In this document: positions 1 through 34,398 of the stretch, one piece after another | How positions within the stretch are numbered: position 1 is the first letter of the stretch | Layout: every line of letters begins with the position of its first letter | The notes under the pieces: generated by a model | Database searches by the model: none | Seen by the model: only the letters and a program-made list of their open reading frames with translations | Told to the model about the DNA's origin: nothing | Program-made: the position numbers and the translations under genes | Assembly: GCA_019752815.1 (NCBI GenBank) | Contig: JAIELQ010000008.1 | Span: 1-34,398, forward strand | DNA from: Patescibacteria group bacterium | Lineage (GTDB): Bacteria; Patescibacteriota; Minisyncoccia; Phycocordibacterales; UBA918 | Reading direction: 5' to 3' | DNA length: 34,398 nt

Positions 1-895
1 GACCGTTCCATAAAATGGTAGCGGCGTCTTTAATATATGGTGCAAGTTTTGCAATGGTGAGTGGCCCCATATCAGTAATTTTTTCATCAGGCTGAACACC
101 CTGAATACTAACCGTGCGAGTACCGCGTTCGTTTTGAACAACCACATCAACTGCCGCGATTAATTTTGGACTTGAAAGGAACGAGGCCCCTGCAAGCGAA
201 ATCTCCGACACTAGTGATTGCCCAACTTCACGACCTTCAGCTTTTAAAATATCATTTAACAGTGCACCCGTTACAAACACATTGTCGTATAAATCCAGAT
301 ACTTTTCTACCAACGGCATTTTGGTTTCGAATTTGGCTCCACCTAAAATAAGTAATGATGGTGACGTTGGCTCCATGGCTTTTTGCAGTTCCGACACTTC
401 TTCTGCCAAGGTAATACCCGCATAGGCAGGAAGTAGTGTGGGTACTATTACCATCGATGCATGATCACGATGAATGTTATCAAATGCATCGTTAACATAG
501 ATTTCAGCTTGTAGAGCGAGCAGCTTCGCAAACTCTGCATCATTATCACCTTCGCCGGCAAACTGTCGCAGATTCTCAGCCAAAATAATATCGCCGTCCT
601 GCATCGCGGTACGGGCTGACGCAAATTCTGGACTGCCTATTACCCCACCCCACTCCATCGGAATAAGTGATTGAAACGCTGACAACACCGGACGTAGCGT
701 GTCGTGCTCATCACGTCCGATGTGTGCCACTACGATTACTTTGGCACCAGCTTCTTTGAGGAATTTTAGTGTTTGCACTGCCCGATTTAAACGGTACGCG
801 TTTTGCACCACTCCATCTTTTAACGGCACGTTGCATGATGATCGGACCAGTACGTATTTCCCCGTTAATTCAGCACATTCAGTAATTTTTTTCAT
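1..895 (-). CDS. pgk: Phosphoglycerate kinase, N-terminal part (runs off the window edge)
   Basis: Reverse-strand reading from cat at 893-895: MKKITECAELTGKYVLVRSSCNVPLKDGVVQNAYRLNRAVQTLKFLKEAGAKVIVVAHIGRDEH...GGVIGSPEF...LAENLRQFAGEGDND...FVNDAFDNIHRDHAS...LLILGGAKFETKMPLVEKYL; PGK family pattern; adjacent to tpiA. Open to the window edge, so absent from the ORF track. Confidence 0.95.
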   Translation of the reverse strand, partial: MKKITECAELTGKYVLVRSSCNVPLKDGVVQNAYRLNRAVQTLKFLKEAGAKVIVVAHIGRDEHDTLRPVLSAFQSLIPMEWGGVIGSPEFASARTAMQDGDIILAENLRQFAGEGDNDAEFAKLLALQAEIYVNDAFDNIHRDHASMVIVPTLLPAYAGITLAEEVSELQKAMEPTSPSLLILGGAKFETKMPLVEKYLDLYDNVFVTGALLNDILKAEGREVGQSLVSEISLAGASFLSSPKLIAAVDVVVQNERGTRTVSIQGVQPDEKITDMGPLTIAKLAPYIKDAATILWNG

Positions 896-903
896 AAAAT
901 AAT

Positions 904-1665
904 TTATTTTGTAGCGCTCACAATTTTTCCAAAATCTACCGGCTTTAAACTTGCTCCACCAACTAAAAATCCGTCAACGCCACTACCCGTAAATAATTCC
1001 CTAGCGTTGTCTGCATTGACTGAGCCACCATAGACAATTCGGACATGACGGGCAATTGTTCTGTCAAATTGTTTAGTTAGAACTTTTTTGATAAACATCT
1101 GCATCTCCTCCACATCAGCTACAGTTGCCGTAGCACCGGTACCGATTGCCCATATCGGTTCATACGCTATAATCACATCCTTTAATCGAGATTTTGGCAA
1201 AGCTGACAGAGCAGTCACAACCTGGGTTTCAATCATGGTTAAAAAATTACCCTGCGTATCTCGCACCTCTTCACCCACACAGAGAATTGGGCTTAGTTTT
1301 GCGACTGTGGCAGCTAACATTTTTTTAGCAATCAGTTCATTGCCCTCACCCATTTTGCGTCGTTCTGAGTGGCCAACAATAACGTAATTACCCCCGGCGT
1401 CTTTTATTTGCATGGCTGCATGTTCTCCGGTGTAGGCTCCTTTAACATCAACATGACAATTCTGGGCACCAACCAAAAGTGGACCCTGCCCAGTAGTTTT
1501 TTTGACTTCAGCAATATAGATGTGTGGCACGCAGGCAACAACTGTGGCGTGGGTATTTTTCTTGGCGATGGCAACGGTGGCTTTGGCAATAGTTTTTGCC
1601 TCGTTCTGGGTAGCTGGATTCATTTTCCAGTTAGCAATGACTACCGGATGTTTCGTTTGTGACAT
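904..1665 (-). CDS. tpiA: Triosephosphate isomerase
   Basis: VIANWKMNP, VIVGHSERR, IAYEPIWAIGTG, VYGGSVN, GFLVGGASL motifs; start at MSQTKHP inside the 261-aa ORF. Confidence 0.97.
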   Translation of the reverse strand: MSQTKHPVVIANWKMNPATQNEAKTIAKATVAIAKKNTHATVVACVPHIYIAEVKKTTGQGPLLVGAQNCHVDVKGAYTGEHAAMQIKDAGGNYVIVGHSERRKMGEGNELIAKKMLAATVAKLSPILCVGEEVRDTQGNFLTMIETQVVTALSALPKSRLKDVIIAYEPIWAIGTGATATVADVEEMQMFIKKVLTKQFDRTIARHVRIVYGGSVNADNARELFTGSGVDGFLVGGASLKPVDFGKIVSATK

Positions 1666-1688
1666 ATACGTATATTGTAACACGAGCA

Positions 1689-1718
1689 AAAAGAGCGGAC
1701 TTTAGTCCGCTCTTTTTT
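1689..1718. terminator. Intrinsic terminator
   Basis: AAAAGAGCGGAC-ttta-GTCCGCTCTTTTTT hairpin with T run. Confidence 0.8.
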
Positions 1719-1719
1719 G

Positions 1720-3171
1720 TTAGTTGGCATCTTGCCAATCAGAGAATTCATAGTCGTCTGAAGTAGAAGGTATGAGTGGTGGTGGATTAGTCACTAGGTT
1801 TCGGTCGTAGGTATTAAAGCGATTTGCAAAGCCCGAACCATTCGTCCATTGTGTCCCTACTCGACCATTACTGACGATAGTGCCATTGAAGTTTTCTGAG
1901 TTTAAGGCGGCTGAAGATAGAAAAGCTGTCGGCAAATTATTTCCGGAACAACTACCAGTAACACCGGTACCACAATATAAGTTACGACCATATTTTCCAT
2001 TTTTAGCGATAAATATGCCATTGATATACATATCTTCAGGAACATTGACACCAATTAAAACGTCCTGTTCAGCGATGGCAAGTAGTGCTGAACCGGTAGC
2101 AGAGGTGTAGGTGATATTGCCTTGCAATATCATTGATGGATCTGTAGCGGTGTCGCTCGCCGCTGCGATAGCCACTCTACTAGCGACTGTTCCTTCGAGC
2201 CAAACTTTATCTTCGACGTAGATAAGCGGACAACTCGCGGGGATAACGTAGGTATTAACGAGCGTGGAGTTATTTATAATATTTCGCTCATCTACCCAGT
2301 CACCAGGTGCGCCTGTAGCATTACCACGATGTGAAATGGTGCTCGTGACACGACGTACTGTGACGGTGTTATTACTGTTAAAGGTAATGCGATACCCGGC
2401 ATTAGTTCCCCCCGCTGGTGGGATATATAGACCTCCGTTGTTCTGAGCCCGGGTTTTCATTTGTGAAAGATCAACCGTTATACCATTGAAATCAATATTA
2501 GAAGCCGGAAAATCAAAGAGCGCAGTGTTAGGGTTTCCAGTCGTAGTAAATACCCCGTTGCGATTTCCCGTTGGTGAGCATCCAAATCCGCTATCACACG
2601 TCCATGTTGTCTGCCCACTAGTAACTGACCCATTATTTGTTCCATCGAATCGAATACCGCCGTTTGAGTGATAGGGTCCATTCACTATCCGGTCAGCTCC
2701 TGCCCAGACATTACTATTGAGAATAAACGCATAGTCAGCCACGGTTGGTTTGGTGTAACGAGCCGTCATCGTTCGTTTAATGTTTGGCATCGCGTACGTA
2801 CTTCCGACAGAAGTTACCCGGATTGACGCCACATCACCACAGTAGGTAGTACTCGCAATTGATAGTGAGTACTCCCCTATCGGACCCCCCTCGGGATCAT
2901 TGTAGACGCCAACATACGGGCCGGGCAATCCCGTACCATTGGTTACATCGTTCGGGTAGTGTGCAAGATACCATTTATAATAATTAAGTCCGGCCTCTGC
3001 AATTTGTCCGGCAGTTTCTAGCTCGACTCGTTGTGCAATTAGCCGACTTTGGGTCACAATAAATACGGTAAATGAACTAATGATAGTGAAAAAAATTGCC
3101 CCGAATACCAAAACTAGGATCATCAAATATCCACCTGAATACTTTTTTTGTTTGGCACTGTGCGTATTCAT
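1720..3171 (-). CDS. PilX-like / type IV pilus assembly-associated protein (N-terminal TM helix, large exported domain)
   Basis: 483 aa; GGYLMILVLVFGAIFFTIISSFTVFIVTQSRLIAQRVELETAGQIAEAGLNYYKWYLAHYP; downstream of the prepilin genes in the pilus operon. Confidence 0.7.
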   Translation of the reverse strand: MNTHSAKQKKYSGGYLMILVLVFGAIFFTIISSFTVFIVTQSRLIAQRVELETAGQIAEAGLNYYKWYLAHYPNDVTNGTGLPGPYVGVYNDPEGGPIGEYSLSIASTTYCGDVASIRVTSVGSTYAMPNIKRTMTARYTKPTVADYAFILNSNVWAGADRIVNGPYHSNGGIRFDGTNNGSVTSGQTTWTCDSGFGCSPTGNRNGVFTTTGNPNTALFDFPASNIDFNGITVDLSQMKTRAQNNGGLYIPPAGGTNAGYRITFNSNNTVTVRRVTSTISHRGNATGAPGDWVDERNIINNSTLVNTYVIPASCPLIYVEDKVWLEGTVASRVAIAAASDTATDPSMILQGNITYTSATGSALLAIAEQDVLIGVNVPEDMYINGIFIAKNGKYGRNLYCGTGVTGSCSGNNLPTAFLSSAALNSENFNGTIVSNGRVGTQWTNGSGFANRFNTYDRNLVTNPPPLIPSTSDDYEFSDWQDAN

Positions 3172-3173
3172 AA

Positions 3174-3803
3174 TTATAAGTTGGTTTTAAGATTCCGCGG
3201 AGCCGCACTACCTTGGAGCATAAACTCACCCGGCGACCGCACTGGATCAATATTTACAATCAAGTTCATCGTAATGTATGAGATATCGGAAATCATTGCC
3301 TGTGGTGAAGCCACGAGTGAACCATTACTATCATAGTAGCGGAAGATAACCACATTTTGCCTACCGTTTTGCACATATTCAGACATTACTTCGATCGAGC
3401 TTGGGGTGGTGGTACTGTAGGTCGAGGAGGCAGTTGGGTTGTAGGTAAATTTCCTCAACGTTGTTGAAGTCCCCAATACGTACTCGATGTATTCGATACT
3501 ATTATCTTTATCAATATCACTGTAAAAACCAATAGTACTCGTGCCCGCACGCACCAATGCAAACGCACCATTTGCGCCCGTTGTCATTTCACGAGCATCG
3601 CGCACCCATGTTCCCAGACCTTTGCGCGCAACTTCTATTTCATTTGACTGTTCAAAGGTATACCCATGATTTTTATACATCTGGGTAATGGTATTCGTGA
3701 TCACAAACAGCAAAACGGTATTAAGGGCCACCACCATTACAGCTTCAATCAAGGTAAAGCCATGTTGCGCATTTTGTTTTTTAGAGAAAAATACAGTATT
3801 CAT
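3174..3803 (-). CDS. Prepilin-type N-terminal cleavage/methylation protein
   Basis: HGFTLIEAVMVVALNTVLLFVITNTITQMYK class III signal; operon context. Confidence 0.88.
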   Translation of the reverse strand: MNTVFFSKKQNAQHGFTLIEAVMVVALNTVLLFVITNTITQMYKNHGYTFEQSNEIEVARKGLGTWVRDAREMTTGANGAFALVRAGTSTIGFYSDIDKDNSIEYIEYVLGTSTTLRKFTYNPTASSTYSTTTPSSIEVMSEYVQNGRQNVVIFRYYDSNGSLVASPQAMISDISYITMNLIVNIDPVRSPGEFMLQGSAAPRNLKTNL

Positions 3804-3804
3804 A

Positions 3805-5541
3805 TTAAAATGTGACGTTCTGAAGTTCATCCCCACTGATATCAATATTTACTAAATTTTGGCTCGTATATCCAGCAGCTTGTACATCTAGTGTGTAGTC
3901 AATTGCGGGCGTTAAACTGTTAAAAAATACTTGCCCGCAACTGCCCGTCACTTGCGTCTCTGAAAAAGCGCCTCGTTCTAATTCAACCACTGCACCTATC
4001 ACAGGAGAACCGCCCGCAGTTGTTACGGCGACCCGTAACGAGTTGGCGGTATCCGGAGCGAATAGCAATTCTAAATCTGTGTTGGTTCCCGGAACTACAG
4101 TTAACCCCGTAGGCACACACACCGCTGCTACATCGTAACCAGCAGAACTGACGGTGTATGTGTCCGCCTCAATATTTCGTAACGTGACTTGGCCCGAAGC
4201 ATTCGTTGTTGTACTGATTACCGTTTTGTAAACTATTGACGCATCCGCTCGGGTGCCAATGCTTTTTGCTCCAGTAAATATTAATGATTCACTCGCAAAC
4301 GGAGACTGGCTTTCAGTGTACCCTAACACTACTGCATCAACCTGCGGTGTCTCATTTGCATTTGTAGTGGTAAGTGTCAGTCCGATGGTCACTTCGGGAT
4401 ACAACACAGCATCGAGTTGAGTGATATCAAATGCTCCTATAGAAAACCCCACTGCATTCCCGGGAAGCTCACTGTCAGGAATAAGAGCATACGCCGTACT
4501 GCTACCGGTATAGAAACGCACTAGCACATTGGTGTTACTAGTTTCAGTTCCTTCAACAAGCAGATAATCCCAACCGGCAAGCGGACTGGGAATTGAAGCA
4601 GACAAATACGCCACGCCACTGCCGCTATACGAACCAGGGGCTCCTTGCAATTGTAACCGACCTCCCGTCACCGCCGTGTCTGTTGAGGTAGCAATACCAC
4701 CAGTACCCGTAAATGGCTCAGTAATTACCGCTGGCACTTTATTTGCAAGCGCCGCTATCGAAACATCACTTAATTCATCGATGAACATATTCAGTGTCGA
4801 TACACTAGCTTCAACAACTGCAATAGGTAACCGTGTCGGGTTTGGCAGCGTCGTGGTAGCTTTAATAGTTCTATCAGTTGAGTAGCCCGGAGCGGTAACA
4901 ATTACTTCATAATCCGATCCCGCTGGTGCGCCGCCAAAAAGGGCTATTCCTGAGGCGTCAGACGAGCGAGTCACGTCAATATTTGGTACCAGGGTGGTAT
5001 TTATCAACCTCACATCTGCTCCGGGTAGTGGTACGGTGTCGTCATTGAATACATTTACGCGCACGGTGCCACCGCCCACATCTGTTTCAATAGAACGTGG
5101 AATAATGTTCGATACTAAAAACACTTCTTTAGTTACGCCCCGTAGTGTCCACGAAAGCGTCACCTTGGCTTGTTTGTAATCTGTTGTAATACCATTACTA
5201 TCAGCAACCCCGAGTCCGTCTGCATCATCATCTACATAATCAATCAACACCCGCTTCGTAAACATGATGCCGTTTAACGTCGTAGTACTAACCTGAGGGA
5301 TTAAACCGGACGGAATACCTGATACCGTTCCGACCGCGTTATATGACAACGAGCGAATATACTCCATGTTGTCGTTTGCAAGTGTCAGTGCGGTTAATTT
5401 TGCTCGGCTATGTGAAATCAGTTCAAGAGAATACCGAAAACTAATCAGTAGTCCGCCAAAAACCACCAGCATTACCGCTGACACAATCAAAATCTCTACT
5501 AGCGAAAAACCCGACTGCGGTTGTTTTTTATTTAATACCAT
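3805..5541 (-). CDS. Large prepilin-like protein with carboxypeptidase-regulatory-like (Ig-like) repeats
   Basis: QSGFSLVEILIVSAVMLVVFGGLLISFRYSLELI type IV signal, then DVRLINTTLVPNIDVTRSSDASGIALFGGAPAGSDYEVIVTAPGYS and VVELERGAFSETQVTGSCGQVFFNSLTPAIDYTLDVQAAGYTSQ repeats. Confidence 0.85.
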   Translation of the reverse strand: MVLNKKQPQSGFSLVEILIVSAVMLVVFGGLLISFRYSLELISHSRAKLTALTLANDNMEYIRSLSYNAVGTVSGIPSGLIPQVSTTTLNGIMFTKRVLIDYVDDDADGLGVADSNGITTDYKQAKVTLSWTLRGVTKEVFLVSNIIPRSIETDVGGGTVRVNVFNDDTVPLPGADVRLINTTLVPNIDVTRSSDASGIALFGGAPAGSDYEVIVTAPGYSTDRTIKATTTLPNPTRLPIAVVEASVSTLNMFIDELSDVSIAALANKVPAVITEPFTGTGGIATSTDTAVTGGRLQLQGAPGSYSGSGVAYLSASIPSPLAGWDYLLVEGTETSNTNVLVRFYTGSSTAYALIPDSELPGNAVGFSIGAFDITQLDAVLYPEVTIGLTLTTTNANETPQVDAVVLGYTESQSPFASESLIFTGAKSIGTRADASIVYKTVISTTTNASGQVTLRNIEADTYTVSSAGYDVAAVCVPTGLTVVPGTNTDLELLFAPDTANSLRVAVTTAGGSPVIGAVVELERGAFSETQVTGSCGQVFFNSLTPAIDYTLDVQAAGYTSQNLVNIDISGDELQNVTF

Positions 5542-6757
5542 CGCCAATTGAATAAATCGGTGCAATCAACGCGAGCGCAAAGAACCCTACCCCGCCACCA
5601 ATGACCACCATCAAGAGTGGTTCAATAATCGTTGAAAGGTCTTTGGTTTTTCGCTCTACTTCGGTTTCGTAAAAAATAGCCAGTTCGCCTAACATGCCGG
5701 CAATTTGTCCGGTCTCTTCACCTACCAAAATCATTTCCCCAACGAGTACGGGATACAAATCCGTTCGCTCTACGAATGACTCCGACAGTGGTGTTCCCTT
5801 TTCTACCCGGTCTCGTGCACTGCGAATAATTTGTTTATAAAAATAGTTTTGCACCACCTCTTCGGTAATCTCTAACGCCTGCATCACATCAACTCCTGAA
5901 TTAAGTAACGATGACAGTGTACGCGCTGTACGCGCTGAGTTTGTTTCTTTGGCCAATGTTCCAATCACCGGTAGTTTTGGCACCAGCCACGAGGTGGCAA
6001 TTTTGCCGTATTTAGTTCGGAGTCCATAGAGCAACAGAATAACAAACCCAATCATTCCACCGACTGCAAGCACAGTGTACTCAACAAAGAAATCGCTAGC
6101 AGAAATTAAAAATTGAGTCGTTACCGGCAAATCGGTTCCCATTTCTTTGAACACACCGGTAATTTGCGGCATCACAAAAATCATCATCAGCACCCCAATA
6201 ATAACCATGGCCATTAATACAATCGACGGGTACATCATCGCCCCTTTAATTTTCTTTTTTAGGTTCGCTGAGCGCTCCATTTGCACTGCGAGCGTCTGGA
6301 GTGAATCAGCCAAATTTCCACTCTCTTCTCCAGCCTTAATCATCGCTACATACAAATCACTAAATACTTCGGGGAAAGCAGCCAGGGCTTCAAAAAATTG
6401 CCCACCCTTATTGATGTTATCAATAATTTGTTTTACGACGCCTTTGAGTTTCGCATTAGTACTTTGTCGTTCAATTACTGACAAGGCTCGAGTAATAGTG
6501 AGCCCAGCCGTAAGCATCGAACCGAGGTTGCGGGTCATCATCACGAGCTCATCTTGTTTTACCTTGCCTAACTTATAGTTAATGGCGTCCATATTGATCA
6601 AGTTCTTCAGCGCGAAGCCACTTGATTCTTCAATACTTTCAACCGTATGGTTGTTACTGCGCGCAATATCGTAGACCGCATACCGATCATCGGCCGTCAC
6701 AGTTTCTTTGACTTTTTTCCCTTCGGTATCGAGACCGGTATAGGTAAATTTAGCCAT
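5528..6757 (-). CDS. pilC: Type II secretion/type IV pilus inner-membrane protein PilC (GspF family)
   Basis: MAKFTYTGLDTEGKKVKETVTADDR...MIKAGEESGNLADSL...GEETGQIAGMLGELAIFYETEVERKTKDLSTIIEPLLMVVIGGGVGFFALALIAPIYSIGDGI. Confidence 0.95.
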   Translation of the reverse strand: MAKFTYTGLDTEGKKVKETVTADDRYAVYDIARSNNHTVESIEESSGFALKNLINMDAINYKLGKVKQDELVMMTRNLGSMLTAGLTITRALSVIERQSTNAKLKGVVKQIIDNINKGGQFFEALAAFPEVFSDLYVAMIKAGEESGNLADSLQTLAVQMERSANLKKKIKGAMMYPSIVLMAMVIIGVLMMIFVMPQITGVFKEMGTDLPVTTQFLISASDFFVEYTVLAVGGMIGFVILLLYGLRTKYGKIATSWLVPKLPVIGTLAKETNSARTARTLSSLLNSGVDVMQALEITEEVVQNYFYKQIIRSARDRVEKGTPLSESFVERTDLYPVLVGEMILVGEETGQIAGMLGELAIFYETEVERKTKDLSTIIEPLLMVVIGGGVGFFALALIAPIYSIGDGIK

Positions 6758-6761
6758 GATG

Positions 6762-8513
6762 TTACTCACTAATTACTCGAAGTACTTCTTCAATTGAGGT
6801 TAGTCCTCGGGCAGCCTTGTAGATACCATCTTCCATCATCGTGAGCATCCCTTCTTTACGGGCTTGAATTTCAATCTCATCACCGGTTTTATGCGCCATC
6901 ACCATATCTTTAATAGTTGGAGACATTTCGAGTACTTCATGAATACCCATGCGACCAACATAGCCATCTTCGGTCTGGCCTTTTTCTTTTGGATGATAAA
7001 ACGTTATATCGTTCCAGGTGGCATCGTCTTTAACAATTTTTTCTTCCTTTAATGTATTCAACACGAGATCCATATTGACATGATTGGCGAGTTCATCCCG
7101 TTCCGCCTTTGACAGCACATAGCCGATTTTGTCATCAGCGAGTTTACGAACGAGTCGTTGTCCAATCGCTACCCGTAATGTAGACACGAGTAAAAACGAC
7201 TCAATTCCCATATCAATCAACCGGGCCACGGTTCCTGATGATGAATTTGTGTGCACTGTAGCCAATACCAAGTGCCCGGTAAGCGCCGCGTTAATAGCCA
7301 AACTGGCAGTTTCCTGGTCACGGATTTCCCCTACCATAATAATGTCTGGATCCTGACGCATGAGTGACCGCAAACCAGCCGCAAAGGTAAAGCCAATATC
7401 TGGTTTCACCTGTGTTTGATTAACCCGCGCCATCTGGTATTCAATTGGGTCTTCAACGGTAGAAATGTTTACTTCAGGAGTATTAAGCAAATCGAGCACC
7501 GTATAGAGGGTGGTCGATTTACCAGACCCGGTCGGACCAGTCACCAAAATAATACCGGTAGTTGCCCGCGTCGCTTTATGAATACGTTCAAGCGTACTCC
7601 CGTGAAAACCAATACCTTCGAGTGAAAACCCCGTACGATTCTCACGCAACAAACGCATCACCACTTTTTCACCAAAATACACGGGAAGCATCGACACACG
7701 AAAGGCCACTTTTTGTCCATCCATTTCCATTTTAAAGCGACCATCTTGCGGTAATCGTTTTTGGTCGAGTTTTAGGTTTGAGAGCACCTTTAATCGTGCC
7801 ACAATCGTGCCGGCAGCAATTTTAGGCAACTTCATGGCATCATTTAAAATACCGTCGATGCGGTACCGCACGAGTACTTCATTCTCCATTGGTTCAATAT
7901 GAATATCGGACGCACCTTGGATAATGGCGTGTCGAAGCAAGGTATCAACAATCCGCACCACCGGTAGGTCTTCGGCCATTTTTTTAAGATCCGCTTCTGA
8001 GGCTTCTTCCCCGTCAGCTTCTGCCACAATCTTGAGGGCACTAGCATCACGCATAATGATGTCGCCGAACTCATCTTTGAGATTCTTTTGGTACTGACGC
8101 AGTGCACCGCGCATTGATTCGGTATCAGTCAATCGAGGTAAGATTTTCAAGCCTACTTTTTTCTTAATAAAGTCAATCGCTGGCAAATCAGCCGTATCAA
8201 GCATCGCTACTTCAAGCGTAAATTCATTTTTCTTAAACGCAATAATATTGTGTGTCCGGGCTACAGGTTCAGGAATAAGCGACAATATTTCAAACTCAAT
8301 TTTGATATCTTTGAGAGATACAAATGGGATACCCAGCACATACGATTCGACACGCCGCATATCGTCTTCGGTGAGGTACCCGCCCGCAATTAATGCTTCG
8401 GCTAGGGTACGTTTTTCTTCAGTCGCTACTTTTTCGGCACTGCTTATATCAGCCTTGGTCACAAGGTTTGAATCAAGGATGAATTTTTTTAATTGATCAT
8501 CAGCGATACGCAT
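6762..8513 (-). CDS. pilB: Type IV pilus assembly ATPase PilB (GspE family)
   Basis: Walker A GPTGSGKSTTLY, Asp box VEDPIEY, Walker B RQDPDIIMVGEIRDQETA, His box GHLVLATVHTN, GspE N-terminal domain; start at MRIADD. Confidence 0.96.
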   Translation of the reverse strand: MRIADDQLKKFILDSNLVTKADISSAEKVATEEKRTLAEALIAGGYLTEDDMRRVESYVLGIPFVSLKDIKIEFEILSLIPEPVARTHNIIAFKKNEFTLEVAMLDTADLPAIDFIKKKVGLKILPRLTDTESMRGALRQYQKNLKDEFGDIIMRDASALKIVAEADGEEASEADLKKMAEDLPVVRIVDTLLRHAIIQGASDIHIEPMENEVLVRYRIDGILNDAMKLPKIAAGTIVARLKVLSNLKLDQKRLPQDGRFKMEMDGQKVAFRVSMLPVYFGEKVVMRLLRENRTGFSLEGIGFHGSTLERIHKATRATTGIILVTGPTGSGKSTTLYTVLDLLNTPEVNISTVEDPIEYQMARVNQTQVKPDIGFTFAAGLRSLMRQDPDIIMVGEIRDQETASLAINAALTGHLVLATVHTNSSSGTVARLIDMGIESFLLVSTLRVAIGQRLVRKLADDKIGYVLSKAERDELANHVNMDLVLNTLKEEKIVKDDATWNDITFYHPKEKGQTEDGYVGRMGIHEVLEMSPTIKDMVMAHKTGDEIEIQARKEGMLTMMEDGIYKAARGLTSIEEVLRVISE

Positions 8514-8666
8514 AGCACTCCAAAAAATTAACGAACAAAAGAACTTGTTGCCCAAACAGTATACCAAACAATCACAAATATAATGACGTCACACTGTTTG
8601 CAAATCAAGAATATTTACTAAAATTTTTCTTCAAAGATTTGAGAGATTTGTGAAGTAGTTCATATT

Positions 8667-8695
8667 TTGACAATGCCCTTACTTTTAGCTATAGT
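8667..8695 (+). promoter_or_regulatory. Sigma70-type promoter for nusA with ~120-nt leader
   Basis: TTGACA - 17 nt - TATAGT; leader contains CGCGCG...CGCGCG hairpin (8712-8733). Confidence 0.8.
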
Positions 8696-8823
8696 ACTAT
8701 TATGACTGATACGCGCGGGCACAAGCTCGCGCGTTCTCTGTCTAGAAGACAATTGTTGGTCCTAACTACAAAAAATTATTACAACCAAAGGGGCATACCC
8801 CTCACATATTAAGAAAACCAATT

Positions 8824-10221
8824 ATGTTCGATTTAAAAGTTATTCATGCGGTACTGACCGAGATGGAAGAAGAACGCGGTATACCCCGCGCCAAGATGAT
8901 TGATGCGATTGAGCAATCACTCGCTACTGCCTATAAAAAAGAATTCGGAAAACGAGGGCAAATTATCACCGCCCACTTTGATTTTGCTACCGGTGACACT
9001 ACCTTTAACCAAATCAAAATTGTGGTTGATGAGAGCATGCTCAAGGCACCACTAGAAGATGGTGAAGAAGAAATTGAAGAAGAAGACGTAATTCCGGACG
9101 CTGAAGGTATCAAAAAAGTGCGTTTCGACGAAGAAAAGCACATTATGTTATCAACGGCCCAAATGATTAAAAAAGGTGCCCAACTCGGAGAGCAGCTCGT
9201 GTTCCCGCTTGAACCAAAAGATGATTTCGGTCGGATTGCTGCCCAAACTGCGAAACAAGTTATCGTACAAAAGATCCGTGAAGCTGAAAAAGAATCAGCG
9301 CTCGCAGAATTTGGACAAAAAGCCGGTGATATTGTGATCGGTCACGTACAGCGATTTGAACGGGGAAATCTCTATGTAGACCTCGGTCGCGTAACGGCCA
9401 TCATGCCGTACGATGAACAAATTCCGGGTGAACGATACAAACCGGGTGAACGAATTCGCGCTATTTTGCTCGCGGTAGAAGAAACACCACGTGGTATTTT
9501 CCTTAAACTATCTCGTGCCCATGGTGATTTCCTCGCGGGACTATTTGCAATTGAGGCACCAGAACTCCAAACGGGTGCTGTGGAAGTAAAATCAGTGGCT
9601 CGTGAAGCCGGCGCTCGTTCAAAAATCGCTGTATTTGCAACGGATTCTCACATTGATCCGGTTGGTTCAATGGTTGGTCAACGTGGCGTTCGTGTTTCAA
9701 CCGTCATGTCGGAACTTGGTGGTGAAAAAATCGATATTATCGAATGGTCAGCCACTCCAAGTGAGTTTATCGAAGATGCGCTATCTCCAGCACAAGTGTT
9801 GTCAGTGAAAATTGTGTCTGAACCTAATGCTGAATTGGTTGAACGTGGACACGCGGTGGCTGAAGTTGCTCCTGACCAACAATCACTAGCTATCGGTCGC
9901 GGCGGACAAAATGTTCGTTTGGCTGCTAAGCTCACTGGTTGGAAAATTGACATTGTATCAGCGCAAACAGGTGATGCGCTAGCAGAAGCAGACGCCAGTG
10001 GCGAAACCGTTATTGATGCACCAGTTGATTCTCCTGCGGGGACAGAAATTGATGATTTAGAAGATGAATCTGGTACAACGGTAGAACCAGTCGGTGTTGA
10101 AGATGATGCCGCCACCGCAGACCGCGACGCCGTCAATCCAGATGACGAAGAAATGGATGAAATTGATACTCCCGAAGAAGCAGAGGCACTTGTAGCAAAG
10201 GAGGAAGAAAACAAGGCCTAA
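8824..10221 (+). CDS. nusA: Transcription termination/antitermination factor NusA
   Basis: MFDLKVIHAVLTEMEEERGIPRAKMIDAIEQSLATAYKKEFG N-domain, S1 domain (GDIVIGHVQRFERGNLYVDLG), KH domains (PVGSMVGQRGVRV, AIGRGGQNVRLA), acidic tail. Confidence 0.95.
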   Translation: MFDLKVIHAVLTEMEEERGIPRAKMIDAIEQSLATAYKKEFGKRGQIITAHFDFATGDTTFNQIKIVVDESMLKAPLEDGEEEIEEEDVIPDAEGIKKVRFDEEKHIMLSTAQMIKKGAQLGEQLVFPLEPKDDFGRIAAQTAKQVIVQKIREAEKESALAEFGQKAGDIVIGHVQRFERGNLYVDLGRVTAIMPYDEQIPGERYKPGERIRAILLAVEETPRGIFLKLSRAHGDFLAGLFAIEAPELQTGAVEVKSVAREAGARSKIAVFATDSHIDPVGSMVGQRGVRVSTVMSELGGEKIDIIEWSATPSEFIEDALSPAQVLSVKIVSEPNAELVERGHAVAEVAPDQQSLAIGRGGQNVRLAAKLTGWKIDIVSAQTGDALAEADASGETVIDAPVDSPAGTEIDDLEDESGTTVEPVGVEDDAATADRDAVNPDDEEMDEIDTPEEAEALVAKEEENKA

Positions 10222-10239
10222 CTATAAAATTAAACGTTT

Positions 10240-10268
10240 AAAGGCGCGAGCTAGCTCGCGCCTTTTTC
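10240..10268. terminator. nusA terminator (perfect 26-bp palindrome, bidirectional)
   Basis: AAAGGCGCGAGCTAGCTCGCGCCTTT followed by TT; convergent ORF ends in its centre. Confidence 0.85.
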
Positions 10269-10847
10269 GTTGCTGTCAGTAACATCACAATACGTCTGCC
10301 ATACCCGCAACCATTGTGTAGCCACCGTCCTCGTATCGCTCTCACCCATGCAAGATTCACGATATGGGAGTAACCGATGTAATACTCCCCAATCACAACA
10401 TTCGGCCACGCAACAAATTTCCAAAGAAAACATTGATTGGTACGGATCGATACTAAACATATCAGCCAGCAACCGTTGCTTGGTACTTTCATCTAGTTTT
10501 TTAAATTGATGTAAGAACTGACTCTGTGAACTGAACAGTACGTCTCGGACTTGTCCTCGAACATGAACACTCTTAAACTTCTGGTATGTTTGAAGGTAAA
10601 AACTTAGCAAACCTTCAGTTGTTGAGACAGGAGATACACAGATTGTACGTAGTAAAGGTTGACATCTAATCTGACTGGAACGATCTGAAACTTCTAGATT
10701 CGCTAACCAGTGCAGGATTTTCTGATCATGATTTGTTGAACGTCCTACCTGCCACTCAATTGATTGTGTACGCTGTGTATCAGAAGTATTTGAAGAAACA
10801 GCTACCTGCATATCACTCTGGAACTCTGCTTCTGAAATTTGGTCCAT
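10251..10847 (-). CDS. Hypothetical protein (198 aa)
   Basis: Long ORF MDQISEAEFQSDMQVAVSS...NEKGAS, convergent with nusA; no family recognised. Confidence 0.6.
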   Translation of the reverse strand: MDQISEAEFQSDMQVAVSSNTSDTQRTQSIEWQVGRSTNHDQKILHWLANLEVSDRSSQIRCQPLLRTICVSPVSTTEGLLSFYLQTYQKFKSVHVRGQVRDVLFSSQSQFLHQFKKLDESTKQRLLADMFSIDPYQSMFSLEICCVAECCDWGVLHRLLPYRESCMGESDTRTVATQWLRVWQTYCDVTDSNEKGAS

Positions 10848-10977
10848 GACTATCCTCCACTATGTCTATGAAGCACTATAATCATTTGTTGCCAGGAGTC
10901 AATGTTACAACCTATCTTGCAACGACCGCACTCCTGTTCTACACTACAATCCTTAGTAATCTAACTATAATATTTTT

Positions 10978-11898
10978 ATGGTAAAAGTTTTTGGACATAT
11001 TTCCCCTGACACTGATGCAACTACCGCCGCAATTGTCTACGCGTGGTATTTAAACGAACACACAGCGCATGACGCTACTCCGTACGTACTCGGAGACCTC
11101 AATAGTGAAACAAGCTTTGTGTTGCAACGTTTTGGTTTTGCGGTACCAGAATTACTGCCCGAGCTCACTGCTGGAGAATCAGTAGTGGTGGTAGACACCA
11201 ACAACCCCCAGGAGCTACCTGCCAATATTAACGAGATGAATATTGTGGCACTGATTGACCACCATAAACTAGTCGGTGGATTAACGACCGAAACACCAAC
11301 TGACATCGTCATTAAACCGGTAGCGTGTACTGCCACTATCATGCACGACCATTTTGTAGCTTCGAGTATTTCTATTCCAGAAAATATTGCTGGTTTAATG
11401 TTGTCAGCGATTCTCTCTGACACTCTTGGATTTAGATCACCAACTACCACCCCACACGATAAAGACGTAGCTGAAAAGCTAGCTGGTAGACTGAACATCG
11501 AAATTACGTCATATGCTGACGAAATGTTTGCGGCCAAATCAGATATCTCAAGCTTTAGTGACAGTGGACTCATCAAACTCGATAGTAAAAAATACGAAGT
11601 TGGTGACAAAAACTTCCGCGTGTCGGTCATTGAAACCACCAACACCGATACCGTACTCGCGCGCAAAGCTGGAATTGTCGAGGCTATCAAAACCTGTGTC
11701 ACAGAAGAAAATGACATTGATGATGTTCTATTCTTTGTGGTTGATATCTTCAAAGAACACGCGACCGTATTTACGTACAATGAACTGACAAAACAAGTTA
11801 TCACTAGTTCATTTGGTGTGACCGTCGAAAATGACACCGAGATACTCCCGGGGATTTTGTCTCGCAAAAAACAAATTCTGCCCGCATTAAAACTGTAA
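10978..11898 (+). CDS. ppaC: Manganese-dependent (family II) inorganic pyrophosphatase, DHH superfamily
   Basis: VFGHISPDTDATTAAIVYAW, VVDTNN, LIDHHKLVGG, C-terminal SRKKQILPAL. Confidence 0.92.
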   Translation: MVKVFGHISPDTDATTAAIVYAWYLNEHTAHDATPYVLGDLNSETSFVLQRFGFAVPELLPELTAGESVVVVDTNNPQELPANINEMNIVALIDHHKLVGGLTTETPTDIVIKPVACTATIMHDHFVASSISIPENIAGLMLSAILSDTLGFRSPTTTPHDKDVAEKLAGRLNIEITSYADEMFAAKSDISSFSDSGLIKLDSKKYEVGDKNFRVSVIETTNTDTVLARKAGIVEAIKTCVTEENDIDDVLFFVVDIFKEHATVFTYNELTKQVITSSFGVTVENDTEILPGILSRKKQILPALKL

Positions 11899-11921
11899 GT
11901 TTCTTTTAAACACTGATGAGA

Positions 11922-11948
11922 TATAACCCACCGTCATGGTGGGTTATA
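11922..11948. terminator. Hairpin TATAACCCACC-gtcat-GGTGGGTTATA between ppaC and the next gene
   Basis: 11-bp inverted repeat, weak T run. Confidence 0.4.
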
Positions 11949-11957
11949 CTATTTAGT

Positions 11958-12530
11958 ATGAAAAGATATTGTTTATTATTTCCTGTTATTCTCTGTAGCT
12001 TACTGCTACAGATTCCGTCTGCTACCGCCCAAACAACCACCGCAAGCACAACAGTAACGGCTCCGGGAACTACCACCGTTACTCCCCCTCGCCGCCCATT
12101 TATCGCAGAACCAACCCTCCAACGAATCGCCCAAACCAGACTCACTAACCTGGCAGCTAATATGAGCAACCGGATGGACAGTGCCGTCGCCAGACTACAA
12201 AACGTCACAGACCGACTCAGCTCACGGCTCACTAAAATGGAAGCAGAAGGCAAAGATGTTTCTGCCGCTCGCACTGAGCTGGCACTCGCGCAGACCAAGC
12301 TCGATGAAGCCAAACGACGACTGGCAACAATTGATACTGAAGTCAATGCTTTTGTTGGCTCAGCTACCCCTCGGGAAAATTGGGTTAATTTAAGAAACAC
12401 CTACCTCACTACCCGCGAGGTTATTGTTGCTGCTCACCAGAGTATTCTGGCAACTATTAATCTAGCTCAAAATACAACAGTACCAGCACCAGAAACAGTC
12501 AGCACTTCTAGTCCAGCAACTAATAATTAA
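11958..12530 (+). CDS. Hypothetical secreted protein with coiled coil
   Basis: MKRYCLLFPVILCSLLLQIPSATAQ signal peptide, helical region LTNLAANMSNRMDSAVARLQNVTDRLSSRLTKMEAEGKDVSAARTELALAQTKLDEAKRRL. Confidence 0.75.
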   Translation: MKRYCLLFPVILCSLLLQIPSATAQTTTASTTVTAPGTTTVTPPRRPFIAEPTLQRIAQTRLTNLAANMSNRMDSAVARLQNVTDRLSSRLTKMEAEGKDVSAARTELALAQTKLDEAKRRLATIDTEVNAFVGSATPRENWVNLRNTYLTTREVIVAAHQSILATINLAQNTTVPAPETVSTSSPATNN

Positions 12531-12533
12531 TAT

Positions 12534-12953
12534 ATGGAAAAAAGACACACAATCATTGAACCGAATTTTGAAGGTGAGGAAATGCACATTCCCGCACCAA
12601 AGGTCAATCAACCGCTGGAAGACAACGCTGCACCAAAACTCCTGACTGCTCCAATCATTGTATTACTGTTTTTAATTCTCGTGGCAATTTTAGCGGGATT
12701 TTATTATTGGTACACCATCGTCATGAGTGAACAAGTGGTAACCGAAACCATTACCCGCCCAACAGCCGAACAAAACAACGAACCTGAGAGCACTACTGCC
12801 GAAGCCCGCACCGGACTCATGGATGTCGTCAGCACCTCAGACGAACTTGATGCTATTGCCGCTGATGCACAGAGCACTAACCTCGAAGATCTTGTGAATG
12901 AGACCACTGCTATTGAAGCAGAGCTGGATGCTGCTATTGCAGCTGGGCAATAG
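12534..12953 (+). CDS. Hypothetical single-pass membrane protein
   Basis: MEKRHTIIEPNFEGEEMHIPAPK...LLTAPIIVLLFLILVAILAGFYYWYTIV TM helix; start 3 nt after the preceding gene's stop. Confidence 0.75.
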   Translation: MEKRHTIIEPNFEGEEMHIPAPKVNQPLEDNAAPKLLTAPIIVLLFLILVAILAGFYYWYTIVMSEQVVTETITRPTAEQNNEPESTTAEARTGLMDVVSTSDELDAIAADAQSTNLEDLVNETTAIEAELDAAIAAGQ

Positions 12954-12992
12954 TTTAGTTGCATATTTACCAGAATCCTCTACTATAAATAC

Positions 12993-13211
12993 ACTCCCTT
13001 TGTTTGAGGGAGAAAAGAAACGCCTTTCATGAAAGGATTGCTGATGCAGGGTCATTCCGCATTTCATTTCGGCCACTGAAGCGCCACGCAGGTCCAAGGC
13101 CGGACATCCACCAGTGCAGTGCACTAAATTAAAACCGCGGTCATAGACCGCCTCAACCGAGGGATTCCACGCTGGCATATGTTGTCAGCCCAGGAATCCC
13201 TCTTCTTTTTT
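12993..13211 (+). ncRNA. Candidate structured ncRNA upstream of tig
   Basis: -10-like TATAAA at 12984-12989; hairpins CTCCC..GGGAG, CCTTTCATGAAAGG, GCGGTCatagaCCGC; ends in terminator GAGGGATTCC...GGAATCCCTCTTCTTTTTT; no plausible CDS. Confidence 0.55.
13159..13211 (+). terminator. Intrinsic terminator of the candidate ncRNA
   Basis: GAGGGATTCC ... GGAATCCCTC TTCTTTTTT. Confidence 0.8.
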
Positions 13212-13288
13212 ATCTTCAATTTTCCATATCCTATTTTCAATATTTTTGCCTTGCATTTTACTCACTTATCGGTACACTAGCCCGTACT

Positions 13289-14422
13289 ATGTCACAATCA
13301 CATCATCACCACGATATCGACTTTAAGAAAGCCTTTACCGTTGAAAAACAAGAGGGTTCACAGGTTAAAATTACCGGCGAAATTCCCTATTCTGAACTGC
13401 TCGAAGAACGAGCTGGTGCCATTAAAGCGCTCGGAAAAAACGTTAAAATAGATGGTTTCCGTGCAGGGCATGTTCCAGAAGCAGTCATCGTTAAAACCAT
13501 TGGCGAAATGGCTATTTTGGCTGAAATGGCCGAGCGAGCCATTGCCCATATGTACCCTCATATATTAGAAGAACATGATATTGATGCTATCGGGTACCCA
13601 CAAATTTCTATTACTAAAATTGCGCCTGAAAACCCACTCGGATTTACTGCTACGGTGGCTGTTCTCCCTACCATTACCCTCCCTGACTACAAGGCGCTTG
13701 CTAAAACCGTAAATGCCGCCAAAGAATCAACAGAAGTCACTGACGCTGACGTTGATAAACAAATTAATGACATTCTCCGCCAAAAAGCCGCCTACGAACG
13801 ACTCCAGAAAAAGGCCGCTGCCAAAGCTGAGTCAACTGACAGTAATGAAGTAATTGAAGAACCGCTAGAAACCGAAGCTGACCTCGCGAAACTACCGATT
13901 CCAGAATTAACTAACGAAGTAGTAGCGACATTGGGACAACCGGGGCAATTTGCAACCGTTGAAGATTTCAAGTCAAAAATCCGTGAACACCTGGCGATTG
14001 AAAAGAAACAAATGGTAGAGAGTGCTCACCGTGCCAAAATTACCGACACTATTATTGAAGCTAGTGTCATGGATATACCCCAAGTATTAATTGATTCAGA
14101 ACTCAATCAAATGTTTGCGCAGATGAATGAGGACTTGGAACAATCAAACCTCAAAATGGAGGACTACCTCAAACACATCAACAAAACTCAAGATGATTTA
14201 AAAAAAGATTGGACACCTGCTGCCGATAAACGAGCAAAACTCCAATTGGTACTAAATGAAATTGCCAAAAAAGAAGAGGTCAAGCCAGACCAAGCTCAAC
14301 TTGATGCCCAAGTAGCTCAATTACTTGAACAATACAAAGATGCTGATAAACATCGAGTGGAGATTTATGTTGCTTCAGTCATGACTAATGAAGCCGTAAT
14401 GAAGCTATTGGAGAACGAGTAA
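13289..14422 (+). CDS. tig: Trigger factor
   Basis: GSQVKITGEIPYSELLEERAGAIKALGKNVKIDGFRAGHVPEAVIVKTIGEMAILAEMAERAI; VLPTITLPDYKAL; C-terminal chaperone domain. Confidence 0.92.
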   Translation: MSQSHHHHDIDFKKAFTVEKQEGSQVKITGEIPYSELLEERAGAIKALGKNVKIDGFRAGHVPEAVIVKTIGEMAILAEMAERAIAHMYPHILEEHDIDAIGYPQISITKIAPENPLGFTATVAVLPTITLPDYKALAKTVNAAKESTEVTDADVDKQINDILRQKAAYERLQKKAAAKAESTDSNEVIEEPLETEADLAKLPIPELTNEVVATLGQPGQFATVEDFKSKIREHLAIEKKQMVESAHRAKITDTIIEASVMDIPQVLIDSELNQMFAQMNEDLEQSNLKMEDYLKHINKTQDDLKKDWTPAADKRAKLQLVLNEIAKKEEVKPDQAQLDAQVAQLLEQYKDADKHRVEIYVASVMTNEAVMKLLENE

Positions 14423-14450
14423 AAGCAACTAATCTACTTTGTTGAAAAAC

Positions 14451-14509
14451 AAAAAATGACCCTCAATGTACGCTCGGTACACCTCGGGTCATTTTTTGTT
14501 TTTTTTCTT
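14451..14509 (+). terminator. tig terminator
   Basis: AAAAAATGACCC ... GGGTCATTTTTTGTTTTTTTT. Confidence 0.8.
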
Positions 14510-14577
14510 ACAGAAACTGTCCACTCATTGGCTCTACAGCACAATGAGTCTTGCAAAAGCGTCCCACGCTTTTTCAC
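14504..14577 (+). repeat. Triple-hairpin element copy A
   Basis: TTTC-TTACA-GAAA, CTGT, ACTCATTG...CAATGAGT, TTGC, AAAAGCG-tccca-CGCTTTTT. Confidence 0.65.
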
Positions 14578-14677
14578 CTCGTATCTCAGTCACTTTAACG
14601 CGTCCATAAAGCTAGCTGAGTAATAACAGCTTTCACTTTTCAATATTCAATATTCAATATTCTCTTTTCTAACATGC

Positions 14678-14706
14678 TTGACCCAAGACTTATATCTCTA
14701 TATGAT
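14678..14706 (+). promoter_or_regulatory. Sigma70-type promoter
   Basis: TTGACC - 17 nt - TATGAT, no CDS follows. Confidence 0.75.
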
Positions 14707-14711
14707 TTGAT

Positions 14712-14890
14712 GACATGACCAATTCCGGTCATGAGAGGGGAGTTGCAATGTCGAAACCCATTTGCGGACATGTCTTTCCATTTGGTTGGGAAGATGATCC
14801 GACCATGCGCTCAATCGATACCATCATCTGAACTGGCTGTGGTTCAAGATGGAAGGGGAATGCGTTCTTCGCCTTCCCCTTTTCTTTTTT
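14712..14890 (+). ncRNA. Candidate structured ncRNA (~180 nt)
   Basis: Promoter at 14678-14706; hairpins CATGACC-aattcc-GGTCATG, GATGAT...ATCATC, GAAC...GTTC; terminator AAGGGGAATGCG..GCCTTCCCCTT TTCTTTTTT. Confidence 0.65.
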
Positions 14891-14934
14891 CCAACTATTG
14901 CTACACTACCGGGGTCCACTGTCATATGCCCATA

Positions 14935-15200
14935 GTAGTGTTGCAGCGAATTGGGGTGATCGGATGCGATTTGATGAGGAGGGCTTAGGCTCAGACTCAC
15001 GTCGGGACTGCCCGTTAGTAATCCTTTTCCCAAGAGGGGGTGAATACGGGCACACGGATATTGCACTACAGACGTGCAATTGAAGTGACCAAGATGGCGT
15101 TTGGTTCGAGCTGGTACAGCACCAGTAACAACGGCCGTAACTACCACGGTCCACGTCATCAGTGGCAGGGCGCGAAACATCGCCCTGCCATTTTATTTAT
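14935..15200 (+). ncRNA. Candidate structured ncRNA (~265 nt)
   Basis: Stems GTAGTG..GCA/TGCACTAC, GCCCGT...ACGGGC, GCTGG..CCAGT; strong terminator GGCAGGGCG-cgaaaca-tCGCCCTGCCATTTTATTT; no CDS. Confidence 0.55.
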
Positions 15201-15228
15201 ATAGCAACCAGGACAGGTTCCAGTAATT

Positions 15229-15320
15229 TTCCTTACAGGAACAGTACACCGTTTGGATATTTTGAAAAAATTCAAAATATCTCAAACGGTTCTGCACAGT
15301 GACATTTGGTCACTGTGCAG
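15229..15320 (+). repeat. Triple-hairpin element copy D
   Basis: TTCC-TTACA-GGAA, CAGTAC, ACCGTTTG g ATATTTTGAA..TTCAAAATAT ct CAAACGGT, CTGCACAGTGAC-atttg-GTCACTGTGCAG. Confidence 0.75.
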
Positions 15321-15365
15321 CCCTAGGAAGGGGCAAATCGGGAACTAAATTCGCCATTGTCACTA

Positions 15366-15444
15366 CTTCTTACAGAAGCTGTTTAGGTTATCGCTCTTTT
15401 TCCAAAAGAGCTGGCAACCTCTTGCGAAAGTCTCCCAGACTTTC
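15366..15444 (+). repeat. Triple-hairpin element copy B
   Basis: CTTC-TTACA-GAAG, CTGT, AGGTT atc GCTCTTTT-tcc-AAAAGAGC tggc AACCT, CTTGC, GAAAGTCT-ccc-AGACTTTC. Confidence 0.75.
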
Positions 15445-15552
15445 TCACTCTGTGGCTCATTTAATTTTCTTTTTCCTGACCAATTTGCTAGGATAGGTAC
15501 GTCTGGTACAACCTCATTCTCTTACCCCAGACCCTAACAATACATCTTATAT

Positions 15553-16152
15553 ATGAAACACACTCAACCAGAAACTGCTCAGCTCGTGCCGATGGTGATT
15601 GAAAAAACCCAAGGTGGTGAACGCGCGTATGATATTTACTCACGACTCCTCAAAGAACGTATCATCTTCATTACCGGTGGTATCGAAGACCACATGGCCA
15701 ACCTCGTAGTAGCGCAATTACTCTTCCTCGAAGCCGAGGACCCGAAAAAAGACATCTACCTGTACATCAACTCACCGGGTGGTAGCGTCACTGCAGGACT
15801 ATCAATTATTGATACCATGCACCACATCAAACCAGATGTAGCGACCGTATGTGTAGGAATGGCAGCGTCAATGGGATCACTCATTTTGTCACAAGGGCAA
15901 AAAAATAAGCGCTTTATCCTACCAAACGCCGAAGTCATGATTCACCAACCGTCAGGGGGCGCGTACGGACAGGCGTCAGATATCGACATTACTGCCAAGC
16001 ACATCATTAAAACCCGCGACCGATTGAACAAAATGCTCGCCAAAGCCACCGGCCAAAAGCTAACAAAAATTGAAGCCGACGTTGACCGAGATTTATTCAT
16101 GGATGCAGACGAGGCGTTGAAGTATGGCCTCGTAGATAAGATTTATTCTTAA
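15553..16152 (+). CDS. clpP: ATP-dependent Clp protease proteolytic subunit
   Basis: [37 protein letters not shown] (Ser), [19 protein letters not shown] (His), KYGLVDKI. Confidence 0.96.
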
Positions 16153-16158
16153 TAAAAA

Positions 16159-16193
16159 GAAGGCCTGCTGGGATTAACCAGCAGGCTTTTTTC
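16159..16193. terminator. clpP terminator
   Basis: GCCTGCTGG-gattaa-CCAGCAGGCTTTTTT. Confidence 0.85.
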
Positions 16194-16395
16194 ATGTTTG
16201 TCTGGACTGCCACCATTTACGCCATTGCCGACACTCATCATAAAACACGAGGCTACCAAGAATTCCCAGTAAAACCAGGAACACAATGTGGTGCGGTGTA
16301 ATATACCAAAAACACAGCATAATCAGAACTCCCGCAAACGATTCGTACATTCTGTTTAGCACACCACTTTGTGCCAGGCGAACTATACATTTCAT
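16192..16395 (-). CDS. Small hypothetical membrane protein (67 aa)
   Basis: Hydrophobic FAGVLIMLCFWYITPHHIVFLVLLGILGSLVF with basic tail; AAAGGG upstream of ATG. Confidence 0.5.
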   Translation of the reverse strand: MKCIVRLAQSGVLNRMYESFAGVLIMLCFWYITPHHIVFLVLLGILGSLVFYDECRQWRKWWQSRQT

Positions 16396-16545
16396 CTGAT
16401 ACCCTTTCTATTTCTTATACTGGTTCAAATGTATCAAATTTTATACTCATGTACAAATATTAAGTTATCTGGTACAGTGCGGATGTCTGACCTCTATCAA
16501 TGCTGACCGTCCGACTTTCTGTTTAATAAATTAGTTGAAACACCT

Positions 16546-18075
16546 ATGCCGTTACTATTCCCACTGGCAATACTGATTGCTGGACTCGGGGTGGGATTGG
16601 CTCTTGGCTACTACCTGCGCTATCTGCACGCGCTTTCAAATAAATCTTCAATCGAAATTACCATCAAAGAAAAGATGGTTGAAGCCGAAGAACGTGCAAT
16701 CAAAATTGTCGAACGCGCCGAAGAAAAAGCTGAGAACATCCTACTTGAAGCCAAAACTGAAACCAAAGCGACCGAAGAAAAGCTAAGTCAAAAAGAATCC
16801 CGTCTCGATAAACGAGAGGAGTTGCTTGATACTCGTCAAATTGATATTGATTCCCAAAAAGAATCACTACAAAGTAAAATCGATGAAGTAAAAAGCCTAA
16901 AAGCTCGTTTGGATGAACGCAAAAACGAACTTGATGAAAAACTACAAACCCTTGCCGGCATCACTCCTGAACAAGCGTTTGAACGCATCATTGCCAAAGT
17001 AGAAAAAGAACGAACCGAAGACCTGACCGCTCGACTGCAAAAAATCGAAATCTTCAATAACGAACAAATTGAAGCCAGGGCCACTAATATCCTACTCGCC
17101 GCTATTCACCGCGTTGGCAACCAAATGCCAACCAACATCATGACGAGTAACGTTGAAATTCCTAGTGACGACTTAAAGGGCAAGGTCATCGGAAAAGAAG
17201 GTCGTAACGTTCGCGCCTTTGAACGCGCCACCGGAGTAGACGTGTTAATTGATGAAACACCAGGCTATATCGTACTGTCATCATTTGATCCAATCCGCCG
17301 AGAAATTGCCCGTGTGGCACTTGAGGCATTAATGAAGGACGGGCGCATTCAGCCAGCAAAAATCGAAGAAGCAGTGGAATTAGCCCGAGTTGAAGTCGCC
17401 AAGACCGTGCGCGCGTTTGGTGAAAAAGCCTGTTACGAAGCTAACGTGCCAAACCTCCATCCTGATTTAGTATCAATTGTAGGTCGCCTCCACTTCCGTA
17501 CCAGTTATGGTCAAAACGTACTCTGGCACTCTGTTGAAATGGCCAATATGGCCGCCATTATTGCTGAGGAAGTTGGGGCCGATGTAGCAGTAGCGCGCGC
17601 CGGTGCCCTCCTCCATGACATTGGTAAAACCGTTAGTCACGAAGTAGCTGGTACACACGTGGAAATTGGGATTCGCATCTTGCAGAAATACGGCGTCGAT
17701 GAAAAAGTCATACTCGCCATGCGTGCCCACCACGAGGAATATCCGTACGAAACTCCAGAATCACTTATTGTCCAAGTCTGTGACTCACTCTCTGGTTCAC
17801 GCCCTGGCGCCCGCCGTGATTCTATTGAAAACTATATTAAACGTCTGTCGGACCTCGAAGCCATTGCTACTACATTACATGGTGTAGAAAAAGCGTTTGC
17901 GATTGCTGCCGGTCGTGAAATTCGTGTGATTGTAAACCCGACCAACATGACCGAATTTGAAACGCATACGCTCGCGCGTACCATCGCCACCAATATCGAA
18001 GCTCAGTTGCGGTACCCTGGTGAAATCAAAGTCCACGTGATTCGCGAAACGAGAGTTGTCAGTTACGCACGTTAG
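16546..18075 (+). CDS. rny: Ribonuclease Y
   Basis: N-terminal TM, coiled coil, KH (GKVIGKEGRNVRAFERATGVDVLIDETP), HD (GALLHDIGKTVSHEVAGTHVEIG). Confidence 0.96.
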   Translation: MPLLFPLAILIAGLGVGLALGYYLRYLHALSNKSSIEITIKEKMVEAEERAIKIVERAEEKAENILLEAKTETKATEEKLSQKESRLDKREELLDTRQIDIDSQKESLQSKIDEVKSLKARLDERKNELDEKLQTLAGITPEQAFERIIAKVEKERTEDLTARLQKIEIFNNEQIEARATNILLAAIHRVGNQMPTNIMTSNVEIPSDDLKGKVIGKEGRNVRAFERATGVDVLIDETPGYIVLSSFDPIRREIARVALEALMKDGRIQPAKIEEAVELARVEVAKTVRAFGEKACYEANVPNLHPDLVSIVGRLHFRTSYGQNVLWHSVEMANMAAIIAEEVGADVAVARAGALLHDIGKTVSHEVAGTHVEIGIRILQKYGVDEKVILAMRAHHEEYPYETPESLIVQVCDSLSGSRPGARRDSIENYIKRLSDLEAIATTLHGVEKAFAIAAGREIRVIVNPTNMTEFETHTLARTIATNIEAQLRYPGEIKVHVIRETRVVSYAR

Positions 18076-18083
18076 CGACGTTA

Positions 18084-18113
18084 AAACCAGCACATCACGT
18101 GCTGGTTTTAATA
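18084..18113 (+). terminator. rny terminator
   Basis: AAAACCAGCAC-atca-cGTGCTGGTTTT. Confidence 0.7.
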
Positions 18114-18145
18114 AAATTACAACACACATTTTTCGCCCCGCTAGG

Positions 18146-18173
18146 CATTGCACCCAAATTACCTTGCTATATA
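18146..18173 (+). promoter_or_regulatory. Promoter for the HU gene
   Basis: TTGCAC - 16 nt - TATAAT. Confidence 0.65.
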
Positions 18174-18266
18174 ATGTTGTTAGGCCAAAAATATTTGGGC
18201 GCAGCGTCGGGAACACCTCGGCACAAAATTTTAATCACTCTTTAAAAAGAATAATAACTTCTGAAT

Positions 18267-18539
18267 ATGAATAAAGCAGATATCATCGCCAAAGTACACG
18301 AAGTACTTGGAACTACAAAGGCAGATGCAGAACGAGCAGTTGAAGCAGTGTTTGGTAACATCGAAGCTGCTATGAAAGACGGCGACGCTGTATCAATTGC
18401 TGGATTTGGTATTTTCGAAGCTAAAATGCGTGCTGCTCGCGAAGCTCGTAATCCACGAACTGGTGAAACTGTAAAGGTTCCAGCAATGCGCGCTCCAAAG
18501 TTCCGCGCTGCGAAAGGACTTAAAGACTCAGTTAAATAA
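18267..18539 (+). CDS. hup: HU family DNA-binding protein
   Basis: MNKADIIAKVHEVLGTTKADAERAVEAVFGNIEAAMKDGDAVSIAGFGIFEAKMRAAREARNPRTGETVKVPAMRAPKFRAAKGLKDSV. Confidence 0.96.
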   Translation: MNKADIIAKVHEVLGTTKADAERAVEAVFGNIEAAMKDGDAVSIAGFGIFEAKMRAAREARNPRTGETVKVPAMRAPKFRAAKGLKDSVK

Positions 18540-18654
18540 TTGCAACTGTAATTAAAGTAAAAACCATCACGCACTGCTTGATGGTTTTTACTTTTCCCCA
18601 ACTACATTTCAAATCGTCGTGATATACTATGAAGGTAGCGGAGGTAAATACGCT

Positions 18655-18774
18655 ATGTGGAAAAGAAAGAGCAATCTTCGCTATTTCCCATCACAAAAAA
18701 CAAAGAGCACCCTCAGCCGGGTGTTTTTTGTTTTCTTTAAACAGTCTACTAGACTAGTTAAACCCGAAAGTTAG
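18655..18774 (+). CDS. Possible 39-aa basic micro-ORF overlapping a terminator hairpin
   Basis: GGAGGT (18640-18645) 9 nt before ATG; MWKRKSNLRYFPSQKTKSTLSRVFFVFFKQSTRLVKPES; AAAAAACAAAGAGCACCC/GGGTGTTTTTTGTT hairpin inside. Confidence 0.3.
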   Translation: MWKRKSNLRYFPSQKTKSTLSRVFFVFFKQSTRLVKPES

Positions 18775-18797
18775 GGCATTTTACTTTTCTCAAAACT

Positions 18798-19337
18798 CTA
18801 ATACATCAACTTAAGAAACTTGTCGTAAGTTCCGTCTATATCATTTTGTATTACCGAAAGAAACTTTACTGCTGTGAGAGAACCCATACTGCTTTCCATC
18901 TTGGCATAAAGCTCTTCAATTTCAGGTAAATCAGCTTCCGTTAATTGTTCTGACCCTTCTTCACCCCACACACCTCTTTTTAACAGCCTATCGATTGCTT
19001 CATTACGGTCAAGTGTGATGTATATTTCAAAGAAATTTGCATCTGTGTGCTTTGCAATTTCTCTCAACAATTCCGCATCTTCAGTGTTTGTAAGTAAATA
19101 AGGAATGATAACATCAAAACCCTTTTTTAAATGCTCTTCTGCTAATTTCTGAGTATATTCCAAAACAATTGCCCTGGCTTCAGTTTCGCTCGACCGCCAG
19201 TTGCCAATCATACTAATAATTTGATCACCTTCTATGTTAAGTGCTAATGGGTTGTCCGCAATATACATTTTAGCCAATGTTGTTTTACCACTGGCAGCAA
19301 AGCCATACAAAATAATAAGTTTAGGTTTAACCATGTA
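18798..19337 (-). CDS. P-loop kinase/ATPase (zeta-toxin/AAA_33-like)
   Basis: MVKPKLIILYGFAASGKTTLAKMYI Walker A; start chosen at the internal Met before VKPKL. Confidence 0.75.
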   Translation of the reverse strand, partial: YMVKPKLIILYGFAASGKTTLAKMYIADNPLALNIEGDQIISMIGNWRSSETEARAIVLEYTQKLAEEHLKKGFDVIIPYLLTNTEDAELLREIAKHTDANFFEIYITLDRNEAIDRLLKRGVWGEEGSEQLTEADLPEIEELYAKMESSMGSLTAVKFLSVIQNDIDGTYDKFLKLMY

Positions 19338-19404
19338 AAAAGTATAGCAAATGTGCAAGTAAAGAATCGATCATGGTAACGAGTATGATTGTTAACCACA
19401 ACTA

Positions 19405-19866
19405 TCATTCGTACTGCTCTATGTTATTCATCAAGCTTTTAAATACCTTACTTGGCTTTACGTGGCCTATTTCTAAAGCTTCAGCAACAACGTCATCAGT
19501 GAAGTCGAAATTATGGGTAGCATCAGTCATCACATTTTCAACCTGCGGCCCACACAGATCTTGTACTTCAACAGTGGCTGGTGTAAAGGGTATACCATGC
19601 TTCATAAAAACCTGAATTCGGTGATTACCTGATTCCAAGCGAAATTTTCTATTCTTCCTCCCAACCCGAATAATCAACGGATCATACAAACCATTAGATT
19701 GAATATCGTCCCAAAGTTGATCCAAGTTTACCAAACTTCCATCTCTTAGATCAGCGGCCGGCGTGACATCGACTCCCCGATATTGGTAGAGCCAGCTGGT
19801 GGGTACAAGTTCAACGTGTCCAGCGAGGGTCAAGGGGTGGTTTTTCCATTTTGGGTTTGGGTGCAT
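19405..19866 (-). CDS. ParB/sulfiredoxin-like domain protein
   Basis: LWDDIQSNGLYDPLIIRVGRKNRKFRLESGNHRIQVFMKHG resembles ParB N-terminal domain. Confidence 0.55.
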   Translation of the reverse strand: MHPNPKWKNHPLTLAGHVELVPTSWLYQYRGVDVTPAADLRDGSLVNLDQLWDDIQSNGLYDPLIIRVGRKNRKFRLESGNHRIQVFMKHGIPFTPATVEVQDLCGPQVENVMTDATHNFDFTDDVVAEALEIGHVKPSKVFKSLMNNIEQYE

Positions 19867-19886
19867 GGGGGTAGTATAGCAAATTA

Positions 19887-20064
19887 GGGCGAGAAGAATC
19901 GAAACTTACAGTTTCAGTACCCCAATTGGCTGGATTGTTTCGCAAGCTCGCAATCCAGCTCAATCGGGCTTCGATTCTTCACGGAAGTGCGTCAAAGCAC
20001 TTCCTTCGCTCCGCACAGCAACAACAGAAAAACCGCCCCAAAGGGCGGCTTTTCATGTTGGCTG
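19887..20064 (+). repeat. tRNA-Gly(UCC)-associated triple-hairpin element copy F
   Basis: Direct repeat of tRNA 3' end GGGCGAGAAGAATCGAA (19887-19903 vs 20068-20084); GAAAC-TTACA-GTTTC; AGTAC; CCCAATTGGCTGGATTG...CAATCCAGCTCAATCGGG; GGAAGTGC-gtcaaa-GCACTTCC. Confidence 0.85.
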
Positions 20065-20065
20065 T

Positions 20066-20135
20066 GCGGGCGAGAAGAATCGAACTCCCATCTACTGCTT
20101 GGAAGGCAGTCGTTTTACCACTAAACTACGCCCGC
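20066..20135 (-). tRNA. tRNA-Gly (anticodon UCC)
   Basis: GCGGGCGTAGTTTAGTGGTAAAACGACTGCCTTCCAAGCAGTAGATGGGAGTTCGATTCTTCTCGCCCGC; cloverleaf; no encoded CCA. Confidence 0.93.
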
Positions 20136-20335
20136 AAGTGAAGAAAAATAAGGAAATTTATTTACTTATTTGTTCTGAACGCCGCGGGCGAAAGATTTTC
20201 TTACGCCCGCAAGTGACATCTACTGCTGTTCTACACTCGCGGGCTAGTATAGCTAATAAACGTAATAATATCAACCGGGCTTTACTCACGAGTAAATATC
20301 AGGGGTGTATTACCTAGTGCTATACTAGTAGTACT

Positions 20336-21445
20336 ATGCAATTTTTATTTGAAATACTGACAGCGGGATTGATGGGGTATTTGGCGTTTACGAACATGTT
20401 AGCGAGCCAAATTAACTTTGTTTTGGGAACTACACCCGAGACTGTCGAAATGGAAACTGAGGAATCTGAGGATATGCCCGCTACCCTCTCACGATTGCCA
20501 TCTGACTACATGCAGCCGTCATTTATTCCTGATGTATTGCTTCAAAGTGCTGACTACCAACAAGCATCAGTTATCAGCAGTATTGAAACTGATTTCATAG
20601 CAACGAATAATCCACTTGAGGCCATTGTGAACATTTACTGCACCTCGGTAACCAGCCGTCAAATTCGCACCACAACTGGAACAGGATTCTTTGTACATCC
20701 ATCTGGAGTAATTATGACCAACGCCCACGTTGCCCAATTTTTATTACTCGAAAAAACTGGAGTATTTGGTGACACTGATTGTGTCATTCGAAATGGCAGT
20801 CCAGCAAGCGCCCGCTACAAGGCAGAACTGCTATATATTCCTCCTGCCTGGGTCAAAGCCAATGCGTCATTGGTGGATGACAAAGCACCAAGTGGTACTG
20901 GGGAACGAGATTATGCCCTCTTGTACATCATCTCAGATATGGATAACGAACCAATCGAGAAGGAAGTCACCTTCCCTGCTTTAGCCCTCAACACTGACCT
21001 CCTGCCACGCAGCATGACTGAGGCTCGAGTTGTAGCGGCCGGCTATCCTGCCGGATCACTCTTTACCGAAGGCAGTGATAGCGAGCTCCTCGCCCGCAGT
21101 GCCGAAACCACCATTTCAGAACTGTATACCTTTGATTCTAATTACGCTGACGTGTTTGGTATGCGTGGCAGTATCATGGGCGAGCAAGGAGCCTCGGGCG
21201 GACCGGTTGTTGCAGATGATGGGCGAGTAATTGGTATGGTGACAACGCGCGGTGATGATGCCCGTGATGGTGCTGGTAGTCTGCGGGCGATTACGATCTC
21301 CCACGTAAACCGCACCATCACTGAAGAAACGGGCTTCTCCCTCTCGAGCAACCTCTCAGGTGATATCCCCTTCAAAGCTAATGTATTCACGACTACCATG
21401 GCCCCATTCTTGACCGAACTGTTAGTCGCTGAAATCAGACGGTAG
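20336..21445 (+). CDS. Trypsin-like S1 family serine protease with N-terminal TM
   Basis: GTGFFVHPSGVIMTNAHVA (His), GERDYALLYI (Asp), GEQGASGGPVVADDGRVIGMVT (Ser). Confidence 0.88.
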   Translation: MQFLFEILTAGLMGYLAFTNMLASQINFVLGTTPETVEMETEESEDMPATLSRLPSDYMQPSFIPDVLLQSADYQQASVISSIETDFIATNNPLEAIVNIYCTSVTSRQIRTTTGTGFFVHPSGVIMTNAHVAQFLLLEKTGVFGDTDCVIRNGSPASARYKAELLYIPPAWVKANASLVDDKAPSGTGERDYALLYIISDMDNEPIEKEVTFPALALNTDLLPRSMTEARVVAAGYPAGSLFTEGSDSELLARSAETTISELYTFDSNYADVFGMRGSIMGEQGASGGPVVADDGRVIGMVTTRGDDARDGAGSLRAITISHVNRTITEETGFSLSSNLSGDIPFKANVFTTTMAPFLTELLVAEIRR

Positions 21446-21463
21446 ATAACACGAGAACTAGAA

Positions 21464-21498
21464 ATAAAAGTCCCTGACCGTAATCAGGGACTTTTATG
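21464..21498. terminator. Intrinsic terminator
   Basis: ATAAAAGTCCCTGA-ccgtaa-TCAGGGACTTTTAT. Confidence 0.8.
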
Positions 21499-21520
21499 TT
21501 TATCACAGTGATAATTAATT

Positions 21521-22282
21521 TTAATCTTCAGCTACTTTTGATTGCACTAATGTACCGAAGTTTTTAAGGATTGTATTGGAGGAACTGACGCTTACAAACA
21601 ACTCTTCAATAGCAACGTCTTCAGGCAAATACCCCGGGGTAGCTTCCACACGCAACCGCAAATCATCAATAGTGAGTTCCGGGTGAAATTGAGTGGTGAA
21701 GATATTCTTCTTATAACATAACGCCGATACTTTACATGCCTCCCCACCCTTCATGAGCAGCACAGCCCCCTCAGGTACTCGATCGAGGCTGTCCTTATGT
21801 CCGTAGTGGGCATAGAACGTATCTGGTACATCAGCACAAATACAGTACGCATCTTTATTTACTACTACAGCTACTTCATGGGAACGACTTTTCTTTTGTA
21901 TTTCATCATTTACTACCTCTGCACCCGCATACGCTCCAATAATTTGGTGTCCGTAACAAATACCGAGCGTCGGGATGTCATGAGTAAAAATATAATCCAG
22001 CAGTGGTCGCAATTTAGTAAGTAACGCATACGAAGTAGCCTTGGCTTCATCATCATCGGTTCGTCCTCCATCAAAATCATAATCCCCTGAACCACCAAAT
22101 ATCACCCCATCTACGTTTTGCAACATAATACTTGGCTCAAACCATGTCACAGAATCATTGAGTGCTGACAAACAAGAAACAGTAACACCTTCACCTAATT
22201 CACGAACAATACTCGCCCGCTCGAGGTCGGCAGTGACTTCCCGGGCTCTAAATTGAATGATAAGAATACGAGCCTGCTTCAT
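21521..22282 (-). CDS. Class I glutamine amidotransferase (GMP synthase GATase-like)
   Basis: ILIIQFRAREVTADLERASIVREL, TLGICYGHQIIGAYAG (Cys), TTQFHPEL (His). Confidence 0.88.
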   Translation of the reverse strand: MKQARILIIQFRAREVTADLERASIVRELGEGVTVSCLSALNDSVTWFEPSIMLQNVDGVIFGGSGDYDFDGGRTDDDEAKATSYALLTKLRPLLDYIFTHDIPTLGICYGHQIIGAYAGAEVVNDEIQKKSRSHEVAVVVNKDAYCICADVPDTFYAHYGHKDSLDRVPEGAVLLMKGGEACKVSALCYKKNIFTTQFHPELTIDDLRLRVEATPGYLPEDVAIEELFVSVSSSNTILKNFGTLVQSKVAED

Positions 22283-22313
22283 AGTTTGGTATTGTATCGC
22301 ATGGTTAATTTTG

Positions 22314-22356
22314 AAACAAATAAAACTAGGTTTCCCTAGTTTTATTTGTTTCAAGT
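22314..22356. terminator. Terminator hairpin
   Basis: GAAACAAATAAAACTAGG-tttc-CCTAGTTTTATTTGTTTC. Confidence 0.8.
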
Positions 22357-22364
22357 GTTCATTT

Positions 22365-23711
22365 TTATTCCGTTGTTTCTGTGGAGGTACTAGCTGTAGT
22401 AGAACCCTCTGTATCATCTACTGGAATTGTTGTGGTTGCTGCAACCTCATCAGTACGCGGCATTTCTACTAATTCAGGGAATTGGTAGAGCGTTAACATT
22501 GATTCAGTCAGCGCTAATGCTTCATCCACTGCCACTTTTGCCTCATCAATATTAACGTACATGCTAGTGGTAGCGATGGTGAGTAAATCTGCCACTTTTG
22601 GAATTGTCGGTTCGATTTTAGCTACTATATCTTGCTCAGTAATTAATGGTGCACCAAATTTAATTCGTTGCAACTGAGTGTTTGCAAGTTCATATTTTTG
22701 GATTGATTGCGCTAGCTTTTCCGCATCTGAAAGCACTGCCGGGACCAGCTTCTCTACCGTTAATGAATTTCTCACATCAATATCTGTCATGTATGAAATA
22801 AGCTTTTGAATATCAGTCCAGGCATTTCGCAACTCCTTTTTAACCAATTCTGTATCAGCACTCGTATCATCAGTAGCGGTTTTAATCTTACTCTCTAAAT
22901 CAGCCAAGCGACGTCGGACATCAGTTTGTTCTTGTTCAGTGGCTGAATCCGAAATACTCGACAACAGTTCGTAACTACGGGTTGTTTCTACTTCGAGTTG
23001 TGCCAACAAGCGTACTACTGACACGGCATCTACACTACTATCACTACTTGCTTCTGTATATCCCGCATCAAGCACAGATGCGAGAGCCACCGTTGATTTA
23101 CCTTCAGTTGTGCTGGCACTATCATCTGACTTCAAAACAGAAGACTGCACATCAAGCATGGTCGCAAATGTCATCTGAGCAAGCGCTGCTCCATCAGCAT
23201 CAGTCGTCCGTAGTGATTCAATTTGTTGCTTAGCCTTATCTGAGTGTACTTGCACAGCAGCCAATACTTCTGCTTCAGTCGCACCAGTTAATTTTCCAGC
23301 TTGTGCCAGTAATCGGGCTTCGGAGATACGACGCTCCAAGCGAGTTGTTTCCCAAACTACTTTTTCATATGAATTGGTACTTAACGTACTACGGATTTCC
23401 TCAGTAAAGTTTACCTTGACGGGGTATAAAATATCACCCGGAATGGCACTTTCTGCCATGGTAGGGATGACTACTATAAATAATAGTGCTGTAACGCCAA
23501 CGAAACTTCGTACGTATGCCCTCGGGATAGCAATCAAACGGTATGGTTCGAGCACAACCTTGCTCTTTGGTACCGGCACTGACTTAACGGTCGCTGGCAA
23601 CGGGTGGTACTCCATAAAAGCTACAATTCGAGATTGTAGTTCCGCTTTTTCAGACGCCCGTAAACGGATAGTTTCTGATTTTTTCTTAAGTTGTTCGCTA
23701 AAGCGTTTCAT
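22365..23711 (-). CDS. DUF5667-like membrane protein, putative anti-sigma partner
   Basis: AYVRSFVGVTALLFIVVIPTMAESAIPGDILYPVKVNFTEEIRSTLSTNSYEKVVWETTRLERRISEARLLAQAGKL; starts 8 nt after the sigma gene. Confidence 0.7.
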   Translation of the reverse strand: MKRFSEQLKKKSETIRLRASEKAELQSRIVAFMEYHPLPATVKSVPVPKSKVVLEPYRLIAIPRAYVRSFVGVTALLFIVVIPTMAESAIPGDILYPVKVNFTEEIRSTLSTNSYEKVVWETTRLERRISEARLLAQAGKLTGATEAEVLAAVQVHSDKAKQQIESLRTTDADGAALAQMTFATMLDVQSSVLKSDDSASTTEGKSTVALASVLDAGYTEASSDSSVDAVSVVRLLAQLEVETTRSYELLSSISDSATEQEQTDVRRRLADLESKIKTATDDTSADTELVKKELRNAWTDIQKLISYMTDIDVRNSLTVEKLVPAVLSDAEKLAQSIQKYELANTQLQRIKFGAPLITEQDIVAKIEPTIPKVADLLTIATTSMYVNIDEAKVAVDEALALTESMLTLYQFPELVEMPRTDEVAATTTIPVDDTEGSTTASTSTETTE

Positions 23712-23719
23712 TATAAAAA

Positions 23720-24304
23720 TTATTTGCCTTTGAGGCGGTTTTCTTCCATGTTGCGGGCAGAAGATTCGATTTTGTCGCGCAGTATTTTTAATCCACGATG
23801 GATACGTACTGAAATAACATTCTCAGACTCCTCTACCAACTCACTGATTTCCCTCGGACCTAGACCATCAACAAACCGCATAATCAAAACTTCACGGTAG
23901 GCATCAGGCAGGAGAGCGATCAAATCAAAAGCCTGCTTTCCATCAATCGTTGCAGCAAGCGCCTCAACGGTACTCTCAGAGAGCTCTGGAAATGACCCTT
24001 CATCTACCCCGTCTCGTTCAAACAAAGCATCGAGTGATGCTTCTTTTTGCTTGCGGTACTCATCAATTATCAAATTGTTAAGCACTTTATACAAAAATGG
24101 ACGATAGTTTTCGACAACATGTCCGTTTCGGACATACGTCCATACTTTAGTGAACGTATCGTGCACTAAATCAATAGATTTTTCACGATCACTGATGCGC
24201 ATACTGGCATGGCGAAAGAGGGCATCGCTATACTCAGTGAATGCTTCCAAAAAACGGCTTTCATGGCTACCACCCTGGGCGCCTGTGTTATCAGGGTCCT
24301 TCAT
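23720..24304 (-). CDS. ECF-type RNA polymerase sigma factor
   Basis: FLEAFTEYSDALFRHASMRISDREKSIDLVHDTFTKVWTYVRNG...PFLYKVLNNLIIDEYRK (region 2) and LLPDAYREVLIMRFVDGLGPREISELVEESENVISVRIHRGLKILRDKI (region 4). Confidence 0.93.
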   Translation of the reverse strand: MKDPDNTGAQGGSHESRFLEAFTEYSDALFRHASMRISDREKSIDLVHDTFTKVWTYVRNGHVVENYRPFLYKVLNNLIIDEYRKQKEASLDALFERDGVDEGSFPELSESTVEALAATIDGKQAFDLIALLPDAYREVLIMRFVDGLGPREISELVEESENVISVRIHRGLKILRDKIESSARNMEENRLKGK

Positions 24305-24392
24305 GTGGAGACCATTATATATGTAGACGGCGATTGAGCCTAATACTTACGGCCATCTGTGGATAACTATCTTTGTTGGTTTAAAACATGTA

Positions 24393-24425
24393 AAAGGCCG
24401 GCGGAATGCATTCCGCCGGCCAATT
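24393..24425. terminator. Intrinsic terminator
   Basis: GGCCGGCGGAATGCATTCCGCCGGCC, long GC-rich palindrome. Confidence 0.75.
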
Positions 24426-24426
24426 T

Positions 24427-24837
24427 TCACAACTCAACCGCGGCAAACTGTCGTTCCACCACCTCAACCTCTACTTGAATCCGCAACATCAGATCAATAA
24501 GCGGATACCGCCCCGGATTACGGGAAATTTCCCGTGCAAAGTCACGCGACAAGTAATTGATAAAATGCATTCGCATTTCCTTTGTCATCCAAAAGGACGA
24601 CTGGTTGTGCATTTTTGATTGGTAATAGGCGTAAACAGCCAATGGCCTGCTTTGTTCGTCAATGAAGAACTCTTCCCCATCAAGAATCAATTTCAGTACC
24701 ATTTGACCAAATGCTGCTTCTGCCTGGGCTATACCTTCACGATGATGTACCGAAAATAAACCAAGTTCCTGGAGTAAATCCTGGTAGTGACTCAGAAACA
24801 TTTTGTGAGAAAACGAAGGCACCGCAAAATCAGTCAT
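24427..24837 (-). CDS. Hypothetical protein (136 aa)
   Basis: Isolated ORF with terminator at its 3' end; no family recognised. Confidence 0.6.
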   Translation of the reverse strand: MTDFAVPSFSHKMFLSHYQDLLQELGLFSVHHREGIAQAEAAFGQMVLKLILDGEEFFIDEQSRPLAVYAYYQSKMHNQSSFWMTKEMRMHFINYLSRDFAREISRNPGRYPLIDLMLRIQVEVEVVERQFAAVEL

Positions 24838-24908
24838 GTCAGTCCTCTTTGGATGTGAAAGGCAACAGTCTGTCGAGACTATACCATCATTAGCAAATGA
24901 TACAAGTC

Positions 24909-25832
24909 CTAAAACCAGTTCTTTTTATTAAAAATGTACCCAAGCAACCCCAAAATCACAATATTGGCAGCGATAATACCCGCAAACGCATACTTGCTCT
25001 CTTGATACGGTAGAGTAATATTCATTCCATAAAATGAAGCAATAACGAGCGGCACCGTGAGCAAAATTGTTAAAACCGTCAGAATACTGAGGGAGTTGTT
25101 CAATCGACTGGTCATAATCGCCTCGACTCCCCCGCGAATGTTCTGAATGGTCTTCAAAATTGACCGAGCAGAGTTAACCACCTGACTATTGGCAATCACC
25201 AAGTCCTCCATCATCTCAATATCATCTGCATAGAGCTGCATGTAGTTCCCTTTAGGCACTTGTTGAAGCCACGTATTGGTTGGTATCAGGGCGTCAACCA
25301 TGTTATTGAGCTTATTTTCGTACTGAACTAAACGTTCGATTTCACGCGGACCAATTTTTCGCAGTCGCGCTCGATCTTTCTGAACCGCCTTACGCAACCG
25401 CACTAGCTCTAAATCATAGGCATGCGTAATAATATCCATCATTTGGATGAATAATTTAGCTTTTTGGGTGGTTACCACCGCCTCTTTCCCTTCCAAAATC
25501 TTCTTAAAGGCTGGCACCTCGCGCATGGCAATCGTTAATACAAACGATTCCCCCATCACAATAAGTAGTGGCGCTGTTTCACTATCTTCTTTTTGTTCGT
25601 TGTAGGGATACCGGGTAAAAAAATAGTTCGCTCCTTCCGACCGTTCCAAACGAGGCACCTCATAAAAGTCCTGCGCGTCCTCCAAAATATCCTCATCGAG
25701 AACAAAATCCTTAATTAATTGGCTAATTTCATCAGTAGTTGGCGCCACCGCATGCACCCAGACACCAGTCCGAATAGATTCGACAGTTTTCAGGGCTTCA
25801 TCTTTAACTGTTCGAAAATAGTAGGTGATCAT
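24909..25832 (-). CDS. corA: CorA-like Mg2+/Co2+ transporter
   Basis: C-terminal two TM helices with YGMNITLP motif; FFTRYPYNEQKEDSETAPLLIVMGESFVLTI. Confidence 0.92.
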   Translation of the reverse strand: MITYYFRTVKDEALKTVESIRTGVWVHAVAPTTDEISQLIKDFVLDEDILEDAQDFYEVPRLERSEGANYFFTRYPYNEQKEDSETAPLLIVMGESFVLTIAMREVPAFKKILEGKEAVVTTQKAKLFIQMMDIITHAYDLELVRLRKAVQKDRARLRKIGPREIERLVQYENKLNNMVDALIPTNTWLQQVPKGNYMQLYADDIEMMEDLVIANSQVVNSARSILKTIQNIRGGVEAIMTSRLNNSLSILTVLTILLTVPLVIASFYGMNITLPYQESKYAFAGIIAANIVILGLLGYIFNKKNWF

Positions 25833-25852
25833 ATGGCCTCTATTGTGCCTTA

Positions 25853-26278
25853 CTAACCTTGATTTGCAAAATAATAGTCGAGCGCGCTTTTAAATTCAGG
25901 AAATAAAGGGTATTTCGACAATTCTTTAGCTGACACCCAAGCAATTTCACACACTTCTGCTTGACTCATGTGTATTTCAGCATGAACATCTTGCATCTGA
26001 CATTCATACACAATCACAAATGCTCGCCTCCCTTCATTACCTTGTGTAAACTGTTCCATGTGTAACACTGGGCCAACTACTATCTCAATTCCCAGCTCTT
26101 CCCTAATTTCACGCACCACCGCTTCTCGTGGTTCTTCATCAATATTCATGCGCTCACCCGGAATTTCCCAAATAACTTCATCCATCTGGGGATCACGCAC
26201 CAGCAAAACCTTATTTTCCTTAATAATAGCCTTCTGTGCAATCTTCCCCTCAAAGTGAACTTCAGTAGATACCGACAT
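25853..26278 (-). CDS. NUDIX hydrolase
   Basis: IPGERMNIDEEPREAVVREIREELGIEI Nudix box. Confidence 0.88.
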   Translation of the reverse strand: MSVSTEVHFEGKIAQKAIIKENKVLLVRDPQMDEVIWEIPGERMNIDEEPREAVVREIREELGIEIVVGPVLHMEQFTQGNEGRRAFVIVYECQMQDVHAEIHMSQAEVCEIAWVSAKELSKYPLFPEFKSALDYYFANQG

Positions 26279-26447
26279 TTTACAATATTACCAAATTGTA
26301 AAATACCTCGCGCTTTTTTAAGACGTATGGTAGTATTCTGCGTACAAATCATGAGTTATTCTGGTTTGTAAGTGGGAGTATTGGTTGTAAGCAAAGCTTT
26401 CAGCCTTTCCTCATTCGGTTATGCTTAGGCGCAAGTAAAACTTGCTA

Positions 26448-26507
26448 CATCTTGCAAAACTATAAAAAATGAAAGCGAGCTTTAATTTTTTATAGTTTTG
26501 CAAGATG
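26448..26507. repeat. 22-bp perfect inverted repeat upstream of tRNA-Pro
   Basis: CATCTTGCAAAACTATAAAAAA (26448-26469) / TTTTTTATAGTTTTGCAAGATG (26486-26507). Confidence 0.9.
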
Positions 26508-26529
26508 TTCAGCACAACGCTCATTTCCT

Positions 26530-26600
26530 CGGGGTGTAGCATAGTGGTAGTGTATCCGGTTTGGGACCGGATGGTCAGGGTTCGATTCCCTGCTCCCCGA
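26530..26600 (+). tRNA. tRNA-Pro (anticodon UGG)
   Basis: CGGGGTGTAGCATAGTGGTAGTGTATCCGGTTTGGGACCGGATGGTCAGGGTTCGATTCCCTGCTCCCCGA; no encoded CCA. Confidence 0.93.
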
Positions 26601-26834
26601 CAAAAACAAAGAGTCTTAGCTTCTTGCTAAGGCTTTTTGTTTTATGTGGCTTGAGAATCGAAGCCCGATTGAGCTAAATAGTGAGTGAAAAAGTGTATGG
26701 ACACTTTTGCAAGACCTTGCCTGCTATTTTGAAAAATAGTGACAAGGTGTACAGCCTCTGTAAAATGGTACGAACAAATTAGCCAATTGGGGTACTGAAA
26801 CGGTACGTTTCGATTCCCTGCTCCCCGACAAAAA
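26601..26834 (-). repeat. tRNA-Pro-associated triple-hairpin element (copy G) with a second copy (C) nested in its long hairpin
   Basis: 26-bp exact direct repeat TTCGATTCCCTGCTCCCCGACAAAAA (26581-26606 and 26809-26834); reverse strand GAAACGTACCGTTTCAGTACCCCAATTGGCTAA...[CATTTTACAGAGGCTGTACACCTTGtcaCTATTTT-tc-AAAATAGcaggCAAGGTCTTGCAAAAGTGTCCATACACTTTTT]...TTTAGCTCAATCGGGCTTCGATTC. Confidence 0.85.
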
Positions 26835-26874
26835 ACAAAAACTCTAGTTTCATATGAAACTAGAGTTTTTGTTT
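26833..26874. terminator. 42-bp perfect palindrome (terminator-like, contains a parS-like core)
   Basis: AAACAAAAACTCTAGTTTCATATGAAACTAGAGTTTTTGTTT. Confidence 0.85.
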
Positions 26875-26941
26875 GTTCAGAATAAAAAAGTTCCATATGA
26901 AACAAAAATTCATGTTTCTCAAACGTATTTCACATGAAACA

Positions 26942-27358
26942 CTAATCAATAACGATATTACTGATAATATTCATCGTAGCATACGTTTCACGTGATACAG
27001 TTCTCACTGCTGCTACGTCTATTTGCCAATTCCCTTGCCAATTATGTTCCGCCAGCCAGGTTTCTATCGCTCGGGCTAGTTTCTTAATCTTATATTTATG
27101 AACATTCTCTTCTGGGCGGTAGGTGCCACGTAGAACAGCGAGTTCTAGATCCGGCTTTGTTTCATATGAAACTGTTTTAACCTCGACAAAATGAACTTTG
27201 TCATCTTTTTGAGCAATTACATCTATTTCACCCCATTGTTTCCGATAATTCATGCCAATAATTGCATAACCTTGTTTTCTTAGATAATCAGCAATTAATA
27301 ACTCTCCCTGGTTACCTGTTTCTTTATTTTTAAGCTTTTTGGATGCCAAACGTTCCAT
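26942..27358 (-). CDS. yraN: YraN/UPF0102 family endonuclease-like protein
   Basis: GNQGELLIADYLRKQGYAIIGMNYRKQWGEIDVIAQKDDKVHFVEVKT. Confidence 0.92.
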   Translation of the reverse strand: MERLASKKLKNKETGNQGELLIADYLRKQGYAIIGMNYRKQWGEIDVIAQKDDKVHFVEVKTVSYETKPDLELAVLRGTYRPEENVHKYKIKKLARAIETWLAEHNWQGNWQIDVAAVRTVSRETYATMNIISNIVID

Positions 27359-27637
27359 ATGAAACAGTATAGCACCTCTAAACTGGCTAAATTCATCAAT
27401 TCTGGTAACTTTTAATGTTTCATATGTAACATATTGGTATATGTTTCACGTGATACATATACTTATTATTTAAAAAGTAATAATAGATAATTAGTTAAAA
27501 CCTGTATTTTAAGAAAATTATATAAAAAATGATGTCTTAAAGACATTGTCCTTTATACACAGGAAAGTAGTTTTTACAAAGTTTTTTGTTGGGATTGTTA
27601 TATAATTTACGTTATAAGTAACATTTTAATATCTTTT

Positions 27638-28063
27638 ATGTCATTTGAATCAGAAAAAAACGCAGAAGGAATGGAACGTGAGCCAGCCCGATTAAGTCTA
27701 GAAGAATTTACGGAAGTATTCTTCACCTCTGGTTCAGATAGAGAAGCGCCAGCGTTTCAAGAAAGATGTGCTGATTTGAATGTTCCGAATGCTGGAGAAG
27801 CGACGCTAATTGTTGAAGGCTACAAAATTAATGTCAATGTCAACAAGGAGAACGGTATCACAATTATGGATGACGCCGAGTCACAAGCTAGTTTAGCTGC
27901 TATCCGCGAACTAGGATTTTATGGCGGCGTAACTAATGAAACTACGGGACAATGGTTGTCGGGGGCAAGTTTCAACCCTGAGGATATTGCAGCAGAACAA
28001 AGAGCTCAACATACAATTGATCGTGTTAAAGGTTTTGCAAATCGTATGATTGGGCGTAAATAG
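27638..28063 (+). CDS. Hypothetical protein (141 aa)
   Basis: MSFESEKNAEGMEREPARLSLEEFTEVFF...; no family recognised. Confidence 0.65.
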   Translation: MSFESEKNAEGMEREPARLSLEEFTEVFFTSGSDREAPAFQERCADLNVPNAGEATLIVEGYKINVNVNKENGITIMDDAESQASLAAIRELGFYGGVTNETTGQWLSGASFNPEDIAAEQRAQHTIDRVKGFANRMIGRK

Positions 28064-28358
28064 ATAAAAACAATGGATCTTGTTTAAAGTAAAATTTTAC
28101 ACAAAAAAACTGTTTCACATGACACAAATATCAATTTTTTATCAACAGTTTTTGAATGAAAATATATATTTTAAGCCATATCTATATAGGAAAGGTGTCT
28201 TTTGCTAATGTCTCTTATCCACCTGTTAGACAAGTTATCCACTGTTGACGACTGATAGGGACAGTCTATGACAATCACTAAGTTGAAATGGGTTCAGGGA
28301 CAGCAATTCAAAGATACCCATGTTAAAATTATGATGTTATTAAGATAATTTGTTTCAT

Positions 28359-28784
28359 ATGCAATTAGTAGATCGGATCAATCGAACCAATCGTTTAACT
28401 GAGGACCATGCTAAGTTAATTCTGCGTCTATCAGTAGGTTTTCTTGTTTTATTACACGGTATTTATAAATTACAAAATCCTGGTGCTATGGATTTTGTGG
28501 GGGGAGCGTTTGCTAGCGTTGGACTACCGTCCGCACTCGCATATTTGGTATACATTGGGGAAGTAATCGCACCAATTATGTTGCTTGTCGGATACCAAAC
28601 TCGGATTGCCTCATTACTTGTTGCCATCACTATGGTTGTAGCTATTTTATTGGTGCATACGGGCGATCTCTTTGCATTATCAGAGATGGGAGGTGGGTAC
28701 GCCCTTGAACTCCAGGTAATGTTCCTCGCCGGAGCAGTGGCCATATTTGGACTAGGTGCAGGGAAGTATAAGCTGGTCAAGTAG
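28359..28784 (+). CDS. DoxX family membrane protein
   Basis: LILRLSVGFLVLLHGIYKLQNPGAMDFVGGAFASVGLPSALAYLVYIGEVIAPIMLLVGYQTRIASLLVAITM; start ATG overlaps a parS-like site. Confidence 0.88.
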   Translation: MQLVDRINRTNRLTEDHAKLILRLSVGFLVLLHGIYKLQNPGAMDFVGGAFASVGLPSALAYLVYIGEVIAPIMLLVGYQTRIASLLVAITMVVAILLVHTGDLFALSEMGGGYALELQVMFLAGAVAIFGLGAGKYKLVK

Positions 28785-28796
28785 AAGTTAAAGAAT

Positions 28797-28829
28797 GCCG
28801 TAAAAACAGCCCGCAAGGGCTGTTTTTGG
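28797..28829 (+). terminator. Intrinsic terminator
   Basis: AAAAACAGCCC-gcaa-GGGCTGTTTTT. Confidence 0.85.
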
Positions 28830-28839
28830 TTGAGGGGGT

Positions 28840-29018
28840 GGGAGAATCGGTCACGAATCACTAAGTACATTATTTCGCTACGCTCATAATCTCCAAAGTG
28901 TTCGCGACCCCGACTCGACTGTTGCTAAAGCAACATGTCTCCGTCTTTCGATTCTCCACGTAAAGCGCGCAGGCGCTTTACTCTGGCCGCAAAAAAGACC
29001 CTTTCGGGTCTTTCTTTG
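28840..29018 (+). repeat. tRNA-Gly(GCC)-associated triple-hairpin-like element copy H (divergent)
   Basis: GGGAGAATCG repeat of tRNA end (28840-28849 vs 29027-29036); GGTC a CGAA t CACT...ATTAT..ATAAT...AGTG TTCG c GACC; internal TTTCGATTCTCC; GTAAAGCGC-gcag-GCGCTTTAC; CTGGCCGCA..TGCGGCCAG palindrome into tRNA. Confidence 0.65.
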
Positions 29019-29019
29019 T

Positions 29020-29089
29020 GCGGCCAGGGAGAATCGAACTCCCGACCTATCGTTGGCAACGATACGTTATACCACTTAACCATGGCCGC
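29020..29089 (-). tRNA. tRNA-Gly (anticodon GCC)
   Basis: GCGGCCATGGTTAAGTGGTATAACGTATCGTTGCCAACGATAGGTCGGGAGTTCGATTCTCCCTGGCCGC; no encoded CCA. Confidence 0.93.
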
Positions 29090-29102
29090 AAATATGGAAT
29101 TG

Positions 29103-29783
29103 TTACTTTTCTAACTCCTTAGTAGCTAACTCTATCCAACGCATCAGCTTTTTCTTCAAAAGAGTACTGCCGATTATAGTATTACCAACGCCAAAATGCA
29201 ATGTTCGCTTGGTGCTGCGCCCGGTAATAACTTGGTTTTTATAGAACTGACCGGCATTAAGTCCAGTTTTCTTGCACCAGTGCTTCATACAGGTGACTTC
29301 ATCGAGATCAGGGTAGAGGAGTAGCCAGAACCGAATAGAACTCTTCTGAACGCCTAAATACGTCGTCAGGAAGCGGATAAAGATACGATGTAGATCAGTG
29401 CGACTGTTAGCCATTCGGATCAAACGCTCGTTTTGATTATCACCCTCGCTCACATACAACATTAGGCCAGCAATAAACAATTGGGAGGTGCGGTAGTTTT
29501 TGTATTCAATTTCGGCCAACCGTACCACTTCAGCATATTGCCCCTTACGTTCTGTATTGCGAGCCTTATTTATCAAGGCTAAACGTTTGGTATTTTGCAG
29601 TGTGGCTTTTTCAGCATTATCAGTTGCTATCTTTTTTGAAAATGGTTCATGCGCAAGCCAGTTACTTAATGTACTCACTGAAACGTCACAAATTTTTGCA
29701 ATTTCGTTATAGGTAAAGCCCCGTTTGCGAAACGCGAGGGCTTGCTCATACGCATCTTGTTTGTAGTGGCGAACTTTTGTCAT
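29103..29783 (-). CDS. HTH protein with LAGLIDADG-like C-terminal domain
   Basis: KRGFTYNEIAKICDVSVSTLSNWLAHEPFSKK HTH; LFIAGLMLYVSEGDNQNERLIRMANSRTDLHRIFIRFLTTYLGVQKSSIRFWLLLYPDLDEVTCMKHWCKKTGL. Confidence 0.65.
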   Translation of the reverse strand: MTKVRHYKQDAYEQALAFRKRGFTYNEIAKICDVSVSTLSNWLAHEPFSKKIATDNAEKATLQNTKRLALINKARNTERKGQYAEVVRLAEIEYKNYRTSQLFIAGLMLYVSEGDNQNERLIRMANSRTDLHRIFIRFLTTYLGVQKSSIRFWLLLYPDLDEVTCMKHWCKKTGLNAGQFYKNQVITGRSTKRTLHFGVGNTIIGSTLLKKKLMRWIELATKELEK

Positions 29784-29827
29784 TGCAAAGTGTGTATATT
29801 ATATACTGACACGACGTTTCATTTTGA

Positions 29828-29862
29828 TGTTAAAAAAGTAACCGGGGATATCCGGTTACTTT
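29828..29862. terminator. Intrinsic terminator
   Basis: AAAAAAGTAACCGGggatatCCGGTTACTTTT. Confidence 0.8.
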
Positions 29863-29884
29863 TACGTACGCTATTCAACTGTGC

Positions 29885-30028
29885 TTAAACGGCTGGCGCT
29901 TGAGACACCACATCAATAGTGGCCTGATACTGCATCCCAACATAGAAGGAAAGAGCAGGGATGACACCTAAAAAGAAAACAATAGCTAATAATTTTGAAT
30001 ACCACGTGACTTTGTTAAATGTAATCAT
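29885..30028 (-). CDS. Small membrane protein (47 aa), missed in the ORF track
   Basis: MITFNKVTWYSKLLAIVFFLGVIPALSFYVGMQYQATIDVVSQAPAV; terminator downstream. Confidence 0.75.
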   Translation of the reverse strand: MITFNKVTWYSKLLAIVFFLGVIPALSFYVGMQYQATIDVVSQAPAV

Positions 30029-30088
30029 ATGTATAAGTATATCGTAGGTTGCTACCTATTGTAGGTGGGCGCGGTGAATTAATTTGCG

Positions 30089-30733
30089 TTAATTAAAATC
30101 TATTACCTCGTTTGATTGCATTGGCACAAAATCGATACCCTTGGCTGCCAACTGAGTTTTAAAGATTCCATGGGTGAGCTTGAGTCCTTCTTCATTAAGA
30201 ACAGCATCATGAACAGGGAAGGCTTTCTGGGGATTGACCGCAATAGCATATTTGATGGCATCAGCGGCTTTACACCATGGTCCAGCTACAGGCAGGGCCA
30301 GGACTGGCACCAATTTGTGGGGTTGAATATATGCGTCGCCGGGGTAAAACAACTGCTCTGCCACGAAGAAACCGATATTTTGCACTTGTCCTACTTCTTC
30401 AAAAATTTCAACATGTTTACCAGGAAACGCTTCAACCATAACGCCACAACATTCAGTCGGTGTTGTGTCCGGCAAGACTTCATACACCACCCCAAGTTCA
30501 GTTAGTATTTTTCCTACGCTTTCATTAGTAATCACCTTGGCCTGGGGGTTATTTTTAATAATTTCAGTCAGTGATTCACTGTGAAGATGATCAGCGTGTT
30601 CATGTGTAATCAAAATAATATCCAAATCCCGTACTTCATTTTGAGCAACACTAAAGCGCCCCGGGTCAGTGAGTATTCGTTTGCCCGAAACTTCAATAAG
30701 TAAACAGCATTGTCCAAATTTTGTGATTTGCAT
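30089..30733 (-). CDS. MBL-fold metallo-hydrolase (UPF0173-like)
   Basis: MQITKFGQCCLLIEVSGKRILTDPG, ILITHEHADHLHSESL, FYPGDAY, FPVHDAVLNEEG. Confidence 0.9.
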   Translation of the reverse strand: MQITKFGQCCLLIEVSGKRILTDPGRFSVAQNEVRDLDIILITHEHADHLHSESLTEIIKNNPQAKVITNESVGKILTELGVVYEVLPDTTPTECCGVMVEAFPGKHVEIFEEVGQVQNIGFFVAEQLFYPGDAYIQPHKLVPVLALPVAGPWCKAADAIKYAIAVNPQKAFPVHDAVLNEEGLKLTHGIFKTQLAAKGIDFVPMQSNEVIDFN

Positions 30734-30839
30734 GGAGTAATTGTAGCAAATTCAGGGGAGGGGAACGAAAAACAGCACCGAGAGAGAGACGGGACTGTCT
30801 CTCCAGCGATGCTGGTATTTGGTACCCCAACTTTTGCAC

Positions 30840-31442
30840 TCAGATGGCATTAACAATCATCATAAACGAAACATCTTCTTCTCGGAATAAATCCAATTCA
30901 AAGTTGTGACGTTTAAGAGCTTCGTCCAGTCTCTCAGGAACGTAATAACTCATGGTGAGACTCTTCGCAGCATCGTTGATGTATTCGGCCATTGCGGGTT
31001 TATTAGCATTCAACAATCCCGATGCACCGGGAAGCAAGCTCTTCCGAAGCGAACTGAGCACAACATCAAGATCTTTTTCCGGTGTATGCATCAGCACATT
31101 CAAGAGCAAAAATCCGCCGAAGTACATTGGGTAAAGCTCTCCGAGCAACCGTACATCGCTGATCATGAATTTCAAACCAGGGAATGTTGCTTGGCAGTAC
31201 GTCACGCTTGCTTCTGATGGATCAACCCCAAGATAGTCCCGGACACCGTAGGCTTCGAGTGCTGGAATTGCCCGACCAATTCCGCACCCAATATCGACTA
31301 CAGGGCCATCAGGGTGGTCGCGAAACATGCCATAGGTAAAATCGTCAGCCCAGAGCGGTTTATCGACAGTATCGCCGGCGCGAATGCGTCGATCATAGAA
31401 TGAGACTGCCTCACGTTCTTGAGGGGAGAGCGTAGTGAGCAT
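30840..31442 (-). CDS. Class I SAM-dependent methyltransferase
   Basis: GPVVDIGCGIGRAIPALEAYGVRDYLGVDPSEASVTYCQATFPGLKFMISDVRLL. Confidence 0.85.
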   Translation of the reverse strand: MLTTLSPQEREAVSFYDRRIRAGDTVDKPLWADDFTYGMFRDHPDGPVVDIGCGIGRAIPALEAYGVRDYLGVDPSEASVTYCQATFPGLKFMISDVRLLGELYPMYFGGFLLLNVLMHTPEKDLDVVLSSLRKSLLPGASGLLNANKPAMAEYINDAAKSLTMSYYVPERLDEALKRHNFELDLFREEDVSFMMIVNAI

Positions 31443-31538
31443 ATTATAACCTCCAATGGGCTCAAAATCTTTTCATACAGTACAACTATCTTATAGTAAT
31501 GTCTAGTGAAAGGATTTGATTCACCTGCGAAAGGGATT

Positions 31539-31744
31539 GGGACTCGGTCCTTACAGGACCAGTACCCCAAATTGGCTGGATTGTTTCGCAAGCTCATAAT
31601 CCAGCTCAATCGGGCTTCGAGTCCCTCCCAGGGACTCGAACTCTACGAGTTCAGTACACCTTGTCGCCATTTTGTTTCCTTGCAGTCACAAAATTGCTGG
31701 CAAGGTCTTCGAGTCCCTCCCGCGAGTGACATTTAGTCACTCGC
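31539..31744 (+). repeat. tRNA-Arg-associated tandem triple-hairpin elements (copies E1 and E2)
   Basis: E1: GGTCC-TTACA-GGACC AGTAC CCCAAATTGGCTGGATT...AATCCAGCTCAATCGGG CTTCGAGTCCCTCCC; E2: AACTC-tac-GAGTT CAGTAC ACCTTG...CAAGGT CTTCGAGTCCCTCCC GCGAGTGAC-attta-GTCACTCGC; AGGGACTCGAAC at 31630 repeats tRNA end at 31801. Confidence 0.85.
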
Positions 31745-31747
31745 TCG

Positions 31748-31799
31748 AGTGCACACATGAAAAAGACCCCAAATGGGGTCTTTTTCATGTGTGCACTCG
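31748..31799. terminator. Very long palindromic terminator fused to the tRNA-Arg acceptor end
   Basis: CGAGTGCACACATGAAAAAGACCCC-aaat-GGGGTCTTTTTCATGTGTGCACTCG (25-bp arms). Confidence 0.9.
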
Positions 31800-31863
31800 G
31801 AGGGACTCGAACCCCCGACGACTGTTCCGAAGACAGTAATGATATCCACTTCACCACGAGTGC
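31793..31863 (-). tRNA. tRNA-Arg (anticodon UCG)
   Basis: GCACTCGTGGTGAAGTGGATATCATTACTGTCTTCGGAACAGTCGTCGGGGGTTCGAGTCCCTCCGAGTGC; no encoded CCA. Confidence 0.93.
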
Positions 31864-31949
31864 GTACGACAGGCATTGCTTTCTGTAGTTTGGAAATAAT
31901 ACGCGTCTAAACAAGAAAAAGCAATGTTGTTCTGCTACAATAGTCTGTA

Positions 31950-33419
31950 ATGATTGCTCACTCGTCGATTCCGCTTGAGGTTAAAAAAGTATCAGACGCG
32001 CTTGAGATGGCGGGGTTTGAAGCGTATTTGGTGGGGGGATGTGTACGGGATTTGGTGACCGGTCGGGCACCAAAAGACTGGGATATCACCACCAACGCCC
32101 ACCCTGACCAGATCATGGCGTTGTTTCCTGATAGTTTTTGCAACAACGACTATGGTACTGTCGGGGTAAAGAACGAAGAAACCGAGGATCTGCGGTTAAA
32201 GGTGGTTGAAGTGACGCCGTACCGGAGCGAAGGCACCTATACTGACGCCCGTCGGCCGGATTCAGTTACATTTGGTGTAAGTTTGGAGGAAGACCTGGCT
32301 CGCCGGGACTTTACCATCAACGCTATTGCGTACCGGATTAAAACAAATGAGACTGTCGATTTATATGATGGAGTAGGGGATATTCGTAAAAAACGGATTA
32401 AAACTGTCGGTAATGCCGAGGAACGATTTGGCGAGGATGCGCTGCGGTTAATGCGCGCGGTACGCCTGGCAGCTGAGCTTAACTTTATGATTGAGAGCGA
32501 GACTATGGCTGGAATTATAGCTAAATCGTCACTGCTTGAGAAAATTGCTATCGAACGGGTTAGTCAGGAATTTGTAAAATTGATTAACTCGAACGCTCCA
32601 ATGCAGGGAATTGCCCTACTTGAGAAGCTCGGACTACTACCATACGTACTCCCAGAAATTATTCCGGCTATTGGCTGTGAACAGGGCGGAATTCATGCCT
32701 ACGATGTGTTTGAACACAGTTTACGCACACTGCAGGCAGCAGCCGATAAAGAATTCAGCACCAACCTGCGTTTGGCGGCGTTACTCCACGATATTGGTAA
32801 ACCAGCGACGCGGGGCACAGGTGGTAAAAACAAACACTATACGTTTTTTGGGCACGAGGTGGTAGGAGCCCGCATGGCTAAAAAGATACTGCAGCGCCTG
32901 AAAATGTCCCGCGATACTATCGAAGCAGTAGAAAAACTAGTCCGTTGGCACATGTTTTTTAGTGATCCAGATGAAATCACCCTGGCGGCCGTACGCCGAA
33001 CCATTGTGCGCATTGGTGAAGACAACATCTCCAATCTACTTAATCTCCGGGTTTGTGATCGCATTGGTACCGGCAGACCAAAAGAGCAGCCATTTCGCTT
33101 CCGTAAATACAAAGCCATGGTAGACGAGGCTCTGCGCGACCCAATTTCCGTTAAAATGCTCAAAATAAACGGCGAAACAATCATGAATATCACTGGGGAA
33201 AAGCCGGGGAAAAAGCTGGGATATATCCTAAATACCTTGTTGGAGGAGGTGTTGACAGACAGTGGAAAAAACACCGCCGACTACTTAGAATCCCGTGTTG
33301 TAGAGCTCAATCAAATGTCTGAGGCAGTACTCGCCACCCTCGCTGAAGCTGGTAAAAAGAAACAAGCCGAGGAAGAAGCTGCTGAACTAAAGAAAATCGC
33401 CAAAGAACACAACGTTTGA
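31950..33419 (+). CDS. cca: CCA tRNA nucleotidyltransferase with HD domain
   Basis: YLVGGCVRDLVTGRAPKDWDITTNAHPDQIMALF, RRDFTINAIAY, LRAALLHDIGKP-type HD motif. Confidence 0.94.
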   Translation: MIAHSSIPLEVKKVSDALEMAGFEAYLVGGCVRDLVTGRAPKDWDITTNAHPDQIMALFPDSFCNNDYGTVGVKNEETEDLRLKVVEVTPYRSEGTYTDARRPDSVTFGVSLEEDLARRDFTINAIAYRIKTNETVDLYDGVGDIRKKRIKTVGNAEERFGEDALRLMRAVRLAAELNFMIESETMAGIIAKSSLLEKIAIERVSQEFVKLINSNAPMQGIALLEKLGLLPYVLPEIIPAIGCEQGGIHAYDVFEHSLRTLQAAADKEFSTNLRLAALLHDIGKPATRGTGGKNKHYTFFGHEVVGARMAKKILQRLKMSRDTIEAVEKLVRWHMFFSDPDEITLAAVRRTIVRIGEDNISNLLNLRVCDRIGTGRPKEQPFRFRKYKAMVDEALRDPISVKMLKINGETIMNITGEKPGKKLGYILNTLLEEVLTDSGKNTADYLESRVVELNQMSEAVLATLAEAGKKKQAEEEAAELKKIAKEHNV

Positions 33420-33512
33420 TAAAGAATATTGAATAGGGAACATTGAAAATAGGAACTTATTATTGAGCATGATAGTATAAATTTTTAGAAGCTCTATTAG
33501 GAAGGAACTGTG

Positions 33513-33782
33513 ATGAAAAGTCTTGAAGCTGCAGGACTGTCGATTGAAAAAACTGGAGTTGGGACGGACGGCGAACTACACACAATACGCTTAAAAAGTA
33601 ACTATGTGGCTAGTATCTGCTACAGAGCCCAAACCGATCAAACGGCAGTGCACAAAGCCGGAGTCTGGAGCAATATTGTCATGCGTCCCGAACTCAACAA
33701 GTCGCAGTTGGCAGCAATCCGGTTACATCTGAGACAGGAAACAAAGCGATTTGAGGAAAAAATGTTTGACGGTCAGAAATGA
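33513..33782 (+). CDS. Hypothetical protein (~89 aa)
   Basis: AGGAAGG before ATG; followed by terminator GACGGTCagaaaTGACCGTC. Confidence 0.65.
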   Translation: MKSLEAAGLSIEKTGVGTDGELHTIRLKSNYVASICYRAQTDQTAVHKAGVWSNIVMRPELNKSQLAAIRLHLRQETKRFEEKMFDGQK

Positions 33783-33798
33783 CCGTCATTTTCATTTA
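33769..33798 (+). terminator. Terminator
   Basis: TGACGGTCA-gaa-ATGACCGTCATTTTCATTT. Confidence 0.75.
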
Positions 33799-33818
33799 TT
33801 TATAGAAATATACAGTTT

Positions 33819-33852
33819 AGGACTAGAAATCGTTTGATTTCTAGTCCTTTTC
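33819..33852 (-). terminator. Terminator for the convergent zinc-finger gene
   Basis: AGGACTAGAAAT-cgtttg-ATTTCTAGTCCTTTT. Confidence 0.75.
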
Positions 33853-34077
33853 TTCATCTGGTACATAATCCTGTGGGTACGGACCTCCTGGTTGCCAGTC
33901 TTTTTTCTTGCCGGTACCACCGCAATAGTCACATGAACCACCACAGCCCGCACAATTACAGTTAACGCAACCCAAGTAGGCACACACCGCCCGCTCTACT
34001 TCAGTGACACATTGGCACCCGCAACCATCAGGCTCACTGCCCGAGCCCCGGCAAACGGGGCAAGCTTCATTGCTCAT
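33841..34077 (-). CDS. Small Cys-rich protein with DnaJ-type CxxCxGxG zinc-binding motifs
   Basis: CPVCRGSG...CGCQC...CVNCNCAGCGGSCDYCGGTGKKK; 78 aa. Confidence 0.75.
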   Translation of the reverse strand: MSNEACPVCRGSGSEPDGCGCQCVTEVERAVCAYLGCVNCNCAGCGGSCDYCGGTGKKKDWQPGGPYPQDYVPDEEKD

Positions 34078-34173
34078 GGTACACCCTCCGTTTCTTGAAA
34101 TACTATAAACAAATTTACAAAAAATACTACGTAACCAGAGATTCTCAGACTTATTTTCAAAACAGAGCGAAGG

Positions 34174-34343
34174 AAATCGCCTAAATTATGACTAAAACGT
34201 ATCTGGATATACGTTGCAGGAATAATTTAGGCGATTTACACAGCTATGTGCTGAAAATATGGTCGAGAAAATAAAAAGGCCTGAGAGAATCGGGAGCTGA
34301 TTGTTAGATAATCCGCTTGCGATGCCCTCAGGCCTTTATTTTT
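34174..34343 (+). ncRNA. Candidate structured RNA / nested hairpins ending in a terminator
   Basis: AAATCGCCTAAATTAT (34174-34189) / ATAATTTAGGCGATTT (34222-34237), inner ACGTAT..ATACGT; then AAAGGCCTGAG...CTCAGGCCTTTATTTTT. Confidence 0.4.
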
Positions 34344-34398
34344 AGAGCGTTACTTATTATGAGAGACAATGGTCTCTATGTGGCGCCAAACTAATTGA

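Follow-up and report, generated by a model that had tools for sequence, protein, structure and literature searches.

A 34,398-nt stretch of patescibacterial DNA, the window analysed here, contains at its tRNA-Gly(UCC) gene a unit that likely belongs to a family of site-specific mobile elements of Paceibacteria/Parcubacteria. These elements have no open reading frame (ORF), are ~130-200 bp long and would be adapted, lineage by lineage, to the 3′ end of one gene each. The target genes are tRNAs plus fusA, ftsZ and rplK.

In the orientation of the tRNA-Gly(UCC) gene (20064-20135, minus strand; ARAGORN and Rfam RF00005, 73.4 bits), the unit consists of the tRNA up to T55, the tRNA 3′ end from C56 (X; the 3′ half of the T-arm and the 3′ strand of the acceptor; 20064-20082, minus), a palindrome with a terminator, a hairpin (hp), an inverted T-arm segment (X1′), a 70-nt core and a second direct X. 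The left junction is in the T-loop, between positions 55 and 56 (20083/20082). The palindrome (20011-20069) is formed by the acceptor 3′ end and trailer, a bidirectional terminator hairpin at the tip and an inverted acceptor copy (X2′), and has 9-bp perfect outer arms besides the terminator stem. The hp (19981-20010, minus) is embedded in the inverted tRNA 3′ end, at a distance of 9-11 nt from the core; it has the equivalent position at many other tRNAs, with no target letters lost from the inverted copy. X1′ (19972-19980, minus) is the inverted copy of T-arm positions 56-64. The core, of the type called A (19902-19971, minus), comprises a long imperfect hairpin, GTACTGA and a small palindromic hairpin with a GTA loop, and matched our covariance model (R1) at 97.1 bits (E = 7e-24). 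The right copy of X, putatively the displaced native tRNA-Gly 3′ end, is a direct repeat of 15 nt (19887-19901, minus) and decays thereafter.

The original prediction, made from the window alone, was that the 17-bp GGGCGAGAAGAATCGAA is duplicated around a single element of ~180 bp that includes an inverted T-arm copy, TTCGATTCTTC. Both sequences were present exactly, the former at 19887-19903 and at 20068-20084, within the tRNA-Gly(UCC) gene, and the latter at 19970-19980, and coordinates and strand were right. The duplication is not due to chance: at spacings of 30-220 bp, direct repeats reached no more than 15 bp in 200 Markov-1 sequences as long as the window. In addition, GAAGAATCGAA with at most one mismatch occurs six times versus 0.70 expected, and none of 100 shuffles contained as many. 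The end of the tRNA is duplicated around a real, single unit; the repeats are not the limits of this unit, whose left junction is T-loop 55/56.

All four tRNAs of the window carry units. tRNA-Pro(TGG) (26530-26601, plus) is followed by its own unit, with a composite core in which a second A-type hairpin is nested in core A (26661-26810, plus) and a right copy of the tRNA 3′ end, CGATTCCCTGCTCCCCGACAAAAA (26811-26834, plus). The unit of tRNA-Gly(GCC) (29018-29089, minus) has an hp (28958-28982, minus) whose 25-mer is identical at tRNA-Ser(ACT) of the same genome, and a core of a different family, B (28849-28948, minus). At tRNA-Arg(TCG) (31791-31863, minus), a palindrome with 26-nt perfect arms includes the tRNA 3′ end (31746-31799) and is followed by an hp (31721-31745, minus); two units lie in tandem, the first with core A′ (31639-31709, minus; R1, 92.5 bits) and the second with core A (31547-31617, minus; R1, 88.5 bits). 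Two further core-A copies (15218-15297 and 15365-15423, minus) adjoin a gene at 15553-16152, outside any tRNA context; they are of the A2 form (GTGAG-hp-CGCAAG) and have no tRNA-derived segment. Recurring palindromes resembling GTTTCATATGAAAC and GTTTCACGTGATAC at 26840-28370 are possible operator sites, and at the contig end (34142-34343) there are large inverted repeats whose 61-nt arms match imperfectly (75%).

The cores (families A, A′, B and C) are conserved as structures. Core A is a three-helix structure of 70-100 nt that carries no GTAG or CGTC tag (alignments A1 and A2); 33 units fit it with 95.4% of cells paired, covariation was 0.611 versus 0.171 ± 0.013 after shuffling, and 27/31 pairs were changed on both sides. 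Core B, with 18 units, has two arms and 15/23 covarying pairs. When the stems were read on the sense strand, G.T exceeded A.C (29 versus 5, or 13 versus 5 after removal of one fixed column), a bias that is suggestive of, and gives moderate support to, selection on a single-stranded fold of the sense strand. In the Rfam search, only tRNAs reached the gathering level in the window, and no credible match was found at the element (E ≤ 5).

The home genome (G000, Kaiserbacteria-like; 1.04 Mb in 22 contigs, with 38 Rfam tRNAs) has units 3′ of roughly two thirds of its tRNAs, as counted by inspection of all 3′ flanks, and the core-A model matches 40 places in it. Matches were obtained in 36/59 relatives; among named genomes, the matches are in Parcubacteria OLB19, Kaiserbacteria, Zambryskibacteria and Nomurabacteria. 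The genomes compared are MAGs. All but one of the patescibacterial matches examined, the exception being at a contig edge, stand immediately 3′ of a tRNA and in its sense orientation. Matches in the genome collection outside Patescibacteria (L056, L065, L072) had no tRNA nearby and were dismissed as chance, and two pattern scans of the viral collection gave zero matches and one chance match. Many relatives have no unit at the same gene; no tRNA offered a clean empty-site pair. The cores are modular: in the tRNA-Gly(UCC) slot, with its conserved trailer and hp, different species have core A (G000, G023, G030), A′ (G027, G029), B (G005, G006) or C (G002). Some genomes contain identical units in tandem, and in some arrays identical trailers flank the core on both sides. 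One whole tRNA-Gln(TTG) unit is located at a tRNA-free site (L157; G000 C2:127278) and is nearly identical to the second unit at C3:77210. In a truncated pseudo-tRNA-Arg(TCT) (L020; G000 C6, about 6160-6320), located 100 bp upstream from the intact gene, hp and core A′ are placed directly within the T-loop. As a separate observation, an A2-type element (L220; G000 C2:52700-54200, about 675-840) follows about codon 12 of a beta-glucosidase-like gene, and a direct duplication of roughly 47 bp with one synonymous difference restores the start of this gene downstream. Other T-arm- or acceptor-like remnants, outside core families A and B, were noted behind tRNA-Thr (TGT in L010), tRNA-Glu and tRNA-Pro (L023, L026, L031).

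The inner segment tracks the tRNA to which it is adjacent. For 47 units from many genomes, matches to the own tRNA numbered 280, versus 183.5 ± 8.0 when the tRNAs were permuted (0/200,000 permutations reached the observed value). Within the home genome, the best inverted match in the 3′ flank of every tRNA likewise gave 149 matches to the own T-arm versus 113.6 ± 5.6 (0/100,000). At T-loop position 59, which is under no stem constraint, the match was 0.89 with the own tRNA versus 0.32 with another tRNA. Among orthologous tRNA-Gly(UCC) genes, X1′ switches between GAAGAATCG and GAGGAATCG along with the T-arm, with a few lagging exceptions (G002, G026). The expectation that the inner T-arm segment follows the adjacent tRNA in most copies was therefore borne out by these permutations. 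The accompanying proposal, that this segment is copied from its target, fared less well at protein-coding targets, as described below.

In the home genome, the 3′ ends of fusA (EF-G), ftsZ and rplK (L11) also carry units. At fusA, the inverted segment (X′) is an inverted coding end, and a second copy of that end lies beyond the core. Units occur at fusA in six genomes, of which four use core A and the other two core B; genomes with no unit have no second fusA-end copy. The right copies keep the C-terminus and stop codon: VKDVEEEA is encoded by both copies with six synonymous changes in G061, and the other left/right pairs include VKSE/LKSD and VAAE/VSGE, each with its stop. The left-right differences at fusA fall on codon positions 1/2/3 in the proportion 5/6/28 (p = 1e-6; not all are independent; G060 and G061 share descent here). 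The home-genome ftsZ ends in AVPAFLRRSKLK and a stop; beyond the core, TVPAFLRRSKLK and a stop are re-encoded mostly by different codons. When the right copies of 11 ftsZ units were compared with their own left copies, the codon differences were 76 synonymous and 1 non-synonymous, versus a random expectation of 60.6 non-synonymous, and left and right ends differed at synonymous sites in all 11 cases. Decay of the right copy was observed at ftsZ in G020 and G025 (frameshifts) and G001 (truncation), and at fusA in G060, as compared with G061.

These recoded ends bear on the question of which copy came with the element. The first Arg codon at the ftsZ end is AGR in 7/11 left copies, 0/11 right copies and 1/13 element-free ends (p = 0.0003). 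In the two AGAAGG left-copy units that were folded (G024, G034), AGAAGG forms an extra hairpin in the X:X′ junction, at the place where tRNA units have hp, and this predicted hairpin may explain the AGR codon choice. The minimum folding energy of left ftsZ ends was marginally below that of the others (p = 0.053). At ftsZ and fusA, X′ fits the left copy in 124/130 positions, as opposed to 90/130, with a further 16 G.U, for the right copy; X′ is thus carried along with the element and is complementary to the gene-end copy that the element brings rather than to the native target. As the strongest single observation, G002 and G034 share an ftsZ insert that is 97% identical from X′ to core (124/128), with left copies identical at 35/39, whereas upstream ftsZ (445/619, 72%), the right copies (25/39, 64%) and the downstream DNA (63/130, 48%) have diverged. 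Because the insert is far more alike than both flanks, at exactly one site, this pair is best explained by horizontal insertion of an element with its own gene end. Mean identity of ftsZ ends to native ends was 26.4/36 for left and 26.5/36 for right copies, a comparison that does not separate them as synonymous sites are saturated; the assignment of left and right thus relies on the AGR signature, the fit of X′ and the G002/G034 pair. At ftsZ and fusA, we infer that the right copy is the native gene end, which accounts for the coding constraint of right copies and for their decay in some genomes. By analogy with ftsZ and fusA, the left copy would be element-borne at tRNAs too, where gene ends hardly diverge. 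A comparison of right trailers with native terminators at tRNA-Gly and tRNA-Asp yielded weakly supporting matches, among them the right trailer of G018 to the left one of G017 and the right trailer of G005 to the element-free G007. The ftsZ data weaken an origin purely by snap-back, as well as a role of X′ purely as a guide, and the fit of X′ and the near-identical insert in divergent targets run counter to copying of the inner segment from its present target. The earlier interpretation is therefore partly supported; copying from the target may occur when a new target is first acquired.

From these features we propose the following process. Each element lineage would fit one target, the 3′ end of a given tRNA gene or essential protein gene, and would enter at one exact position, T55^C56 in the tRNA T-loop or GGY-G^CN-GTN in ftsZ. 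It would open with its own copy of the gene remainder and a stop codon or terminator, so that the gene would stay functional, and the native end would be shifted downstream to persist as the right direct repeat. X′ would pair with the opening 8-12 nt of the element-borne end, of which it is the complement, and this X:X′ pairing together with hp would create a three-way junction beside the structured core. The insertion point is exact, and there is no sign of target duplication beyond the carried end. Movement might involve the sense strand in a single-stranded fold, as RNA or ssDNA, with its junctions marked by X′. At the left junction, X′ would pair where X begins; at the right junction of tRNA units it would pair with native X just as well, and both cuts could thereby be marked. 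The chemistry would be supplied by an enzyme in trans. Tentatively, and with well less than even confidence, we also consider a programmable homing mechanism that requires no protein gene in the element. In this scheme, X′ would mark what lies 3′ of the target as well as of the two junctions, and the folded sense strand (RNA or ssDNA) would insert in the end of an essential gene and would rescue it with a recoded end whose codons are chosen to fold into the three-way junction.

Of the enzyme candidates (Y1, reverse transcriptase, Xer and TnpB), none is convincing, because G002 and G034, the carriers of the shared ftsZ insert, have neither Y1 transposase nor reverse transcriptase matches, for which MAG incompleteness or loss after transfer is a possible reason. 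Y1 matches were found in 23/38 genomes, including the home genome, whose one RAYT-like gene scores below the family's curated cut-off. Reverse transcriptases were found in 9/38 genomes, the home genome included, and 29/38 had none; the home-genome gene is a group II/DGR-type relative (L212; G000 C6:29774-30361; NCBIfam TIGR04416, E = 3e-38, below cut-off). Xer-like recombinases occur once per genome in 36/38, including one each in G002 and G034. The single tyrosine recombinase of the home genome lies outside the units and scores best as XerC/XerD, far below integron-integrase cut-offs, and one such recombinase cannot easily explain many unrelated target sequences. TnpB-type nuclease (PF07282) was found in 0/38 genomes, G002 and G034 included, in a search whose controls worked; given this absence, a TnpB/omega-RNA reading in which core and right flank would serve as guide was rejected.

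Several alternative explanations of the units were weighed. The units could be REP-like non-autonomous elements that are moved by a Y1/RAYT single-strand transposase and prefer gene ends by chance. Their apical loops, GAGCnnnGCGAA, are the same as in a CGTC-type REP of this genome, A2 copies are scattered outside tRNAs, and the Y1 matches and the RAYT-like gene noted above are consistent with it. However, G002 and G034 recently shared an insert and have no Y1 match, REPs carry no gene ends, and a core was near only 1/6 Y1 loci examined; we regard this explanation as rather unlikely. Footprints of tyrosine recombinases in tRNA T-loops, i.e. attL/attR of lost islands, would account for direct repeats of tRNA 3′ ends that begin in the T-loop, and nearly all genomes (36/38) have the one Xer-like recombinase. 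The conserved covarying core largely refutes this idea, and it is further opposed by the lack of an integrase gene in the units, the unrelated targets (fusA and ftsZ), the many different tRNAs used per genome, and the presence of the inverted segment and hairpin, so that we give it hardly any credence.

Closest to the original prediction is fold-back copying, in which, at insertion, the strand cut within the gene end would be lengthened, turn back at the terminator hairpin and serve as its own template, so that the inverted segment would be made afresh from the target each time. Such a process would fit the inverted copies that often extend across the acceptor and the trailer as far as the tip of the terminator, the arrays in which the core is flanked by identical trailers, and the inverted coding sequence at fusA. 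It is improbable given that X′ at ftsZ and fusA fits the left copy and not the native right copy, that left and right differ synonymously in all 11 ftsZ cases, and that two species share a 97% identical X′-core insert in different targets. A similarly low probability is assigned to an intron-like use of both copies, in which splicing of the RNA or excision from the DNA would remove the units so frequently that the right copy is translated and kept under selection. Retention of the C-terminal code in right copies, 76 to 1, and of part of the X′ pairing to the right copy through G.U would be expected from it; yet right copies decay in G020, G025 and G001 (ftsZ) and G060 (fusA), many units contain an internal terminator, and displaced native ends account for the same data. 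A vertically inherited cis-acting RNA of tRNA or mRNA 3′ ends, serving processing, stability or termination and co-evolving with its gene, would agree with the strong covariation, the G.U bias, the constant sense orientation behind the gene, and the trailer and hairpin conserved at tRNA-Gly(UCC) in several species. We consider it very improbable: units are missing from many relatives at the same gene, core families are swapped within one slot, identical units stand in tandem, the G002/G034 insert is horizontally identical, and the displaced, coding-preserving gene end is left unexplained.

The proposed mobile-element family shares features with several known systems. Like the islands, phages and ICEs that tyrosine recombinases integrate into tRNA 3′ ends, from which tRNA fragments are known to arise (PMC9897764), the elements enter tRNAs exactly, restore the gene end and leave the displaced 3′ fragment as a direct repeat, so that each element is bounded on either side by a tRNA 3′ end; unlike them, they are ~180 bp in size, encode no integrase or other ORF, have an RNA-like conserved core and an inverted segment, and occupy many tRNAs plus several protein genes per genome. 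REP, BIME and REPIN sequences with their RAYT/TnpA-REP proteins (PMC3733652, PMC3116915, PMC8266576), which include REP families with no dedicated transposase (PMC3733652), are likewise short hairpins; the present elements share the GAGCnnnGCGAA loop with a CGTC-type REP of the home genome and have dispersed A2 copies. In contrast, the elements described here are target-specific and gene-end-carrying, are placed directly behind tRNA or essential genes and have a covarying multi-helix core, which is not a 20-40 bp palindrome tagged with GTAG or CGTC. IS200/IS605 elements and palindromic MITEs also show simple insertion with no target duplication and strand-specific hairpins, but the present elements have no TnpA or TnpB, no TnpB-type gene was found in the 38 genomes, and they carry gene ends as cargo. 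The guides of IS608 are short complementary segments beside the junction and in this respect resemble X′. Group I and II introns have a guide-like segment complementary to sequence at both junctions and a sense-strand fold; the elements, however, give no Rfam match, are far too small and hold a terminator and a second gene end. Integron attC cassettes differ in that no integron integrase was found, the sole tyrosine recombinase of the home genome scoring as XerC/XerD. TIGR-Tas arrays, considered because Parcubacteria are mentioned in the paper describing them, were rejected, as their array structure (8-12 nt repeats with 9-nt spacers) is different. Synthetic cleave-and-rescue and homing gene drives are an analogy only: they too bring a recoded functional end into an essential gene, but the elements are natural, and no nuclease was found. 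A literature search, whose coverage of subscription papers and bioRxiv preprints was thin, returned no published description of the element; the nearest papers deal with tRNA fragments left by integration (PMC9897764) and with REP families that lack a dedicated transposase (PMC3733652).

To our knowledge, a mobile element that occupies an indispensable gene usually brings an enzyme of its own. In the present case, gene-free elements appear to cross species into tRNAs, EF-G, FtsZ and L11, each with a replacement gene end, and the synonymously recoded ends of ftsZ and fusA would be a natural counterpart of recoded-rescue designs. A new mobility principle directed by base pairing is possible. Since codon-by-codon comparison distinguishes element-borne from native ends at ftsZ and fusA, these copies offer a clean system for tests. 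In practical terms, the units probably give rise to tRNA-fragment annotations and to breaks in patescibacterial assemblies. Breaks or N runs were seen inside tandem units in L092, L093, L142 and at several contig ends, and arrays are therefore probably under-assembled. Independently of the units, tRNA genes in L224 and L059 are apparently split by a group I intron, and L115 (2690-2909) has an Rfam RF00028 match of 67.8 bits.

Follow-up and report, generated by a model that had tools for sequence, protein, structure and literature searches.

Two structured elements, E2 (type II) and then E1 (type I), are arranged behind a tRNA-Arg(UCG) gene (31539-31744, minus strand, i.e., the tRNA sense), and they probably represent two types of one family of structured mobile elements, miniature and non-autonomous, which is confined to a single order of Paceibacterota and whose core insertions have been stacked at this tRNA; the nature of the family and the history of the locus were judged jointly. 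The window, i.e., the whole stretch of DNA that was analysed, is contig C8 (34398 bases) of the 1.04-Mb genome G000, which is 99.97% complete.

Organization of the tRNA-Arg(UCG) locus

In tRNA sense the order of the locus is T - S (terminator) - rcT - E2 - T - rcT - E1 - T, the 3' part of the tRNA being repeated in inverted orientation before, and in direct orientation after, each of the two elements. The first-pass annotation had described two elements with these sequences and repeats behind the tRNA and had assigned them to different HP2 subtypes; repeat, pairing and folding analyses bear out the former, and the subtypes correspond to the H2 hairpins of type I (E1) and type II (E2). Its reading has been corrected on two points: the biological orientation is that of the minus strand, and the unit begins at the tRNA and takes in its terminator.

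The host gene, found by ARAGORN and as an Rfam tRNA, spans 31791-31863 (minus strand, as are all the features of the locus described below), and the limits of the direct repeats set the copied segment at tRNA positions 54-74 (TTCGAGTCCCTCCGAGTGCAC, 31791-31811). The inverted-repeat search revealed S, a palindrome around the tRNA terminator (31746-31799), whose arms (31746-31771 and 31774-31799) are 26 nt each and 100% complementary; in the outer part of S (31746-31754) the acceptor end of the tRNA is repeated in inverted orientation. A small hairpin, hp1 (GCGAGTGAC-loop-GTCACTCGC, 31722-31744), is located between the inverted copy of the acceptor end and that of the T arm, a position that it also occupies at other tRNAs. 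On the plus strand, an ORF adjoining the tRNA (31950-33419) reads, by inspection, like a CCA-adding enzyme.

The first unit continues with the inverted T-arm copy, rcT (positions 54-65; 31708-31721), recognized from inverted repeats and from the general pattern elsewhere, with the type II hairpin H2 of E2 (ACCTTGCC-A-GC ... GGCGACAAGGT, 31658-31706) and with the hairpin H3, which has a GTA loop (GAACTC-GTA-GAGTTC, 31638-31652); it ends with a direct copy of tRNA positions 57-64 (31630-31637), truncated in comparison with the full copies seen elsewhere. The second unit comprises a second inverted T-arm copy (31616-31626), the type I H2 of E1 (GCCCGATTG-A-GCTGGATT ... AATCCAGCCAATTTGGGG, 31565-31615), an H3 again with a GTA loop (GGTCC-TGTAA-GGACC, 31546-31560), and, as the outer E1 border, a distal direct copy of positions 57-63 (GAGTCCC, 31539-31545), so that the tRNA sequence extends over 7 nt only and is decayed beyond. 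The sequence CTTCGAGTCCCTCCC, which occurs twice (31615-31629 and 31707-31721), matches the T-arm/acceptor 3' strand of tRNA-Arg(UCG). At the E1 border GGGACTCG (31539-31546) pairs with CGAGTCCC (31618-31625), and at the E2 border AGGGACTCGAA (31630-31640) pairs with TTCGAGTCCCT (31708-31718). An inverted repeat also exists between the two elements (TTCGAGTCCCT-ccc-AGGGACTCGAA, 31616-31640); it had been read as a third hairpin of E1 formed with the start of E2, and the pairing is there, but it is the junction between the direct copy ending the E2 unit and the inverted copy with which the E1 unit begins. These two copies are only 3 nt apart (31627-31629), so the terminator expected between them, by comparison with the Asp and Gln units, is missing, which suggests a deletion.

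Folded as a single strand, the minus strand gives z scores of -4.55 for E2 and -2.66 for E1. In both cases the fold is a three-helix junction: the two tRNA copies pair as a border stem, H2 contains a bulged A, and H3 is closed by its GTA loop.

Structure and distribution of the family

A covariance model, R1, was built from 13 copies of G000, with both E1 and E2 in the training set. It detects E1 and E2, as training sequences, at E values of about 1e-25, and copies from other genomes, independent of the training set, reach equal or higher scores. R1 matches 41 copies in G000, and matches were retrieved in 37 of the 38 genomes of the genus (0-56 copies per genome) and in 153/297 genomes of the order (93/165 genera). 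In the phylum sample they are confined to genomes of the order, with none outside; the named relatives are Candidatus Kaiserbacteria, Nomurabacteria and other Paceibacterota. A third, longer type (type III), sharing the same plan, was seen by eye and lies outside the R1 counts.

Among the 13 copies of G000, 95.6% of the cells are paired, vs. 71.2% after shuffling, and 25 of the 33 pairs have changed on both sides. With 125 distinct copies the values are 94% and 65%, respectively, in an alignment fitted to the model and hence favouring the structure; in this alignment, all pairs in H2 and in the border stem display compensatory change. On the tRNA-sense strand, G-T wobbles outnumber A-C mismatches (104 vs. 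33, not counting a C-A position that is conserved in type II), and because of this excess it is probably the tRNA-sense strand that folds, as RNA or as single-stranded DNA.

In the Rfam search only tRNA exceeded the gathering score, and in a permissive search everything else fell below the gathering cut-offs; a self-cleaving ribozyme or another Rfam RNA was rejected for want of any such match. A viral origin was also rejected, as three patterns had no match in viral contigs.

The window contains further copies. A type I copy with Gly-specific borders, matched by R1, follows tRNA-Gly(UCC) (19894-19979, minus strand), and a type III relative with a T-S-rcT-E-T plan, recognized by inspection and outside R1, follows tRNA-Gly(GCC) (28829-28962, minus strand). 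Behind tRNA-Pro(UGG) there is a type I copy with a type II-like copy nested in its H2 loop (26653-26818, plus strand) and with the tRNA end repeated in full, in direct orientation, at 26809-26829; type II is also nested in a type III copy behind tRNA-Val(UAC) (G000:C6 6965-7023). Two copies (15221-15445, minus strand; R1 matches at 15221-15294 and 15365-15423) are not beside a tRNA, and the existence of some copies away from tRNAs counts against the explanation as a whole.

Other copies occupy unusual sites. At L085 and L094 (G000:C9:19150 and C3:16674) they are located at the 3' ends of protein genes, and, as at tRNAs, the gene end is repeated in inverted orientation on their left side. A two-unit array with tRNA-Gln borders, devoid of a tRNA gene (L046:1181-1550; G000:C2:127180-127550), begins exactly at T54, at the passage from ttttag to TTCGAGTCCC. 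At L150:5865-6010 (G029) and in G000:C6 near 6166-6250, the 5' half of a tRNA-Arg(UCU) is followed by hp1-H2-H3 and then by GATTCC, so that the element sits directly in the T loop of the tRNA fragment. Lastly, at L148 (G011:C13, a contig end) a tRNA-Arg and its terminator precede a longer inverted copy that extends into the tRNA and is either a fold-back assembly artefact or a genuine palindrome.

Borders copied from the local tRNA

The borders were compared in 61 copies lying on the same strand as, and mostly 45-90 nt after, tRNAs of 25 isoacceptors. A perfect direct copy of positions 57-65 of the own tRNA is present in 57% of them, vs. 1.1% for other tRNAs; the corresponding values are 56% and 0.3% for the acceptor strand, and 64% and 11% for the inverted T-arm copy. 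Tested by position, nucleotides 59-72 of the tRNA (14 nt) recur perfectly downstream at 53 of 214 tRNA loci (control, 1 in about 2000). The direct repeat begins within the T loop and has a sharp end at C74 (exactly there in 26/65, earlier in 3); in most of the others it fades out over a few bases.

An inverted copy lies between the tRNA and the first direct copy at 60 of 71 loci, and in arrays the copies alternate direct - inverted - direct. Neither copy is present at 90 of the 202 tRNA loci of the fetched sample, and, among the tRNA loci examined, inverted copies are practically always followed by an element. The stem of the inverted copy corresponds to rc(61-65) and not to the 49-53 strand of the tRNA itself (20 vs. 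4 informative loci), and the idea that the inverted copy is the relic of a second, degenerate tRNA, with 5' strands of its own, was rejected on this basis.

Mobility of the core

Some cores located behind different tRNAs are nearly identical: those behind tRNA-Leu(CAA) and tRNA-Tyr(GUA) in G029 share 100% identity, and 99% is shared by those at an Asp-like 3' end and at Leu-CAG in G061 and by those at Lys-CUU and Leu-UAG in G002. Once aligned, the identity begins at ..GAAG, covers H2 and H3 and breaks off after ..TTC; the T-arm copies are local on both sides, and the terminator and hp1 differ. Since the flanks are local, these pairs show that the core itself moves, the mobile part corresponding to about 70 nt (H2 plus H3). 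Five of the six borders of these cores are perfect over 9 nt or more, and the sixth has one G-T; judging from these borders, freshly moved cores already carry local borders.

This bears on the proposal that the borders have no dedicated mobility, an element whose T-arm ends are generic landing close to a tRNA and quasipalindrome template switching during replication later perfecting its inverted copy. It is established that imperfect inverted repeats are corrected in this way in E. coli (PMC7202029), long perfect palindromes do surround the terminators (26 nt at tRNA-Arg(UCG)), and the preference for rc(61-65) agrees with it; but cores with 99-100% identity already have matching local borders, and a direct copy stopping at C74 is left unexplained, which makes this course of events quite improbable.

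The same pairs bear on a different possibility, i.e., that an old T-S-rcT-()-T scaffold was duplicated in tandem and that the E1 and E2 cores were then replaced by recombination, through gene conversion bounded by the TTCGAA common to both ends, in which case the two-unit array would not record two insertions. The near-identical cores speak for it, since their terminators and hp1 differ and their identity stops exactly at TCGAA / TTC; besides, whole-unit tandem duplications exist, as at L188, where identity extends to position 225. However, E1 and E2 are of different subtype, and the virtual absence of rcT without an element, together with the many orthologous loci devoid of the scaffold, indicates that scaffold and core are normally gained together. 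We regard core exchange as rather unlikely.

As for hp1, the same insert of about 90 nt is found inside it behind tRNA-Ser-UGA and tRNA-Leu-CAA of G029 (L151, L152), so hp1 also seems to be mobile or a target. Moreover, a terminator-hp1 block of almost the same sequence (ACAGGTAAAA.AAAAACAC...) is located past the distal copies at tRNA-Arg(UCG) of G015 (L141, after 1740) and at tRNA-Val(UAC) of G029 (L150:5540-5620).

Occupancy of orthologous tRNA-Arg(UCG) loci

The comparison of orthologous loci suggested by the first-pass annotation was carried out on 25 tRNA-Arg(UCG) loci of the genus, 24 of which were readable, and the two-unit structure turned out to be variable rather than invariant. Several loci have no element (e.g., L138, L139, L142, L143 and L134); others harbor a single type I (L133, L135), a single type II (L141, L145) or, by inspection, a single type III (L127, L129, L130, L132, L140). 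Some contain remnants, and two elements are present in G000 only. None of the strain pairs has the G000 locus with one unit.

At L141, the terminator beyond the distal tRNA copy resembles that of the element-free L138, and at tRNA-Met the native terminator is likewise found beyond the distal copy (G033 vs. G026). This is what would be expected of an insertion into the tRNA end that regenerates an intact tRNA, and it supports such an event.

A functional RNA kept by selection behind tRNAs, either a processed tRNA-like small RNA (comprising an acceptor-like stem, hp1 and a T arm extended by a three-way junction) or a trailer with a regulatory role, would account for the strong covariation, for the wobble asymmetry in favour of the tRNA-sense strand and for the terminator often following the distal copy. 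Against it stand the orthologous tRNAs at which the element is absent, single or of another type, the 90 tRNA loci with neither copy, the copies away from tRNAs, and the mosaic and nested copies; we therefore hold it to be very unlikely.

Since occupancy varies, the pattern is found genome- and order-wide, and the core moves, the accretion of elements behind tRNAs is well supported. The serial insertion proposed at the outset thus stands as far as insertion is concerned, with variable occupancy, near-identical cores and native terminators beyond distal copies behind it. There may have been two separate arrivals, with E2 as the later one, and duplication of a unit plus core exchange might also have led to the same array.

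Candidate enzymes

No enzyme that might move the elements was found among the candidates examined (RVT_1, PF00589 and a Y1/RAYT-like gene). Reverse transcription as a requirement was rejected, as element-rich genomes (G060, G002, G037, G044, G045, G048, G056 and others) have no RVT_1 match. The RAYT-like Y1 gene is present in half of the genus; the G000 copy (L204:2840-3535; G000:C1:193340-194035) is flanked on both sides by a ATCTTAGGGGTT(T)AACCCCTAAGAT palindrome (AATCTTAGGGGTTTAACCCCTAAGATT-type), and no R1 match was found near divergent Y1 genes in 20 loci. Even though genomes with the gene have more elements than those without it (17.1 vs. 6.7 copies, p = 5e-4, kinship being ignored), the gene was rejected as a direct partner, because it has palindromes of its own and no elements nearby. 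Genome G026 has no elements and only a broken Y1 copy.

Alternatively, as with integron arrays or integrative elements targeting tRNAs, the T loop might be an attB/attI-like site where a tyrosine recombinase inserts units, the folded rcT-E-T acting as an attC-like single-stranded site and the newest unit lying next to the tRNA. A directly repeated stretch between the T loop and the 3' end of the tRNA is indeed the classic footprint of tRNA integration (Williams classification, as cited in PMC2647930); the bulged A of H2 is conserved, the ectopic Gln array starts at T54, and PF00589 (Phage_integrase family), represented by one gene in G000, is matched in 278/297 genomes, a frequency that makes it uninformative; the element itself contains no such gene. 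Yet in integrative elements of this kind the tRNA end is that of their own target, whereas here the same core is combined with different tRNA ends. In addition, the single recombinase of G000 is likely a housekeeping Xer type, elements are borne by G101, G219, G235 and other genomes with no recombinase match (some of them incomplete), and the polarity of nine arrays, with the newest unit next to the tRNA, gives 3 vs. 1 with 5 ties (p = 0.19, not significant). Overall, we find recombinase-driven insertion unlikely.

Proposed explanation

The explanation that we favour, core insertions stacked at the tRNA, would leave an intact tRNA, its terminator, an inverted copy of the tRNA 3' end (to T54), the core, a direct copy of positions 57-74 and then the old downstream DNA. 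As an intact T loop would be regenerated each time, the same tRNA could be used again, giving rise to arrays such as E2-E1. At tRNA-Arg(UCG) two separate insertions might have occurred, E2 being presumably the later one because it is nearest to the tRNA and has better borders, although the polarity of arrays is not significant, and the terminator between the E2 and E1 units might have been lost by palindrome deletion.

As to the reaction itself, more tentatively, the tRNA-sense strand may fold as a single strand and be joined at the T loop, either by a DNA integrase or by a replication-coupled template switch at the terminator hairpin, and the joining step may copy the local tRNA end in both orientations. 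Since S and hp1 differ in recent pairs, the core might perhaps be swapped into older scaffolds and not inserted afresh. It is conceivable, though we would put it below even chances, that the elements form a gene-less mobile class making its own border stem from the tRNA 3' end of each new target, in inverted plus direct orientation. If so, the folded strand would always be closed by local sequence, leaving the tRNA intact and reusable.

Comparison with known systems

No description of such elements in Patescibacteria was found in the literature collection searched, which is incomplete. They would thus represent abundant, apparently undescribed structured mobile DNA concentrated at the tRNA ends of strongly reduced genomes (mostly 0.6-1.1 Mb), of relevance for genome change in the candidate phyla radiation and for the annotation of tRNA flanks, and the dozens of tRNA targets per genome offer natural replicate experiments on the reaction.

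Tyrosine-recombinase elements of the T-loop class share with them the direct tRNA 3' repeat starting from the T loop, the regeneration of an intact tRNA and the possibility of serial occupancy; the tRNA-end family differs in its size (~130-150 nt), in the lack of genes, in having an inverted copy too, and in the same core being provided with local ends at many tRNAs. Casposons and CRISPR-like Cas1 integration have in common with it, on a comparison of footprints only, the integration at tRNA 3' ends, the duplication of a target of fixed length (14-15 bp there, PMC6614799, PMC4046053; 18 nt here) and the repeat-unit-repeat growth; however, the tRNA-end family has no genes or long terminal inverted repeats and has an inverted target copy. 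The perfect inverted copies also resemble the products of quasipalindrome template switching (PMC7202029). Taken alone, neither tyrosine-recombinase or casposon-like integration nor template switching explains the local borders of freshly moved cores, and no familiar transposition scheme explains a border that depends on the target. Integron attC arrays provide an analogy only, in the alternating repeat-unit array and the folded single-strand site; unlike them, the tRNA-end family has no cargo genes, and its target is the tRNA T loop.

Like REPINs and REP sequences with their RAYT (TnpA-REP; PMC3116915, PMC8266576), the tRNA-end elements are miniature, non-autonomous, dispersed and hairpin-forming, with compensatory changes, and single-strand structure likely matters in both. 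They differ from REPINs in the three-way structure, in having tRNA 3' ends as the main target, in borders copied from the target and in the duplication of the tRNA end. Two inverted REPs form one long hairpin, whereas the consensus here is a border stem closing the H2/H3 junction, and the REP doublet with matching hairpins near a RAYT gene has no counterpart in this family. By the features compared, the tRNA-end elements are best placed among miniature structured mobile repeats, outside REPINs, integrons and casposons.
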